From Methanofollis liminatans DSM 4140 (GTDB taxonomy: Archaea; Halobacteriota; Methanomicrobia; Methanomicrobiales; Methanofollaceae), in contig NZ_CM001555.1 of the NCBI RefSeq assembly GCF_000275865.1, positions 1,824,967 to 1,888,966 of the forward strand: a stretch of DNA of 64,000 nt, read 5' to 3'. Shown one piece after another: positions 1 to 64,000 of this stretch. How positions within the stretch are numbered: the stretch's first letter is position 1; the number at the start of each line of letters is the position of its first letter. Both the position numbers and the translations under genes were made by a program. Under the pieces are notes generated by a model. That model was not told the origin of the DNA and made no database searches. It worked only from the letters and a program-made list of their open reading frames with translations.

Positions 1-162
1 GTGGCGACACCGCAGACCACTGGCCAGGCCGGAGCGACCGCCGCACCGGCCGGTGATGCGGGCACGGGCGCATTTCCTTGGGCGGGACTGGCCGGTATCG
101 CCGTGCTGATCGTCGCCGTCGGGGCGGTATATTCCTGGCGGAACAAAAAGCAGCAGCCGTGA
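1..162 (+). CDS. C-terminus of a membrane-anchored surface protein (partial)
   Basis: The reading frame is open from the window edge and ends with TGA at 160-162. The 53 visible residues are an Ala/Thr/Gly/Pro-rich linker, then a hydrophobic segment of about 20 residues (FPWAGLAGIAVLIVAVGAVY), then a short basic tail (SWRNKKQQP). This is the usual C-terminal anchor of an archaeal exported protein: stalk, transmembrane helix, positive cytoplasmic end. It lacks the Q-S-P residues that precede the anchor in the other surface proteins of this window. The function of the missing N-terminal part cannot be read here. An oligo-T run follows about 50 bases downstream. Confidence 0.75.
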   Translation: MATPQTTGQAGATAAPAGDAGTGAFPWAGLAGIAVLIVAVGAVYSWRNKKQQP

Positions 163-213
163 TCGGGTTTGCGCGCGGGGGAGGGGGGCCCCGCACCCCT
201 GTACCCACGCCCT

Positions 214-221
214 CTTTTTTT
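214..221 (+). terminator. Oligo-T terminator
   Basis: A run of eight T follows the partial surface-protein gene in GC-rich surroundings. Archaeal RNA polymerase terminates at such T tracts without needing a hairpin. Confidence 0.45.
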
Positions 222-502
222 CCCGTGTATCGAGTTATTCAGGATTCATCCCGGTTTATGCGGCGGCGCCGGGGAACGGGGGATGTTTGAACGAAGGATC
301 AGCGAGAAATTAATATAATATTTATATGAATCCATTTGATTTTGATAAAATACAGGCATTTTTTGCCCGTATGTGGACTGGGGAGGATTATTGCGGGATT
401 TGGAGAGAATTAACCATATAAATTTAATATAACTCATTTATTAAACCCATCGATTATATTGTTGGACATTTAATGCTCAATTAATAAACGGAGAATTAAA
501 AA
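222..502 (+). promoter_or_regulatory. AT-rich promoter region upstream of the secreted protein at 503
   Basis: This is a strongly AT-rich stretch in a GC-rich genome, with TATA-like boxes at about 311-327 (TAATATAATATTTATA) and 412-424 (CCATATAAATTT). The second is better placed for the gene at 503 and implies a leader of roughly 50-60 bases. A GGAG ribosome binding site lies at 490-493, nine bases before the ATG. No gene is supported here; short frames on either strand look incidental. Confidence 0.5.
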
Positions 503-1678
503 ATGCTGTTCAGGAAGATGTCATCTTCGTACAGGACCATACTCATCGCGGCCCTGATACTGAGCGTCGCACTGGTTTTACCGGTCGCGGCAGTGACGAC
601 AAGCATAACTGTGACGAAATACGCGGACAACAACTACTCGCAGAGCGTCGACGCCGAGACCTTCAATCTCTCACAGCTGCGGACGCTCTCGTCGGTCTAC
701 AGCAACGGCCCGGTCTATATGCAGGGTCCGACCTTCGATTCGAACGACCCCTGGGGCGACGGCGGCCAGAACATGATCAACTTCTATGGTCACAACGGCT
801 CGCGGGTCAGCAACATCACCGATGAAGTCGGTGGCATGAGCGACGGTGACGAACTCAAGGTCCAGTCAAGCGACGGGTTCTCCCTCTACTTCGGCTACGA
901 CAACGTCTACGCACCGGACAGCAGTCAGGGCGACATGATCGTCGCCTGGTGGGACTCGGATTACGGTTTCGTCCCCGATTACACCTACGGCATGAGGCTC
1001 TTCTTCTACACCCCGCCCTCCTCCTACGGCGTCGACGATTCGCTCAACCTGACACTCCGCGATATGGAGGCGTCGTTCGATCCCTGGTACCGTCACAACT
1101 ACAGCCTGACCTGGCCTTCGGCAAAGGGCCTCTCGTCAAAGTACGTCCAGTACCTGAAGATCTACCCCCCGCACCGCTACGACTTCAACACCACCGGCGA
1201 CACCGTCGAGTACGCGTACGAGGGCGATGTGGACGGAGTGCCAGGCACCAGCACCGTGCCAAGCACCGCGTTCAGCAGCACCGCAAACATCGCCGCCGAT
1301 GACAGCGTCTCGTATCAGACCGATAGCGAGAACGAGGGGGAGTACGCCGCCCAGCGTTTCGTCTTCAATGTCGCCGAGAGTGCGGGCAACATCGAGAAAA
1401 TTGCCGTCACCTGGGTCGGGACCGGTACAAATGCCGGTGACACCGACGGCGCCGACCTCTACATCTGGAATGGCAGTAACTATGAACTCCTGCAGAGCAG
1501 TACCAGCAGCAGCGAGGTCACACTCTCAGGAGAGAAGACCTCAAGCATCAGCGACTACATCAACGACGGCAACGTCACGGTGCTTGTGAAGCAGAAGAGT
1601 GCATCAAATGGAGATGATGCATCGACTCTTGCAACCGACTACGTAAAGTTCGTGGTGACTCATCACCACGCCAACTAA
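503..1678 (+). CDS. Secreted molybdopterin-fold-like domain protein with C-terminal beta-sandwich module
   Basis: 391 residues. A signal peptide (hydrophobic core about residues 12-28) precedes a domain of about 190 residues shared with the proteins at 14977-15819, 17033-20074, 20084-20887 and 20934-26702. Shared elements are a QGP motif (here MQGPTF), a D-x-V-G-G-M segment, a SSDGF turn, a Y-A-P-D-S-x-Q-G segment and the G-M-R-L-F-F strand. This pattern resembles the sulfite-oxidase-type molybdopterin-binding fold (strand, DGY turn, PLRL strand), but no conserved cysteine ligand is seen, so cofactor binding is unproven. Residues about 250-391 form a second Ser/Thr/Asn-rich module (YIWNGSNYELL) resembling a beta-sandwich. 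There is no C-terminal anchor, so it is probably released or associates with the S-layer. The ATG is chosen for its GGAG at nine bases. Confidence 0.65.
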   Translation: MLFRKMSSSYRTILIAALILSVALVLPVAAVTTSITVTKYADNNYSQSVDAETFNLSQLRTLSSVYSNGPVYMQGPTFDSNDPWGDGGQNMINFYGHNGSRVSNITDEVGGMSDGDELKVQSSDGFSLYFGYDNVYAPDSSQGDMIVAWWDSDYGFVPDYTYGMRLFFYTPPSSYGVDDSLNLTLRDMEASFDPWYRHNYSLTWPSAKGLSSKYVQYLKIYPPHRYDFNTTGDTVEYAYEGDVDGVPGTSTVPSTAFSSTANIAADDSVSYQTDSENEGEYAAQRFVFNVAESAGNIEKIAVTWVGTGTNAGDTDGADLYIWNGSNYELLQSSTSSSEVTLSGEKTSSISDYINDGNVTVLVKQKSASNGDDASTLATDYVKFVVTHHHAN

Positions 1679-1680
1679 CC

Positions 1681-1695
1681 TTTTTTCTTTTCTTT
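1681..1695 (+). terminator. T-rich terminator / intergenic tract
   Basis: T-rich tract (TTTTTTCTTTTCTTT) between two surface-protein genes on the same strand. It may terminate the upstream transcript partially; the short gap leaves co-transcription possible. Confidence 0.4.
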
Positions 1696-1707
1696 ATGGT
1701 GATTACG

Positions 1708-4700
1708 ATGAAAAAATCGATTGGAACATTTTGCCTTATCCTACTTGCTCTCCTCGTCGCACCGACAGCGGCGACAACCCTCTACGTCGACGACGACGGT
1801 GGAGATGGGATCTACACCACCATCCAGGCTGCTCATGACGCCGCCTCGTCAGGCGATACGATCTGTATCCTGCCCGGCACGTACCCAAGATTTGCGATCA
1901 GAATACCTCACCTGACATTCCAGAGCAGAGATGGAGTAGATTCTGTCATCATAGACTGTCAGGATGGTGAGGGACTCAGGATCCCAGAAGGAAGCACTAA
2001 TAACGCAGCAGGAACGGTCATCGACGGATTAACATTTATCAATGGAAAACCATGTTTTAAAATAGGAACTTATGGTCCTGCACCAGATTGTATTATTAAG
2101 AACTGTATAATTAGTAAGATAAGCGGTTATCCAGATATCTCTGGTGACAATATTACTTTTGAGAACAATACCCTGATGGATAATAAGAAGACTCTCATCT
2201 GTATTCTGAGGCTACAAGATTCAAAAAACTGCACAGTAATCAATAACACGTTTACCAATATTACAACCTCATCTGGAACCATTTACCTCCGCGGCACAAC
2301 TACGACCAACAACACTATCAGCGGAAACACCTTCAATACCAGCGGGAATTCCTTCTACTTCCGTGATGTCAGCGACGGGAACTATATCTTCCTGAACACC
2401 AACGTCTCGGGCGTCACGCTCTACAATGGCAACACTCCCCCGATCACTTACTGGAACGCCACCGCCCCGGTCACCTACACCTACAAGGGTGTCGAGCACA
2501 CCGGCTACCCTGGCAACTTCTGGTCGAACTACACCGGCGAGGACGCGAACGCCGACGGCATCATCGACACCCCGTACGTCCTTCCGGACGGCCTCGGCAC
2601 CGACTACGCACCCCTGGCGGGAGTGTGGGAGGACGGCGCCATCGCGGCGCCGGAGCCGAAGACCTGGTACGTCGACGACGACGGCGGTGCGGACTTCACC
2701 ACCATCCAGGCGGCCGTCGACGCCGCCTCTTCAGGTGAAACGATCGTCGTGAAGGACGGCACCTACACCGAGAACGTCCTGGTGGACAAACCGCTCGTCA
2801 TCCGCACCGAAAACGGCCCTGAAAACGTCACCGTCACGGCCGCGGCACCTGAAAAGCCGGTCTTCGATGTCGACGCCGACGCCGCGACCGTCGAGGGCTT
2901 TGCAGTCCGCGGCCCGACAAACGAGCATATCGCCGGGATAGAGATCGTCGGCTTCGACAACTGCATCGTCAGGAAGAACGACTGCGCCGGATGCTACAAC
3001 GGCGTCCACCTCGGCGGCACGGCAGCGAACAACACCGTCGAGGAGAACTATTGTCACGAGAACACCCGCCGCGGCATCAGCCTGCGCGACACCGTCCACG
3101 ACAACCGGGTCTACAACAACACCTGCGAGAACAACGCCGACGACGAGATCTGCGTCAAGGACCAGACCGCAAACAACACCATCTGGGCCAACACCCTCAA
3201 CGGCACGGTGGAACTCGTCACCGCCAACACCTACCACTCGCCCGCAGAGGTGACCTACACCTACAACGGCGCTGAATACACCGGCTACGTCGGCAACCGC
3301 TACTCCCTCTACAACGGCGCCGACGCGAACGGCGACGGCATCGGCGACACCCCGATGTCGTTTGGCACCTACGCGGATGATTACCCGATGATGGGTGCGT
3401 GGCAGAACGGCATCATCGCCTATACCGCCCCCTCCATCGCCAGAATCACCCTCTCGCCGGACTCTGCGACGCTCGCGATCGGCGAGACACAGCAGTTTGC
3501 CGCCACCGCCTACGACGCCGCGGACGCACCCCTCACCAGCACCGCTTTCGTCTGGGCCTCCTCCAACACCTCGGTCGGCACCGTCAACGCCACCGGCACC
3601 TTCTCGGCCCTTGCCGCCGGCACGACCAACGTCACCGCCACCGCGGATAATGTCACCGGCACGGCGACCATCACCGTCACAGCCATCCCGGCAATCGAGT
3701 GGGCCCCGTACGTCACCGGCACCACCGCCACATCGGCCGCGGTCCGCTGGCGCACCGACCTCCCGTCGAACGGCACCCTGGAATACGCCGACGAGACCCA
3801 CTACACCACACACGGCGGCTACGAGCACACGATCGACGACAACACGGCAGCCGAACTCCATTGCGTCGACCTCACCGCCCTCACCCCGGACACCCGCTAC
3901 CACTACTGCGTCGTCGTGGACGGCGCGGCCACCGGCGACCGCACCTTCAGGACCTTCCCGGAAAGTGGCGGGTTCACCTTCATCGTCTACGGCGACACCC
4001 AGGAATCGCAGAACTTCACCCAGCTTGAACGGCACCGCCTCGTCGCCGAACGCGTCGCCGCCGAAGAACCCCTCTTCGTCCTCCACACCGGCGACACCGT
4101 CAACATGGTAGACGATGCAGCCGAATGGAAACGCTTCTTCGAGGCCGGCGACCCGGTCTTCGCCAACACCAGCATCTACACCACCCTTGGCAACCACGAA
4201 GACAACAGCACTGCCTACTACGATGCCTTCGGCATGCCCGAATGGTACTCCTTCGACTGCGCCGGAGCGCACTTCGCCGTCCTCGACTCCAACGACTGGA
4301 CCGGCGACCGCATGGACGACGAGACCGCCTGGCTGGAGACAGACCTTGCCGGCGACGCCGAATGGAAGTTCGTCGCCTTCCACCACCCGCCCTATACATC
4401 AGAGGAGCGTAACCCCGGCGGCAACCTCTACCTGCGCGAAGAATGGGGCCCGGTCATCGCCGGCGAAAAGGTCTCGGCCGTCTTCAACGGCCACGTCCAC
4501 GCCTACGAACGCTACCTCGTGGATGGCGTCCAGTACGTCGTCACCGGCACCGGCGGCGGCCCGCTCTACCCCCTCGGGACCGACAGGCCGGACGGCTACC
4601 AGAACAGCCTCCAGCACACCCTGGGCTATACGAAGGTGACCGTCCATGAGAACGGGACCGCCGCGATGGAGTTCGTCGAGGTGGCAGAGGTCTCCGACGA

Positions 4701-5637
4701 CAACACCGCAGTGCTCTCCATCTACCCGGCAGGCACCGTCTTCGACCCGGTCACCCTCGTTGCACCCGTCAACCTCCCCGATCTCGCCGTGACTGCCCTG
4801 CAGGCGCTGTCCGATCCGACGGTCGGAGAGAACTGCACCTTCAGGGCAACGATCGAAAACATCGGCGACGCTGCGTCGCCCGCGACGACCGCCGTATTCT
4901 CAGCCGGCGGCGTTGAGATCGCACGCCCAGCCGTCGCCGCCCTCGCCCCTGGCAACGCCACCGTCCTCACCCTCACCTGGACGCCGGTCACCGCGGGCAC
5001 CGTCATGCTCACGCTCTCCGTCGACCCGGACAACCTCATCGAGGAGACGGACCGGACAAACAACGCCCGGACGATCGCTGTCACCATCCGTGACAACGGC
5101 GGCGAGGTGACGCCTGAGGAGAACGACACCTTACGTCTCAACCCCGGTTGGAACTTCGTCTCCACGCCAAAGCGGCTCTCGGCCGGCAACGATACCGCCT
5201 CGATCTTCCTCGACGTGGACATGGCCGGGCGCCCGCTCTACGCCTACGACGCCGTGACCGGAGAGTGGCTCCAGGCGAACCAGAGCACCTCCATCAGCCC
5301 GCTCTACGGCTACTGGATCTACTCGAACACCACCGCCGAGATCCTCCTCGACTACAACGAAGACCCTCTCAGCGCACCGCCCGTGATCGAGCTGGTCGGC
5401 GGCTGGAACGCCATCGGGTTCTCGGACACCGAACCGACCCCGGCAAAATATGCGCTCTCGTCGCTTGGCGATGCATGGACCACCCTCATCGGCTACGACT
5501 CGGCCAATGAAAAATACGAGGTCTCGATCATCAACGGCGCCGAAGATGCCCACAACGACCTGCGCGAGATGCAGCCGACGAAGGGTTACTGGATCTTCCT
5601 GACAGAGGAGGCTCCCCTCTGCGCCATCTCCGCATAA
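1708..5637 (+). CDS. Mosaic surface phosphoesterase: beta-helix, Big_2, purple-acid-phosphatase-like and CARDB domains
   Basis: 1309 residues from the ATG at 1708, preferred over the in-frame ATG at 1696 because a GGTGAT site sits just before it. Order: signal peptide (1-22); two NosD/PbH1-type right-handed beta-helix blocks (about 24-305 and 318-555), each opening with YVDDDGG and a TTIQAA motif; a bacterial Ig-like Big_2 domain (about 575-650); a fibronectin-like purple-acid-phosphatase N-domain (about 660-740); a calcineurin-like metallophosphoesterase (about 755-1000) with YGDTQ, HTGDTV, GNHED, HHPPY and GHVHAYER metal-binding motifs; a CARDB domain (about 1025-1130); and a C-terminal module starting LRLNPGWNFVSTPK. 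The catalytic motifs look complete, so extracellular phosphate-ester hydrolysis is plausible; the substrate is unknown. The enzyme core is a paralogue of the 400-residue protein at 15829-17031. No C-terminal membrane anchor is visible. Confidence 0.8.
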   Translation: MKKSIGTFCLILLALLVAPTAATTLYVDDDGGDGIYTTIQAAHDAASSGDTICILPGTYPRFAIRIPHLTFQSRDGVDSVIIDCQDGEGLRIPEGSTNNAAGTVIDGLTFINGKPCFKIGTYGPAPDCIIKNCIISKISGYPDISGDNITFENNTLMDNKKTLICILRLQDSKNCTVINNTFTNITTSSGTIYLRGTTTTNNTISGNTFNTSGNSFYFRDVSDGNYIFLNTNVSGVTLYNGNTPPITYWNATAPVTYTYKGVEHTGYPGNFWSNYTGEDANADGIIDTPYVLPDGLGTDYAPLAGVWEDGAIAAPEPKTWYVDDDGGADFTTIQAAVDAASSGETIVVKDGTYTENVLVDKPLVIRTENGPENVTVTAAAPEKPVFDVDADAATVEGFAVRGPTNEHIAGIEIVGFDNCIVRKNDCAGCYNGVHLGGTAANNTVEENYCHENTRRGISLRDTVHDNRVYNNTCENNADDEICVKDQTANNTIWANTLNGTVELVTANTYHSPAEVTYTYNGAEYTGYVGNRYSLYNGADANGDGIGDTPMSFGTYADDYPMMGAWQNGIIAYTAPSIARITLSPDSATLAIGETQQFAATAYDAADAPLTSTAFVWASSNTSVGTVNATGTFSALAAGTTNVTATADNVTGTATITVTAIPAIEWAPYVTGTTATSAAVRWRTDLPSNGTLEYADETHYTTHGGYEHTIDDNTAAELHCVDLTALTPDTRYHYCVVVDGAATGDRTFRTFPESGGFTFIVYGDTQESQNFTQLERHRLVAERVAAEEPLFVLHTGDTVNMVDDAAEWKRFFEAGDPVFANTSIYTTLGNHEDNSTAYYDAFGMPEWYSFDCAGAHFAVLDSNDWTGDRMDDETAWLETDLAGDAEWKFVAFHHPPYTSEERNPGGNLYLREEWGPVIAGEKVSAVFNGHVHAYERYLVDGVQYVVTGTGGGPLYPLGTDRPDGYQNSLQHTLGYTKVTVHENGTAAMEFVEVAEVSDDNTAVLSIYPAGTVFDPVTLVAPVNLPDLAVTALQALSDPTVGENCTFRATIENIGDAASPATTAVFSAGGVEIARPAVAALAPGNATVLTLTWTPVTAGTVMLTLSVDPDNLIEETDRTNNARTIAVTIRDNGGEVTPEENDTLRLNPGWNFVSTPKRLSAGNDTASIFLDVDMAGRPLYAYDAVTGEWLQANQSTSISPLYGYWIYSNTTAEILLDYNEDPLSAPPVIELVGGWNAIGFSDTEPTPAKYALSSLGDAWTTLIGYDSANEKYEVSIINGAEDAHNDLREMQPTKGYWIFLTEEAPLCAISA

Positions 5638-5638
5638 C

Positions 5639-5646
5639 TTTTTTTT
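5639..5646 (+). terminator. Oligo-T terminator
   Basis: A run of eight T directly after the stop codon of the mosaic phosphoesterase gene. The downstream gene is on the opposite strand. Confidence 0.5.
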
Positions 5647-5705
5647 GAGAATCGAACTTTACAGGGAATTTTTTTCAGTCGGAGGCCGCCGCGTCACCTG
5701 TACCA

Positions 5706-5960
5706 TCAGAGGGTCGCCAGTGTCAGGAGCAGATAGAGGACGAACAGGACGGCGACGATCTTGATCCAGAGGGGAATGGTGAAGTGCGTTTCGCCCTCCT
5801 CATGAACCACGGCCTCAGGGGACGGGAGTTCCTCCTCAGACTCGATGACAAAAGATCCGGTGTAGCCGCACTGCTTGCAGCGGTAGCGAAATCCCCCATA
5901 GCCCCCGAGTTCCTCGTAGAGATCGGTGCTACCGCACTGTGGACACCTGAGCATGGTCAT
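5706..5960 (-). CDS. Small zinc-ribbon membrane protein
   Basis: 84 residues. The N-terminus has two CxxC knuckles (LRCPQCG and YRCKQCG) about 20 residues apart, a classical zinc ribbon. An acidic linker (about residues 40-55) leads to one hydrophobic helix at the C-terminus (about 62-83), which probably anchors it with the ribbon in the cytoplasm. A second in-frame ATG two codons downstream (5954) could be the true start because a GGGATGA stretch lies just before it. The gene stands alone between convergent and divergent neighbours. Function unknown; the design is common among small archaeal proteins and gives no pathway clue. Confidence 0.65.
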   Translation of the reverse strand: MTMLRCPQCGSTDLYEELGGYGGFRYRCKQCGYTGSFVIESEEELPSPEAVVHEEGETHFTIPLWIKIVAVLFVLYLLLTLATL

Positions 5961-6046
5961 CCCTTTTGAAATGTCTCTTAATTATCCTTGCGGGGCCCAC
6001 CCCAAACAACTTAACCGCGAACCCTCCATGATTCAGGTGATAAGGC

Positions 6047-7300
6047 ATGGGAGCAACTCTCGTAGAGAAGATCTTCTCCTCCCGCTGCGGGAAGGAGATA
6101 GAAGCGGGCGATGTGGTGATGGCGGCAGTGGACCGGGCGATGATCCACGACATCACCGGCCCCCTTGCCGTGCAGAAATTCCGTGAGATGAACGGAACCG
6201 AGGTCTTCGACCCTGCGCGGATCGTGATGCTCTTCGATCACCAGGTCCCGGCCGACTCCATTCAGGCAGCCGAGAACCAGAAGTTCATGCGGGAGTTTGC
6301 GCTTCACCAGGGCATTCACAACTACGATCTTCGCGAGGGCGTCTGCCACCAGGTGATGCTGGAGAAGGGGCATGCGGCGCCCGGCGAGATCGTCGTCGGC
6401 TCCGACTCCCACACCTGCATGTACGGGGCTGCCGGGGCGTTTGCGACCGGGATCGGGTCGACCGACATGGGCTTTGTCCTCCGCTTCGGCGCCCTCTACT
6501 TCAGGGTGCCTGACTCGATCCGCGTTGAGGTGAATGGCGCCTTCGCACCCCGCGTCGGGGCGAAGGACCTGATCCTCGAGATCGCCGGGAGCATCGGGGC
6601 GGACGGTGCCACCTACCAGGCCCTGGAGTTCACCGGCGAGACCTTCGCATCGATGCCGATGCCCGGGCGGATGACCTGCGCCAACATGGCGATCGAGATG
6701 GGGGCGAAGGCGGGGATCGTCCCGCCCGATGCGATCACCTGGGAGTACCTGAAGGGGCGCCGCCCGGATGTCCGGCCGTTCACGCTCGAAAGCGACGAGG
6801 ACGCCACCTACGCGGAGCTGCGGGAGTTCGATGCTGCCGACCTGGTGCCCAAAGTGGCGGTGCCGCACAACGTGGACAACGTCGTCGACGTCGAGGAGGT
6901 CGCCGGCACGCACGTCGACCAGGTCTTCATCGGCTCGTGCACGAACGGGCGCTACGAGGACTTCGCCGAGGCCGCAGAGGTGCTCGGGGACCGGACGTTC
7001 TCCGAGGACGTGCGAGTGATCCTGATCCCGGCCTCGCGGGACGAGTACCTCAAGACCCTCAGGGCCGGGCTGATCGAGCGGTTCGTCGAGGCCGGCGCTC
7101 TCGTCGAGGCGCCCTGCTGCGGGCCCTGCATGGGCGGCGCCTTCGGTCTCCTCGCACCGGGCGAGGTCTCCCTCTCCACCTCGAACCGGAACTTCAGGGG
7201 GCGGCAGGGGAGCACCGAAGCCGGGGTCTACCTCTGCTCGGCGGCGACGGCGGCGGCGAGCGCGATCACCGGCGAGATCACCGACCCGAGGGAGGTGTGA
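6047..7300 (+). CDS. leuC: 3-isopropylmalate / homoaconitate dehydratase, large subunit
   Basis: 417 residues, typical for the archaeal split LeuC/HacA large subunit. It isomerises 2-isopropylmalate in leucine synthesis or homocitrate and homologues in coenzyme B (2-oxosuberate) synthesis. Visible aconitase-family marks are VGSDSHTCMYGAAGAFATG, GSCTNGRYED (first iron-sulfur cysteine) and the APCCGPCMGG motif (remaining ligands of the [4Fe-4S] cluster). A GGTGAT site lies about seven bases before the ATG. It is the first gene of a three-gene operon with the small subunit and a LeuB-type dehydrogenase. The leucine and coenzyme B paralogues cannot be separated with certainty from this subunit; aksD is the alternative name. 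Confidence 0.85.
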   Translation: MGATLVEKIFSSRCGKEIEAGDVVMAAVDRAMIHDITGPLAVQKFREMNGTEVFDPARIVMLFDHQVPADSIQAAENQKFMREFALHQGIHNYDLREGVCHQVMLEKGHAAPGEIVVGSDSHTCMYGAAGAFATGIGSTDMGFVLRFGALYFRVPDSIRVEVNGAFAPRVGAKDLILEIAGSIGADGATYQALEFTGETFASMPMPGRMTCANMAIEMGAKAGIVPPDAITWEYLKGRRPDVRPFTLESDEDATYAELREFDAADLVPKVAVPHNVDNVVDVEEVAGTHVDQVFIGSCTNGRYEDFAEAAEVLGDRTFSEDVRVILIPASRDEYLKTLRAGLIERFVEAGALVEAPCCGPCMGGAFGLLAPGEVSLSTSNRNFRGRQGSTEAGVYLCSAATAAASAITGEITDPREV

Positions 7301-7302
7301 AG

Positions 7303-7800
7303 ATGCAGATCTGGAAGTTTGGCGACGACATCGACACGGACGCGATCATACCGGGCAGGTTCCTGACCGAATACGACCCGAAGAAGCTCGCGGAGCACGT
7401 CTTCGAGGGTACCCGCGACGACTTCCGGGCGGGCGTGCAGGAGGGCGATATCCTGGTGGCCGGGAGAAACTTCGGCTGCGGATCCTCGCGCGAGCACGCC
7501 CCGCTCGCCCTCCTGGGGGCCGGGGTGAGGATCGTCGTGGCAGAGTCGTTTGCCCGGATCTTCTACCGCAACGCCGTCAACACCGGCCTCCTCCCCCTCG
7601 TCTGCCCTGAGGCAGGCGCACTCGTCGAGGGGAACGAGGCCATCGTCGATCTCGCCGGCGGCCATATCGAGTCTGACGGCGTCCGCCACCAGATCGAGAC
7701 GGTGCCGCCGTTCATGCAGGAGATCGTGGACGCGGGCGGACTCGTGGAATACGCGAAAAATATGAAGGAGGTGGAAGTGTGTACAGGGTCGCATCGATAG
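7303..7800 (+). CDS. leuD: 3-isopropylmalate / homoaconitate dehydratase, small subunit
   Basis: 165 residues, the expected size of the archaeal small (swivel) subunit that completes the active site of the leuC product. Diagnostic motifs are [13 protein letters not shown] near the N-terminus and [12 protein letters not shown] in the substrate-binding loop. The ATG at 7303 follows the leuC stop by two bases and has a GGAGGTG site that overlaps the end of leuC, so translation is coupled. The specificity loop after IIPGR reads F-L-T-E. From the methanogen literature I recall YLVY for isopropylmalate isomerase and YLRT for homoaconitase in Methanocaldococcus; neither is present here, so the substrate stays open (aksE is the alternative name). 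Confidence 0.83.
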
Positions 7801-8891
7801 GCGGCGACGGCATCGGGCCGGAGATCCTCGTAGAGGGGAAGAAGGTCCTGGACGCCGCAGGTGAGAAGTATGGTTTTGAGATCGAGTGGACTGACTACCC
7901 GATCGGGGCCGACCGCTACCTGGAGACCGGCGAACTCGTCACCGAGGACGAGCTGAAGGAGCTCTCGGCCTACCGGGCGATCTACTTCGGGTCCATCGGC
8001 GACGACCGGGTGCGGCCCGGCGTGCTGGAGAAGGGGATCTTGCTTGCCCTGCGGTTCTACTTCGACCAGTACGTGAACCTACGGCCGATCAAACTCCTGC
8101 ACGGTGTCTCGACGCCGCTCGCCGGGAAGGGGCCCGAGGATATCGATTTCGTCGTCGTGCGGGAGAACACCGAGGACTTCTACGTCGGGATCGGCGGGCG
8201 GTTCAAAGGGCGCCACCACGCCGACCTCCAGGTCGCGCGGGACCTCTACTCGGTGAAGTTCGGACTTGACGCCGAGAGCGACGCCGAGGAGATCGCCTAC
8301 CAGATCGGCGTCCTCTCGCGGGAGGGGAGCCGCCGGGTGATGGAGTACGCCTTCGACCTGGCCGAGCGCCGGGAGAAGCGGGTCACCTCCGTCGACAAGG
8401 CGAACGTCCTCTCAGACGTCTACGGCCTCTGGCGGGAGGTCTTCACCGGGGTCGCCGCCGCCCACCCGACCGTCTCGACCGAGTTCAACTTCGTCGACGC
8501 CGTGACGATGTGGTTCGTGAAGAACCCGGAGTGGTTCGACGTCGTCGTCACCCCGAACATGTTCGGCGACATCATAACCGACCTCGGGGCGATGATCCAG
8601 GGCGGCCTCGGGCTGGCGCCCGGCGGCAACATCAACCCGGAGGGCACATCGATGTTCGAGCCGATCCACGGTTCGGCCCCGAAGTATAAGGGCCTCGGCG
8701 TGGCAAACCCGATCGCCACGATCTGGGCGGGTTCTCTCCTGCTGGACCACCTGGGCGAGCACGAGGCGGCCGACGCCGTCGTCCGCGCGATCGAGGGGAC
8801 GATCAGGGACGGCGTGGTGACAAAGGACCTCGGCGGCACGGCGCGGACCGCCGATGTGGGCGAGCACGTCGCCGCGTTGATCAGGTCCTGA
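7779..8891 (+). CDS. leuB: 3-isopropylmalate / homoisocitrate dehydrogenase family protein
   Basis: 370 residues of the LeuB/isocitrate/tartrate dehydrogenase family, which performs NAD(P)-dependent oxidative decarboxylation of beta-substituted malates. Visible motifs are GGDGIGPEI at the N-terminus, [19 protein letters not shown], the VDKANVL catalytic lysine segment, the [15 protein letters not shown] metal-binding aspartates and the [12 protein letters not shown] nucleotide-binding loop. The start is GTG inside the end of leuD (22-base overlap) with an AAGGAGGTGG site just upstream, so it is translationally coupled. The fused role with the two upstream subunits is either leucine synthesis or 2-oxosuberate chain elongation (AksF). 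The unmodified aspartate-rich family core does not decide between them. Confidence 0.83.
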
Positions 8892-8898
8892 ACACCTC

Positions 8899-8905
8899 TT
8901 TTTTT
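8899..8905 (+). terminator. Oligo-T terminator between convergent genes
   Basis: A run of seven T lies eight bases after the leuB stop, in the 31-base gap separating leuB from the convergent histidine kinase gene. Confidence 0.45.
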
Positions 8906-8922
8906 ATCCTGCAGGGGCGGTT

Positions 8923-11900
8923 TCAATCGCCGCTTTTTCTGATATGCCTCTTTAAGACGGCGATGAAGTCGGCCATCCTGTATGGTTTGGCGATGACGTC
9001 CACAAAGCCGTACAATCTGTAATCAGCCATCACCGGATCGTCGGAGTAGCCGCTTGAAACGATCGCCCTCAGGCCGGGGTCATAGGCCAGGAGTTCTTGG
9101 ACTGCTTCTTTTCCCCCCATACCTCCAGGGACCGTGAGATCCATGACGACGACGTCGAAGGGCGCGCCCCCCTCCTGTGCGGCGCGGTAGCGGTCGATCG
9201 CCTCCAGCCCGTCCGCGGCCCCTTCCACGACAAAACCCCGCCGCCGGAGCAGCGCCTCGGCAACCCGGATGATCTCCTCATTGTCATCCATCACGAGCAC
9301 CTTCCCCATCCCAGATGCGCCTTTTTCCGGGCGGTCAGCAGGGCAGGCCCCTTCCTCCGGTTTGTCCGGCGGTTTCTGCGATGCCGGCAGGTAGACCTTG
9401 AAAGCGGTCCCCACTCCCATCTCGGTTTGGAGTTCGATGAAACCACCGTGGTTCCTCACGATCGACTGGCACGAGGCAAGGCCAAGACCATTTCCTTCTT
9501 TTTTCGTCGTAAAGTAGGGGTCGAAGATCCGGCCCCTGATCTCCTCAGGGATACCGGTCCCGTGGTCTCCAACGGTGATCCGCAGGTACCTGCCCGGCCC
9601 GATCGGGAGGTTCTCCTCCTGAATTAGGACGTTTTCAGCCTTCACCTCAATGGTGCCGCCCTCGGGCATCGCCTGGTCGGCATTGATGATCAGGTTCTGG
9701 ATCACCTGGCTGATCTGGCCGGTATCCACGTCCACCCGACAGAGGTCATCGGCAATCGTGATACAGAGCGTGGACTTCCGCCCGCGCAGAGAGAAACGTG
9801 CAGTCTCCCGAACGAGCTCGCCGATCTCGGCGGTCTTTTTCACCGGTGCTCCGCCCTTCGAGAAGGTGATCAGTTGCTGTGTGACGTCTCTGGCCCTGAA
9901 GGCGGCGGCCTCGGCATCGCAGAGGTGGGCATAGGCAGGAGAATCTTCCGGGACGTCCATTCGGGCGATCGAAAGATTGCCGGTGACGGCGGCAAGCATG
10001 TTGTTGAAGTCATGGGCGATCCCACCGGCAAGCGTCCCGATCGACCGGATTTTCTCCTGCCTGCGAAGCTCTTCCTCGTATTTCAGTGTCCCGGTGATAT
10101 CTCTGAAGATGACGACGGCGCCGGCGACCTTTTCACCCTCGTCATGGATCGGGGATCCCGAGATGGAGACCGGGATATCAGAGCCGTCCTGACCTGAGAG
10201 GGTGAGATCCCTGGAGAGCGTGAGAACCTTTTTTCCCGAGAGCACCTCTTCGAGGAGGCGTGCAGCCACCTCTTTTCCCTGCGCATCGCGGAGATGGAGG
10301 ACGGATCCAATTCCCATGCCGCAGGCCTTTTCCCGGGTGAAGCCCGTCATCGTTGTAGCGATCTCGTTGATCAGTACGATACGCCCGCTGGTATCGGTGG
10401 ATATCACGCCCTCGGCAATGGACGAGAGCGTCACTGACAGCCGTTTCTTCTCCGAGGCCAGTCTTTCCTCGGCCCATTTCCGGTCGATAATCTCCTGGTT
10501 CAGGCTGGCGTTCGCCCTGATCAGGGCGTCGGTCCGCTCCCTGATCAGGTCCTCAAGATGGTTGCGGTGGAGGTCCAGCTCCTCCTCGGTCCGGCGCAGC
10601 TCGGTGATATCGCGCGCAATGCCAAAAATCCAGGAGCGTTCCCCCTGCCGCTGCGGCCTCAGCCGCACCTCGAGGATATGCAACCAGCCTGATTTTGACA
10701 ATATACCGATTTCAACCGTCTTTTCCTGTACCTTTTCGATCTTTCCGGTCAGGCTCCCCTCAATAAGGTGCAGGTAGGCCGGGGCGATGAACTCACGCAC
10801 CGGCCTGCCGATCAGGTCGTCCCGGCTCCGGCCGGTGAGGTCTTCGGCCACCCTGTTGACCGAGGTGAGGTTCCCCTCCAGATCGAGGGTGAAGATGATC
10901 TCCTTTGCCTCGTTGATCACCCTGCTGTAGCGTTCCCTGCTCTCGTCCAGGAGGGACCGGGCGTTCTCAAGCGAGGCGAGCATGCCGTTCACTGAAGCGG
11001 CGACCGTGGCGATCTCGTCCTCACCGTCGACATCGAGCCGCGCCGAAAGATCGCCGCCTTTTCCTATGCCGGCGATCCGGCCTCCAAGGATCTCCAGCCG
11101 CGAGATGAACGTCTTCTGGAGGAGGAGGATCATCAGGGCGCTGAACACTCCTCCTATCAGGAGAATGGCAATGATGACATAATGCACGGCGTTCTGTCCT
11201 TCCCGATAGATATCACGCGGCGCATCGATCTCCAGGAGCAGGGCGGGGGCGCCCATCACATCACGGAGAAGGGCATAGCCGGCGATCTGATCGTCCCCTT
11301 CGGTCAGGACTACACCTGCACCCCCTCCCGACACCAGTCGCTCCCCCACATCAGAGATTCCAGAAGGAAGAGCGAGTTCGTTGATGGAGAGGGAGAGAGC
11401 GGTCTGCCTGGAGAGCCGTGCGATCTCGACCGGATCAAGGAACCGCCCGACGGTCACCCTGCCGCTCACCTCCCCGCTGTCCCCTGCCATGATCGGGCGG
11501 GAGGCGATCATCATCGGCCCTGAGCTGAGCATGAGGATGCCGCTGACGGCCTCGCTGCCGGTAGCAGGAGAAAGGGTCGGAACCTGTTCAAGGAGACTTT
11601 TTGGTGTCGGCATCTCGTGTTCATAGACCAGGTTCACATATTTGTGCCAGACCAGCTCCCCGTCGGCATCGGTGATCATAAAAAGATTGAAGTCTGAGCC
11701 CACGAAGGTCTCGTCGGGAAAATTTGAGCGGAGGTATGAGGCATCCCTGTCCCCCATAAACCTGCCGGTATCGTCTGCCTCTGCCCAGGTGAAGGCAATC
11801 GTATCGAGTTTTGAGAGATCTTCGGTGATCGCGTTCTTTGCCCGGGCAAGATTCTCCTGCATGGCCTGCTCCTCCAGTGCGGTGAAGCCGCCGAGCATGA

Positions 11901-12081
11901 GGGCCTGCGAGGTCAGGGCCATGACAATGGTGAGGGCGACCGAGGTGGCAAAGATGATCAGGGCGGTTTTGATCCTGAGAGAGGAGAAGGCGCGGAAGAG
12001 CGGCCCATACAGGGGACGGCCATCTTGATCCCCGGCGTCATAGCCAACGGCTGTCCGATCAGGATAGGTATAGAGTCCCAT
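8923..12081 (-). CDS. CHASE4-HAMP-PAS-PAS hybrid sensor histidine kinase with receiver domain
   Basis: 1052 residues. Order: a short cytoplasmic N-terminus; TM1 (about 37-62); an extracytoplasmic CHASE4-type sensor domain (about 75-290, including FTWAEADDTGRFM); TM2 (about 300-320); HAMP (about 325-375); PAS1 (about 384-495); a coiled-coil linker; PAS2 (about 545-650); a HisKA-type dimerisation helix with the phospho-acceptor histidine in GGIAHDFNN (about 690); an ATPase domain with NLIINADQAM and EGNGLGLA (about 865); and a C-terminal receiver with acidic pocket VMDDNEE and phospho-acceptor in VVVMDLTVPG (about 979). All catalytic residues look present. No separate output regulator is adjacent. 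The gene is divergent from the PstS-like gene, so sensing of phosphate or another extracellular ligand is conceivable but not shown. Confidence 0.9.
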   Translation of the reverse strand: MGLYTYPDRTAVGYDAGDQDGRPLYGPLFRAFSSLRIKTALIIFATSVALTIVMALTSQALMLGGFTALEEQAMQENLARAKNAITEDLSKLDTIAFTWAEADDTGRFMGDRDASYLRSNFPDETFVGSDFNLFMITDADGELVWHKYVNLVYEHEMPTPKSLLEQVPTLSPATGSEAVSGILMLSSGPMMIASRPIMAGDSGEVSGRVTVGRFLDPVEIARLSRQTALSLSINELALPSGISDVGERLVSGGGAGVVLTEGDDQIAGYALLRDVMGAPALLLEIDAPRDIYREGQNAVHYVIIAILLIGGVFSALMILLLQKTFISRLEILGGRIAGIGKGGDLSARLDVDGEDEIATVAASVNGMLASLENARSLLDESRERYSRVINEAKEIIFTLDLEGNLTSVNRVAEDLTGRSRDDLIGRPVREFIAPAYLHLIEGSLTGKIEKVQEKTVEIGILSKSGWLHILEVRLRPQRQGERSWIFGIARDITELRRTEEELDLHRNHLEDLIRERTDALIRANASLNQEIIDRKWAEERLASEKKRLSVTLSSIAEGVISTDTSGRIVLINEIATTMTGFTREKACGMGIGSVLHLRDAQGKEVAARLLEEVLSGKKVLTLSRDLTLSGQDGSDIPVSISGSPIHDEGEKVAGAVVIFRDITGTLKYEEELRRQEKIRSIGTLAGGIAHDFNNMLAAVTGNLSIARMDVPEDSPAYAHLCDAEAAAFRARDVTQQLITFSKGGAPVKKTAEIGELVRETARFSLRGRKSTLCITIADDLCRVDVDTGQISQVIQNLIINADQAMPEGGTIEVKAENVLIQEENLPIGPGRYLRITVGDHGTGIPEEIRGRIFDPYFTTKKEGNGLGLASCQSIVRNHGGFIELQTEMGVGTAFKVYLPASQKPPDKPEEGACPADRPEKGASGMGKVLVMDDNEEIIRVAEALLRRRGFVVEGAADGLEAIDRYRAAQEGGAPFDVVVMDLTVPGGMGGKEAVQELLAYDPGLRAIVSSGYSDDPVMADYRLYGFVDVIAKPYRMADFIAVLKRHIRKSGD

Positions 12082-12398
12082 GAATGAAAAAATATTGATC
12101 AGAGATGAGCATATAGTTTATCCCAGTAATATACCAATACCCCCATTAAAACTATATTAGTATAGTATATCTATTGCACCACCCCCGTGTCGATACCGGC
12201 GCCACCAAAGACCTTTTATGACATTCACGAAGACATATCACGAATATTTTTTGGGAATAGGTTCAAAAGAAGCAACCCCACCCACATTACAGGAGAGAAT
12301 TACCAATAAAATAATAGAGAATTTTAAAAAACTATATATAAATGGTCATCCATTCATTCAACGGTCAGGCTTCCTGATCCTCATGAAAGGTGAACACG
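12082..12398. promoter_or_regulatory. Divergent promoter region between the sensor kinase and the PstS-like gene
   Basis: An AT-rich 317-base spacer. A strong TATA box CTATATATAAA at 12332-12342 serves the PstS-like gene on the plus strand, giving a leader of about 30 bases. AT-rich elements near 12110-12170 (for example AATATACC and TATAGTATATC) could serve the kinase on the minus strand. A 73-codon frame at 12218 overlaps the TATA box and shows no protein-like character, so it is not called as a gene. Confidence 0.5.
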
Positions 12399-13421
12399 AT
12401 GCATCCGTACGGCAAAGACGGGATTTCACTCTCTCATAATCAATACATCGGCGTTGTGGCGCTGCTCCTGATCACCGCCATTGTCGCTCTGGTCTTCCTT
12501 TTCCCACCACTCTTTTCAGGCACCAGTGCAGGAACACCCCTGCCGGCAAACCTGACCATTGCGGGGTCCACAACGATCCAGCCGATCTCGGAGTTTCTCG
12601 CCGCGGATTTCATGGCGCACCACCCCGACGTCAGGGTTGTTGTCGAAGGGGGAGGATCTGGTGCAGGGATCGCGCGCACCGTCGACGGAACGGCAGAGAT
12701 CGGTGCGGCCTCCAGGTCTCTCGAAGCCGCGGAACGGGAACAATATCCGAACCTTGTCGTCCACCCAATCGGAGGGAGCGGCGTTGTGCTCATCGCGGGC
12801 AGCGGATATCCCTCGGACGAGATCTCCTGCGATGAGGCGGCACTCCTCTATAATACGGTGAGCGAGGACCTGACAGCGATGCCGCACCTCTCTGAGGTGA
12901 GGGCGGTTATCCAGAGAAGTGACAGTTCAGGCACTGAAGAGATCTTTGCCCAATGGCTGTACGGAACGGCGGCAAAAAATCTCGATGCTTCTCTCCCGAC
13001 GGCAGACACGGGAAAATACGGGACGATCCAGCAGATCGAAGCAGAGGGCAGCGCTGGCGTCCTGAAAGCCGTCGCGGATAACCCCGGTGCAATCGGTTTT
13101 GTCGATGTCGGGTATGCGGAAGGGGCGGCGCAGGTCCATCTCCTCAGGGTGATAGACCGGGGATCAGACCTGGCCCTCCCCTCTCCTGGCACCTCGTTCA
13201 GGGAGGCGATCCTCGGCGAACTCGCACACAGGGATGACGAGGAGCAGACCTACATACAGGCGCTTACCAGGCCGCTGAACTACCTCACCAACGGCACACC
13301 CACAGGAGCACAGGCCGCCTTCATCCAGTTTGCCACTTCAAAAGAGGCAGAGCGGTATTTCAAGGATGTCGGCTACTTTTCGATCAGGGAGATCAGGGAC
13401 GCGATGGGGATAGGGGCCTGA
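12399..13421 (+). CDS. PstS-like phosphate-type substrate-binding protein
   Basis: 340 residues from the ATG at 12399, chosen over an in-frame GTG at 12390 because that GTG is part of the GGTGA ribosome binding site. An N-terminal hydrophobic helix (about residues 14-36) is a signal anchor. The mature part starts with LTIAGSTTIQPISEF and continues with VEGGGSGAGI, IGAASRSL and QRSDSSGTEEIF, the family's oxyanion-binding loops. The family delivers phosphate to PstCAB, but no pstC, pstA or pstB lies next to it. The gene is convergent with the exported operon at 13.4-26.7 kb and divergent from a CHASE4 kinase. It may serve as an orphan receptor or work with a permease encoded elsewhere. Confidence 0.78.
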   Translation: MHPYGKDGISLSHNQYIGVVALLLITAIVALVFLFPPLFSGTSAGTPLPANLTIAGSTTIQPISEFLAADFMAHHPDVRVVVEGGGSGAGIARTVDGTAEIGAASRSLEAAEREQYPNLVVHPIGGSGVVLIAGSGYPSDEISCDEAALLYNTVSEDLTAMPHLSEVRAVIQRSDSSGTEEIFAQWLYGTAAKNLDASLPTADTGKYGTIQQIEAEGSAGVLKAVADNPGAIGFVDVGYAEGAAQVHLLRVIDRGSDLALPSPGTSFREAILGELAHRDDEEQTYIQALTRPLNYLTNGTPTGAQAAFIQFATSKEAERYFKDVGYFSIREIRDAMGIGA

Positions 13422-13436
13422 ACCGCCCCCTTTTCT

Positions 13437-14426
13437 TCAGAGCGGATCAGGCCAATCATCATAACCCTTCCCGAACTCCCCGACCATATAGTCCATAAAC
13501 TCACGGGCGAGTTCCGGGTGCGGCGCATTCGCCGGCACCGTCGCCGCATAGACGATCGGCGATCCCACCCGCTCGCTCCCGATGGAGGCAAACCGCCGGA
13601 AACCAAGGTTGACGACGACCCTGCGGTAATTGTCCGCATGGTCGGCGGATGAAAGATCGATCTCGGGCGGCAAGGAGACGTAGCGCAGCCCGTGCGCCCT
13701 GGCTACGCTCAGGTACTCGAAGGCATAGTCCACGCCCCCGGCGTCGAGCAGGGAGAGGAGATAGATGCTCCCGTCCCTGATCCGGACCTTTCCGCCCTCC
13801 TGCTTGAGCACCTCGGGAAGGACGATGGTGGTAGTGGTTCCTTCCCTGGTGACGGTGACGTTCGGCCGCAGATGATCGCCCAGGATGTGGGAGAAGATGG
13901 TCTCATCCTGATAGTAATCTTCTGCAAGCGTCGTCACCATCAATGAGCGGTAGCCCGCCGCATCGAGCATCGGGTTGGAGATCCCGACCACCGTATCGGG
14001 GCGAGCGAGGACCTCGTACCAGTTCTCCGCCGTGATCTCGTCGGCATACCTGCTGGCGTCCGTGTAAGCGACGACCATCCGGTTCGTGGCGAACGAGGTG
14101 TACGAATCGGTGTAGTTGCCCTGACCCTCCTCCATCGGGCGGTACATCATATCAGGGATCAATGACTCGTCAGCCACCGCCACCAGGTCCACCTCCCGGT
14201 GGAGATCGGTGACCTGCCTGACGCACTGGATGCTCCCGTGCCCCTCGATCTGGACGTCGACACCAGAGTGCGCCGCCTCGAACCCGGCCTCGACGCTTTC
14301 GAGGGGGATGAGGAGGCTGCCCGCCGGGACAACCTTCAGCACGACCTGTTCGCTCCCGCCGGTACACCCAGCAGTAGAGATGAGAACAACTGCAACGATG
14401 AAGAGAGAGAGGGGGAGAACCCTCAT
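13437..14426 (-). CDS. wtpA: WtpA-type tungstate/molybdate-binding lipoprotein
   Basis: 329 residues from the ATG at 14426, which overlaps the previous stop as ATGA; a GAGGTG site lies upstream. A lipobox (ISTAGC) near residue 21 suggests a lipid-anchored extracytoplasmic protein. WtpA family hallmarks are VPAGSLLIPLE in the first lobe, SFATNRMVVAYT, GISNPMLDAAGYRSLM and a C-terminal HPELAREFMDY segment. The family binds tungstate or molybdate and hands it to WtpBC. The usual DPCGYR loop reads DAAGYR here. No permease or ATPase gene is adjacent; instead it is the last gene of the exported molybdopterin-fold-like operon. It could act with a distant permease or as a dedicated oxyanion sensor or scavenger. 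Confidence 0.78.
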   Translation of the reverse strand: MRVLPLSLFIVAVVLISTAGCTGGSEQVVLKVVPAGSLLIPLESVEAGFEAAHSGVDVQIEGHGSIQCVRQVTDLHREVDLVAVADESLIPDMMYRPMEEGQGNYTDSYTSFATNRMVVAYTDASRYADEITAENWYEVLARPDTVVGISNPMLDAAGYRSLMVTTLAEDYYQDETIFSHILGDHLRPNVTVTREGTTTTIVLPEVLKQEGGKVRIRDGSIYLLSLLDAGGVDYAFEYLSVARAHGLRYVSLPPEIDLSSADHADNYRRVVVNLGFRRFASIGSERVGSPIVYAATVPANAPHPELAREFMDYMVGEFGKGYDDWPDPL

Positions 14427-14980
14427 GACCGTTTCACCTCGATCCGGTCCACCCACTTCACCCAGGCGCTCCCCTCGGTGACCGTGCCGGCTTCGTCGGT
14501 GCCGACGACGATCCTGAGCGGCCCGCCGTCCTCGTCAGGGATCGCCGCCCCGTTGAACTCATAGGCAAGTATCAGCGTGAGCGCTGGCGCCGGCTTTTCC
14601 TTGAGGTTCTGGTCGAAGGTGACAAAACCCGAACCGGCCATCTGCTCATCATCAAAGACCCAGTAGTAACCGTCAGGCGCCGATATCCCGACCTGATCGC
14701 CTGCACCGAACCCGCCGATGCTCTCGACCAGCGTGGTCAGGCGGACGCCCTTGACGGTGTACGGCCCGTACATAATCCCGACCGTGGAGACGGCATGGCC
14801 ATATCCCTCCCATGCCGGCAGTGCCCTGATCTCCGGGAGAGAGAGGACCTTTTCGGTCGTCCCATCAGAGACCGTGAGGTTCCAGGAAACCTCCTCAACG
14901 GCCTGACCGCCATCTCCGGTGCACCCGCAGACAGCGACGGCAACGACGAGCAGCACTCCTGCAAGACAGGCAGCCTTCAT
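14423..14980 (-). CDS. Lipoprotein with molybdopterin-binding-fold-like domain
   Basis: 185 residues from the ATG at 14980 (MKAACLAGV), which overlaps the upstream stop as ATGA. A lipobox (VAVCGC) marks it as a lipoprotein. The remainder follows the sulfite-oxidase-type molybdopterin-binding domain pattern: SLPEIRALP, a segment GPYTVKGVRLTTLVESIGG, a DGYYWVF turn, ILAYEFNGAAIP and GGPLRIVVG, ending with WVKWVDRIEV. In true sulfite oxidase-type enzymes a cysteine binds molybdenum; it is not present here, so this is probably a structural or binding relative. The tight overlaps on both sides indicate co-translation with the upstream surface protein and the downstream WtpA-like protein. Confidence 0.72.
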   Translation of the reverse strand: MKAACLAGVLLVVAVAVCGCTGDGGQAVEEVSWNLTVSDGTTEKVLSLPEIRALPAWEGYGHAVSTVGIMYGPYTVKGVRLTTLVESIGGFGAGDQVGISAPDGYYWVFDDEQMAGSGFVTFDQNLKEKPAPALTLILAYEFNGAAIPDEDGGPLRIVVGTDEAGTVTEGSAWVKWVDRIEVKRS

Positions 14981-15819
14981 CCCCGCATCCTCCAGGCACA
15001 TGCAGCAGCACCGAGCCCGAGCAGGAGGCCGAAGAAGGGGGACGGGCTCTGGGGGGTCGTCGGCAGAGCCGTTGTCTGGCCACCGGCAGCGTCCTGGAGT
15101 GACTTCACCGGGACATTCTTTGCCCCGCTGTAGCCGCCCTCATAGACGCGTACCTCCTCGATCCACTTCACGGTGTATCCTGAGGTGGAGGGGTAGAGGT
15201 CGCTGAAGAGGTGGAGGCACTCGGGCGGGAAGCAGACACGCATATCATTGTTGCCAAAGACATGTTTTCCCTCAGGGTTGACCGAGGTGTCGGCAAAGAG
15301 GACGAGTCGCATGGCGGCGTGGTAGTCCGGGGGGTAGCCGACACCCTGGCGCTCGCCGAGATCGGCGTCCTCACCGTTGTACCAGCAGATGCCGATCGGC
15401 CCCTGGCGCGGTTCAGGATCATACACATTCGCGTATCCAAACTCGATATGATACCCGTCAGACGCCCGGATCATCACCTCATCGCCGGGCACCATCCCGC
15501 CGACGAGATCGCAGAGGTCGGTAATGTTCGTCCCCTTCACCGCCCCGCGGTCCTTGAAGTTCGTCGTTTCGTTTACATCCCACTGGGCTTCCTTGTCCTC
15601 GGCGAAGACCGGGCCCTGGTGGTAGTAATGCGTCACCCCGTCGCCGAGGACCGGGAGGTTCGCCTCCATCCAGCGGTAATCGACGGTCGTCTCGTCCAGG
15701 ACCGTCGTTCCGTCGGCGGCGATTTTCACAACATGGAGTGAGGTTGTCGGTGCAGCACAGACCGCCCCTGCACAGATGCAGAGGAGGGTTAACATCAGGA
15801 TTGTTCTTATCAATTTCAT
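14977..15819 (-). CDS. Exported, C-terminally anchored molybdopterin-fold-like surface protein
   Basis: 280 residues. A signal peptide (1-22) precedes one copy of the shared surface domain (about 25-235): YRWMEANLPVLGDG, YYHQGPVF, NITDLCDLVGGM, RASDGYHIEFGY, YDPEPRQGPIGI and a terminal WIEEVRVYEGG strand. The last 30 residues are PQSPSPFFGLLLGLGAAACA plus a basic end, a stalk and membrane anchor with the Q-S-P motif found in other large surface proteins here. It starts nine bases after the phosphoesterase gene and its stop overlaps the next start. It is a small version of the paralogues upstream in the same operon. Confidence 0.7.
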   Translation of the reverse strand: MKLIRTILMLTLLCICAGAVCAAPTTSLHVVKIAADGTTVLDETTVDYRWMEANLPVLGDGVTHYYHQGPVFAEDKEAQWDVNETTNFKDRGAVKGTNITDLCDLVGGMVPGDEVMIRASDGYHIEFGYANVYDPEPRQGPIGICWYNGEDADLGERQGVGYPPDYHAAMRLVLFADTSVNPEGKHVFGNNDMRVCFPPECLHLFSDLYPSTSGYTVKWIEEVRVYEGGYSGAKNVPVKSLQDAAGGQTTALPTTPQSPSPFFGLLLGLGAAACAWRMRG

Positions 15820-15828
15820 GGGATCATC

Positions 15829-17031
15829 TCATACAAAGGGACCATCAAAGAGGAGTCGGAGCCTTGGGAGCAGATCCGAGACTGACAGGACCCAGGACTG
15901 GCTCAGGGGCAGCATGACCGTCTCAAAGACCTGATCCTTCGGATAGACCCGGAGAACCTCTTTATTATCCTCAGATATCTCGGCAACCGGCACCACCTCG
16001 ACGAGCACCTGATCGGCATCCACCCTCACCCTCAGGTACGCCAGGGTGTGCTCGAGCGCCGATCTGAACCCCGCGGGTTTCCTCTCCGAGAGGGCGTAGA
16101 GTTCCTCGCCGCCGCACGGGATCACAAAATACTCGGTGCCGTTCACGGAGTAGCGTTCATACGCATGGGTGTGGCCGTTGAAGACGGCCAGAACGCCGTG
16201 ACGCTCGAAGATTGGAACCCAGAGGCTCCGGAGTTCGAGGTCGCCACCCCATGCCCGTTCGTTCGAGGAGAAGGGAGGGTGGTGGAAGGCGACAAACGTC
16301 CACCCGGCACCGCCGGCAAGATCGTCCTCGAGCCACGCCGTCTGGTCGTCCATGCGCTTCCCGACCCAGTCGTTGGAGTCGAGGACCGTGACATGGGCGC
16401 CGCCGCACTCGAATGAATACCACTGGGGCATTGCGAAGGCGTCGTAGTAGAGGGACCGGTTCCCCTCGTGGTTCCCGAGCACCGGGACAAGGGTCGTTGA
16501 AGAGAGCATGGCCCGGGCCGCCTCGAAGTACTCCCCCCACTCGTCGGCGTCGTTGCCGAAGGTGACAAAGTCGCCGCAGTGGATGACAAAGGAGAGGTTT
16601 TCCTCCTCTGCGATCCGGTCGGCGACCAGTTTGTGCCGCTCCATCTGGGTGAAGAGCGGCGCCTGTCCCCTAGTGTCGCCATAGACGGCAAAGGTGATCA
16701 GCCCCCCACCAAATGTCCTGAACTGCCCTGAGGGGCCGGTCGTCCCGTTCAGGGAGATGAGATAGGTGTACTCCGTACCAGGGGAGAGTCCGGTGAGGGT
16801 GAGATGGTGGAGGTCGGCGGCCTGCCCATCTGCAACGGTGAGGGTGAGGCCCCCACCCGCGGGGCCATAGAGCACCGAACCTTTTGCCGGCAGATCGGTC
16901 CTCCAGGAGACGACCGCGGAGTCGTCCGTCGTCCCGGTGACATATGGCCCCCATATGACAGCGGCGCCGCTGGAGGAGAGGGGGATGAGGAGAATGGCGA
17001 GGAGCGCGGAGAGCGCCAGACGGCCTGCCAT
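15829..17031 (-). CDS. Secreted purple-acid-phosphatase-like metallophosphoesterase
   Basis: 400 residues from the ATG at 17031, preferred over the GTG at 17040 because that GTG lies in the GGTGAGTGAG ribosome binding site. A signal peptide (about 1-23) is followed by a purple-acid-phosphatase N-domain (WGPYVTGTTDDSAVVSWRTD) and a calcineurin-like catalytic domain with YGDTRGQ, HCGDFVTFG, LGNHEGN, HHPPF and GHTHAYERY, so both metal sites look intact. It is closely similar to the catalytic core of the 1309-residue protein at 1708-5637 but lacks the added domains. It begins one base after the stop of the large PEGA-domain protein. It probably hydrolyses extracellular phosphate esters; the PstS-like and WtpA-like binding proteins are near. 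Confidence 0.82.
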   Translation of the reverse strand: MAGRLALSALLAILLIPLSSSGAAVIWGPYVTGTTDDSAVVSWRTDLPAKGSVLYGPAGGGLTLTVADGQAADLHHLTLTGLSPGTEYTYLISLNGTTGPSGQFRTFGGGLITFAVYGDTRGQAPLFTQMERHKLVADRIAEEENLSFVIHCGDFVTFGNDADEWGEYFEAARAMLSSTTLVPVLGNHEGNRSLYYDAFAMPQWYSFECGGAHVTVLDSNDWVGKRMDDQTAWLEDDLAGGAGWTFVAFHHPPFSSNERAWGGDLELRSLWVPIFERHGVLAVFNGHTHAYERYSVNGTEYFVIPCGGEELYALSERKPAGFRSALEHTLAYLRVRVDADQVLVEVVPVAEISEDNKEVLRVYPKDQVFETVMLPLSQSWVLSVSDLLPRLRLLFDGPFV

Positions 17032-17032
17032 C

Positions 17033-20000
17033 TCACTCACCAGATACCCATTCGCAGACGGTTATGTCATGCGGCTTCACCAGCAGGTCCTCCAGGGTCT
17101 TTGATTCAGATCGGCCCACCACCTTCACGTCATATGCTCCGAGCGCCATCCCACCAAAGAGATGCGGCGTCACCTCGCCGGTGTTCAGATCATAGAGATA
17201 GATCTTCGCCCCGGCCGGGGTGCTGTTCACATAGAGGTAGCCATAGGGGTAGGGCTCGAGTTTGAGGCTGATCTCGCGGTTGTCCAGCCGTTCGGGGAGG
17301 AGGACCAGGGCATCCTCAGAGAGGTAGCCCGGCTTTGCGAGCATGAACCTGTGGTAACCGGCAGAGATGTTATCGATGCAGGAGGGTGTAGCAAGCCCGG
17401 TGTCGAATCCATCGACAAAGATGCGCGCGCCCGGCGGATCGGAGACAACCATGACGCTCCGCAGCACAGGGGAGGGTTTCTCCAGGCGGATCGTGCTCCC
17501 GTCAGCGGCAAAGTCAGAGATCGGCGCGGAGAGATATGCTCCCTCGTGGAAGATGCCGGCAAAGGCGTTTATGCCGGTGACCGTCACCTTTGACGGGACG
17601 CTTTTTCCGGCATAGATCCCGTTGACCGAGAAAAATTCTCCGGTATAGGCCGGGTCATCGATCGTGAGCGTTCGAGAGGCCCCGTTCACCGAACGGTCAA
17701 AGTATACCGGTGTGATCGTCCCGGGGGTGACCCAGACCTCAATGGTGTCAGGGAGGTACTTCGTGGACCCCATCCTGATCTTCACGCGGTGAAGCCCCTC
17801 TTTCAGACCGTTGACGACCTGGGGGGTCGTCTTCCCGATCTTTTTGCCGTCGATGTAGATCTCGGCGCCGTCATCGCTCGCCGCCACGAATAGCCCGCCG
17901 GAACGTCCGTCCGCCCCCTGCATCGCAGCAAGGTTCAGACAGAGCGGGTTTTCATTGATGTTCGGGTTCTGGGGGGAGAGCGCCACCGCAACAGAGGTAT
18001 CTCCATCGAGATCGAAGGAGGTCTCATAGGGGGCATAATGGATGAGGTCGAGATGCAGGGTATGCTGCCCGACCGGGATCTCATGGAGGTCAACAGGGGT
18101 GATGACCCCAAGATATGCGCCATCGAGGGTGACCATCGCCCCGGCCGGGTGGGTGACGATCGATATGGAGGCGTGGGTCGGCATTTCATCCGGGGTGACC
18201 GGAGGATGGGGCTGCTCCTCTCCAGAAGGATCCGCCGCGGTCGGCCCGGGCTCGACCGTGCGGCCATCTGGCCCGGCAGGCGCCCCTTCAAAGAGCCATC
18301 CGATGATCGGGAGATCGGCGAGCCCGCGCTCCATCCCAAAGAGGCGGAGGATGGCGTCCAGGAACGAGAGATCTCCGGCCTCATCGGCCGTCCCGGTCAC
18401 TGTCTCTGCCGCCGGAGTTGGTGCGGCCAGCGTTGTCGTTCGGGGCGCCGGCGTGGTGCCGGTCGGCGTTTCCTCCACGATCTCTTCCTCCGGGAGGTGC
18501 GTGAGTGTCAGGATGAGCAGGCGGTTCTCCAGGAGATCGCCAGGCTCCCCGTACGGCACGCTCGAGATCGCAGCACGGTTCTCGCCTGCGCGGAGGTACT
18601 GGACCGCATCGGCCTCGCCGACGCTGATAGCGTCCCTGCCGGCGGAGAGGAGGTTGAGCCACTCGCCATCGTTGAGGGAGAGGCGATTGGCCAGGGTGTC
18701 GTTTCCTGTCGCCCCGGTGCTGACCGCAACGATTTTTGCTGCCATGTGCTCAGGCACCCGGCCAAGATCGTCAAAATAGCCGACTGTCACGGCATCGTCC
18801 TCAGAGATCCCCTGATCAGGGACGGCCTGCACCGTGTCCGCACCTTCGGCGATCCACCACGCGGTCAGGTTCTCACCGCCGGCGACCTGCGCCGCGAGCG
18901 CCCCGCCATAGACCGTCACCCCGGTGCCTGGTCGGCCCGGGTTCGTGATGGTGAGGGTCTGGTTCGCACCGAGCGCCTCAGACGGGAGATCATACCGCCA
19001 GGTCTCGGCGGCGCCCCCGGGACCGTCGCCGGTATCGAGATGGTGCGAGGCGGCCTTCAGGGTCCGCGTCCCGAGGGTCGCCTCGATACCTGACCCGCCC
19101 TCTACGACCGTGCCTGTGTTATTCGTTCCGAAGAGATAGAGGTGGGCATCGCCGGTCAGGTTCAGTCCGGTCGTGTCCAGGGACCACCGGCACGAACTTC
19201 CGCCCTCGATCCAGCAGGCATTCCCTCCTGTCAGGAGAAGGGTGAGGGTGCCGTTCACCGCACCGTGAAGGTCCTGCACCAGCGTCGAGCCCTCGAAGCC
19301 GCGGCTCGCAGGTCTGCCGCCATCGCTGCCGCCCCCGGAGCCTGAGGTTGGGTCAATCTGACTGTGGATGGTGATCCGGTTGACCTTCTGAACCGAGTTT
19401 CCGACGGCCGAAGGGTACTGGTTGTTGTAGAAGTACCAGTACTCTTCATCCCAGGCCTCGTGCATGTCATAGTTGCCCCATACGAGCATCCCATCGGCAT
19501 TGGTCGTCTCGACCAGGAAATAGAGGCGCATCCCCTCATAGAACCGTTCGTTCACATAACCGGTATCGGTGCCGTGGTACCATGCGATCACCATCGGGCC
19601 CTGCCGCGGGTCTGGGCTGTAGATGTACTCCGCGGGCCAGGTCTTTGTCAGACCGTCAGAGGCCTTGATCGTCACCATGTCGCCCTCAGAGGCCCCTCCG
19701 ACAAGGTCGCAGAGATCTCGCACATTGGTGCCCTTAAACTCGCCGTGGTCCTTGTATTCGAGGTTCACGTCCTCGGTCGGGTTCCAGAGATCATAGGGTT
19801 CGCCTGGATGGACCTCCTCCCATGCCCCTTCGAAGATCGGACCCTGGTTGTAGTAGGTCGTTATCCCGTCACCGAGGACAGGGAGGTTATCCCGCATCCA
19901 GGTCCACGATACTGTCTTCTCATCGAGGACCGTCGTATCGTCCGAGGCGAGTTTTGTAATGGTCACTTCCATCGTCGCCGCGGCCGAGGCCGCGGGCATC

Positions 20001-20074
20001 ATCAAAGATGCAGCCAGAAGCACGAGAGAGAAAAAAATGAGGGGCCGAACGATTCTGGACCGGATCGTCGTCAT
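17033..20074 (-). CDS. Large exported protein: molybdopterin-fold-like domain, DUF3344-like region, four PEGA domains
   Basis: 1013 residues. Signal peptide (1-32); one shared surface domain (about 33-245: WTWMRDNLPVLGDG, YYNQGPIF, VRDLCDLVGG, IKASDGL, YSPDPRQGPMVIAWY); a DUF3344-like beta-rich region (about 255-525) with HLYLFGTNN and NRLLILTLTH elements; a Thr/Pro/Ala linker (about 530-565); then four PEGA-type repeats (about 635-705, 725-800, 870-940, 945-1010), each with a G-A-x-I/V-x-x-D-G or similar turn (for example DPPGARIFVDGFDTG). PEGA domains are common in archaeal and bacterial surface proteins. No transmembrane anchor follows. An AAGGTGCGCC site precedes the ATG. It starts nine bases after its upstream paralogue and ends one base before the phosphoesterase start. 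Confidence 0.75.
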   Translation of the reverse strand: MTTIRSRIVRPLIFFSLVLLAASLMMPAASAAATMEVTITKLASDDTTVLDEKTVSWTWMRDNLPVLGDGITTYYNQGPIFEGAWEEVHPGEPYDLWNPTEDVNLEYKDHGEFKGTNVRDLCDLVGGASEGDMVTIKASDGLTKTWPAEYIYSPDPRQGPMVIAWYHGTDTGYVNERFYEGMRLYFLVETTNADGMLVWGNYDMHEAWDEEYWYFYNNQYPSAVGNSVQKVNRITIHSQIDPTSGSGGGSDGGRPASRGFEGSTLVQDLHGAVNGTLTLLLTGGNACWIEGGSSCRWSLDTTGLNLTGDAHLYLFGTNNTGTVVEGGSGIEATLGTRTLKAASHHLDTGDGPGGAAETWRYDLPSEALGANQTLTITNPGRPGTGVTVYGGALAAQVAGGENLTAWWIAEGADTVQAVPDQGISEDDAVTVGYFDDLGRVPEHMAAKIVAVSTGATGNDTLANRLSLNDGEWLNLLSAGRDAISVGEADAVQYLRAGENRAAISSVPYGEPGDLLENRLLILTLTHLPEEEIVEETPTGTTPAPRTTTLAAPTPAAETVTGTADEAGDLSFLDAILRLFGMERGLADLPIIGWLFEGAPAGPDGRTVEPGPTAADPSGEEQPHPPVTPDEMPTHASISIVTHPAGAMVTLDGAYLGVITPVDLHEIPVGQHTLHLDLIHYAPYETSFDLDGDTSVAVALSPQNPNINENPLCLNLAAMQGADGRSGGLFVAASDDGAEIYIDGKKIGKTTPQVVNGLKEGLHRVKIRMGSTKYLPDTIEVWVTPGTITPVYFDRSVNGASRTLTIDDPAYTGEFFSVNGIYAGKSVPSKVTVTGINAFAGIFHEGAYLSAPISDFAADGSTIRLEKPSPVLRSVMVVSDPPGARIFVDGFDTGLATPSCIDNISAGYHRFMLAKPGYLSEDALVLLPERLDNREISLKLEPYPYGYLYVNSTPAGAKIYLYDLNTGEVTPHLFGGMALGAYDVKVVGRSESKTLEDLLVKPHDITVCEWVSGE

Positions 20075-20083
20075 GGCGCACCT

Positions 20084-20887
20084 TCATATCCTGAGAGCGA
20101 TGCCGACGGCGAGCGCTGCGAGAAGCACAGCAATCCCGAGGGGTGAAGCCTGTGTCGGGGGCAGATCCGGCGAGGTGTCTCCCCCTTCGGTCCCCTCTCC
20201 CGGGTAAATCAGAAGTTTGTTCACGTGCTTGACCGAGAGGCCGCTTGAAGACGGCCATTTGCCGCTGAAGAGGTGCCACTCATCCTCCGGCATCGTCTCT
20301 CTCATATCGTTGTCGCCGAAGACGTGCCAGCCCCACGGGTTTGCAGAGGTATCAGCGAAGAAGATCAGGCGCATCCCGTCATAGTAGTCAGGGACATAGC
20401 CTTCGCCCTGGGGATCGCCGGTCACCGAATCCTGCCCGACGTACCAGGCAAGACCCATCACGCCTTTTCTCCCGTCCTCACCATAGACGGTCTGATAGGA
20501 GAAGTTCTTGTAAAACCCGTCTTTCGCCTGCACCCGCAGGATGTCGCCGGGCGCCATCCCGCCGACGAGATCACAGAGATCGCTGACGGCCGTGCCTTTA
20601 ACGGCACCCATATCCCTGGTCTCCACGTTCTGATACTCGGCCGGATCCCAGAGATCAGACTCGTTGAACGTTGGACCCTGATGGTAGTAGTGTGTCAGCC
20701 CGTCGCCGAGGACCGGGAGGTTCGCCTCCATCCAGAGGTAATCGACGGCCATCTCGTCCAGGACCGTCGACCCGTCAGCGGCGTACCTGACGAGATGGAC
20801 CTCTGTTGTCGCGGCCGCTGCTGGGAGAGATACGAGAATTACAGCGAGTGCGACTGCAAACACCGTCAAGAAGATCTGTTTTTTCAT
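20084..20887 (-). CDS. Exported, anchored molybdopterin-fold-like surface protein
   Basis: 267 residues from the ATG at 20887; GGTGAACAC stands directly before it and a longer upstream frame lacks a signal sequence at its start. The signal peptide (MKKQIFLTVFAVALAVILVS) is followed by one shared surface domain with YLWMEANLPVLGDG, YYHQGPTF, VSDLCDLVGGM, QAKDGFYKNF, YGEDGRKGVMGLAWY and a C-terminal HVNKLLIYPGE strand. The end is a short Pro/Thr stalk (PPTQASPLG) and a hydrophobic helix with a basic last residue pair. Very similar in size and layout to the protein at 14977-15819. It follows the 1922-residue protein by 46 bases, so one transcript may cover all seven genes. Confidence 0.72.
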   Translation of the reverse strand: MKKQIFLTVFAVALAVILVSLPAAAATTEVHLVRYAADGSTVLDEMAVDYLWMEANLPVLGDGLTHYYHQGPTFNESDLWDPAEYQNVETRDMGAVKGTAVSDLCDLVGGMAPGDILRVQAKDGFYKNFSYQTVYGEDGRKGVMGLAWYVGQDSVTGDPQGEGYVPDYYDGMRLIFFADTSANPWGWHVFGDNDMRETMPEDEWHLFSGKWPSSSGLSVKHVNKLLIYPGEGTEGGDTSPDLPPTQASPLGIAVLLAALAVGIALRI

Positions 20888-20933
20888 GTGTTCACCATAC
20901 CGGATCAGAGATTCTTCATAAAAAATGGGGATT

Positions 20934-23900
20934 TTAGCCTCTCCTGAAGAGCAAGAGAACGCCGAGTGCCGCAAAAGGCAGCGCCCAGAAGACCGGGCTC
21001 TGTGCGGGCGTGGTGGCAGGTGCCGCAGTGGTCCCTGCCGGGGCGGTGGTGGTCACCGGAGTGGTTGTCGCCTCGGCGGCGAGCGCCTCTGCCGGGACGG
21101 CCTCCCCGCTCTCACCGACAATGGCGAAGTAGGAGAAGCCCGGGGTCTTTGCAGTGAAGTATGCCTTTCCATCCTTCTCCTCAACAAACGTTGTCTGGAG
21201 GGACTGCCACGCACCGTCCGCATACCGCATCAGGACGATATCAGCGGAGGTGAGGCCGTTGGTCTTCAGCCATGAGTTCTCGACTGCAAAGGAGATGATC
21301 GCTCCTGAGACCGCAGAGGAGTCAGCACGGTACAGGGTGACCTGCTGGATCTCGTAGACCTGACCGGCAGGCATCGGGACATCCCTGGGCAGGGAGGCCG
21401 CCTGCACCGTGAGCAGGAGGTTGGAGATCTGGTCCGCGGCGTTCACGGTGATGCTTGAGAACGCCGTCTGGCTCACCGGGAAGGTCGCCGATCCGCCGGC
21501 ACCGACCGTGCCCGAGACAGCGGCGATGCTGGACGACGAACTGCTGCTCGAACTCGATCTGGGCGAGGGCGTCGGTGTGGGGCCAGGTGTCGGCGTGCCG
21601 CCGACGGCGAAGTAGGAGAAGCCCGGGGTGACGGCGGTGTAGTTGGCATAGCCGTCAGCGCTGCCGAGATAGGTGGTTGGGAGCGTCTGCCATGCACCCT
21701 CATGCCAGCGGTAGAGTTTCGCGTCTTCAGGCGCGATCCCCGAAGCCTCAAGCCAGGCGAGCGGGAGGGAGAAGGAGATCTCGGCGCTGCCGATCGCGTC
21801 TTCGTTCGCACCGAAGAGCGTGATCTGCATCACCTGGTAGAGGGTTGCATCAGGCTGAGGCACCTCTGACGGGAGGGAGGTCACCGAGGCGGCAACAGTG
21901 AACTGGGTGATGTTCTGGGCAGCGGTGATGTTCACCATGCTGACCGATGCGTTTGCAACCGGGACCGCTGCCGTCTCACCGGCGGTGACGTTTGTTACGT
22001 CCTGGAAGGTTCCGGAGAGGTCGAGCCTGATCTGCTTGACGGCGTCGACCTGCATGGCGGCGCTCACATTGGCGCCGTTAAAGACCAGCGGCCACTGACC
22101 GCCCTCTTCGTCGAGGATACTGCCGTTCAGCGTGTTTGCAATGAGGTAGTCGCGGCTATCGATGATATCGCGGCTGTTGAGGGTGACGATCTTTCCGTTT
22201 GTACCGATGATCTCGATGCAGTAGCCCTCAAGTGCGAGGGTCCGGTTGAACGCCTTGCCCGAGTGCTCGTTGCTGTCGTCGACCCAGCCGCAGAGGAGGT
22301 AGAGCGGCATGCCTGCCCAGACCTTTCCGTCGGCGTCGGTGTACTGTGCCTTGTGGTTGGCACCCATGGTGCAGGTGAGGGCGCTCTCAAAGAATCCCTT
22401 TGAGATATCGGTGGAGTGCTCACCGGTGAGGTTCAGCGTCCAGTCGGTCTCATAGGCAGAGTAGATCCTGATCTCGGAGATCCACTTCGGGGAGATACCG
22501 GCACAGGACGGGTAGACGATACCGCCGGACGAGTAGTAGTGCCAGTACTTGTCAAGCATGCTCTCGTGCATGTCCCACTGACCAAAGACATGGTCCTCAG
22601 GTGTGTAGAACAGGCGGTAACCGTCCTCATAGGCCGGCACATACCCCTGGCGTTCGGTCCACCAGACGAGGACGGCCTCGCCCTGGCGCGGGTTGGGGTC
22701 GTAGATGTTGTTCCAGCCAAGATTGGTCTCCCATCCGTCTCTGGCGACGAAGGTGATCTCAGTCCCTTCGGGCATGCCGCCGACGAGATCGACGAGATCG
22801 CGAACTGAAGTGCCGCGGATGATCTCTTCAATCTTCGGGGGGTTCATGCCGAGCGTTTCGTCGGGATTCCAGAGATCGTTCGGGTCAAAGGTGACGCCCT
22901 GGAACTTGTACGGCTGGTCGTCGCCATATACCTGGAGGTTCTGCTGCATCCAGAGGTAGTCGATGGTCGTCTCGTTGACGATCGTCGTGCCATCGGCGGC
23001 GAACTTCACGATGTGAACGGTCGGGACATCGACCGGTTTCTGGAACTCGGTCAACTCGATCGAGGCGATGCCGCCGACACTTGCATGGGTCGAGACATCG
23101 GCGCCGACCAGACGGAGCGGCCATGAGGGCTTGTTCCCTTCCTTCGAGAGTTCGCTCCCGTTGAGTTTGTTGGCGACAATATAGTTGTTGTTGCGGGCGA
23201 TGTCTTTGCTGCTGAACTCCTTGGAGTAGCCGTCAGAGGCGGTGACGATCACCGTGTAGCCGGTGTCGGCAAGGACGTCGTTGAAGCCGTTCGCACCGTG
23301 CGGGACGCGGTCGTCAACCCAGCCGACGAGTTCCCAGAGCCCGATGCCGGTCCAGCGCTCGCCGGTCACAGGATCGGTCCAGCTGAGCTTGTGGTGTGAG
23401 CAGGAGTAGGCCAGCTCAAAGAAGTCCTGGGTGCAGGTATAGTCGATCGGACCCTTCAGGGCGAGGTTCCATGAACCCTCGGCCGGGGGTGGCGGGATGA
23501 GGTCGACAAGGTCGATCTCGGCGACGCCCTTCACCTTCTTGGGCACATTGTCGCCGACAAGTTTGATCGGGTAGGAGCTGTCGGTCTCAGGGATCGGTTG
23601 ACCGTCCATCAGGTTGGCAAGGATGTAGCCGTTGCTCCGTGCGACCTGGGCACTGCCGTAACTCTGGGAGTAGCCGTCGGATGCGGCGACCCTGATCGTG
23701 TAGTTGGCAGCAGCGGCGTCGTCGTCGAAGGTCCAGTGGGTGGTGGTCTCGATGTTGTCGGAGACGCCGACAAGGTACCAGAGGGGCACGCCGCTCCAGA
23801 CGATGCCCTGCTCATCGGTGTAGGTCACACCGCCGTGGCATCCCAGTTCCTCAAATTCGGCCTGGGTGATCGTGTCGTTGACGACACCGCAGACCCGCAG

Positions 23901-26702
23901 GGTCCAGCCATCCGAGGGTTCGGGCAGGCCGACGAGTTCAATCGAGGCAATGGCGCCGACGAGCTGTCCGGCGCTGGCGTCCGCGCCCTTGATCTGGAGC
24001 GGCCAGCAGGGTTTGCTCTTCTCGCCGATGGTTTCGGGCAATGCAGAGCCATTCAGGGTGTTCGCAACGATGAAGCCGCTGTTCCTGGCCATGTCGGCAC
24101 TCGGGATGTTGATCGAGTAGCCGTCCTTTGAGGTCACCTTCACCGAGTAGCCCTCGGCTGCGAAGGCGTCGTTGAAGGTGTAATGGCTGCCGGACTCGAT
24201 GTCGTCGACCATGCCGACAAGGAACCAGAGAGGCATGCCGGCCCAGACGTCACCGGTCTCGGGGTCGGTCCAGGATGCATTGTGCCCGCAGGCGATCCCG
24301 CTCTCGAAATAGTCACTGGTGACCGTGACTGTCTGCGCCCCGATCATCGAGAGGGTCCAGTCGCCAGGCGAAGACCCGGTCCTGACCGTGATCAGCACCG
24401 CCGCTTCGGCGGTTTCTGCGGTCACACCCTTCGGGCCGTAATAGAAGTTTACCTGGTCGCCGGCGACGAGGGCGCGGACGTTCAGGCCGTCGGTTGCCGG
24501 GCTGCCGTAGTCGTCAAGGGCCACGCCGTTCACGTAGCAGACCCAGGAGTTCCCACCCTTGACATAGGGGTACGCCCCGATGTCGTCGAGCATCAGGATG
24601 CCGGAGTCGGCCCATTTCTTGTCGGTGACCGCATAGGAAAAGCCCTGTGCACCAGCGACCGTGTCGAGGGCGCCAAGAGGCGTCCGGGCAGGGATGCTGT
24701 AGTCAGTCCCCTGGCTCGACGTGACCGTGACATTGCCCTCGTCGAGCACCACCTCTCCGGAGAAGAGGATATCGGCATTCGAGAGGCGTGCTGTCAGGAG
24801 GATGGCCGCTTCAGCGTTCTCCGGCGTGGTTGCGCCCTTCGGGCCGTAGTAGTAGTTCACCTTGTCGCCTTCGGCAAGAGCGCGGACGTTCAGGCCGTCG
24901 GTGGCAGGGTACGCGTAGTCGTCAAGAAGAACACCGTTCACGTAGCAGACCCAGGCCTTCTGGCCCTTGACAAAGGGGTACGCTCCGATGTCGTCAACCA
25001 TCAGGATGCCGGAGTCGGCCCATTTCTTGTCGGTGACCGCGTAGGTGAAATTGCCAGCCTTCGAGACGGTGTCAAGGGCGCCGAGCGGCGTGCGGACAGG
25101 GATGCTGTAATCAGTCCCCTGGCTCGACGTGACGGTGACATTCTCGTCCGGAAGGACAACGTCGCCCTCGAAGAACACATCGGCACCGGACCCAATGTCC
25201 ACCGTGATCGATACCACCGCTTCGGCGGTCTCTGCGGTCACGCCCTTCGGGCCGTAGTAGAAGTTCACATGGTCGCCGTCGGCAAGAGCGCGGACGTTCA
25301 GGCCGTCGGTTGCCGGGCTGCCGTAGTCGTCAAGGGCCACGCCGTTCACGTAGCAGACCCAGGAGTTCCCACCCTTGACATAGGGGTACGCCCCGATGTC
25401 GTCGAGCATCAGGATGCCGGAGTCGGCCCATTTCTTGTCGGTGACCGCATAGGAAAAGCCCTGTGCACCAGCGACCGTGTCGAGGGCGCCAAGAGGCGTC
25501 CGGGCAGGAATGCTGTAGTCAGTCCCCTGGCTCGACGTGACCGTGACATTCTCGTCAGGGAGGGTAACCTCACCCTCGAAGATCACATCGGCGCCTGAGC
25601 CTGAAAATGTCAGTTCGATCCGTGAGATCTGCTCGACTGCACGCTGGGTAGTGTCCACGCCGGTCCCCTGCAGGTAGAGCGGGAAGAAGACGCGGTCGAT
25701 AAGCGTCGTCTGGTTGATCTCGATGCCGTCGAACCTGTTGCCGAGGACATAGGTCTTCTCGCCCGCCGCCAATTCGGTGGAGTAGAAGGTGGAGACGTAA
25801 TCGACTCCTTTCTTCTTGCCATAGACGGTGATCGTGTAGTTCTCCGCGGCGAGGGTCGGGTTCATGGTCAAGGGATCGTCGTCGTCCACAAGTCCGACGA
25901 CGGCAGAGAGGTTGGTGCCCTCGAGGAGGCCGTACTTGTTGTGGTAGAAGGAGGCCGGGTGCGCTGCAGCGATCCCGATGAACTCGCTCCGGGTGAGGGT
26001 GCGGTCTGTCGAGCCGTTCAGGCTGATCGACCAGTCGGCAGGCGCCGGGTCATTGCTCTTGATGATGATCCGGTTGACGTACTGGACAGAGTTGCCGCCC
26101 GACGAGGGCCAGGTGCCGCTGTAGTTGTACCAGTACTGGGGCGCCCATGCCTCGTGCATGTCCCAGTTGCCGAAGACATGGTAGCCGCTGGCATTGGTCG
26201 TCTCTGCAAAGAAGATCAGGCGCATCCCTTCAGAGTACGAGGGAACATAGGTCCCGTCCTTCACCCAGGCGATACCCATGGGGCCCTGCCGGTCGTCAGG
26301 GGTGTAGATATACTCGTACGGGAACTCTTTGGTCAACCCGTCAGATGCCCTGATCGCCACCGTCTCGCCGGGGTCCATGCCGCCGACAAGTTCACAGAGA
26401 TCCTTTACGTCGGTTCCCTGTACGGCTCCCATGTCCCTGAGATTCTTTGTCTCAGCATCATTCCAGGGATCGTTCTCATCAAACGTAGGTCCCTGGTGGT
26501 AGTACACAGTCACACCGTCGCCGAGGACAGGGAGGTTATCCTCCATCCAGGTGGCGTTGACAGTGCGCTGGTCGATGACGGATGTGCCGTCATCGGCAAG
26601 TTTCGTAATGGTCACTTCTGTCGTCGCCGCAGCGGCGGGTGCAATAATCAGTCCCGCTATTGCAAGGAGAAGAAGCGCTAGAATTGCAAATCTGCATTCC
26701 AT
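20934..26702 (-). CDS. Giant multidomain surface protein with molybdopterin-fold-like and DUF4430-like repeats
   Basis: 1922 residues from the ATG at 26702 (MECRFAILAL), with AGAGGTGA upstream; the in-frame TTG at 26708 is less likely. Order: signal peptide (1-25); shared surface domain (about 28-230); a related subdomain (about 236-368); three 136-residue tandem repeats resembling DUF4430 (about 370-775; WVCYVNG, FYYGPKG); molybdopterin-fold-like repeats starting near 780, 930 and 1075, each with G-x-x-L-W-x-L-V-G and a DGYS turn; a second full surface domain (about 1225-1410); one more molybdopterin-like repeat (about 1415-1555); two PGF-pre-PGF-like domains (about 1564-1695 and 1725-1860); a Thr/Ala/Pro stalk; and the anchor QSPVFWALPFAALGVLLLF-RR. 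It is probably exposed on the cell surface and linked to the S-layer; ligand unknown. First gene of the exported operon. Confidence 0.78.
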   Translation of the reverse strand: MECRFAILALLLLAIAGLIIAPAAAATTEVTITKLADDGTSVIDQRTVNATWMEDNLPVLGDGVTVYYHQGPTFDENDPWNDAETKNLRDMGAVQGTDVKDLCELVGGMDPGETVAIRASDGLTKEFPYEYIYTPDDRQGPMGIAWVKDGTYVPSYSEGMRLIFFAETTNASGYHVFGNWDMHEAWAPQYWYNYSGTWPSSGGNSVQYVNRIIIKSNDPAPADWSISLNGSTDRTLTRSEFIGIAAAHPASFYHNKYGLLEGTNLSAVVGLVDDDDPLTMNPTLAAENYTITVYGKKKGVDYVSTFYSTELAAGEKTYVLGNRFDGIEINQTTLIDRVFFPLYLQGTGVDTTQRAVEQISRIELTFSGSGADVIFEGEVTLPDENVTVTSSQGTDYSIPARTPLGALDTVAGAQGFSYAVTDKKWADSGILMLDDIGAYPYVKGGNSWVCYVNGVALDDYGSPATDGLNVRALADGDHVNFYYGPKGVTAETAEAVVSITVDIGSGADVFFEGDVVLPDENVTVTSSQGTDYSIPVRTPLGALDTVSKAGNFTYAVTDKKWADSGILMVDDIGAYPFVKGQKAWVCYVNGVLLDDYAYPATDGLNVRALAEGDKVNYYYGPKGATTPENAEAAILLTARLSNADILFSGEVVLDEGNVTVTSSQGTDYSIPARTPLGALDTVAGAQGFSYAVTDKKWADSGILMLDDIGAYPYVKGGNSWVCYVNGVALDDYGSPATDGLNVRALVAGDQVNFYYGPKGVTAETAEAAVLITVRTGSSPGDWTLSMIGAQTVTVTSDYFESGIACGHNASWTDPETGDVWAGMPLWFLVGMVDDIESGSHYTFNDAFAAEGYSVKVTSKDGYSINIPSADMARNSGFIVANTLNGSALPETIGEKSKPCWPLQIKGADASAGQLVGAIASIELVGLPEPSDGWTLRVCGVVNDTITQAEFEELGCHGGVTYTDEQGIVWSGVPLWYLVGVSDNIETTTHWTFDDDAAAANYTIRVAASDGYSQSYGSAQVARSNGYILANLMDGQPIPETDSSYPIKLVGDNVPKKVKGVAEIDLVDLIPPPPAEGSWNLALKGPIDYTCTQDFFELAYSCSHHKLSWTDPVTGERWTGIGLWELVGWVDDRVPHGANGFNDVLADTGYTVIVTASDGYSKEFSSKDIARNNNYIVANKLNGSELSKEGNKPSWPLRLVGADVSTHASVGGIASIELTEFQKPVDVPTVHIVKFAADGTTIVNETTIDYLWMQQNLQVYGDDQPYKFQGVTFDPNDLWNPDETLGMNPPKIEEIIRGTSVRDLVDLVGGMPEGTEITFVARDGWETNLGWNNIYDPNPRQGEAVLVWWTERQGYVPAYEDGYRLFYTPEDHVFGQWDMHESMLDKYWHYYSSGGIVYPSCAGISPKWISEIRIYSAYETDWTLNLTGEHSTDISKGFFESALTCTMGANHKAQYTDADGKVWAGMPLYLLCGWVDDSNEHSGKAFNRTLALEGYCIEIIGTNGKIVTLNSRDIIDSRDYLIANTLNGSILDEEGGQWPLVFNGANVSAAMQVDAVKQIRLDLSGTFQDVTNVTAGETAAVPVANASVSMVNITAAQNITQFTVAASVTSLPSEVPQPDATLYQVMQITLFGANEDAIGSAEISFSLPLAWLEASGIAPEDAKLYRWHEGAWQTLPTTYLGSADGYANYTAVTPGFSYFAVGGTPTPGPTPTPSPRSSSSSSSSSSIAAVSGTVGAGGSATFPVSQTAFSSITVNAADQISNLLLTVQAASLPRDVPMPAGQVYEIQQVTLYRADSSAVSGAIISFAVENSWLKTNGLTSADIVLMRYADGAWQSLQTTFVEEKDGKAYFTAKTPGFSYFAIVGESGEAVPAEALAAEATTTPVTTTAPAGTTAAPATTPAQSPVFWALPFAALGVLLLFRRG
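24380..25600 (-). repeat. Three tandem 408-base repeats inside the giant surface gene
   Basis: The DNA encodes three 136-residue units. The outer two are nearly identical over at least 180 bases: a stretch beginning at 24541 recurs at 25357, exactly 816 bases (two units) away. The middle unit is more diverged (for example FVKGQKAWVCYVNG instead of YVKGGNSWVCYVNG). Reading frame is kept throughout. Recent gene conversion or unequal exchange is the simplest explanation. Confidence 0.8.
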
Positions 26703-26914
26703 ATTCAAACATTCACCTCTTTATCGGGAGAAGGACACTCCTTCCAGAACGATAATGCAATCATCTCAGCCCTTCGATCAGAAAAAGGTTACCAAAAATA
26801 AAAAGTTAATTTAACTTAATTTACAAACAGAGACTCTCACGATTTACAGGATTTTAACGGATAATATCGCTACATTAAGAAGAAAAGAGGATATAGAGGG
26901 TGTCAGCCGCGGGC
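26703..26914 (-). promoter_or_regulatory. AT-rich promoter region of the exported operon, with 15-base palindrome
   Basis: This 212-base spacer separates two surface-protein genes on the minus strand. The part at about 26787-26880 is very AT-rich and is the likely promoter for the giant protein and the operon behind it. It contains the perfect palindrome AAGTTAA-T-TTAACTT at 26803-26817, a candidate operator. The ribosome binding site (AGAGGTGA on the minus strand) lies close to the start codon. Confidence 0.4.
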
Positions 26915-29182
26915 CTACTCCCGCCTTGTCAATATGAAACCGACCAATGCGGCAATGAGCGGGAGGAGCGGGAGGAGAGGAGACTGGCGGGGCGCGGTGG
27001 ACACAGGAGAAACAGCCTCGTCGATGATGGCCGGGGAGGGGGTCGGGTCAGGGGTGGTTCGAGCGGCGACGGCAAAGAGCGAGAGGCCGTCGGACTCCGC
27101 GGCGTACCCGGCATATCCATCCCCGACGGTCATAACGCGGGTGGAAAGGGGCGACCATTGTCCGTCGGCAAAGCGGAGCAGCACGATCGTTTCCGGGCCG
27201 AAACCCATCTCGGTGAGCCATTCTTCGGGAACCCGGAAGGTGATCGTCGCCGGCGTGGACGCAGCCGCTGCCCCGTCCAAGTCAAACTCAACATAACGGT
27301 ACACCACGGTGCCGGGCGCCGGGGCCGTCAGGGCGTCGGCGCGATCTGCGGCTGTGACCCAGACGGCAGTGCCGCCTGCCGGCAGGCTCAGAACAACCCT
27401 GGAAACGACCGGGTTGTCGATGAGGAAGGTCTTCGTGATCCTGAAGGCCGAAGGGGTGACGCCGACCTCTCCCCTCTCCACCGGACCGCCGCTGTACTCA
27501 AGCACAATGATCCGGTTGACGAGCGCTCCTCCAGATGAGGCAGCCGCCCCGGTCCCGACCGAGACCTCGTTTTCGCCGGGAAAAAGATATGATCCGGCTT
27601 CGAGAGACGCACTCCAGAGCATACCGCTGCGGTTGAACGCACCGGTCCACTCCCGCTCGCTGAGGATGATCCGGTCCTGCGTCCCGTCCCGCTCCCCGTC
27701 GCCGGTGCCAAAGACGACCAGTCGACTCTCCGAGATCCGGTTCATGTCCGGCGGGCCGGAGAAGAACACAACCGTCTGTGCGTCCTCTTCATAGACACCG
27801 GCACCAGTGTCGACCGCAACGGCATCGCATACTTCCGCAACCTCATAGGAAATAGACGGGGCATCGGGATTCTCGACGGCGAGCAGCAGCACCCCGCCGG
27901 AAAGCGTGCAGAGGGCCCCGGCGCGGCCCCTGTCGCGGACCGTGACGGCGAGATCGCCGGAACCGGCGATCATGCCGCCCAGGTCAACGGCATAGGTGAC
28001 CGAAACCGGACCGTCGGTGCCGCCCTCTCTCCCGGTGAGGGTCCGAACGGGGGTAACCGATCGGCCGTTCACCATGAACTCAAGGGCGGGATCCACGCCG
28101 CTGGAGGTATCTTTGTAGTGCGAACCCGAGACAAAAAGGTACATGATGGCGTTGCGCACCGTCCCGTTCACGCCGGCGACCGGGACCGTCAGGGAGGCGG
28201 TGCTGCCGGGTTCAAGGGCCGCCGGCGCTCCGGCGACCGGCAGATATGCCAGGGTGCCGTTGAAGGTGTCAGAGATGCCGGGCGAGATCTCCTCGCCAGC
28301 ATAGCCTGAGGTGGCAGATCCCCCCCCGTCTCCTCCGCTCCCGCCGGGGGCGGTATCACCACCCGAAGGTGCGGTGCCCACCACCGCATAGCCGCTGCTG
28401 CCCGGTCCCGAAACGGCGTTTGTCCATGAGATCCCCTGCCCCTGGTTGGACTGGTTGCACCAGCCGTAGGAGTTGAATGCCGCAAAGGTTTCGAGGTTCT
28501 CAAACTCGAATTCAATCTTCATCGAACCGCTGTCGATCAGATCCGGGATCATCGAGTTCTCCCCGATGGTGCCGGCGTTCAGGTCCACAAAGATCGTGTG
28601 GAAGGTGTTGGAGGTGTCGGACATGTCCTGCCCGTAATAGATCGAGTAGTTCCCGGGGGCATTGTTCCCTGCCGGTTTCCAGGTTTGTGGCCGGTACACG
28701 AAGTCGCTCTTCGTGATCGTCCCTTCATAACTCCCGTCGATATACTCGATCTCATCGGCCGCCGGCGGCTGGTTCAGGAGCGGCGTCGGCGTCCAGCGGT
28801 AGCCGCTCGCCCTGATGTGAACGGCGAAATCGTCCGGAATCGTCCCGTTGACGGCAATCATCAGGATCATGTCATCGTCGAACCCCCGGCCCCCGGTGTT
28901 GGTCAGGTAAAAGACACCCGATTGCTCCTCGGTGGTCGTCACCTGCCCGTACGGGTCGCCGGGATCGGTGCTGATGTGGAGGGCGTTGAGCCCGCCGCCC
29001 TCGAACTTGAAATATTTCGTCAGCCCGTCGGAGAGGATCAGGTCGAAGTTCTTTGCGCCGGGCATCAGGATCCCCCCCGTGTCGTCCGCCGCTACAGCGG
29101 GGATGCAGAACGCCGCCAGGATCAGCACTGAAAGGATGACGGCAGACCATCCGATGCAAGGCCGGTAGTTCAATGTGCTCAT
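26915..29182 (-). CDS. Large anchored surface protein with two-part surface domain and DUF3344-like region
   Basis: 755 residues; AGGAGATTAAA precedes the ATG. Signal peptide (about 1-32). A first surface module (about 38-145) has GGGLNALHISTDP, GQVTTTEEQSGVFYLTNTGG and VNGTIPDDFAVHI. A second (about 150-290) has SDFVYRPQTWKP, SNTFHTIFVDLNAG, FEFENLETFAAFNSYGWC and SGYAVVG. A Gly-rich linker (about 292-318) leads to a DUF3344-like region (about 320-580), a PGF-pre-PGF-like domain (about 590-705; VPEEWLTEMGF, ESDGLSLFAVAA), a Pro/Thr stalk, and the anchor RQSPLLPLLPLIAALVGFI with a TRRE end. The paired modules recur twice in the next upstream gene and, in swapped order, in the protein at 41843-42652. 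Extracellular structural or binding role inferred. Confidence 0.72.
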   Translation of the reverse strand: MSTLNYRPCIGWSAVILSVLILAAFCIPAVAADDTGGILMPGAKNFDLILSDGLTKYFKFEGGGLNALHISTDPGDPYGQVTTTEEQSGVFYLTNTGGRGFDDDMILMIAVNGTIPDDFAVHIRASGYRWTPTPLLNQPPAADEIEYIDGSYEGTITKSDFVYRPQTWKPAGNNAPGNYSIYYGQDMSDTSNTFHTIFVDLNAGTIGENSMIPDLIDSGSMKIEFEFENLETFAAFNSYGWCNQSNQGQGISWTNAVSGPGSSGYAVVGTAPSGGDTAPGGSGGDGGGSATSGYAGEEISPGISDTFNGTLAYLPVAGAPAALEPGSTASLTVPVAGVNGTVRNAIMYLFVSGSHYKDTSSGVDPALEFMVNGRSVTPVRTLTGREGGTDGPVSVTYAVDLGGMIAGSGDLAVTVRDRGRAGALCTLSGGVLLLAVENPDAPSISYEVAEVCDAVAVDTGAGVYEEDAQTVVFFSGPPDMNRISESRLVVFGTGDGERDGTQDRIILSEREWTGAFNRSGMLWSASLEAGSYLFPGENEVSVGTGAAASSGGALVNRIIVLEYSGGPVERGEVGVTPSAFRITKTFLIDNPVVSRVVLSLPAGGTAVWVTAADRADALTAPAPGTVVYRYVEFDLDGAAAASTPATITFRVPEEWLTEMGFGPETIVLLRFADGQWSPLSTRVMTVGDGYAGYAAESDGLSLFAVAARTTPDPTPSPAIIDEAVSPVSTAPRQSPLLPLLPLIAALVGFILTRRE

Positions 29183-29307
29183 TTTAATCTCCTATTTTTT
29201 CATCAGAAAAGGGGGTCATCGATAGATTTGGGTATCTCAGGACGGCAATATCATACTTGCCATTTGAGAATAGTACATTATTTTTCATTAACACCGTCAA
29301 AAAAAGA

Positions 29308-32300
29308 TTAGAGCCTTCTCAGGAATAAGAAGGCTCCCAGGGCGACGAACGCAGCAAACCACGGCAGGGGAGACTGCTGGGTCGGCGCCGCGGTCGCGGG
29401 GGCAGTGGTCGCGGGGGCAGGTGTCGTTGCCGTTGCCGCCGGGGCGGTCGTCGCGACAGCGGTTTCCCCGACCCCGGCGCTCTTCTCCACCGCAATGGCG
29501 AAGTACGAGAAGCCCGGTGTTTCGGCCGAGAAATACGCAAACCCGTTTTTCTCCTCCACGAAGGTGGTCGGGAGAGCGGTCCATGCGCCGTCGACGTAGC
29601 GCATGAGGACAATGTCGCCGGTGGCGAGGCCGCGGGCGTCGAGCCAGGACGTCGGGACGGCGAACTCGATCATGGCCGAACCGATCGCCGCAGCGTCGGC
29701 GCGGTACAGGGCGATCTCCTGGATCTGGTAGGTCGCCTGCACGGGCGCCTCGATGGTGGACGGGAGGGACGCCGCCTTCACGGTGATCAGGAGATCGCTG
29801 ATGTCGTTCTTCGCGATGACGGTGATCTCTTTGACCGCCGTCTGGCTCACGACAAAGGACTTCGTCGCACCGGCTGAGACGGAGCCGGAGAACGAGGCCA
29901 CGCTCGATGACCCGCCGGAAGACGAGGAGGATCCGCTCGGGGTCGGCGAGACGGCCGAAGCCGCAGCCAGACCGAAGATCGAGAGGCCGTTCGGCGAATA
30001 TGCTTCGAAGACCATGTTGCCGTCGGCGTCGAGGCCGATGTAGGTCGTCGCCAGCACTTCAGTGGTGCCGTCTTCCGCGGACCTGATGATCTTGATTGCG
30101 TCGACACCGCCGTTGGCGTCGACCCAGGCCTGGCTCACGGCCATGCGGATCGTGGCGTCGGAGATGTCCTGGCCGTTCGTCAGGTTCGTCTTGACGATGT
30201 TGAGCGTGTAGGCGACGGCGTCGAGGTTCAGGCCGTCTTTGGAGGCGGCGAGCTGGAAGGCGCTCTGGGCGTCGGCCGAGACGTTGGCGGAGACCGTGGT
30301 CTGGACGGCGGCGCCCGCCGGGATCCCGGTCAGGTTCGCCTCGATCGAGGCGGTGACCGTGCCGAGGGCGTCGAAGATCGTGGAGACCGGGGTGGTGTTG
30401 AGGGTGATCCCGGCGACCGTGCCGTTCACGGTGCCGTTGCCGACGGTGGGAGCGCCGGTGGTCTCGATGATGAGGCTGAAGGTGTCCTCGTCTATCCGGA
30501 TGGTGTTGCCGGAGACGGTGGCGTTGGTGGCAGTGGTGTTGACCAGGACCTGCCGCGTGCCGTTGCCGTTATCCGTGATGTTGCAGCCCGGAACGTTCAG
30601 GGGCGAGTCTTCCGTCTGGTCGCCGTGCGGCGGGGTCACCGTCACCGCGGCGGTGCCGAAGATCTCGCCGACCGCGGCGCTGACCGTGGTGGTGCCGACC
30701 TTGCGGGCGGTGAAGGTGCCGGTGGCGTCAACCGTGCCGACAGTAGTATTGGAACTGGACCACGTAACAGGCGAACCGATGATAATGAAGTCCTCCTCAT
30801 CATAGGCGGTCGCCGAGAACGGTTCGTTCGTACCCTCTGCAAGGGAGACCGCCGTCGGGGAGACGGCAACCGAAACCGGTGCTCCACCACAGTCCTCCAC
30901 CGTATTGTTGACGAAGGTGTTGTTGTTCATGCCCTTCTGGATATAGCGGGGGAGGGTGACGGAGATGAGATGATTGTCAGATATCATGCAGTAATCCGCA
31001 GCATAGAGCCTGATCCCGGTATATCCACCGCTCAGGGTGTTCTGCGTGACAAGGCAGGACTGGGCGAGATAAAGATTGATACCATACGACAGGTTCTTGA
31101 TGGTATTATTGGTGAGAGTGCAGTTCGCCGCCTGCACAAACAACCCCGAGTCTCCAGATTTCGACCACAGCATCTGCACAGTGAACCCCTCGAAGGTGAC
31201 GTTGTCTGCGCTGATTGTGATGGCAGGGGTGTTTGCGGTCGAGTCATATGCACCGACGACGGTTGTCGTGTCGGCGCCGTTCTCTGACCTGATGGTGAGC
31301 GGCTTGGTGACATACACCCGCTCAACATACGTTCCGTCCTTCACGATGAGGGTGTCGCCGGCATTTGCGGCGTTGATTGCGACCTGAATCGTAGCGAAAT
31401 CACCGCTTCCATTCTCGTCGACGACGAAGGTCTTTGAGCCAGGTTCTGCGGGGATCACCGTCACCGTCGTCGAGACGGCGATATCGGCGCATCTCCCGGT
31501 GATGACCGTCGTCCCTTCCGCAAGGGGCGTCAGGACACCGTCTGCGTCAATCGTCGCGACCGATTCGTCGCTGCTGGACCAGTAGCTAGCCATGCCTTCG
31601 GTCATCTTGTTGCCGTTCTGGTCGTTCACGCTCAGGACGAACTGCCTGAACTCGCCAATTGGGACCGACGGAGATTCAGGACCAAAAGCATATACGGATG
31701 TCGGAATGGGGAGGTCATCTTCGATGCCGAAGTACCTGCCAACCGGCTGCATGAGAGGGTAGTTGTCGGTGGCGGTCCCGTAAAGTTGTGCGGGAATGTT
31801 GCTGATGCCGTTGCTATCCGTGTCGTCAAGGGCGAAGGAGCCGCCCCAGTAGTTACCTATCGGACTGGTATAGACAGATCCGCTGTAGGTGTAGGTGTAG
31901 GCCTCGTCCGAGTTCCACCTGTTGAACTCAAGGTTATTTGTGTCGACACTCAGCCTTTCGTTCTCGATAAATGAGTTTCCGAAGAAGACGTTGTTCTCTA
32001 CATTGCGGGCGAGATAGAGGGCGCAGCCAACACCTTCACGGACAAAACCGTTGTTGTAGAAGGTGTTGTTCGAAACGATACAATTCGAGGCGTAGTCCAT
32101 GTGAAGAGCGCCCATGGTGGTGTTCTGGATTACGTTGCCGGAGACGATGTCGTCGTGGGGCGTCACTTCGCCGTGACCCAGACTGACAGTTATGCCCATC
32201 AGCCAGCTGTCTGAGATGAAGTTGTTTCTGACCTCGACGTTAGAACAACCGCACAGACAAACACCGTAGTTCCCATCTGTGAAGGAGTTATTTTCGACAA

Positions 32301-35300
32301 CTCCATTATCAGAGTTATATGCGCAGACTGCTGCCTTGGCTTTAGTTACCACCGTGTTCGCGACGCGGAAAGAATGCGATCCGTCGTTGAATATTACGCC
32401 CGCTGTGTACTTATCCCCTTCACCCTCAATGGTGAATCCGTCGACAGTGACCGAATCTGAAGAGACGGTGATCGCTGTACCGCCACTGATGTGGATGGTC
32501 GTCACCGCCGCACCGGACGCCGAGCGGAGGGTGAGAGGCTTTGTGATGTTGAGAGTTTCGTTATACATGCCTGGCATGACGATGATGGTGGAACCCGCCT
32601 GAACGCCGTCGATGGCCGCCTGAATGGTGGTAAAGTTCCCACTGCCGTTCCCGTCGACGTACCACTCCTTCGGGGCCGCCACAACGGTCACCGTTGCGTT
32701 GCCCTCGACACCGCCGGATGATGCCGTGATCGTCGCGTTCCCCTCGCTGAGTGCAGCGAAGAGACCGGTCGAGTCGATCGTCCCGACGGTTTCGTTGTCG
32801 ATCGTCCATGAATACGTGATGTTCTCCACCGGGTCGCCGTACTGGTCGATTCCTGAAGCCGTGAAGAGCTGCGTCCTGCCGATGGCAAGCGTGGTGCTGG
32901 ACGGGGTGATCGTAATATCAACAAGGGCAGGTGCTGCAGCCTCAATGGCGTAAATGTTGCTGTCGCTCGACCCGATGTAGAGGGTGCCGTCCGCACCGAT
33001 GGAGGGGGTGTAGAAGAACCTCGGGCTCACGGGGTCCAGCAACGTCCATTTCAGGGTGCCGTCGGAACCGATCGCATAGAGGTACCGGTCGTTTCTGTCG
33101 GTGGACGGGATATAGACCGTGCCCCGGGCATCGACGGCCGGAGCCTCCGTGACGGTACCGGTGGTATTATAGGACCACTTCAGGGTGCCGTCCGGGTTGA
33201 CGGCGTTGACGGTCTTGCTGGCCGAACCCGCGTAGATCGTGCCGTCAGGCCCTATCGCCGGGGGTGCAACGGCGCCGCCGGTGGCATACGACCACTTCAG
33301 GGTACCGTCGGGGTTGACGGCGTAGAGGCTGCAGCCGGCCGAGGCGGTGTAGATAGTGCCGTCGGAACCGATCGCAGGGGCATATTTGACCGCACCGCCG
33401 GTGGCGTACGACCATTTCAGAGTGCCGTCCGGGTTCAAGGCGTAGAGACTGCTGTCGGCGGAGCCGGTGTAGATCGTGCCGTCAAGGCCGATTGCCGGCG
33501 CGGCGGTGACAGAGCCGCCAGTCGTGAAGTTCCATTTCTCGGTGCCGTCGGGGTTCAGAGCGTAGATCTTCGTGTCGGCGGAGCCGGCGTAGATCGTGCC
33601 GTCGGTACCGATCGCCGGAGCCGCGGAAACATCCCCTCCGGTCGTGAACGTCCACTTCACCGTGCCGTTCGGATTCAGGGCATAGATCATGCCGTAACGG
33701 CAGCCAAAGTAGACGGTGCCGTCGGAACCGATCGCCGCGGCCGAGTAGATCTGCTGGGGAGCAGTGTACGACCACTTCAGCGTGCCGTTCGGGTGCAGGG
33801 CATAGAAGATCTTGTTCCTCGAACCGGCGTAGACGGTGCCGTCGGCATCGACGACCGGCTGTACCATGAAGAAACTGCTGGCCTTGTACGTCCATGCTAT
33901 CTCCGGGATCGCGGGACCCGTGGCCGAACTAAGACCGGTGTGCTGGAGGTCGTGGCCGTACATCGGCCACGCCGAGGCGGCAAGGCCACCCGACTGATCA
34001 CCGACGGTGACGGTGGCGGTGCCTTCGACCGCACCGTACGAGGCGGTGACCGTGGTCGTGCCGGCGGCGAGGGACATGAAGTAACCGGTGGCGTTCACCG
34101 TGCCGACCGTCTCGTTCGAACTCGACCAAGAGAAGGTGATGCCGGTCATCTCGTTGCTGTCGGCGTCATAGGCGGTGGCGGTGAACTGCCGCTCGTCGCC
34201 GACGGCCAGGGCGGCGGCCGCGGGAACGACCGCGATCCGGGAGGGAGCAAGGCCTGCGCCGATGACCGAGTAGCCGCTCGTCGCCTTGGGCGCCAGGACG
34301 GCGTTGGTCCAGGCGATCATGTCGTCGCCGTTGTTTGAGTTCTGGCAGTAGGCGTAGACGTTGAACGCAGCAAAGGTGTCGAGGTTCTCGACGGTGTAGT
34401 TGATCCGCACCGCACCCCGGTTCTCAAGGTCAGCGTTCGGTCTGAGCACACCGGCGTTCAGGTCGATGAACATCACCTGGAAGGTGTTCGCCGTGTCGCT
34501 CATGTTCTGGCCGAAATGGATCGGGTAGTCGAAGCCGTTTCCGGTCGGTTTCCAGAGCTGCGGGCCGTACCTGAAGTCCTCCTTCGTGAAGGTCTCGCTG
34601 AGGGAGACGGGCTGGTACGTCACGTTGTCAAGAGACGGGGGCTGGTTGCTTACGGGGTTCGGTGTCCAAGTGTAGCCGTCGGCGGTGATGTGCAGCCTGA
34701 AGTCGTCGGAGATCGTGCCGTTCACGGCGACCATGAGGAGGATCTCGTCCTCGTAGCCCTTGCCGCCCGAGTCGGTCCCATAGAAGGTGCCGCTCTGGTT
34801 TTCAGAAACCGTTACCTGACCGAAGTTTACTGCCGGGTCGGTGGAGATATGCAGGGCGTTGAGGCCGCGGTCGTATCCCTCGAACCTGACGTTGTAGGTG
34901 TTGTTCCCGAAGGCGTTGTACTTCACGCCAGCGTCGTTGGCGACTTTGAAGAAGACGTTGTTGTAGTCGGAGAGGGGCTGGGGGCCCGAGGGGGCAGCGG
35001 TGACGGTCACGGTGGCCGTGCCCTCGACCGTGTCGTTTGCCGCGGCGATCGTGGTCGTGCCGGCGGCGAGGGCGGTAAAGTAACCGGTGGCGTTCACCGT
35101 GCCGACGGTCTCGTCGTTGCTCGACCATTCATAGGTGAGGTCGCTCATCGCCCTGTCGTTCTGGTCGAGGGCGGTGGCGGTAAACTGCATCGAGGTGCCT
35201 ATCTCGACCTCGGTTGTCGCGGGCGTGACCTCGATCGAGGTCAGCACCGGCGGGATCCCGATAACAGAATAGCCGCTCGTGCCCGCGGCAGTCTCGCCGG

Positions 35301-36123
35301 CGGCATTGACGCGGTTGGTCCAGGAGATGCCCTGGCCCTGGTTGGCGGCGAGACACCAGCCGTAGGCGTTGAACGAGGCGAAAGTCTCCAGGTTCTCGAA
35401 GGAGTACTCAACCTTTGCACCGCCGTTGTCGGTGAGGGTGGCGCCGCTGAACTTCGAGGGGTACATGTTCCCGACGTCGAGGTCGATGAACATCAGGCTG
35501 AAGGTGTTGCTCGTGTCGGTGACGTCGTGGTACTCGTAGAGGGGCAGGCCGGGCGGGAGATAGGGCTCGGCCTTGCCCGGGCCGGGCTTCCAGGTCTGCG
35601 GGCCGTACAGGAAGTCCTCCTTCGTGAAGGTCTCGTTCACCGCACCCTCGATATAGGTGTAGTTCATCGGGACCTGATTGGTGACCGAAGAGGGCGTCCA
35701 GGTGTAGCCGCTCGTCTTGACGTGCACGGCGAAGTCGTCAGGGACCGTGCCGTTCACGGCCAGGAGGAGGACGATGGCGTCGTCAAAACCGCGGCCGCCG
35801 GTGTTAGAAACATAAAAGACACCGGACTGGTCGCTGCTCGTCGTCACCTGGCCATAGGCGTTGTCCGCATCAGCGGTGATGTGGAGCTCGTTCAAGCCAC
35901 CGCCGTCGGCCTTGATGTAATACGTGTTGTTCGGTCCGCCGTACGCGGCGCCGTCGAGGTTGAACTTCACGCCGTCCGTGTTCGAGACGTTGATGAAGAC
36001 GTGGCGGGTCTGTTCCAGCGGTTCGGCCGAAGCCGGAACGATACTGAAGAGAAGGAGCAGGAGGAGCCCTGCGGCGATCCACCGCAGGTGCCCTCTGCCC
36101 GTTTTCGATAATCTGGTCGTCAT
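29308..36123 (-). CDS. Giant mosaic surface protein: surface modules, Big_2, PQQ-type propeller, beta-helices
   Basis: 2271 residues from the ATG at 36123; the in-frame GTG at 36135 forms part of the AGGTGA ribosome binding site. Order: signal peptide (about 1-34); two-part surface domain (38-285); Big_2 (291-375); second two-part surface domain (391-620); Big_2 (628-705); a PQQ-like beta-propeller (about 716-1058) of about eight blades with repeats such as GTIYAGSADTKIYALNPDG; Big_2 (1066-1145); NosD-type beta-helix (1153-1470); Big_2 (1481-1555); second beta-helix (1563-1735); Big_2 (1748-1820); two PGF-pre-PGF-like domains (about 1841-2050 and 2076-2190); Thr/Ala/Pro stalk; and the anchor QQSPLPWFAAFVALGAFLFL-RR. 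It is the largest protein in the window. Adhesion, carbohydrate binding or S-layer association are possible; none is proven. Confidence 0.78.
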   Translation of the reverse strand: MTTRLSKTGRGHLRWIAAGLLLLLLFSIVPASAEPLEQTRHVFINVSNTDGVKFNLDGAAYGGPNNTYYIKADGGGLNELHITADADNAYGQVTTSSDQSGVFYVSNTGGRGFDDAIVLLLAVNGTVPDDFAVHVKTSGYTWTPSSVTNQVPMNYTYIEGAVNETFTKEDFLYGPQTWKPGPGKAEPYLPPGLPLYEYHDVTDTSNTFSLMFIDLDVGNMYPSKFSGATLTDNGGAKVEYSFENLETFASFNAYGWCLAANQGQGISWTNRVNAAGETAAGTSGYSVIGIPPVLTSIEVTPATTEVEIGTSMQFTATALDQNDRAMSDLTYEWSSNDETVGTVNATGYFTALAAGTTTIAAANDTVEGTATVTVTAAPSGPQPLSDYNNVFFKVANDAGVKYNAFGNNTYNVRFEGYDRGLNALHISTDPAVNFGQVTVSENQSGTFYGTDSGGKGYEDEILLMVAVNGTISDDFRLHITADGYTWTPNPVSNQPPSLDNVTYQPVSLSETFTKEDFRYGPQLWKPTGNGFDYPIHFGQNMSDTANTFQVMFIDLNAGVLRPNADLENRGAVRINYTVENLDTFAAFNVYAYCQNSNNGDDMIAWTNAVLAPKATSGYSVIGAGLAPSRIAVVPAAAALAVGDERQFTATAYDADSNEMTGITFSWSSSNETVGTVNATGYFMSLAAGTTTVTASYGAVEGTATVTVGDQSGGLAASAWPMYGHDLQHTGLSSATGPAIPEIAWTYKASSFFMVQPVVDADGTVYAGSRNKIFYALHPNGTLKWSYTAPQQIYSAAAIGSDGTVYFGCRYGMIYALNPNGTVKWTFTTGGDVSAAPAIGTDGTIYAGSADTKIYALNPDGTEKWNFTTGGSVTAAPAIGLDGTIYTGSADSSLYALNPDGTLKWSYATGGAVKYAPAIGSDGTIYTASAGCSLYAVNPDGTLKWSYATGGAVAPPAIGPDGTIYAGSASKTVNAVNPDGTLKWSYNTTGTVTEAPAVDARGTVYIPSTDRNDRYLYAIGSDGTLKWTLLDPVSPRFFYTPSIGADGTLYIGSSDSNIYAIEAAAPALVDITITPSSTTLAIGRTQLFTASGIDQYGDPVENITYSWTIDNETVGTIDSTGLFAALSEGNATITASSGGVEGNATVTVVAAPKEWYVDGNGSGNFTTIQAAIDGVQAGSTIIVMPGMYNETLNITKPLTLRSASGAAVTTIHISGGTAITVSSDSVTVDGFTIEGEGDKYTAGVIFNDGSHSFRVANTVVTKAKAAVCAYNSDNGVVENNSFTDGNYGVCLCGCSNVEVRNNFISDSWLMGITVSLGHGEVTPHDDIVSGNVIQNTTMGALHMDYASNCIVSNNTFYNNGFVREGVGCALYLARNVENNVFFGNSFIENERLSVDTNNLEFNRWNSDEAYTYTYSGSVYTSPIGNYWGGSFALDDTDSNGISNIPAQLYGTATDNYPLMQPVGRYFGIEDDLPIPTSVYAFGPESPSVPIGEFRQFVLSVNDQNGNKMTEGMASYWSSSDESVATIDADGVLTPLAEGTTVITGRCADIAVSTTVTVIPAEPGSKTFVVDENGSGDFATIQVAINAANAGDTLIVKDGTYVERVYVTKPLTIRSENGADTTTVVGAYDSTANTPAITISADNVTFEGFTVQMLWSKSGDSGLFVQAANCTLTNNTIKNLSYGINLYLAQSCLVTQNTLSGGYTGIRLYAADYCMISDNHLISVTLPRYIQKGMNNNTFVNNTVEDCGGAPVSVAVSPTAVSLAEGTNEPFSATAYDEEDFIIIGSPVTWSSSNTTVGTVDATGTFTARKVGTTTVSAAVGEIFGTAAVTVTPPHGDQTEDSPLNVPGCNITDNGNGTRQVLVNTTATNATVSGNTIRIDEDTFSLIIETTGAPTVGNGTVNGTVAGITLNTTPVSTIFDALGTVTASIEANLTGIPAGAAVQTTVSANVSADAQSAFQLAASKDGLNLDAVAYTLNIVKTNLTNGQDISDATIRMAVSQAWVDANGGVDAIKIIRSAEDGTTEVLATTYIGLDADGNMVFEAYSPNGLSIFGLAAASAVSPTPSGSSSSSGGSSSVASFSGSVSAGATKSFVVSQTAVKEITVIAKNDISDLLITVKAASLPSTIEAPVQATYQIQEIALYRADAAAIGSAMIEFAVPTSWLDARGLATGDIVLMRYVDGAWTALPTTFVEEKNGFAYFSAETPGFSYFAIAVEKSAGVGETAVATTAPAATATTPAPATTAPATAAPTQQSPLPWFAAFVALGAFLFLRRL

Positions 36124-36558
36124 GTATGCATTCACCTGCCATTTCAGGAGAAAAACAGAATCTTGACGGGAATTGTCAATATGTACTGTTTAACATCAAG
36201 AAATGATCAATGAAATAATTAGATCAAGATTACAGAATATATATGTTTTTATTCTGGTTCAAGTTAATGACATAAAATTGACCAGATAGAAAAAAGGAAG
36301 ACAATAATGGCATAAAAGCAGCGAAAAAGCCCCCCTACAATCCTTTCAGAGAGGGAGGGTGGGGATGGGCATCCCCGACAGCATGACGATTGCGAGTGAA
36401 ACCGGAGAGCGACGTGCAGTGCTGAAGAGTGTCATGAAACCAGGACATCGACCTGATCTCTCCCCGGCAGGGTATTGTGGCGCCTCGTGCGTATGATCTC
36501 CCTGTGGCGATTTGTGTGTATCCCTCGATGGTGTGGTCAGCCAGTCTGTTCAGATTTG

Positions 36559-36601
36559 TTGATTAACATTTTGAGTTAATCAAACAGAATAGTTTGATAA
36601 C
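36559..36601. promoter_or_regulatory. Triple GTTAATC-type operator array upstream of moxR
   Basis: Three alternating half-sites occur: TTGATTAAC at 36559-36567, GTTAATCAA at 36575-36583 and TTTGATAAC at 36593-36601. Neighbouring copies are inverted relative to one another and their centres are 16 and 18 bases apart. The same half-site forms the perfect palindrome at 58197-58214 beside an HTH regulator gene. This arrangement is typical of a protein-binding operator. Confidence 0.5.
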
Positions 36602-36606
36602 CCCAG

Positions 36607-36618
36607 AAAATTTATAAC
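36607..36618 (+). promoter_or_regulatory. TATA box for the moxR operon
   Basis: AAAATTTATAAC lies just downstream of the operator array and implies a transcript start near 36640 and a leader of about 155 bases. Confidence 0.4.
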
Positions 36619-36796
36619 TTTCGCTTTGATCCTCCGGGCACACCCAACAGTGCACTCGCCCGGTCAGGCAATCCTCGTGATTGAAAAAGGCAGATCTCAG
36701 GGCAACAAACTCGAGTTAAAATAGTCCATTGAACACCAGCAGAAAAATCAACAGAGTAATAATGGTCGCCTGCAAGAACTGATCTAATTTACGGCT

Positions 36797-37801
36797 GTGA
36801 TCCCGTTGGAGATAACCGAATCGAAGATAGAAGACCTCGCCAGGGAGGCGAAAACGTGCAGAGCGATGCTTCTCCCCGTGAAGGTGGAGATGCAGAAGGC
36901 GATCGTCGGGCAGGACCGGACCGTCTCCGACCTCCTGCTCGCCCTCGTCGCCGGGGGCAACGTCCTCCTCGAAGGGGTGCCGGGCCTGGCAAAGACGCTC
37001 ATCGTCAGGACGCTCGCCTCCTGCATCGACTGCTCGTTCGCGCGCATCCAGTTCACCCCCGACCTCCTCCCCTCCGACATCACCGGGACCACGGTGTACA
37101 ACCAGAGAGAGGGGTCGTTCTCCCTCGTGAAAGGCCCGGTCTTCCACAACATCATTCTCGCCGACGAGATCAACCGGGCGCCGCCGAAGGTGCAGTCCGC
37201 CCTCCTCGAAGCGATGCAGGAACAGCAGGTGACCATACAGGGCGAGACCCTCCGGCTCCCCGATCCCTTCTTCGTCCTCGCCACCCAGAACCCGATCGAG
37301 TCAGAGGGCACCTACCCCCTCCCGGAGGCGCAGGTCGACCGCTTCCTCTTCAAGCTCGGGATCGCATACCCGACTGTGGCCGACGAGGTGGAGATCCTGG
37401 ACCGCTACACCGCCGGCGTTCCGGCGAGCCCGGAATGCGTCCTCTCGGCCGCCGATCTCGCCAGGATCCAGGCGGCGGCGCGAGCCGTCCATGCCGATGC
37501 CGCCGTCCGGGAGTACGCCGCCAGGATCGTCGACGCCACCCGGCGCCCGGCCGACTACGGCCTCGACCTCGCCGCCTCCATCGCCTGGGGCGCCTCGCCC
37601 CGCGCCACCCTCTCCCTCGTCCTCGGCGCAAAGGCCCGAGCCCTCGTCGCCGGGCGGGGCTACATCGTCCCGGACGACATCAAGAAGGTCGCCCACAACG
37701 CCCTGCGGCACCGGATCCTCCTCACCTATGCCGCCGACGCCGCCGGCGTCAGCACCGACGGGATCGTCGATGCCGTCCTCGGAAGCGTCGAGGTGCCCTG
37801 A
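36797..37801 (+). CDS. MoxR-family AAA+ ATPase
   Basis: 334 residues starting at GTG 36797; the length and N-terminal helix fit the family. Walker A is GVPGLAKT (residues about 60-67), Walker B is IILADEINRAPPK, sensor 1 is LATQNPIE and the GTYPLPEAQVDRFLFKL segment is a MoxR signature. These ATPases act as chaperones that insert metal ions or assemble complexes, usually with VWA-domain partners. The four genes 36797-41015 are coupled (TGATG, adjacent, and GTGA junctions), forming the archaeal counterpart of Bacteroides aerotolerance-type (Bat) operons. No obvious ribosome binding site is seen, so the start is slightly uncertain. Confidence 0.88.
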   Translation: MIPLEITESKIEDLAREAKTCRAMLLPVKVEMQKAIVGQDRTVSDLLLALVAGGNVLLEGVPGLAKTLIVRTLASCIDCSFARIQFTPDLLPSDITGTTVYNQREGSFSLVKGPVFHNIILADEINRAPPKVQSALLEAMQEQQVTIQGETLRLPDPFFVLATQNPIESEGTYPLPEAQVDRFLFKLGIAYPTVADEVEILDRYTAGVPASPECVLSAADLARIQAAARAVHADAAVREYAARIVDATRRPADYGLDLAASIAWGASPRATLSLVLGAKARALVAGRGYIVPDDIKKVAHNALRHRILLTYAADAAGVSTDGIVDAVLGSVEVP

Positions 37802-38646
37802 TGGAGGACGTCGCCGACCTGATCAGGCGGGTGCGGCCGGCGCCCCTGCGGGCGGTCCTCTCCAGCGCCGGGCAGTTCGCCGGCGCCCGCCGGTCCGCCC
37901 TCGTCGGCCAGGGGATCGAGTTCGCCGGGATCAGGGCCTATGTCCCGGGCGACGACGTCAGGGCGATCGACTGGAAGGTGACCGCCCGCCGGAGCGACCC
38001 TTTTGTGCGCGAATATGCCGAGGACCGCGAGATGACCCTGTATGTCGCCGTCGACTGCTCGGCCTCCGCGGGATTCGGCGGAAAAGAGAGGACTGCGATC
38101 GAGGCAGTCGCCGCCCTCATCCTCGGGGCGGAGTCCTGCGGCGACCGTGCAGGTCTCTGCCTCTTCTCCGACCGGGTGGAGGAACGCATCCCGGCCCGGC
38201 GAGGGCGGCGGCACACCGCCGTGCTCCTCTCCTCTCTTCTCAAACGGCGGCCCTTCTCCGGGGGCACCGACATCCCCGCCCTTGCCCGTTTCCTCTCATC
38301 GGCGGTGCGCCCCAGGTGCACGATCGCCGTCATCTCCGACTTCCTATCCCCGCCGTTCTCCAGAGACCTCGCCCTCCTCAGGCACCGCCACGAGGTCGTC
38401 CTCCTCAGGGTCGCCGATCCCATCGAGCACGACCTCCCTGACCTCGGCCTTGTCGCCCTGGAGGATGCCGAGAGCGGCGAGCAGACCGTCGTCGACACCT
38501 CTGACCCCGCCTTCAGGGAACGCTACCGTGCGGCCGCCGCGCTCGCCGAACAGGACCTCACACGCGACGCGGCCGGATGCAGAACACCCCTGGTGGCCGT
38601 CCCTATGGACGCCGGGCTTGCAGACGCCCTCCAAGGGAGAAGATAA
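37801..38646 (+). CDS. DUF58 domain protein (MoxR partner)
   Basis: 281 residues. The DUF58 core is visible: GIEFAGIRAYVPGDDVRAID, W-K-V-T-A-R and FVREYAEDREMTLYVAVDCS, where the DCSAS stretch resembles a degenerate VWA MIDAS motif. These proteins are encoded next to MoxR ATPases and are thought to act with them on the VWA proteins. The start overlaps the moxR stop by one base (TGATG). No transmembrane segment is seen, so it is probably cytoplasmic. Confidence 0.85.
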   Translation: MEDVADLIRRVRPAPLRAVLSSAGQFAGARRSALVGQGIEFAGIRAYVPGDDVRAIDWKVTARRSDPFVREYAEDREMTLYVAVDCSASAGFGGKERTAIEAVAALILGAESCGDRAGLCLFSDRVEERIPARRGRRHTAVLLSSLLKRRPFSGGTDIPALARFLSSAVRPRCTIAVISDFLSPPFSRDLALLRHRHEVVLLRVADPIEHDLPDLGLVALEDAESGEQTVVDTSDPAFRERYRAAAALAEQDLTRDAAGCRTPLVAVPMDAGLADALQGRR

Positions 38647-39591
38647 ATGGCCGGTTTTTCACATCCGCTCTGGCTCCTCGCTCTTCTCGGCCTCCCCGTC
38701 CTCTACGCCCTCTACAAACGTGCCACGACGAGTCGGAAGACTGAGGCGATGGCGTTCTCCCGCCTCGATCTCGTAAAGAAGGCGGCGGGCAGTCCGTCCC
38801 GGCGCCCACTGACACTTTTTCTCCTCACCCTCCTCGCCATCGGGCTCATCGTCGTCGGCCTGGCCGGCCCGCACATCCCCCTCGAAGGCACGCACGAGGG
38901 CGTGAACGTCGTCCTCGCCATCGACACCTCGGGGAGCATGGCGGCGACCGACTATCCCCCGAACCGACTCGAAACCGCAAAATCGGCAGCAGAACAACTC
39001 CTCTCGGGGCTTGAGCCCGAAGACTACGCAGGCGTCGTCACCTTCGAGGCCGGGGCGATGAGCTCCGCATACCTCTCGCCCGAACACGAACGGGTGATCG
39101 CAAAACTCATGGCCATCCGGCTCAAAGACGGCCCCACGGCCCTCGGCGACGGCCTCGCCCTCGCCGTGGACATGGCCGACGCCATCCCGAACAGGAAAAA
39201 AGTGGTCGTCCTTCTCTCGGACGGCGTGAACAACGCCGGCGTGATCTCACCCACCGAGGCAGCAGTCTTCGCCGTGGAGCGGGAGGTCCGCGTCTACACC
39301 ATCGGTCTCGGCTCGACCGGGGCGGTCCGGATCGGGACCGGGGAGGATGGGGCGGCGCAGTATGCCGACCTCGACGAGGCCACCTTGAAAGAGATCGCCG
39401 AAGAGACCGGCGGGGCGTACTTCAGGTCGGTGGACGGGGCGACCCTGAAGGAGATCTACGCCGCCCTCCCCGGCGAGATCAAACGGGAGCCCGAAGAGAC
39501 CGGGATCGAGGCGGTGTTCTCTGTCGCCGCCGTCCTCGTCCTGCTCGTCCAGTGCTGGCTCAGGTACGGCAGGGGGCGGATCCTGCCGTGA
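38647..39591 (+). CDS. VWA-domain membrane protein (BatA-like)
   Basis: 314 residues. An N-terminal hydrophobic helix (about 6-22) and a second (about 56-76) precede a von Willebrand A domain (about 90-270) with an intact MIDAS motif DTSGS (AIDTSGSMAATD), a threonine site in the GPTALGDG segment and the VVLLSDGVNNAG aspartate. A C-terminal hydrophobic helix (about 290-306) follows. Layout and neighbours match BatA/BatB proteins. It begins directly after the DUF58 stop and its own stop overlaps the next start (GTGA). Confidence 0.87.
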   Translation: MAGFSHPLWLLALLGLPVLYALYKRATTSRKTEAMAFSRLDLVKKAAGSPSRRPLTLFLLTLLAIGLIVVGLAGPHIPLEGTHEGVNVVLAIDTSGSMAATDYPPNRLETAKSAAEQLLSGLEPEDYAGVVTFEAGAMSSAYLSPEHERVIAKLMAIRLKDGPTALGDGLALAVDMADAIPNRKKVVVLLSDGVNNAGVISPTEAAVFAVEREVRVYTIGLGSTGAVRIGTGEDGAAQYADLDEATLKEIAEETGGAYFRSVDGATLKEIYAALPGEIKREPEETGIEAVFSVAAVLVLLVQCWLRYGRGRILP

Positions 39592-41015
39592 ACAGACGCT
39601 ACCCCCTCCTCGTCCTCCTGCTCCTCCTCGGTGCGGTGGGCGCCTGCACCGCGGGGGAGATCGTGCTTTCGGCTCCCCAGAGCGAGTACTTTTTTCAGGT
39701 CGGCGAGGAGGCGGAGATCACCCTGGACGTGGACAACAGAGGGGGCACGAACGTTCCCGGGATGCTGACGGTTGCAGTCGTCCCCGCCGACGCCGCACAG
39801 GGCGGCGGCAGGACGCAGACAAAAAGCCTGACGATCTTCCGTGATCTGACGACCATCGCCGTCGACGCCGGCGCCCCGGACGCCCCGGCGACCTTCACGC
39901 TGAAGGTCTCCTTCGCCGGATCCGACGGGAAGACCGCCGTCCTGCCGGAGATCCTGATCCATTTCCTCGGGGAAACCTCATCGATCCCTGCAACAGAGCC
40001 TGCCGCTCAGGTGACGTCGTCAGCCGCCGCATCGCCGGGGGGTCAGGCGCAGTCGGGCGGAACCGCCATCGACCGGGCCGTCCAGGCCGGGCAGACGGTG
40101 CAGGACGCCGCAGTCCTCAGGGAGGCGATGGCCGCCGAGGATAGCGCCGCCGCGGCGGCAACGGAGGATCTCCTCTCCCGGGCCATGGCCGACCCGACGG
40201 TTGCGGATCTCGACGGCAGGCTTCGCGCCGAAGGGTTTGCCAGAACCGGGAACACCGCCGACCCGGCGGCAGGAACATTTCTCTTCTCCTACCAGAGAGA
40301 CGGCGGCACCGGAGCTCAGATCAGCGGAGCGATGGACGACGATCTCAGGTTCGCCCGCCTGGACACGGCGGCCTCCCTCGACGTGCCCGCCCTCCTTGCC
40401 GAAAACGAAACCTTCTACGATTATATGAGCCAGCTCACCACCGAGGGCCTGCCCAGGGGCGGCACGACGATCAACGCCACCCACCAGAGCGAGCGCCTCG
40501 CCTTCTCCTTCGGAGATGGGGCGGCCTTCATCAACGCCACGATCGCGGACAGCGCCGTGCAGGAGGTCAGCCTCCAGAGACGGTTCAACTGGATCCCCTT
40601 CGCCGCCCTCATGGTCGGTCTCGTGGGGGCGTTTGCGCTGGCGATGCGGCGGCGGCAGATGGGCGGCGCGGAGACTCCGGAGCACGAGAGTCCGGCCGCC
40701 GGCGCCCCATCGCCCGCGGAGATCCTTGCCCTCGCAGAGGAGCGCTTCGCCGCCGGGGAGATGGCCCCCGCCTACCGGGGCGCCGCACGCGCCCTGCGCA
40801 GGCAGATCGCCCTCGCGCACGGATCGGGATCTGAGATCACCGACGGGGAAGCCCTCGCCCTCCTCGGCGCCGATGATCCGGCGAGAATATGGGCAGAAAC
40901 GGTGCTTGACAACTGTAGCCGCGTGGCATTTGCTGGAAGAGAGCCAGAAAGTGACGAATTCAAAAAAATGTCCCGGGAGATCAGGGAATACCTCGGGGAA
41001 GCGAGGGCGAGTTAA
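39588..41015 (+). CDS. BatD-like exported protein with C-terminal cytoplasmic helical domain
   Basis: 475 residues from GTG 39588, which overlaps the VWA stop; a longer frame from an upstream ATG would start inside the VWA gene and lacks a signal at its start. Signal peptide (about 1-20, ending GACTAGE), a beta-rich extracytoplasmic part (about 25-130) with FQVGEEAEITLDVDNRGG typical of BatD-like Ig folds, an Ala-rich helical middle, one transmembrane helix (about 338-358: FAALMVGLVGAFALAM), and a C-terminal helical domain (LAEERFAAGEMAPAYRGAAR) that resembles DUF4129. It probably works with the VWA protein at the membrane. Last gene of the operon. Confidence 0.7.
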   Translation: MNRRYPLLVLLLLLGAVGACTAGEIVLSAPQSEYFFQVGEEAEITLDVDNRGGTNVPGMLTVAVVPADAAQGGGRTQTKSLTIFRDLTTIAVDAGAPDAPATFTLKVSFAGSDGKTAVLPEILIHFLGETSSIPATEPAAQVTSSAAASPGGQAQSGGTAIDRAVQAGQTVQDAAVLREAMAAEDSAAAAATEDLLSRAMADPTVADLDGRLRAEGFARTGNTADPAAGTFLFSYQRDGGTGAQISGAMDDDLRFARLDTAASLDVPALLAENETFYDYMSQLTTEGLPRGGTTINATHQSERLAFSFGDGAAFINATIADSAVQEVSLQRRFNWIPFAALMVGLVGAFALAMRRRQMGGAETPEHESPAAGAPSPAEILALAEERFAAGEMAPAYRGAARALRRQIALAHGSGSEITDGEALALLGADDPARIWAETVLDNCSRVAFAGREPESDEFKKMSREIREYLGEARAS

Positions 41016-41017
41016 CC

Positions 41018-41041
41018 GAGTTCATTTAACGATATGAACTC
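41018..41041. promoter_or_regulatory. Perfect inverted repeat after the Bat-like operon
   Basis: GAGTTCAT and ATGAACTC are separated by eight bases and lie two bases after the stop codon of the BatD-like gene. It could form a termination hairpin or be an operator for the ECF operon starting at 41137. No long T-run follows. Confidence 0.4.
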
Positions 41042-41136
41042 ATTGACCTTCAGAAATATCCCTATTGCGCCACCATTTTCTCGAATAAATTCCACAGACT
41101 TTTATCCCATTCCACATTACAGTACATCAGATCCAT

Positions 41137-41841
41137 ATGACCGTATACATCGCCATGGACGACACCGACAACCTCGAGTCCAGAGGGACCGGACGGCTGG
41201 CCCGGAGCGTCGGCACAGCCCTCGCAGAGAATTTCAGGGTGTTCGGCATCACCCGTCACCAGCTCTATGTCAACGAGGCAATACCCTACACCTCGCACAA
41301 CTCCTGCGCCGTCATCCACCTCCCCGATGCGGTCGAGCGCGACATCCCGGATATCTTCTCGCAGGCGCGCGAGATGATGCTCGACGACTTCATCGAGGGA
41401 AGCGACCCCGGCCTCGCCGTCGCCGACGCATCCCGGATCTCTCCCGCCCTCATGGCCTTTGGCAGGGACGCAAAATCGACCGTGCTCACCCAGGAAAAGG
41501 CCAGGACCCTGGCAAAAAATCTCGGCATCAGGCTTGAAGGGCTCGGCGGAACCGAAGACGGCGTCATCGGATCGATGGCCGGGCTCGGGCTTGCATGCGC
41601 CGGAAACGACGGCAGGTTCCTCCAGGTCGGCCGCATACGGGAGATCACCGGCCCGGCCGAAGTTCCTGACCTCCTTGCCGCGGGTCTGGACGGCATCTAC
41701 ACCCTCGACGGAAGGGCCGTCACCTCAGGGTTCGTCAGGACCGACGCCGGAAAATCAGTCAAACCCTGCCCGGTCGGCGGAAAGATCATCCTCTTCGTCG
41801 AAGAGAATAGCGGCGACCTGATCGCGGTGAAGAGAGACTGA
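41137..41841 (+). CDS. TiaS-like protein (tRNA-modifying synthetase N-domain family)
   Basis: 234 residues. The start MTVYIAMDDTDNLESRGTGR and the SCAVIHL and PDPGLAVAD-like segments resemble the N-terminal DDTD-type kinase domain of TiaS, which makes agmatidine in tRNA-Ile. It is much shorter than full TiaS (about 420 residues) and lacks its OB-fold and zinc ribbon, so it is unlikely to be the housekeeping enzyme. No ribosome binding site is apparent, so it may be leaderless. It precedes the secreted protein by one base and is thus the first gene of the ECF transporter operon. A small-molecule kinase or ATP-dependent ligase role is conceivable; unassigned. Confidence 0.55.
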   Translation: MTVYIAMDDTDNLESRGTGRLARSVGTALAENFRVFGITRHQLYVNEAIPYTSHNSCAVIHLPDAVERDIPDIFSQAREMMLDDFIEGSDPGLAVADASRISPALMAFGRDAKSTVLTQEKARTLAKNLGIRLEGLGGTEDGVIGSMAGLGLACAGNDGRFLQVGRIREITGPAEVPDLLAAGLDGIYTLDGRAVTSGFVRTDAGKSVKPCPVGGKIILFVEENSGDLIAVKRD

Positions 41842-41842
41842 G

Positions 41843-42652
41843 ATGGATTTTAGAAAGAGGATAATCACCGCATTCGCCCTGCTTACCCTCTTTACCATCA
41901 TTGCATTCGGGATCCAGGTCTATATCGAGGGCGAAACCATGGCAGTGACAGGCGAAGCGGCCCCCCTCCCCCTCGCCCAATCGGTGATCACCCTCTCCGG
42001 GGCCGACTTCCTGTACGGCCCGCAGGACTGGCGCCCCTATGCGGCGCCGCTCTCCCTCAACACCCTGCCAGGCACCCCTGATGGGCACGAGTGGTACTTC
42101 TGCTTCGTCCTCCTCAACGACACCCCGTACGGGGGCAACCCGGCCCTCTTCAGGAGACAGGCGGTCTCTGTGAACTATACCTTCGAGAATCTCGCCGGAA
42201 CCGCAGCCTTTTATCCCTACGGCACCACGACCCTCCCGGTCACCTCCAGAACATCCAGGCAGGACGGCTACGGCAGCAGCGGATATATTGTGACCGGCAC
42301 CGCCCCCGCAGGCGAGGCAGCGCCGCAGGCCGCCCCCCTGGAGCGGAGCAACCTGGTGAGGGCCAGGCTTGCGAACACCAAAGGCCTCGGCCCCGACGAG
42401 ATCGCCGCTGGGACGATCGACCTCTGGTTCCCATCCGAAGGGGGCGGGCAGGACGCCCTCCACCTCACCACCGACCTGGACAAACGGAAAGGGGAGATCG
42501 TCACCGGCGCACCGGCCTCGGGCCGATTTTATGTCACCCACACCGGCGGAAGTCGCCTCAACCTCGTCTGCCTGCTGATCGCCGTCGACCGTCCGCAACC
42601 CGAGAACTTCTCCTTACGGCTGGAGACCCGTCCTGCGGAGGCGGCATGGTGA
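41843..42652 (+). CDS. Secreted or anchored surface-domain protein of the ECF operon
   Basis: 269 residues. One N-terminal hydrophobic segment (about 8-28) could be an uncleaved anchor. The rest is the two-part surface domain of the giant proteins at 26915-29182 and 29308-36123, but with the halves swapped: first SGADFLYGPQDWRPY, VNYTFENLAGTAAFYPYG and SGYIVTG, then the GGGQDALHLTTD, ASGRFYVTHTGGS and IAVDRPQPENFSLRL half. Its start is one base after the TiaS-like stop and its end overlaps the S-component start by seven bases, so it is made with the transporter. It may capture the substrate outside the cell, although ECF transporters normally need no separate binding protein. Confidence 0.65.
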   Translation: MDFRKRIITAFALLTLFTIIAFGIQVYIEGETMAVTGEAAPLPLAQSVITLSGADFLYGPQDWRPYAAPLSLNTLPGTPDGHEWYFCFVLLNDTPYGGNPALFRRQAVSVNYTFENLAGTAAFYPYGTTTLPVTSRTSRQDGYGSSGYIVTGTAPAGEAAPQAAPLERSNLVRARLANTKGLGPDEIAAGTIDLWFPSEGGGQDALHLTTDLDKRKGEIVTGAPASGRFYVTHTGGSRLNLVCLLIAVDRPQPENFSLRLETRPAEAAW

Positions 42653-43188
42653 CCAGATCTTATTTCACCCTCTACGAGACGGCCGTGCTCTCGCTCTGCG
42701 GCGCCCTGGTCTTCCTGTCAAAGGCGTTCATCACCCTCTCCCTCCACCTCCCAGGCCATTCGTACCTCTTCGTCGCCATCCCCTTCGTCGTGGGCTGCGG
42801 CGTCGTCAGGAAAGCCGGATCCGGCACCTATATCGGGCTTGTCGGCGGACTCCTGTCATCCTTTTTCGGCTTTGAAGCCCTCCACCTCCTCGACGTCTTC
42901 AAGTACCTGGCAATGGGCTTGACCATCGATATCGTCGGCGTCACCTTCTCCCACCGCTTCGATCACCCGGCCGTCGGCTTCATCGCCGGCGCCGCCGGGA
43001 GTGTCGTGAAGATGGTGGTGAACTACGCCGTCCACTATCTCCTCGGTGTTCCCGCCACCTTCATCCTCATCGGCATCGGCCTCACATCGGTGACGCACCT
43101 GATATTCGGCGGGATAGGCGGAGTGATCGCCGCCCTGATCATCGCCCGTCTGATGAGGGCCGGGGTGATCGGAGATGACAGGGCCTGA
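42646..43188 (+). CDS. ECF transporter substrate-binding (S) component
   Basis: 180 residues with about six hydrophobic segments, the size of an ECF S component. GGAGGCGG precedes the ATG. Notable segments are ETAVLSLCGALVFLSKAF, HLPGHSYLFVAIPFVVG and SVVKMVVNYAVHYLLGVP. There is no N-terminal Met-His of the CbiM/NikM type, so nickel or cobalt is not indicated. It is followed by the A-A' ATPase and T genes, making a complete group I ECF set. The substrate is unknown; neighbours suggest a compound linked to the nitrogenase-like operon. Confidence 0.75.
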   Translation: MVTRSYFTLYETAVLSLCGALVFLSKAFITLSLHLPGHSYLFVAIPFVVGCGVVRKAGSGTYIGLVGGLLSSFFGFEALHLLDVFKYLAMGLTIDIVGVTFSHRFDHPAVGFIAGAAGSVVKMVVNYAVHYLLGVPATFILIGIGLTSVTHLIFGGIGGVIAALIIARLMRAGVIGDDRA

Positions 43189-44623
43189 ACCGGCGGTCAG
43201 GATCGAGGGGCTCACCTGCACCTATCCCCCCGGGCGCAGGGGGCCGCAGCCTCCAGCCCTCCGCGACCTCTCCCTGACGATATGGCCCGGCGAGTTTGTC
43301 CTGCTGGTCGGGCAATCGGGGTCAGGCAAGTCCACCCTGCTGCGCTGCGTCAACGGGCTCATCCCTCATTCCCACCGTGGCCGGATGGACGGAACAGTGG
43401 TCGTCGCCGGGATGGACACGCGGCAGCGCGAGGTCTGCGAGATCGCACGGAAGGTCGGCACCGTTTTCCAGAACCCGGAGCACCAACTCTTTTCCGGGAA
43501 CGTCGAGAGCGAACTCGCCTTCGGCCCCGAACACCTCGGCATCGATGCGGCGCTCATCAGGGAGCGGGTCGCCCGCGCCGCAGAGGCGACCGGGATCGGC
43601 CACCTCATGGGCCGCGAGGAGAACGAGCTCTCGTGGGGAGAGCGCCAGCGCCTCGCCATCGCCTCAGTGCTGGCGATGGAGCCCACAATCCTCCTGCTCG
43701 ACGAACCGGTATCCGGGCTCGACGCGGATGGGGCGGGGCGTCTCATCGCCACCCTCACCCGCCTCAACCGGGAGGAGGGTCTGACCGTGATCGTTGCTGA
43801 GCACCGGTTCGAGCGCTTCCTCCCCGCGTGCAGCCGCTTCATCGCCCTCGAAGCGGGCGCGATCGTCTACGACGGCCCGCCGGCGGCATTTGCCCGGGCA
43901 AACCCGCCGCACCCTGCCCCGGACCTCACTCTGCCGGGAGGACACGGAACGCCCGCCCTCGTCTTCGAGGAGATCGCCTTCACCTATCCAGGAAAAGACC
44001 GCCCGGTCCTCGACGGCGCCAGCCTCACCGTCAGAGCGGGCGAGATCGTCGTCCTCACCGGGCCGAACGGTTCAGGAAAAACCACGCTGCTGCGCCACGC
44101 AAACGGGCTGCTTCAGCCCGACCGCGGGCGGGTGATCGTCATGGGCCGGGCGATCGCCGGACAGCCAGTGGCCGCCGTTGCCGCGGAGGTCGGCTACCTC
44201 TCCCAGCACGCCGACACCCATCTCTTCGCCGAAACGGTGGAGGAGGAGATCGCTTTCGCCCCGAAAAACCTCGGGTTTTCCAGCGAGAAAAAAGAGGACT
44301 GCATCGCACGGGCGATTGAAGGTCTCGGCCTCGCCGCAATCGGCAGGCAGGCGATGCCCCTCGCCCTCTCGGTCGGTGAGAAGCAGCGTGTCGCCATCGC
44401 GAGCATCCTTGCCATGGAAACGCCGGTCATCGTCCTCGACGAACCGACACTCGGCCTCGATGCAGGGAGAAAGAGAGACCTCGCGGCGATCCTGAGAGGG
44501 TATGCGGAGGAGGGAAGAGGCGTCCTGGTCTCAACCCACGACGCCGGTTTTGCATCCCTCCTCGGCGGCCGGCAGGTCTCCCTCAGAAACAGCCGTATCG
44601 CCGCCGCGGAGGAAGAACGGTGA
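43175..44623 (+). CDS. Fused ECF transporter ATPase (EcfA-A')
   Basis: 482 residues with two complete ABC ATPase domains. First: Walker A GQSGSGKST, Q-loop FQNPEHQLF, signature LSWGERQR, Walker B ILLLDEPVSGLD. Second: GPNGSGKTT, Q-loop-like LSQHADTHLF, signature LSVGEKQR and IVLDEPTLGLD. The FQNP-x-x-Q-L-F segment is typical of ECF ATPases. Both halves look catalytically competent. The fusion replaces the separate EcfA1 and EcfA2 of other organisms. It overlaps the S gene by 14 bases and its stop overlaps the T start (GTGA). Confidence 0.9.
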   Translation: MTGPEPAVRIEGLTCTYPPGRRGPQPPALRDLSLTIWPGEFVLLVGQSGSGKSTLLRCVNGLIPHSHRGRMDGTVVVAGMDTRQREVCEIARKVGTVFQNPEHQLFSGNVESELAFGPEHLGIDAALIRERVARAAEATGIGHLMGREENELSWGERQRLAIASVLAMEPTILLLDEPVSGLDADGAGRLIATLTRLNREEGLTVIVAEHRFERFLPACSRFIALEAGAIVYDGPPAAFARANPPHPAPDLTLPGGHGTPALVFEEIAFTYPGKDRPVLDGASLTVRAGEIVVLTGPNGSGKTTLLRHANGLLQPDRGRVIVMGRAIAGQPVAAVAAEVGYLSQHADTHLFAETVEEEIAFAPKNLGFSSEKKEDCIARAIEGLGLAAIGRQAMPLALSVGEKQRVAIASILAMETPVIVLDEPTLGLDAGRKRDLAAILRGYAEEGRGVLVSTHDAGFASLLGGRQVSLRNSRIAAAEEER

Positions 44624-45402
44624 AGCAAAAGGCGGGTGTCATGTTCGTTCCCGGCGACTCGCCGCTTCACCGCCTCAACCCGGCGGCGAAGGCTGCAGCC
44701 CTCGTCCTCCTCAGTGCGGCGGTGCTGGTGACCGCCAGGCCGGTCCCGATCTTCTGTATCCTGCTCCTGACCCTCGCCGCTGCAACGCTCTCCGGCATCG
44801 TAATGCCGCTCCTCCGGTCATTTCGCCTCCTGATCCCCCTTCTTGTCTTCATCCTGATCATCGATGCCTTTTTCCCCCGCATTGCCGGCGGCCCGGTCTG
44901 GTTCTCCGCCGACATCTGGATCTTCCACCCCACCCTCTCCGCGGCGGGCGTGCTCTTCTCCCTCGCGATGGGCCTGCGCCTCCTCGCCGTCGGTGGGGCG
45001 TCCTTCCTCTTCATCATGACAACGCGCTACGCCGACTTCGTCAGGAGCCTGCGGGCGCTCGGCCTTCCGGCCACCCTCTCGTTCTCCCTCGGCTACGCCC
45101 TCAGATCAGTCTCGGCGCTGACCGAAGACATCGGAAACATCACGGACGCACAGCGGTCCCGCGCCTTCTCCATCGACCGCAACACTCTCCTCAAAAACAG
45201 GCACACCATTCTGGCGCTCTTCATCCCGGCGACCGTCTCGGTCCTCTCGCGTGCGCGGCAGGTTGCCGATGCGATGCAGTGCCGGGGCTTCGGGTGCACC
45301 GACCGGCCGACCTGTTACCGGCGGCACCCCTTCGATGCGGCCGACACCCTGCTCGTCCTCGTCGCCGCCCTCTGCATCCCGTTCGCCCTCCTATGCCCCT
45401 GA
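44620..45402 (+). CDS. ECF transporter transmembrane (T) component
   Basis: 260 residues with about five hydrophobic helices. It starts at GTG, overlapping the ATPase stop. The family's N-terminal SPLHRLNPAAK motif and the two coupling motifs (AQRSRAF and MQCRGF, of the A-R-x type) that touch the ATPases are visible. It completes the S-AA'-T set. Its stop lies inside the last codons of the convergent nitrogenase-like D gene (12-base overlap), so the two operons share their 3' ends. Confidence 0.87.
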   Translation: MKQKAGVMFVPGDSPLHRLNPAAKAAALVLLSAAVLVTARPVPIFCILLLTLAAATLSGIVMPLLRSFRLLIPLLVFILIIDAFFPRIAGGPVWFSADIWIFHPTLSAAGVLFSLAMGLRLLAVGGASFLFIMTTRYADFVRSLRALGLPATLSFSLGYALRSVSALTEDIGNITDAQRSRAFSIDRNTLLKNRHTILALFIPATVSVLSRARQVADAMQCRGFGCTDRPTCYRRHPFDAADTLLVLVAALCIPFALLCP

Positions 45403-46503
45403 CGGGCGGCGGGAGCGGCACGCCATGAGCACGTCCTCGATGAAGGCAAGAGAGCCCTCGATGCCCGCGATCGGACGGGCACGGAGGCGCACCCTGCCCC
45501 GCTGCGGAAACGTCAATCCCACAGACGGGATCTCAGGCGCCAGGGCCTGCTCGTACGACGAGCCCAGGATCAGGTCGGGTCCAGCCTCAGCGATCAACGC
45601 ACCGATCTCCTCCAGAGAGGTGACCGCCCCCTTCCCGGTCCTGGGGGCAGAGACAACGATCTCGGCGTCGAGGAAACGCCTCAGGGAGGCGGCGGCAAAC
45701 GCTGCATAGGAAGCCTCTGCAAAGACCGCCACCGCCGGGGGATCGAAGCGGGAGAGATATTTGTCGCAGGCCCGGTCGATCTGCTCCGCGGCTTCATCGG
45801 TCTCCAGGAGAACCGGCCCGACGTCAAGACGGCAGAGATCGGAGAGACGCGAGAACGTCGCCCTCGTCGCATCCAGGCCGAGGAGGTCGCCAGCAGATCG
45901 GCCGACGCCGGCGGAAAGGCCAGGGTTGGTGCCGACCGAGAAGCGGCCGCACACCTTCACCCGCTCTACCGGCCCGGCCGCAAGCGCCGCCGCCACTGTC
46001 CCACCCGCCATCCTGATCAGCCGTTCGGCTTCAAGCAGATTTCCCCGGTAGAAGGGGTCGATCGGGTTGAGGCCATCGACCGTGATCCCGGCTGCATCCT
46101 CGCCCACCGCGGGGCCGAGCGCCGCCATCGCCCGCCGGTATCCCTCCTCCATCCCGCCGGCAAACCCCGGGCTGTCGATGACGATCACGTCCTCATCCTC
46201 GAGTATCGCGGCGATGTCCTCGCCGGTCACCGACGGGACGCAGGTCAGGACGACTGCCACACGCTTCCCCCTCCCTCTGATCTCGTCGACCACCTGACGA
46301 AGCCGCTCCTCTGAGCCGAAGATCACCTCCTCTTCCAGGATCATGGTCGCGTGAACCGGCCTCTGGATGAGCGATGCCGGATAAAAGTAGCAGCCCGACG
46401 AACCGTGGATGACCACGTCGATCCCGGAAAATCCGGAGAGGCAGGAGACCGCCCCGCACATGGCACACGGCCATATCGGGTTGGCACAGGGGTGTTCAGG
46501 CAT
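45391..46503 (-). CDS. Nitrogenase-like catalytic subunit, NifD-type (group IV-like)
   Basis: 370 residues, much shorter than NifD (about 480-500). The N-terminal region has WPCAMCGAVSCLSGF and then HGSSGCYF, and a third site VVLTCVPSVTGEDI. These match the three spaced cysteines that hold the P-cluster or its [4Fe-4S] counterpart in NifD-like proteins. The family reduces substrates with electrons from a NifH-like partner, encoded two genes upstream. It overlaps the preceding K-like gene by eight bases. It does not read like CfbD of coenzyme F430 synthesis (I recall HGPSGC with RPS and FxHxRLLEEDG there), and CfbD acts without a K partner. Substrate unknown. Confidence 0.75.
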   Translation of the reverse strand: MPEHPCANPIWPCAMCGAVSCLSGFSGIDVVIHGSSGCYFYPASLIQRPVHATMILEEEVIFGSEERLRQVVDEIRGRGKRVAVVLTCVPSVTGEDIAAILEDEDVIVIDSPGFAGGMEEGYRRAMAALGPAVGEDAAGITVDGLNPIDPFYRGNLLEAERLIRMAGGTVAAALAAGPVERVKVCGRFSVGTNPGLSAGVGRSAGDLLGLDATRATFSRLSDLCRLDVGPVLLETDEAAEQIDRACDKYLSRFDPPAVAVFAEASYAAFAAASLRRFLDAEIVVSAPRTGKGAVTSLEEIGALIAEAGPDLILGSSYEQALAPEIPSVGLTFPQRGRVRLRARPIAGIEGSLAFIEDVLMACRSRRPSGA

Positions 46504-47539
46504 GGATCCGCCGCCTCCAGCGGTGGAGCAGACGCCTGATCCCGGCAGTCCCCACCGGAGGACTGTACGGCAGGGAAAGACCGGCGCCGCCGGTATCGGC
46601 CCTCAGGTCAAGCGCCGCCATCACGCGCCTGACCGGGGCGTACTCCAGCGACCCCAGGGTCAGGGGGTCAGGGGAGACCGCCGCCCCGCGCAGGTCGGCA
46701 AAAGACGAGAGCATCTCGGCCTGATGAACTCGCTCAGCCTCGACCACGCCTTCGGGATCGATGCCCATGATCGCGGCGGCGCCCTCCAGAAACGCCACCC
46801 CCCCCTCAAGCCCGATAGGAAATGAATCGATATACGGCGTCCCGAAGCGCTGCTTCAGCGCCTCGCCGACCGGCCTGAGGGCCGGTTCCCTGAGGATATT
46901 GAGACTTCCCGAGCCGAGACGCGCAAAGTCGGCGAACCGCATCTTCCGGACAAACCGAACACCGACCCTGAGCCCGAGCAGCCCGAGCAGTCGTTCCACC
47001 TCGGCAAAATTCTCCTCGACCTCAAACTCAAGATTCTTCTCCCCGATGACGGTGACCGTCCGCTCCCGCACGCCTCCGTCCCCGGCGAGGGCGACAAGAG
47101 TATTCAGCGCCGCGTTCAGGCCGTCAGAGAAGGCGCCGCCAAGAAACCCGGCTGTCGGGACCGAGATCACCGGCAGACCGAAGTCACGGGCGCAGACAGA
47201 ACAGACGTCGTCCCCGATCGTCTCGGTGATGCAGGTGGAGAGCACGAAGATCGCTGCCGGCCCGTCGTCGGCGACGCGCTGAAGAGTCCTGGCGAGCATC
47301 TCCTCGCCCCCGAAGATGATCTCGCTCTCGGCAAGACCGGTCGAGACCAGCGGGGGGAGGGCACAATCGTCCTGCTCTGCGGCGATCGCATGGAGAAGAG
47401 AGAAATTATGGTGTGTGCACCCGCTTGGCCCGTGGACGACCGTGACAGCGTCCCGTACCTGCGTCAGAACAGAGAGTGCGCCGGTGAGGGTGCACCCCTC
47501 ATACCTGAGCGAACCTGCGGGCGAGTTCTTCGAGTTCAT
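46496..47539 (-). CDS. Nitrogenase-like subunit, NifK-type (group IV-like)
   Basis: 347 residues from the ATG at 47539; a TTG three codons upstream is an alternative and neither has a clear ribosome binding site, so translation is probably coupled to the NifH-like gene, which it overlaps by 41 bases. Three cysteine sites fit the NifK pattern: [27 protein letters not shown] and [12 protein letters not shown] (compare NifK's TTC-x-x-E-x-IGDD). It lacks the N-terminal extension and the long insertions of NifK. With the D-like gene it would form a heterotetramer. Confidence 0.75.
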
Positions 47540-48317
47540 CAATTTCAAGGGGTGTCGGTATCGACGTCCGCGTATTCTTCATGATATCTTCGGCAAGGCG
47601 ACGGTACACGCCTGCCTGCTCAGATTCAGGGGCGTATTCCATCACCGTCTGCCGGTTCAGCTCGGCGAGGGTCACGGTGCGGGACCGCGGGATATAGGCC
47701 ACCATCGCGGAGTTGATCCGGGCCGCAAACTCCCTGACGAGGTCTTCCTCCCCTTCCATGTTCTTTGAGTTGCAGATCACGCCGGCGAGGGCGCAGGTTT
47801 GCCTCGACCGCTTTGCGAGCCTGGCGATCGCCTTTGCGATGTTGTTCGCCGCATACAGGGACATCAACTCACCCGAGGTGATCAGGTACACCTCCTCTGC
47901 ATACCCCTCGCGCATCGGCATAGCAAACCCCCCGCAGACGACGTCGCCGAGGACATCGTACACGATCACGTCGCCGTTCAGCGCACCGAGACGTTCGAGG
48001 AGCTGGAAGGTGGCGATGATCCCCCGGCCCGCACAGCCGATACCCGGTTCAGGGCCGCCGGCTTCGACACAACGGACACCGGCATACCCATTAAAAACGA
48101 CGTCGTCGGTGGCGATCGCAGCGTCTCCCCGCTCCCTGACCAGGTCGAGAACGGTTGGTATCCAGGCACCGTGCATCAGCATCCGCGTAGAATCGTGCTT
48201 GGGGTCGCAGCCGATCTGCAGGATGTCGAGTCCGGTCTCACCCAGAGCAGCGGAGAGGTTCGCGGAGGTGGTGGACTTGCCAATCCCGCCCTTCCCGTAG
48301 AGGGCGATCTGTTTCAT
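47499..48317 (-). CDS. NifH-like nitrogenase reductase (ATP-dependent electron donor)
   Basis: 272 residues from the ATG at 48317 ([11 protein letters not shown]); the ATG at 48329 is less likely because the TATA box is only about 25 bases upstream of 48317. P-loop GKGGIGKST, switch GCDPKHDST (most homologues have K-A-D), and both [4Fe-4S] ligands: [12 protein letters not shown] and [13 protein letters not shown]. It should hydrolyse ATP and pass single electrons to the partner D/K-like proteins. First gene of the three-gene operon. Confidence 0.88.
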
Positions 48318-48340
48318 GTCATCTCTCATGGGCGTGCATC

Positions 48341-48350
48341 CGATATATAG
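48341..48350 (-). promoter_or_regulatory. TATA box of the nitrogenase-like operon
   Basis: CTATATATCG on the minus strand lies about 25-30 bases before the ATG at 48317. This distance predicts a leaderless or nearly leaderless transcript and supports the chosen start. Confidence 0.45.
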
Positions 48351-48386
48351 TGCATTGATATTAACGCAAAAATATTTGGTCCCGAC

Positions 48387-49847
48387 TCAGTCAAAACCCT
48401 TGATCAGGCCCATAAACAGGACGAGGACCGGGACGATCTCCAGCCTTCCGAACCACATCAGAAAGATAAACGCCCATTTCGAGCCGAAGCTCATGTCAGG
48501 ATTGACAAAACCCGTTGAAATCCCGTTGTTGCAGAACGCCGAAACGACCTCGAAGATCACCTTCGAGGAGTCGACGGTCGTCTGGGCCTCGAAGTGGAGG
48601 ATGGCGATGGTGCAGAAGAAGACGCTGACAAAATAGAGGATGATAACGAGCATATTCTTTGAGACCTCGATCTCGGCGATGTTCTTCTGCACCGTTCTCC
48701 CCTCATGCCTGAAGGGGACGATCGCCTTTCCTGATACGAAGATCCGCCTGAACCACCAGGCAAGCCCCTCCAGCCCCAGGATCACCTTCGAGATCTTCAG
48801 GCCGCCGGCCGTCGAACCCGACGATCCCCCGATGAACATGAACATGACAAGAAAGAGGGTGGTCACCGCCGGCCAGACATGCAGGGAGGTGTTCTGGAAA
48901 CCGGTGCTCGTGATCCCTGCCGTCGCCATGAAGATCCCCTCGCGCAGGGCGGTGAAGAGATCATGTCCCATCAGGAAGATGAAGTCGGCGGTGAGGACGA
49001 GAAACCCGATGAGGGTAAAAGCAAGAAGAGCGACGGCCTGGCGGTCCCCGAAGAAGCTGACCTTCCGGTGAGAGTACATCAGGTAATAGAGCTTGAAGGG
49101 CATGGCGCCCGCGAGCATCACCGGGACGAGGAGGAGTTCGAGAAGATGGTTCTGATAATACGGGATCCCCGCGGAGTGGACAGAGAAACCGCCGGTGGCG
49201 ATCGCCGTGAGGGCGAGGTTCACGGCGTCCCAGAGCGGCACCCCGGAGAGGAGGACAAGCCCGATGGAGGCGAGGGTGATGATGATATAGATCCGCCACA
49301 TCGCCATGCCGGTGCCGACGACGCTCGGCATGAAGGCTTCAGAGCGTCCTTCAGAGCGGTAGAGACCGCGCTGGATCAGGCCGGAGCGGCTGGCGAGGGC
49401 AACGGTGAATGCAACGATCCCGATACCGCCAAGCCACTGCATGAACGAGCGCCAGAAGAGCAGGGTCTTTGGCGTCTGGTCCACATCAGGGAGGAGGGTG
49501 AGGCCGGTATCGGTCCATCCCGACATCGCCTCGAAGATCGCGTCGGTCACCGGCATCTGAAGGCCGACGATGAACGGCACCGAACCGATGAGGGCGGACG
49601 AGAACCAGATGAGCGCCACCGCCGTCAGGGCGATGGAAAGGCGGGCCTCACGGGCCGGATGCGGCACCCGCACGAGAAGACTGCCGACGAGCAGGAAGAT
49701 CAGGGGTACGAGCGCCATCGGCACGAACATCTCCCACTCACCGTAGATGACGGTGACGGCGAGGGGGAGAGAAGTGACCACCGCCATGAACCGAAATATC
49801 TGCCCGATATCAGGAGCGATAATCGAGAAATACTCAAGCCGGTCCAT
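48387..49847 (-). CDS. trkH: TrkH/KtrB-type potassium uptake channel
   Basis: 486 residues, strongly hydrophobic, with the four-fold pore pattern of the TrkH family: SGWTDTGLT, IATGGFSVHSAG, TAGITSTGFQNT and FCNNGISTGFVNP, each holding the selectivity-filter glycine. FIGGSSGSTAGGLKI is another family mark. It brings in potassium, usually with a regulatory TrkA protein, which is not adjacent. The last segment (GRLEIVPVLVLF) is typical of the family's C-terminus. No operon partner is evident; the phosphoribulokinase gene upstream is separated by 27 bases. Confidence 0.9.
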   Translation of the reverse strand: MDRLEYFSIIAPDIGQIFRFMAVVTSLPLAVTVIYGEWEMFVPMALVPLIFLLVGSLLVRVPHPAREARLSIALTAVALIWFSSALIGSVPFIVGLQMPVTDAIFEAMSGWTDTGLTLLPDVDQTPKTLLFWRSFMQWLGGIGIVAFTVALASRSGLIQRGLYRSEGRSEAFMPSVVGTGMAMWRIYIIITLASIGLVLLSGVPLWDAVNLALTAIATGGFSVHSAGIPYYQNHLLELLLVPVMLAGAMPFKLYYLMYSHRKVSFFGDRQAVALLAFTLIGFLVLTADFIFLMGHDLFTALREGIFMATAGITSTGFQNTSLHVWPAVTTLFLVMFMFIGGSSGSTAGGLKISKVILGLEGLAWWFRRIFVSGKAIVPFRHEGRTVQKNIAEIEVSKNMLVIILYFVSVFFCTIAILHFEAQTTVDSSKVIFEVVSAFCNNGISTGFVNPDMSFGSKWAFIFLMWFGRLEIVPVLVLFMGLIKGFD

Positions 49848-49874
49848 TTGAAAAAAGGTAAGGCCGCTGAGTTC

Positions 49875-50855
49875 TTATCCTTTTGCGTGCGCCGACCTCG
49901 CCGCCTCCAGCACATGCCAGCGGTTGAGGATCCGCCAGGCCAGGATCAACTCGGCGATCTCCCCGGCAGTCACATACTGCCGATCGGCGAAGAGGTTCAC
50001 GGCCTCCGATCGGGTTTCACGGCCGATGGTGCGGGCAAGTCGCCGGATCGCCGAAGCGGCCAGTTCTCCGTCAAGAACGAGAGCACTCAGTTCCCTCCCG
50101 TCCAGGGACGATAACCCGAACTCCAGCAGGAATGGGCGTTCGCAGAGCCTGAAGATCTCGCCGAGATCGATGGAGAGGCCGATCTCCACCATCTGCTGCA
50201 GAAGCTTTTTCTGGAGGATGGTGACCCGGTAGACATTCCGCTCCTCGCTCGCCTCCTCGCCGTAGCCCGAGCACGCGATCCGGATCACCGCATCGGCATA
50301 CGCACGTTGCGGGGCGATATATCGCTCATAATCGGGTTTTCGCTCCTCCATCTCGGCCAGCACCTCGGCACGGCTGTAGCCGCGCCGTTGCATGTCCCGC
50401 CGTATCTTCCAGAGAGTCTTGACGGCAGGGTCGGGATCCACAAAGAGTGAGAAATCCAGGAGCGAGCGGAGTTCAGGCGTAAAGAGCGTGTGCAGCCCCT
50501 CGAGAATGAGCACACGCGCCGGCCTGAACGGGATCGGGGGATCAAACGTTCCATCTGAATGATTATACACCGGCTTCATAACCGTATTGCCGCTTTTCAG
50601 GGCGCGGATATGATCGGCAAGCAGGTCGAGGTTATTTGCCTCAGGGACGAGCGGCGTGATCCCCAGGTCTTTCCGCTCCTTTCGATCGTAGCGGTGATAG
50701 TCGTCGAGGGTGATGGTGGCGACGAGGTCGGCGCCGACGATCTCCCGTATTGCTCTGGTAAAGGTTGTTTTGCCCGATCCACTGTCTCCTGCGACACCGA
50801 TCACAAAGACCGAATTGGACCCGGAGATCAGATCCCTGAAGACAGGCGTGTCCAT
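49875..50855 (-). CDS. prk: Archaeal phosphoribulokinase
   Basis: 326 residues. Motifs match phosphoribulokinase rather than uridine kinase: Walker A GVAGDSGSGKTTF, the LDDYHRYDRKERKDLGITPL segment with the catalytic aspartate, PVYNHSDGTFDPP and Walker B LILEGLHTLF, then LLDFSLFVDPDPAVKTLWKI and RDMQRRGYS. The enzyme makes ribulose 1,5-bisphosphate from ribulose 5-phosphate. In methanogens of this order it feeds RuBisCO in the reductive hexulose-phosphate pathway. No RuBisCO gene is in the window. No ribosome binding site is visible, so the mRNA may be leaderless. Confidence 0.85.
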   Translation of the reverse strand: MDTPVFRDLISGSNSVFVIGVAGDSGSGKTTFTRAIREIVGADLVATITLDDYHRYDRKERKDLGITPLVPEANNLDLLADHIRALKSGNTVMKPVYNHSDGTFDPPIPFRPARVLILEGLHTLFTPELRSLLDFSLFVDPDPAVKTLWKIRRDMQRRGYSRAEVLAEMEERKPDYERYIAPQRAYADAVIRIACSGYGEEASEERNVYRVTILQKKLLQQMVEIGLSIDLGEIFRLCERPFLLEFGLSSLDGRELSALVLDGELAASAIRRLARTIGRETRSEAVNLFADRQYVTAGEIAELILAWRILNRWHVLEAARSAHAKG

Positions 50856-50920
50856 CAGTCTGGGGGTGCGGTGCCGGAGGAGTTAAAGGTTACCCGGAGA
50901 AGGATGGGCAGAAAAAAAGG

Positions 50921-51301
50921 TTATTTTCGGTTTGTCCAGAGCCCATGGATATTGCAGTAGATCCGGGCTTTTGCGTTGACGTCATCGATCGGGAAGACGG
51001 CCTCGGGTGCGTCGCCGGGGTTGAGTTTGTGCACATAGAGTTTGCGCCCCTTCCTCACTTCGATCCACTCTATGTAGTGTTTCTCCTCCATCGGATGCGG
51101 CACATCGCCGACCTTCACCTTAACGCCGCCCTCGACCTTCTCCAGCACGGGAACATGCTTCTCCTTTCCGACGTCTGCGGTCTTCTCCTCCATCCTGACC
51201 ATCGGAACGCCGCAACAGACAAGCTCACCGTCTCCGGCATGCGCAATCTTCACGACATTCCCGCATTTCTCGCATTTATACACTTCAAGCAGTTCGGTCA
51301 T
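50921..51301 (-). CDS. dfx: Desulfoferrodoxin (superoxide reductase)
   Basis: 126 residues, the two-domain type. The N-terminal desulforedoxin part has YKCEKCG and LVCCG, the four cysteines for the first iron. The C-terminal domain has EKHVPVLE (histidine), [14 protein letters not shown] (two histidines) and [10 protein letters not shown] (cysteine and histidine), the ligands of the catalytic iron. It reduces superoxide to peroxide, taking electrons from rubredoxin. Its ATG overlaps the fprA stop (ATGA). Last gene of the oxygen-defence operon. Confidence 0.93.
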
Positions 51302-52500
51302 CCAGATCCCTCCTCTGATCGGGTCAGTAGTCCCTCATGCTTCTTAACAATTGTGTCGGCAAGGGCGTTGAGCGCCACAAGATCCTCGCCCGTCGGGTAG
51401 CCCCTGATGTAGACCGGATCGATCACCTCGGCACTGAGGTGTGAGAGCGTATCTACAAGGGTCTGGACGGTCTTGCCGCCCCAGCCAAAGGATCCGATTA
51501 CAGAGATGAACTTCGTCTTCGGCTTGAGGGCGGAGAGGATGTAGGCGGCGTTGAGCGCCACCGGGTGCGGGCCGAAGAGCACGGTCGGCGTGGCGATGAC
51601 GATCGTCGCCGCATCAAGCGTGGTCATGGCGATATCCCCGAGGTCGGACTTCGAAAGATCGTAGGGCTGCACCTCGATCCCCCGCTCGATCAGGGCGTCG
51701 GTGAGGAACGAGACCATCTTCGCCGTGCTCCCGTGCATCGAGACATAGGGGAGGAGGACCAGGTTTTTCACCGTATCCGAGGTCCATTCCGCATAGACAT
51801 CGAGGATGAGCGAGGGGTCGTCGTAGAAGGGGCCGTGGCTCGGGGCGATGATCCTGACCTCCCGCTCCGCCACCTTCTGCATCGCCGCCAGAACGCTTGA
51901 ACGGAACGGCATCATGATCTCGGCGAAATAGCGTTTCGCCATGCGCTCGACCTTTGTAAAGTCCCTGACAAAGAGTTCGCTCGTCGCAAGATGGGATCCA
52001 AAAAGATCGCAGGAGAAGAGGATGCCGTCTTCCTTCAGATAGGTCATCATCGTCTCGGGCCAGTGGACCCACGGAGCAATGATGAACTCAAGTGTCTTTC
52101 CCCCGAGATCGATCGTGTCGCCGTCCTTCACGACCGTGACACGGTCTTCGGGGACGTCGAGAAGACGGCCAAGGAGGTCCCGGCATTTTTCGTCGGCGAC
52201 CACCTTCGCCCCGGGGAACATATCCAGGAGCAGGGGGAGAGAGCCCGCATGGTCCTGCTCGGCATGGTTGATGACGATGTAGTCGAGCGAGGAGATCCCT
52301 ATTCTCATCAGGTTCTTCAGGAGAGACTCTTCAAACGCCGGGTCCACGGTATCGATCAGCGCCGTTTTCTCGGTTCCCTTCACCACAAAAGCGTTGTAAC
52401 TCGTCCCCTCCGGGGTGCCGATCAGGGCATCAAAGAGACGGAGGTTCCAGTCAATCGCCCCGATCGAATAGACGTCGGGGGAGATGGTACGGACAGCCAT
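51298..52500 (-). CDS. fprA: Flavodiiron protein FprA (F420H2 oxidase type)
   Basis: 400 residues from the ATG at 52500 (MAVRTISPD), the family's usual length; an upstream ATG at 52632 would extend over the rubredoxin gene. A metallo-beta-lactamase-like domain (about 30-250) carries the diiron site [11 protein letters not shown], plus later histidines in SHGPFYDD. A flavodoxin domain (about 255-390) starts [14 protein letters not shown]. Methanogen FprA reduces oxygen to water with reduced F420. It begins one base after the rubredoxin stop and overlaps dfx. Confidence 0.93.
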
Positions 52501-52501
52501 T

Positions 52502-52663
52502 TCACACCGCCGCTTTAAAGCGATCCTTTGCCGCCCCACAAATCGGGCATATCCAGTCGCCCGGGAGATCGGCAAAATCGATACCTGCTTTGAGGCCCTG
52601 TTTTGGCTCCCCTTTTGCCGGGTCATACACATGCCCGCAGATCATGCACTTGAATTTCTCCAT
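52502..52663 (-). CDS. Rubredoxin (proximal to fprA)
   Basis: 53 residues: MEKFKCMICGHVYDPAKGEP at the N-terminus and WICPICGAAK near the end. The two CxxCG knuckles are the four iron ligands. It transfers single electrons, here most likely to FprA or desulfoferrodoxin, since it is only one base upstream of the fprA ATG. A GGGGATGAT element precedes its own ATG. Confidence 0.93.
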   Translation of the reverse strand: MEKFKCMICGHVYDPAKGEPKQGLKAGIDFADLPGDWICPICGAAKDRFKAAV

Positions 52664-52775
52664 GGTATCATCCCCTCAGTCGTCGTTATCCAGTATTAAC
52701 TTTTCGCGTAGAGGTCAGAAATCGTGTATGAGGGGATAAAGAGGTGATGCCCCCCATACGCCCGCCCCCGTCTGT

Positions 52776-52937
52776 TCAGTCCAGCCGTGCAAAATTACTC
52801 TTCGCCGCCCCGCAGACCGGACAGGACCAGTCGTCCGGGAGATCGTCAAATGCTGTTCCCGGAGCGATCCCGGCATCGGGGTCTCCTTTTTCCGGGTCAT
52901 AGATATACCCGCATACCATGCACTGATACCGATCCAT
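52776..52937 (-). CDS. Rubredoxin (distal, second copy)
   Basis: 53 residues: [20 protein letters not shown] and SCPVCGAAK, with the four iron cysteines intact. It is about 60 percent similar by eye to the next rubredoxin gene, 112 bases downstream. GGTG stands before the ATG. Two rubredoxins in tandem would allow separate electron partners for FprA and desulfoferrodoxin. Confidence 0.92.
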
Positions 52938-53000
52938 GATGCACCTGAACTCTTCTGGCGTTTAATATCTTATATTTTTACCGATAGAGGCTACAGAGGA

Positions 53001-54149
53001 TTACAACAGGGCCAACCATGCGATATAGACCGTCGCCTGCATCAGGGTGAGCGGCAGACCGACCTTCATGAACGCGAAAAATCCCAGGTTAACACCCCGC
53101 CGCTCGGCCCCCTGGACGATGATCACGTTGCTCGCCGCCCCGATAACGGTGAGGTTGCCAGCGATCGTGCTTCCGGCCGCAAGAGCGAGCATTTCAGCCT
53201 CCCCGACGCCGGCATCGACGAGAATCGGAAGGGCAAGGGCAACAAAGGGGACATTGGAGACGAACTGGCTGAGGACGATCCCGAGCGCGATGATCGCCGG
53301 GATACCGATCGCCGCCGGCCCGATATCCTGGAAGATTCCGGCAACGGCGCCGCTCTCCCTCACACCCTCCATGACGACGAACATTGCGGCAAAAAAGATG
53401 AGGGTAGGCCAGTCCACCTGCCTGAGCAGGTCGAGGCGGCGGCTGGAGAAGAGGAGAAGAGGGAAGGCGGCGACCATCGCAATCGCGGGCAGAGGGATAC
53501 CTGTCCCGCCGCCGAGAGAGAGGAGAACGGTTGCGGCGATGAGGACGGCGATGACGATGAGAGAAAGGCATGCGAGGCGCGAGAGGCCGGGATCGGCAAC
53601 GCTCACCTCGGAAATCGTCCGGTCGATACGCAGGTGCAGGAGTGCGGGGTCGATCAGGAGGAGAAAAACGCATACAAGGAGGAGGGCGATTGCGGTCGGC
53701 GGTGCAAGAGCGATAAAAAACGTCACGACAGGGTCGGAAAACCCGCCCGCGGTGGCAACCAGGAGGTTCTGCGGATTTCCGATCGGGCTTGTAACGCTGC
53801 CGGTGGTGACCGAGAACGCAAGGGCGAGAAGAAGCACTTTCGGGCTGGCGCCGGTCATGCGGGCATAGCCAAGGACAAGAGGCGTCCCGATAACGGCAAG
53901 GGTGTCGTTCATCAGGATTGCAGATCCGATGCCCGCGGCAAAGACGAGGGCAAGTATGAAACAGGGGCCGGTCCCGAACCGACCGAGCACGGCACCGCTC
54001 ATCCGGACGAGAAGCCCGCTCTCCTCAAGCGCCGCCCCGACGACGAACATGCAGAAGAGAAAGACCATGATCCCGACGTCGACGGAGTGGAGGGCGTCCA
54101 CCAGAGCGACTTCGCCGGTGATAAGCATCCCGACGGCCCCGAGGAGCAT
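53001..54149 (-). CDS. ArsB/NhaD-type ion transporter (start uncertain)
   Basis: 382 residues from the ATG at 54149, with about ten hydrophobic helices. Elements such as SAILMNDTLAVIGTP, GNPQNLLVATA, FFAAMFVVMEG and FVSNVPFVALALP place it in the ArsB/NhaD/CitM ion transporter superfamily; arsenite, sodium and dicarboxylate are all possible substrates. A further hydrophobic helix is encoded in frame upstream of this ATG (SLLILLAVVLLIAF), as expected for helix 1, but no ATG, GTG or TTG occurs in that frame before an in-frame TAG at about 54264. The nearest start, GTG at 54256, is out of frame. The N-terminus may therefore be frameshifted, mis-sequenced or use a rare start. Confidence 0.72.
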   Translation of the reverse strand: MLLGAVGMLITGEVALVDALHSVDVGIMVFLFCMFVVGAALEESGLLVRMSGAVLGRFGTGPCFILALVFAAGIGSAILMNDTLAVIGTPLVLGYARMTGASPKVLLLALAFSVTTGSVTSPIGNPQNLLVATAGGFSDPVVTFFIALAPPTAIALLLVCVFLLLIDPALLHLRIDRTISEVSVADPGLSRLACLSLIVIAVLIAATVLLSLGGGTGIPLPAIAMVAAFPLLLFSSRRLDLLRQVDWPTLIFFAAMFVVMEGVRESGAVAGIFQDIGPAAIGIPAIIALGIVLSQFVSNVPFVALALPILVDAGVGEAEMLALAAGSTIAGNLTVIGAASNVIIVQGAERRGVNLGFFAFMKVGLPLTLMQATVYIAWLALL

Positions 54150-54287
54150 GATCTGCCAGATGGCGATACGAAGCCCTGCGGTCTGCCTGAAGGCGATGAG
54201 AAGGACGACCGCCAGGAGGATGAGGAGCGAGATGTGCGTGAAGGGAGGTGGCTCACAGTCCTATTTCTCTGTTCCGGAAAAATCGGG

Positions 54288-54776
54288 TCAGGGGTTGAGG
54301 GTCCAGATCGCCCAGGTGAGATACGTGGCGAAACTCACCCAGACCAGATAGGGGACCAGGAGATATGCCGCCGGCCGCGAGACACGGTATGCGAGGAGGA
54401 TCGTCGCGACGATGGCAAACCAGAGGACGAGGATCTCGATCAGGCCAAGAAGCGGGGACTGAAGCCCGAAGAAGAGCGCCGACCAGAGGAGGTTGAGCAC
54501 GAGTTGCAGCCCGAAGACGAGAAGCGCCGCCCTGACCGGAGGTCTGTCAGCCCCCTCCCGCCACAGGAGAAACAAAGAGACACCCATCAGCACAAAGAGC
54601 GTGGTCCAGACCGGGGCGAAGACCCACGAGGGAGGGGTGAGCGGGGGTTTGACGAGCCCCGCATACCAGCCCGGGATATTCGGGGCGGTGAAAAGCGACC
54701 CGATGATGCCGGCCATATTGGTGAGGATGATCGCCGCAACCAGCCGCACGGCGTCCTGATATCTGCTGGAGTCCAT
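54288..54776 (-). CDS. tspO: TspO/MBR-family membrane protein
   Basis: 162 residues from the ATG at 54776 (MDSSRYQD), the normal length; an ATG at 54800 eight codons upstream is possible. Five hydrophobic helices and family motifs: GLVKPPLTPPSWVFAPVWT, MGVSLFLLWREG and LNLLWSALFFGLQSPLLGL. The family binds tetrapyrroles and is tied to oxidative stress responses, which fits the oxygen-defence genes nearby. The same reading frame continues past its TGA towards the transporter gene. Confidence 0.88.
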   Translation of the reverse strand: MDSSRYQDAVRLVAAIILTNMAGIIGSLFTAPNIPGWYAGLVKPPLTPPSWVFAPVWTTLFVLMGVSLFLLWREGADRPPVRAALLVFGLQLVLNLLWSALFFGLQSPLLGLIEILVLWFAIVATILLAYRVSRPAAYLLVPYLVWVSFATYLTWAIWTLNP

Positions 54777-54813
54777 GGGGGGAAATGAACCCGGAAGCAT
54801 ATAACCCCTTGTC

Positions 54814-55641
54814 TCAGAAGGAGAGATCTGGAAGAGAGAAGATCCCGAGCATGCTAATGCCGATATAGCCGGTGAGCAGCACGAACGCCGCCCTGAGGGC
54901 TGCCGGCGGCAGGCGGTGGGCTGCAGCAACGCCGAAGCGAGCGGCCGGAATGGAGACCGCAACAATCACCGCAGCCTGCAACAGCCCAACATAGCCGACG
55001 GTGCCGGGAGGCAGGCCAGACACCCCGGTGCCGGCGATCATATACGAGAGCGTTCCCGCGGTGGCGGCGAAGATCATCACCACCGTCGAGGTGGCAACGG
55101 CGCGGAGCATACCAAAACGCAGGACCGCCGTAAGGATGGGGACCAGGATGACGCCGCCGCCGATACCGGCCATCCCGGAGACCACGCCGACCGGAAGGCC
55201 CCAGAGCAGGTACCGGCTGCCGTCAATCTCAGGGACATCCTCTCCTGCGTCCGTCTGCGGGAGAAGGACCCGGAGGCCGGCAGCGAGCACGACGAGACCA
55301 AAGAAGATCCTGACCATTTCCGCGGGGAGATATACGGCGAGAACGGCACCGACGACGCCACCGGCCGCAGCCGAGATCCCGAGGAGATAGCCGGCCCGCC
55401 AGACAAGAGAGCCGCGCCGGAGATGGGCAAGAGCGCCAGAGAGCGCCGTCGGGATAATCGCAACAAGACTTGTCCCGAGGGCGAGGCGCAGGGAGATCTC
55501 TTCGGGCAGGCCCATCGCCACAAAGAGCCACAGCAGGATCGGGACCATAATAAATCCGCCGCCGACGCCAAGCAGGCCGGAGAGTATCCCCACCAGCAGC
55601 CCGGTGAAGATCAGCGTGAGAAGAAGGGCAGTCCCGATCAT
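54814..55641 (-). CDS. TauE/SafE-family sulfite exporter-like permease
   Basis: 275 residues with about eight hydrophobic helices. Two repeated motifs typical of the family appear: SGLLGVGGGFIMVPILLW near the N-terminus and SGMAGIGGGVILVPIL near the middle, plus LALGTSLVAIIPTALSGA. Family members export sulfite, sulfoacetate or related anions. The ribosome binding site GTGATCCT is next to the ATG and lies in a perfect inverted repeat, listed separately. It is the first gene of a run towards tspO. Confidence 0.88.
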   Translation of the reverse strand: MIGTALLLTLIFTGLLVGILSGLLGVGGGFIMVPILLWLFVAMGLPEEISLRLALGTSLVAIIPTALSGALAHLRRGSLVWRAGYLLGISAAAGGVVGAVLAVYLPAEMVRIFFGLVVLAAGLRVLLPQTDAGEDVPEIDGSRYLLWGLPVGVVSGMAGIGGGVILVPILTAVLRFGMLRAVATSTVVMIFAATAGTLSYMIAGTGVSGLPPGTVGYVGLLQAAVIVAVSIPAARFGVAAAHRLPPAALRAAFVLLTGYIGISMLGIFSLPDLSF

Positions 55642-55665
55642 AGGATCACAGGATTATCTGATCCT
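55642..55665 (-). promoter_or_regulatory. Inverted repeat covering the ribosome binding site of the TauE-like gene
   Basis: AGGATCA (55642-55648) and TGATCCT (55659-55665) flank a ten-base spacer and abut the ATG at 55641. On the mRNA the arm next to the ATG contains GTGATC, the ribosome binding site, which would pair with the other arm. Confidence 0.45.
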
Positions 55666-56196
55666 TTCACACGATAGAGGTTTTCTGAGGGGTATATCTG
55701 AGAACCGCACTGGAAGAGAGGATCATGCGCGGAGATCTAAAAAGACGTCAGAGGTCTGAATACGCCCTCAGAGGATGAACACCGCGTTAAGCCCCGGAAA
55801 AAAGATCAGCCAGACCAGAGATCTTCAGCCGTCAGGATAGAGGTTTCACCGATATTTCAGGGATAAAAAGAAATTTCACAGAAATTAATCAGGAATTGAA
55901 AGAATGCATGGAATTGGCGCCCACGGGAAGACCCATGATCTTAAACTGGTTATTATACCAGCAACAATATTTAAATATTTCCCTGCCAATCCCGCGACCA
56001 CACCGGACCAGGAAACTGAAGAACCGGCTCCATCGGAGAAAAAAATGGATTGAAACGCATAGAATATCCCGGACACCGTGGAAAGGGATAAAAAGAATCA
56101 GTAAGGTTTTAGGATCCTGAACCCACATCTCCACATACCATATACAAAATATTTATATATTAAATCCATAATAGAGAGCATTGCCCCTGAGGGGAG
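55666..56196. other. AT-rich intergenic stretch
   Basis: Frames on both strands (for example at 55889-56134 and 55896-56120) overlap each other and show no protein-like pattern. Sequence marks include the palindrome AATATTTAAATATT at 55965-55978, the small inverted repeat CTGGT-6-ACCAG before it, and a strong TATA-like element ATTTATATATTAAA at 56151-56164 pointing to the right. Confidence 0.4.
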
Positions 56197-56634
56197 ATGA
56201 ATTGTGAACATGGGGGGACACAATTCAACAGCTATGATGGGGCACTTAACAGGTACGAAGAGAAGTACAGGCCTGCCGTTCCTGCCATGCCATCCCATGA
56301 ACGGGACGGAGCGCGTATGGTTGAACACTCGCGCCCCTGCGGCCTGGCAAACGGCCAAACATGCTGGTTGCCGGAGTTCATCACAGCGCCGCCCGTCACG
56401 GCGGCGCACGATCTCAGCAGGAAGAGGATCTTTTCAGGCACCCTCTGCCCTGCTGGCAGGAAAAGGATACGGTCCGTTCTGGGGGGGCATGGGCCGCAAC
56501 CCATTCCTGCCTCTGCCCAACCTCACCTGACTTCATTTTTTGATGCCACCTGCCTTTCAGCCCGTGCGATCAACACGTTCTTTCCATCTTCAGGCCAGAT
56601 TCATCCACTCTGTGAGCGCCGGCTCAGGTCCTGA
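56197..56634 (+). other. Unassigned segment behind a strong TATA box; doubtful reading frame
   Basis: A TATA element at 56151-56164 predicts a transcript from about 56188. A 145-codon frame from ATG 56197 (GAGGGGAG just before it) begins plausibly (MNCEHGGTQFNSYDGALNRY) but becomes irregular in codon use, and competing frames of similar length overlap it. I recognise no domain. It may be a decayed gene, a fast-evolving small protein or a non-coding RNA. Three possibilities remain open. Confidence 0.25.
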
Positions 56635-56643
56635 CAGTCACCA

Positions 56644-56919
56644 TCATTTCTTCTGCGACCTCAACCTCAACACCTCGTCCTTTCCCTCAACCTTCAGCAC
56701 GAAGGTGCCATGGCAGGGTTTGGTGTATGGAAAGATCACAGAGTCCCCATCGACGCCGATGGGGATGGGCGGCACCCCGATCAGTGCGAGATCGAAGATC
56801 CTGTAACCGGGCATCACATCGTAAAACTCGCGGTAATTTTTTCGGATATAATCCCTGTACTCCCGGAAACTGCAGTTCCGCAGGAGCACCTCATACTTCA
56901 GCGCCTCTACGCACCCCAT
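56644..56919 (-). CDS. DUF1894 family protein (methanogen-specific)
   Basis: 91 residues. AGGTGACAGG precedes the ATG. The sequence (MGCVEALKYEVLLRNCSFRE, YDVMPGYRIFDLALIGVPPI, PCHGTFVLKV) corresponds to the DUF1894 family as I remember it; these small proteins occur next to DUF1890 proteins in methanogens. No transmembrane segment or known catalytic motif is seen; three cysteines are present. It overlaps the DUF1890 gene by 13 bases and is the last gene of the fdhD operon. Confidence 0.65.
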   Translation of the reverse strand: MGCVEALKYEVLLRNCSFREYRDYIRKNYREFYDVMPGYRIFDLALIGVPPIPIGVDGDSVIFPYTKPCHGTFVLKVEGKDEVLRLRSQKK

Positions 56920-57368
56920 CCTGTCACCTCCGCAATCGCGGCCTTCAGCGGACCAGCCTTATGGGCAGTCCTGACCGTCACCTTCTCGCACGGGAAGTCG
57001 ATCAGCGCGGAGAGACTCTCCGCATCTTTCCCGAAGACTACAACGATCACCTTCCCGCCGGAGATGGCGCTGATCGTCCCGGCAAAACTGACCCCACTCT
57101 CTACATGGACCAGAACGAACGAGACAGCAAAGTCCCGCTCTTTTGCGGCCATCGCCTCAATGCAGCGGTCCAGATCGATCATCTCGCCCACATACCGGCC
57201 TTCGGGGTCGGCCATCGCCACAAGCGCCCGTGCAGACGGGTTTCCTGTAATAACTGGCGTTTTACCAGCCTTTCTAAGACCATGCGCAAGGTGGATCGCA
57301 AGACTTACCTGTACCGGTGCCTCAGGACACCCGAGGACGATCAGCCCTTCATCTTCTTTTTCAGACAT
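56907..57368 (-). CDS. DUF1890 family protein (methanogen-specific)
   Basis: 153 residues from the ATG at 57368 (MSEKEDEGLIVLGCPEAPVQ), with GGTGAT seven bases upstream; in-frame starts at 57374 and the GTG at 57380 are less well placed. A Rossmann-like pattern is suggested by alternating strands (LIVLGCP, TPVITGNPSA, KVIVVVFG) and helices. The family is of unknown function and largely limited to methanogens. It lies directly after fdhD and before DUF1894, pointing to a role in formate dehydrogenase maturation or a linked methanogenic redox step. Confidence 0.65.
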   Translation of the reverse strand: MSEKEDEGLIVLGCPEAPVQVSLAIHLAHGLRKAGKTPVITGNPSARALVAMADPEGRYVGEMIDLDRCIEAMAAKERDFAVSFVLVHVESGVSFAGTISAISGGKVIVVVFGKDAESLSALIDFPCEKVTVRTAHKAGPLKAAIAEVTGWGA

Positions 57369-57376
57369 ATCCATAA

Positions 57377-58129
57377 TCACCGTATTTTTTCCCCTTCACC
57401 CGGAACAGAAATACCCTCCACCCGCCAGGGATGCGTGTAGATGGTGAACCGGTCGCCGCGTGAGAAGCAGATCAGAGTGATCCCGGCTTCTTCGGCCGTT
57501 TTGATCCCCTGGTCAGTCGAGGCCGCCCTGGAGATGATCACCGGTATGCCGGCACTCGCTGCCTTGGCCACCATGCCGGCCGGCTGCCGCCCGGTACAGC
57601 CGATCACACAGCGGGAGCGGTCGAGCCCGGCAAGAACGGCATGCCCGATCACTTTGTCAACAGTGTTGTGCCTTCCGATGTCACAGGCCTTTGCCTCAAG
57701 AGCGCCATCATAGAAAAGGACAGAGCAATGCAGGCCCCCGGTCTTCCTCCAGTCCTCAGACTCGATGGCGGCGGTCATCCGGTAGACATCATCGATGGTG
57801 ATCCGCGGTCCGGCCCCGACACGCCGGACCTGCCGCAGATAGGCCGTCCCACCCGAGGTCTCAAGCACCCGTTCACCGCCGGGTTTCACCTCAGCACCGA
57901 CGAGAATGTCGTTACCGCTCACCTCGACACCCTGTACTCTCTCTGCAAGGCCCTCAGAGACGATAAAACCCGCCCCGAGTTCCCTGAGTTGCTCGGCCGA
58001 GGCGACCATTCCCGTAACCTCCTCGCCGTTGACCAGAAGACGGAACCTGCTCTCGATACAGACCTCATCCATTATCTCGCGCGGCTCCCCCCCCTTTACC
58101 TGAATACCTCTGTACGTATAGAGATCCAT
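57377..58129 (-). CDS. fdhD: FdhD-type formate dehydrogenase accessory protein lacking the CGxC motif
   Basis: 250 residues from the ATG at 58129. FdhD proteins transfer sulfur to the molybdenum or tungsten cofactor of formate dehydrogenase. Family marks are LGAGFIVSEG, TGGLHCSVL, ACDIGRHNTVDKVIG, GCTGRQPAGMVAKAA and TIYTHPWR at the C-terminus. Where E. coli FdhD has the two-cysteine T-C-G-V-C-G loop, this protein reads T-S-G-G-T-A, so both sulfur-carrying cysteines are missing. Other cysteines remain (in GLHCSV, KACDIG and SRCVIGC). It may work by another route or bind the cofactor only. First gene of an operon with DUF1890 and DUF1894. Confidence 0.85.
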   Translation of the reverse strand: MDLYTYRGIQVKGGEPREIMDEVCIESRFRLLVNGEEVTGMVASAEQLRELGAGFIVSEGLAERVQGVEVSGNDILVGAEVKPGGERVLETSGGTAYLRQVRRVGAGPRITIDDVYRMTAAIESEDWRKTGGLHCSVLFYDGALEAKACDIGRHNTVDKVIGHAVLAGLDRSRCVIGCTGRQPAGMVAKAASAGIPVIISRAASTDQGIKTAEEAGITLICFSRGDRFTIYTHPWRVEGISVPGEGEKIR

Positions 58130-58174
58130 GGCGTTCCCTTCCTCACCGCCACCATAATGGCAGCATTGGCACAT

Positions 58175-58198
58175 TCCGAACTCTTATATCATTTCGGA
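58175..58198. promoter_or_regulatory. TATA box of fdhD inside an inverted repeat
   Basis: TCCGAA (58175-58180) and TTCGGA (58193-58198) enclose GATATAAGAG (minus strand), the likely TATA box of fdhD about 55 bases before its ATG. A repressor bound here would cover the promoter. Confidence 0.45.
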
Positions 58199-58214
58199 TT
58201 AACAATTGTTAATC
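58197..58214. promoter_or_regulatory. Perfect 18-base palindrome GATTAACAATTGTTAATC
   Basis: It lies between the divergent fdhD and HTH regulator genes, directly before the expected transcript start of the regulator. Its half-site GATTAAC also occurs three times at 36559-36601. Strong candidate operator, possibly for the adjacent regulator. Confidence 0.6.
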
Positions 58215-58245
58215 AGTAGTCTCTCAATTTATGGATTGTGATACC

Positions 58246-58623
58246 ATGAAACTCCCCTGTGAAACCGGCGTCTGGATCATTCTGCCCTGCATCCGTGCGT
58301 GCCTTGTTCAGGAACTGACGGCAAAGGGCCTCTCACAGAAAAAAGTCTCGACGATGCTCGGGATTACACCGGCGTCAGTCTCCCAGTACACCTCAAAAAA
58401 ACGGGGATGTACGATCGAACTGTGCAACGATGCGATCGCCTCCATCCAGCAACTTGCCGACGACCTCATCACCGATAATGTCGAACACATGGGACTGCGG
58501 ATGTGCGACATCTGCATGCAGGTCAGGTCGCAGGGGGTTCTCGACGAGGGAGAGGACGGACCGTGCATCAGGGATCTGGTCTGCAACCTCTCTTCCCCGG
58601 ATGGCAGACACCACGCCACCTGA
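58246..58623 (+). CDS. HTH transcriptional regulator with cysteine-rich C-terminus
   Basis: 125 residues from the ATG at 58246; an in-frame ATG at 58231 is less likely because GTGAT between the two looks like the ribosome binding site. A helix-turn-helix (about residues 22-50: GLSQKKVSTMLGITPASVSQ) is followed by a region with MCDICMQVRSQG and further cysteines, which could hold zinc or an iron-sulfur cluster for redox sensing. It resembles the archaeal COG2522-type regulators. The palindrome at 58197-58214 in its promoter suggests autoregulation, and the divergent fdhD operon is a likely target. Confidence 0.75.
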   Translation: MKLPCETGVWIILPCIRACLVQELTAKGLSQKKVSTMLGITPASVSQYTSKKRGCTIELCNDAIASIQQLADDLITDNVEHMGLRMCDICMQVRSQGVLDEGEDGPCIRDLVCNLSSPDGRHHAT

Positions 58624-58736
58624 CGGCGACGTGACGGCAACGACCCGGGCACTCCGGCCCTGCGAATACCGGAAATATCCCTCTTTTTCGACAGGGTGCG
58701 AACGTAATTTATTCTTGTCCTGCAATACCTAGAGCG

Positions 58737-59885
58737 ATGTACTCGCAGAGACTGGAGAATCTGCCGCCCTACCTTTTTGCCAGAATAGACGCATTGAAAG
58801 GCCAGAAAAGGAGGGAGGGCGTCGACGTTATCGATCTCGGTGTCGGTGACCCGGACCTGCCGACACCCGACCACATCGTCGAGGCAATGATCAGGGCCGT
58901 AAAAGACCCGAGAAACCACCATTATCCGGCCTACGAGGGGATAGCCGCTTACCGCGACGCCGTGGCGGCGTGGTACGACAACCGTTTCTCGGCCTCCCTC
59001 GACCCGGCATCAGAGGTCGTCGCCCTGATGGGCTCGAAGGACGGTATCGCACATATACCGGAGGCATTTGTAAACCCGGGCGACTATGTCCTCGTCCCCG
59101 ACCCGGGATACCCGGTCTATAAAACCTCAACGCTCTTTGCCGAGGGAAAAGCGCACCTGATGCCCCTTCTCGAGGAGAACAACTTCCTTCCGGTGCTCGA
59201 GGATATCCCGGCAGAGGTGCTCGAACGGGCGAAACTCCTTTTCTTCAACTACCCGAACAACCCGACGGCGGCGATTGCACCCGAACGCTTCTTCGATGAA
59301 GTTGTGGAGTTTGCACGCGAGCACGACCTCGTCGTCGTGCATGACAACGCCTACTCCGAGATCACCTTCGACGGATACCGGGCGCCCTCGTTCCTCCAGG
59401 CAGACGGGGCAAAGGAAGTCGGCGTGGAGATGCACTCGCTCTCGAAGACCTACAACATGACCGGATGGCGGATCGGCATGGCCGTCGGCAATCCCGAGAT
59501 CCTCGCCGGCCTTGGCCGCGTAAAGTCCAACGTGGACTCCGGCGTCTTCGATGCCGTTCAGGAGGCGGCGATCACCGCTCTCACCGGCCCGCAGCAGTGT
59601 GTCGCCGACGCCTGCGCCGTCTACCAGGAGCGGCGCGACACCCTCGTGAAAGGGCTTTCCGAACTCGGCTACGATGTCAGGGCACCGAAGGCAACCTTCT
59701 ATGTCTGGATGCCGGTCGAAGACTGCATGGCCACGGCGACGCAGTTCCTGAACGAGGCCGGGATCGTCGTGACGCCAGGCGTCGGGTTCGGCGAGAGCGG
59801 CGACGGCTACGTCAGGTTTGCGGTCACCCGATCGGTGGAGCGGATCGAAGAGGCGATCGAGCGGATCGGGAGGCTTCGCCGATGA
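58737..59885 (+). CDS. dapL: LL-diaminopimelate aminotransferase
   Basis: 382 residues of the class I/II aminotransferase family. DapL converts tetrahydrodipicolinate to LL-diaminopimelate in lysine synthesis. Marks: [56 protein letters not shown] and the PLP lysine in [14 protein letters not shown]. The assignment to DapL rests on these plus the overlap with lysA (ATGA). No clear ribosome binding site; a TATA-like AATTTATTC lies about 25-30 bases upstream, so the transcript may be leaderless. Confidence 0.87.
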
Positions 59886-61174
59886 AACTCCCATCTCACC
59901 TGGGCATCAAAAACGGCCGCCTCCACATCGGCGGCCACGACTGCACCGCCCTTGCAGCAGCCTACGGCACGCCGCTGTACGTCACCGACCTCGACCGGAT
60001 CGCCGGTAACTTCAGGCGGTTCCGTGCCGCCCTCGCGGCCCATTATCCCGAAACACAGGTGCTCTTTGCGGCGAAAGCAAACGGGAACCTGACCGTGATC
60101 AGGACGCTTGCGGCTGAAGGGGCTGGAGCAGACGTCTTCTCCTCAGGAGAACTCGAACTCGCCCTGCGCGCCGGCATGAAGCCCGAACGCCTGCTTTTCA
60201 ACGGGAGCTCGAAGAGCCCGGCCGACCTTGCGCTCGCCGTGGAAACCGGGGTGCGCCTCTCGGTCGACTCCATCGAAGAGCTCAGGCAGCTCAATGCCGT
60301 AGCGGCAGAGGCCGGCAGAACGGCCGCGATCGCCTTCCGGGTGAACCCGGCCCTCGAGGTGCCGACCCACCCAAAGATCGCCACCGGCCTGAAGACGAGC
60401 AAGTTCGGCATCCCGGCTGAGGAGATCGTCGCCGCCTACGCCGAGGCCCTTGCCGCAGAACATATCGAACCGGTCGGCATCCACTGCCACATCGGTTCGC
60501 AGATCCTGGAGGTCGAGCCCTTTGCCCGCGCCGCCGGGGTAATGGTCAGAGTGGCCCGCGAGATCACCGACATCGGCGTCAATCTTGAGTTCATCGATAT
60601 TGGCGGCGGTCTCGGGATCCCGTACCACCACGACACCGATCCGGCTCCGACGCCCGAGGAGTATGCAGCCGCCGTCATGCCGGTCTTCCTGCAGGGGATC
60701 AGGGAGTGCGGGATCGACCCGGCGCTCTGGGTAGAACCGGGCCGCTGGCTTGTCGGCGACTCCTCGGTTCTGCTGGTCGGCGTGAACTCGGTGAAGCGCG
60801 CCCACCGGACCTTTGTCAACGTCGACGCAGGTTTCAACCTCCTGGTGAGACCGGCGATGTACGACTCCTACCATGAGGTGGTCGTGGCCGACCGGGCCGA
60901 TGCGGCCGCCGACGGCACCTACACGGTGGCCGGCCCGATCTGCGAGACCGGCGACCTGCTGGCGCAGGACCGGGAACTTCCGGCCCCTAAGGCAGGCGAC
61001 ACCATCGCCGTCCTCGATGCAGGGGCATACGGTTTTGCCATGTCCTCGCAGTACAACAGCCGCCCGCGCTGTGCCGAAGTGGCGGTACGCGGCGGAAAGC
61101 ATGCCATTATGCGCCGCGCCGAACGCCTCGACGACCTCACCGCCACGATGGAGACCCCGGACTGGACCGCGTGA
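59882..61174 (+). CDS. lysA: Diaminopimelate decarboxylase
   Basis: 430 residues from the ATG at 59882, overlapping the dapL stop. PLP-dependent fold III decarboxylase: PLP lysine in FAAKANGNL, phosphate-binding and substrate motifs [29 protein letters not shown] and [14 protein letters not shown] (catalytic cysteine). It makes lysine from meso-diaminopimelate, the last step after DapL. A longer frame from 59465 runs through dapL in another phase and is not the real start. Confidence 0.93.
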
Positions 61175-61180
61175 TCTGCC

Positions 61181-62488
61181 GTGCAGTTTCACTACGCCCT
61201 CGTAGACGACCTCATCAGCCGCGATGAGTTCGAGCGGCGCGTCCAGGAACGTATAGAAGGGGCCGGAGGGCTGCTGGACGAGGACGCCGCCGCACTTCTG
61301 GTCGTCGGCGACTGCGGGAGGCAGCACCTGCAGATCAGGGATCTCGGACCTGGCCCGACCTTGCTCTCTTTTTTCGGCAAAGTGCTTTCGGTAGGCGAAC
61401 CAACGCCTTTCTCACGACAGGACGGCGAAGAGGGGCGGCGGGCTTCCCTTCTCCTCGGCGATGCTACCGGAAGGGTCGAGGTCGTGCTCTGGGACGATCA
61501 GGCCGAGGCCGTGGCCGAGATCGAGGTCGGCGAGGTGCTCGAAGTGATCGGGAGGCGCTCGCAGCGCGGAGGCCCGAGCCTCTCGGCCCTTGCCCTGCGC
61601 AAATCCAGGGTGAGCATCGATTGCCCGATGGAGACGGAGCGGCGGTGCGCCGATCCGGCGGGCACCGGCGACCTGACAGTACGGATCCTTGCCATCGACG
61701 AACCGAAGGCTTTCACCCGCAGAGACGGAAGCGAAGGGATGCGGACCTCCGCCCTTGTCGGCGACGCCACCGGGACAGCGCGGCTCGTCTGCTGGGAGCC
61801 CGCGCTGCTCCAGGGATATTGTGCAGGGGCGAGCGTGCGGATCGACGGCGCTCGCACCACCACGCGCGGCAGGGGCGTCGAGTTCTCCCTCGACGAGAAG
61901 GGGACGGTGGCGCCGGCAGACGAGGCGGTGGAGGTCAGGTTCGCCGCGGCCGCCGGGGTGAAGGCCGGGGAGACCGTATCGCTCAGAGGCAGAATCACCG
62001 ATCCCGGACGGCCACGTGGTTTTACGACGCGGGACGGCGGGCGATCCTGGGTCAGAAACCTCGACATGGCCGACGATTCAGGGACGATCAGACTTGTACT
62101 GTGGGGGGAGCACGCCCTCGCCGCGCTTGCGGCCGACGAAGAGATCACCGTGTACCATGCCATCGCAAAGGAGGGGCGTTCGGGGGGAATCGAGGTTTCC
62201 GTCGGGGCGGGAAGCCATCTTGTCCTCCCACAGCCTGACTGCAGCGACATATCATTCGAAGGGACGATCGTCCCCTCCACCCTCGGTCCGACGATCGACA
62301 ACGGCACCGAGGCTTTTATCCTCGCCCGCGATCTCCTCCCGGGATCCGAAGTGCGGGTAGAAGGGAGGCGTTCAGGCACGCAGATCACCCCCTACACCGT
62401 GGAGACCATTGAGATCAGCAGGGAGTCCCTTGAGCGGAGGCTGGAAGCACTCCTCCAGCGCCTTAAAAAGACTGAAAAAAGTTTCTGA
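61181..62488 (+). CDS. Replication protein A (RPA), single-stranded DNA-binding
   Basis: 435 residues from GTG 61181, with GTGATC before it. Several OB folds are visible, each ending with a W-containing strand: GKVLSVGEPTPFSRQDGEEG with VEVVLWDD (about 65-140), VRILAIDEPKAFTRRDGSEG with ARLVCWEP (about 165-240), and LRGRITDPGRPRGFTTRDGG with IRLVLWGE (about 265-340); a fourth is possible (about 355-415). The repeated FTRRDG-type turn is typical of methanogen RPAs. It binds single-stranded DNA in replication and repair; radA follows 179 bases downstream. It starts seven bases after lysA. Confidence 0.87.
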   Translation: MQFHYALVDDLISRDEFERRVQERIEGAGGLLDEDAAALLVVGDCGRQHLQIRDLGPGPTLLSFFGKVLSVGEPTPFSRQDGEEGRRASLLLGDATGRVEVVLWDDQAEAVAEIEVGEVLEVIGRRSQRGGPSLSALALRKSRVSIDCPMETERRCADPAGTGDLTVRILAIDEPKAFTRRDGSEGMRTSALVGDATGTARLVCWEPALLQGYCAGASVRIDGARTTTRGRGVEFSLDEKGTVAPADEAVEVRFAAAAGVKAGETVSLRGRITDPGRPRGFTTRDGGRSWVRNLDMADDSGTIRLVLWGEHALAALAADEEITVYHAIAKEGRSGGIEVSVGAGSHLVLPQPDCSDISFEGTIVPSTLGPTIDNGTEAFILARDLLPGSEVRVEGRRSGTQITPYTVETIEISRESLERRLEALLQRLKKTEKSF

Positions 62489-62667
62489 ACACGGCAAGGT
62501 GAAAAAACGCGCGAAATTACACTTTCACCCCGCGCACGGAAAGAATGGATATGTCCATGACGAAAATGCTATGTGTGCCCGATGCCCACGATCCCGTGTC
62601 GCATTTCTGGGCCCCGCACCTCTTTCCACCGGGGTGTGACCACAGATTCATGGAGTGAGGTAAAAAT

Positions 62668-63648
62668 ATGCCATCAGGTTCACTAGATCTCGAAGATCTC
62701 CCCGGCGTTGGGCCGACCACTGCCGAAAAGCTCCGCGAAGCCGGATATGCCACCGTCGAGAGCATCGCCACGGCCTCTCCAGCCGATCTTGCCGAAGCAG
62801 CCGAGATCGGAGAATCAAGCGCCAAGAAGATCATCAAGGCGGCACGGGAGATCGCCGACATCGGCGGGTTCAAAACGGGCATTGCCGTTCTTGAGGACAG
62901 AAAAGAGGTAAAGAAACTCCAGACTCTCGTTCCAGAGTTCGACGCACTTCTGGGAGGCGGCATGGAGACGAAATCCATCACTGAGGTCTATGGCGAGTTC
63001 GGTTCGGGTAAAAGCCAGATCTCGCACCAGATGGCGGTCAACTGCCAGATACCCCTGGAGCTCGGCGGTCTCAACGGGTCGTGCGTCTACATTGACACCG
63101 AGAACACCTTCCGCCCCGAGCGTATCGAGCAGATGGTGGAAGGGCTCGACATCCCCGGCTACGAGGTGCCACCGTTCACCGAGTTCCTGGAACGGATTCA
63201 CGTGGCGAAAGGCTACACCTCCGACCACCAGATGCTCCTCCTCGAAAGCGCCCGCGACCTTGCAACAGAAATGAAGGAGAGTGACCACCCGGTCAGGCTG
63301 ATTATCGTCGACTCGCTCACCGCCCACTTCAGGGCCGAATATGCGGGCCGGGGCACGCTCTCGGTACGCCAGCAGAAGTTGAACCGGCACATGTACGACC
63401 TGGCGAAGATCGCAGAGGAGTTTAATGCCGTGGCCCTCGTCACAAATCAGGTCCAGTCGAACCCCGGCGTCTTCTTCGGCGACCCGACAAAGCCGATCGG
63501 CGGAAACATCGTCGGGCATGCGGCGAAGTTCAGGCTGTACCTCCGCAAGAGCAAGGGCGGACGCCGGATCGCAAAACTCGTCGACAGTCCGAACCTGCCC
63601 GACGGCGAGGCGGCATTCGTGGTCGAGACGAGCGGGCTCAAGCCCTGA
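62668..63648 (+). CDS. radA: DNA repair and recombination protein RadA
   Basis: 326 residues, the archaeal Rad51/RecA homologue. An N-terminal helix-hairpin-helix domain ([20 protein letters not shown]) is followed by the [20 protein letters not shown] segment, Walker [10 protein letters not shown], the Walker B aspartate in [19 protein letters not shown] and TNQVQSNPG of the DNA-binding loop. GAGTGAGGT precedes the ATG. It forms filaments on single-stranded DNA for strand exchange. The 179-base gap before it holds its promoter; a short frame there is not convincing. The HAD phosphatase gene follows after 13 bases. Confidence 0.96.
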
Positions 63649-63661
63649 GGGAGATGTTCAG

Positions 63662-64000
63662 GTGCTCAAGGCGGTCGTAACAGATCTGGACGGGACGCTG
63701 ACCGACGAGAGGCGGCGGATCTCCACCGTCGCCATCGAGACGATACGGGATCTCGTGGACGCCGGCGTCCTGGTCGTCCTCGCCAGCGGAAACACCGTCT
63801 GTTCTCTGGACATCCTCTGCAAGATGATCGGTACCGATGGCACCATTATCTGCGAGAACGGCGGGGTTTACCGATTCAGGTTTGACGGTCAGATCCAGAT
63901 CCCCGGCCGCCAACCGATCTGCTGGGACGCATACCACCGGATCGAGGAGCATTTTGCCGCGAAGGGGGAGCGCCTCACCCTATACTCCCCTGAGAACCGC
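63662..64000 (+). CDS. HAD-family phosphatase, phosphoglycolate phosphatase-like (partial)
   Basis: The first 113 codons are in the window. GTG at 63662 is the start; an ATG eight bases earlier is out of frame. The HAD motif I nucleophile is in VVTDLDGTLTDERR, motif II in LASGNTVCSLDIL. The IICENGGVYR segment is typical of the Cof/archaeal phosphoglycolate phosphatase group. This enzyme group removes phosphate from phosphoglycolate in archaea. Its C-terminus lies beyond the window. Confidence 0.85.
   Translation, partial: MLKAVVTDLDGTLTDERRRISTVAIETIRDLVDAGVLVVLASGNTVCSLDILCKMIGTDGTIICENGGVYRFRFDGQIQIPGRQPICWDAYHRIEEHFAAKGERLTLYSPENR

Follow-up and report, generated by a model that had tools for sequence, protein, structure and literature searches.

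The locus examined here raises the question which reductase is encoded by a short operon of one NifH-like protein (H) and two nitrogenase-like partners in Methanofollis liminatans, and on what it acts. The window, the whole stretch of DNA that was analyzed, comprises 64,000 nucleotides (C1:1,824,967-1,888,966) of a single-contig genome of 2.475 Mb. A sequence-only reading had described the three genes as a compact H-K-D operon with a K-like protein of 347 aa and a D-like protein of 370 aa. The genes are real and their Pfam matches (PF00142, PF00148) are far above the cut-off, with 360 bits for H, 187 bits for the K-like and 120 bits for the D-like protein. Both iron-sulfur cysteines ascribed to H are present as the invariant Fe-protein residues C99 and C132. 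The labels of the two partners, on the other hand, had been interchanged. In profile searches the K-like protein comes out nearest to the alpha chains of NifE/NifD, and the closest profiles of the D-like protein are mostly beta chains of the NifK type; the tree agrees with this assignment. The true gene order is therefore H-D-K, and the two partners are called alpha and beta in the following.

The start of the alpha gene could be fixed at the ATG at position 47539, which gives 347 aa, because in two relatives a TGA lies immediately 5' of the same ATG. A selenocysteine at this in-frame TGA in the relatives (G082 and G110) is an artefact, as the codon is located just 5' of the true start. The genes for H and alpha overlap by 41 nt and those for alpha and beta by 8 nt, so translation of the three genes is probably coupled. 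On the opposite strand the ECF transporter noticed before (S, fused A-A' and T) is also real, although the S component is a weak match, and the convergent genes for T and beta overlap with their 3' ends by 12 nt. The features are collected in Table 1.

Table 1. Genes of the operon and of its convergent neighborhood, numbered from the first nucleotide of the window.
Feature	Position	Strand	Basis and remarks
H: Fe protein of the NifH family (276 aa), very probably CfbC	47499-48329	-	CfbC model, elimination, synteny
Alpha ("K-like"): NifD-NifE-type subunit of 347 aa with three cluster cysteines but without that for FeMoco/L-cluster	46496-47539	-	Profile and tree
Beta ("D-like"): NifK-NifN-type subunit, 370 aa; three cluster cysteines	45391-46503	-	Profile and tree
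ECF T component (CbiQ family)	44620-45402	+	PF02361, 93.5 bits; not conserved at the locus
ECF fused A-A' ATPase	43175-44623	+	TIGR04521/TIGR04520 above cut-off in two stretches; not conserved at the locus
Putative ECF S component	42646-43188	+	Weak PF09819 match, 20.3 bits, under cut-off
Membrane-anchored exported protein, within the ECF operon	41843-42652	+	Domains in common with the giant surface protein at 29308-36135
TiaS/methanogenesis-marker-11-related protein	41137-41841	+	Sub-threshold; outside the H-K-D system; start of the interval of the sequence-only reading

The two large subunits do not belong to any of the characterized families with which they were compared. In the tree, alpha and beta each form a clade of their own (100/100), apart from CfbD, NifDKEN and the Bch subunits. 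With the CfbD model TIGR03282 they reached 40-46 bits at a cut-off of 268, and a bona fide cfbD is located elsewhere in the genome (501 bits with the same cut-off). Together with the separate clade, these scores rule out that the D-like protein is CfbD. The earlier view that the large subunits are not CfbD was thus correct; short length alone would not exclude CfbD, which itself has about 360 aa. The BchN, BchB, BchY and BchZ models gave 21-71 bits with alpha (cut-offs 420-529), and the Bch proteins were not joined to it in the tree. With an Fe protein, a PF00148 pair, P-site cysteines and a position outside NifDKEN and Bch, alpha/beta can be placed among the Nfl proteins (group IV in the wide sense), and an uncharacterized nitrogenase-like reductase, as proposed before, is the right class.

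The three cysteine sites per partner that had been read from the window are invariant in 21 loci of the order (C19, C44 and C106 of alpha; C13, C38 and C88 of beta). All aligned rows have three P-cluster-type cysteines in alpha and three in beta, compared with two in CfbD. The column of the FeMoco/L-cluster cysteine (NifD C275/NifE-type) is empty in every alpha row of the alignment; the C-terminal part of alpha is much shorter than that of NifE, and the region of the FeMoco ligand His442 is likewise short. The missing ligand cysteine rules out a FeMoco/L-cluster enzyme and with it membership in NifDK and the alternative nitrogenases (Cys275), in the NifEN maturases (L-cluster cysteine of NifE) and in MarHDK, whose MarD subunit has its [Fe8S9C]-cluster cysteine at the homologous position (PMC12552129). 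With six cysteines in place, a genuine P-cluster like that of Mar could also be bound. The distances within alpha and beta are correlated (r 0.89, and 0.77 with H removed), as expected of a heteromer, and judged by their sequences alpha and beta are a heteromer of their own. AlphaFold models of both subunits (pLDDT 87 and 90) match the fold of NifEN, nitrogenase and DPOR.

As far as sequence comparison can tell, the third protein, H, can almost certainly be identified with CfbC, which serves as Fe protein in the synthesis of F430, the nickel cofactor of methanogenesis. H reached 420.5 bits with the NCBIfam CfbC model NF033200 (cut-off 402), whereas the NifH from the full nif cluster of the same genome (C1:534-542k) remained below the cut-off with 388.5 bits. 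These two are the only full-strength NifH-family proteins in the genome. The sequence-only reading had suggested looking for cfbC and cfbD elsewhere in this genome: cfbD is there, and for cfbC H is the sole candidate. The cfb cluster at about C1:1684.9-1688.9k contains cfbD, identified by its model match, and three genes which, from gene order and sequence, we take to be cfbA, cfbE and cfbB; no cfbC was found within this cluster (cfbA-E-D-B). H can therefore not be regarded as the dedicated subunit of a new system, as had been assumed.

Relatives of M. liminatans lead to the same assignment by elimination. A single NifH-family protein was detected in each of five genomes (G012, G046, G116, G050 and G208). 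In the complete, nif-less genomes G012 and G046, both single contigs, H is the sole Fe protein alongside cfbD, alpha and beta, and in G050 and G208, which are devoid of alpha/beta, just H and cfbD are left. In relatives without alpha/beta, H stays at this locus by itself, and the solo H of G050 and of the tested genomes of lineage g39 lies in the same fprA-prk/trkH-H block. Across the order, H and CfbD have diverged at an equal pace (65-77% and 65-73% identity), and alpha and beta faster (35-48%). In the Fe-protein tree, the H proteins of genomes with alpha/beta form one clade (97/92). BchL/BchX as root gave long branches and the tree was left unrooted; in this form the H proteins of the Methanomicrobiales, the CfbC proteins of the Methanosarcinales type and NifH are three clusters. 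Since H does not group with Methanosarcinales CfbC to the exclusion of NifH, its identification as CfbC depends on the score with the CfbC model, on elimination and on synteny. Annotators should take the NifH-like gene at this locus as cfbC and not as evidence of nitrogen fixation.

The alpha/beta pair is widespread within one order. Strong alpha matches were obtained in 35 of 40 Methanomicrobiales genera examined, and two of the other five are represented by single incomplete drafts. All 81 alpha matches with E <= 1e-40 among 393 genomes drawn from the phylum fall inside the Methanomicrobiales; at this threshold, the pair was not found outside the order in these genomes. A plasmid search returned nifD/nifE-type relatives only and no alpha/beta pair. 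The lineages that lack alpha and beta are g39 (by our guess Methanospirillum-like), g20 and g38. Of 80 named loci, 78 have H next to alpha and 52 an adjacent beta gene in the same orientation; the remaining loci include those ended by a contig edge and the Methanoculleus-type loci with an inverted beta gene about 2 kb off, which are the only exception to the gene order kept in all other sampled genera. The named loci of the family carry Methanomicrobiales or broader archaeal labels, and those that match best are from Methanofollis.

The reading that we favor, and to which we give about equal chances of being right or wrong, is that alpha/beta, found in the Methanomicrobiales only, is an order-specific ATP-dependent nitrogenase-like reductase which borrows CfbC and whose substrate is most likely a tetrapyrrole. 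It is favored by the Fe protein in common with F430 synthesis, the missing cofactor ligand and the gene neighbors of relatives. The nearest relatives in the tree are systems of an H-alpha fusion plus beta, encoded beside BtuF/FecCD/ABC and CobN-type chelatase genes; the join is 98/93 on the alpha side and weak on the beta side (86/20). Since these relatives adjoin CobN and BtuFCD-type genes, a tetrapyrrole, and here an F430-type compound, would be the most likely substrate of alpha/beta.

According to this proposal, reduced CfbC with ATP would dock by turns on CfbD, leading to F430, and on the alpha/beta heteromer. A P-site Fe-S cluster with the 3+3 cysteines of alpha and beta as ligands would take up single electrons from CfbC and hand them on to the organic substrate. 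In an alpha subunit devoid of the FeMoco/L-cluster cysteine, this substrate should be bound directly, presumably in a pocket on the alpha side, comparable to DPOR or CfbD. It would probably be a nickel compound of the F430 type that needs an extra or repairing reduction. The docking of CfbC on alpha/beta, the type of cluster, the tetrapyrrole substrate and the link to F430 are what we infer beyond the gene comparisons. As the Methanospirillum-like genomes and G050 do without the pair, F430 itself can be made in its absence; that alpha/beta have evolved faster than CfbD points to a role under weaker constraint or to one that is changing. A more specific version, which we consider unlikely, is that alpha/beta, with the shared CfbC, reduces F430 itself in a way not described so far, either to a more reduced variant for the MCR of Methanomicrobiales or in the repair of oxidized F430, for example of the oxidation product 12,13-didehydro-F430.

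Among the alternatives, a role of alpha/beta as helper subunits in the F430 cyclase reaction of the Methanomicrobiales survives best. CfbC, CfbD and alpha/beta would then share the three double-bond reductions of Ni-sirohydrochlorin a,c-diamide, and this would agree with CfbC as the only shared partner, with the equal conservation of H and CfbD and with the location of alpha beside cfbC in 78 of the 80 loci. It is nevertheless quite improbable, as CfbC/CfbD alone are enough in vitro (PMC7242693), relatives without alpha/beta keep CfbC and CfbD only, and the CfbD proteins of genomes with alpha/beta show no loss of cysteines.

Two further explanations appear somewhat less probable again, and about equally so. 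The absence of the NifE/NifD cluster cysteine from every alpha sequence and a C-terminal part far shorter than that of NifE argue against a NifEN-like scaffold which, with H as Fe protein, would mature a complex Fe-S cofactor such as the [8Fe-9S-C] cluster of MCR activation, even though the best score of alpha is to NifE and L-cluster-like clusters take part in MCR activation (PMC12176620). The other explanation assumes a small substrate that is not a tetrapyrrole, for example in a C-S cleavage as by MarHDK; the enzyme would then combine a P-cluster with an unusual cluster at the active site. The 3+3 cysteines, as in NifDK and MarDK (PMC12552129), and MAR structures among the fold matches of the alpha and beta models point in this direction, but alpha lacks the L-cluster cysteine, MarDK has the cysteine ligands (PMC12552129), and no sulfur-metabolism genes are located nearby.

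It is very doubtful that alpha/beta replaces CbiJ as an ATP-dependent cobalt-precorrin-6A reductase of B12 synthesis. The reaction type would suit, and among 231 Methanomicrobiales genomes searched CbiJ was found in none and CbiD in 193; yet alpha/beta does not track CbiD in these genomes, as three (G050, G208 and G162) have CbiD with neither CbiJ nor alpha/beta and two (G006 and G096) have alpha/beta without CbiD. Least credible is the model of the sequence-only reading, in which the reductase modifies a compound taken up by the convergent ECF transporter. Within the window the 3' ends do overlap, and two further genomes of the genus (G008 and G004) have ECF genes beside the operon. No such genes, on the other hand, lie 3' of beta in the closest relative, at 91% identity, or in 17 of 17 loci of other genera, and only one of the 80 named loci has them. 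Synteny (20 genomes and the 80 named loci) thus argues strongly against a functional link, and this genus-restricted adjacency gives no clue to the substrate.

Nitrogenase-like systems are usually described with their own Fe protein. Throughout this order of methanogens, two different catalytic partners seem to draw on one and the same Fe protein, that of an essential pathway. The enzymes that install the modifications of F430 are unknown (PMC9081873), and should the second partner use F430 or a different tetrapyrrole as its substrate, a step still lacking from the known cofactor chemistry of methanogenesis would come to light. With P-cluster cysteines but no ligand for an active-site cluster, the compact alpha/beta pair is in addition useful to the debate on the origin of nitrogenase. 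A search of the open-licence literature yielded no description of an alpha/beta pair linked to cfbC.

Compared with known systems, the operon is closest in its Fe protein to CfbC/CfbD: H passes the CfbC model as the sole candidate, and alpha/beta have about 350-370 aa like CfbD and no FeMoco/L-cluster ligand. In contrast to CfbD with its two cysteines, alpha and beta are two paralogues with three cysteines each in separate 100/100 clades, and the genome carries its own cfbD besides them. DPOR (BchLNB) and COR (BchXYZ) likewise combine an Fe protein with an alpha/beta heteromer devoid of a FeMoco-type ligand, and DPOR shares the fold (TM 0.83 of the beta model to 8vqj_D); they differ in their cluster ligands (3 Cys + Asp in DPOR, otherwise in COR, 3+3 Cys in alpha/beta), alpha/beta are shorter and photosynthesis genes are absent. 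The fusion systems (L161 and L168), although the nearest tree relatives of both subunits, have H fused to alpha, three cluster cysteines in alpha and one in beta, and their own uptake and chelatase genes; they are present in Methanospirillum-like genomes that lack alpha/beta. MarHDK has the same 3+3 P-cluster cysteines, but MarD keeps the cysteine ligand of the [Fe8S9C] cluster (PMC12552129), which alpha lacks. The "yellow" clades of Dos Santos et al. 2012 (PMC3464626) share adjacent alpha/beta genes, three P-cluster cysteines each and the absence of both FeMoco ligands; the text of that paper describes no order-wide pair in a cfbC operon and no shared Fe protein. On this basis the nitrogenase-like class is already known, whereas the alpha/beta pair, the range of genomes that carry it and the sharing of its Fe protein look new within the open-licence literature.

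In the tree, the nearest relatives of the window alpha and beta subunits, at the two loci L161 and L168, are encoded as H-alpha fusion proteins of 728-734 amino acids with beta as a separate partner (see table). Both fusion systems are adjoined by uptake genes of the BtuF/FecCD/ABC type, and the one in L168 also by a CobN/Mg-chelatase-like protein. Taken together, these gene sets are likely to be cassettes for the uptake and reduction of a tetrapyrrole. CbiJ (PF02571), a cobalt-precorrin-6A reductase, was found in none of the 231 Methanomicrobiales genomes searched, and CbiD was detected in 193 of the same set. Methanosarcina acetivorans, from the control set, likewise has CbiD and lacks CbiJ. 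One metagenome-assembled genome contains two diverged H-alpha loci, whose alphas each show 51-52% identity to the window alpha; either a duplication or a mixed bin would account for them.

Nitrogenase-like proteins and window neighbours
Feature	Location	Remarks
H-alpha fusion + beta, nitrogenase-like	L161:3115-9868	
H-alpha fusion + beta, nitrogenase-like	L168:1144-11698	
Surface protein, 2275 aa	window 29308-36135	
234-aa protein	window 41137-41841	weak relation to methanogenesis marker 11 and TiaS
Exported protein of ECF operon	window 41843-42652	
694-aa protein	L164:4145-6229	C-terminal half (residues 374-676) NifN/NifK-like
Orphan NifE-like protein, 406 aa	L165:498-1718	host genome without nif

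Within the window, the exported protein shares domains with the surface protein (28-34% identity, E down to 1.5e-14), in which they occur in repeated copies. The 234-aa protein scores far under the curated cut-offs for both of its relatives.

CfbC is the sole NifH-family protein in the host genome of L164, and the N-terminal half of the 694-aa protein had no match among NCBIfam models. Second matches of similar size to the orphan NifE-like protein, in other genomes of the order, may be of the same kind. The orphan itself retains the three cluster cysteines together with the C275-type cysteine (LNIVVCEPS) and is possibly an L-cluster carrier.
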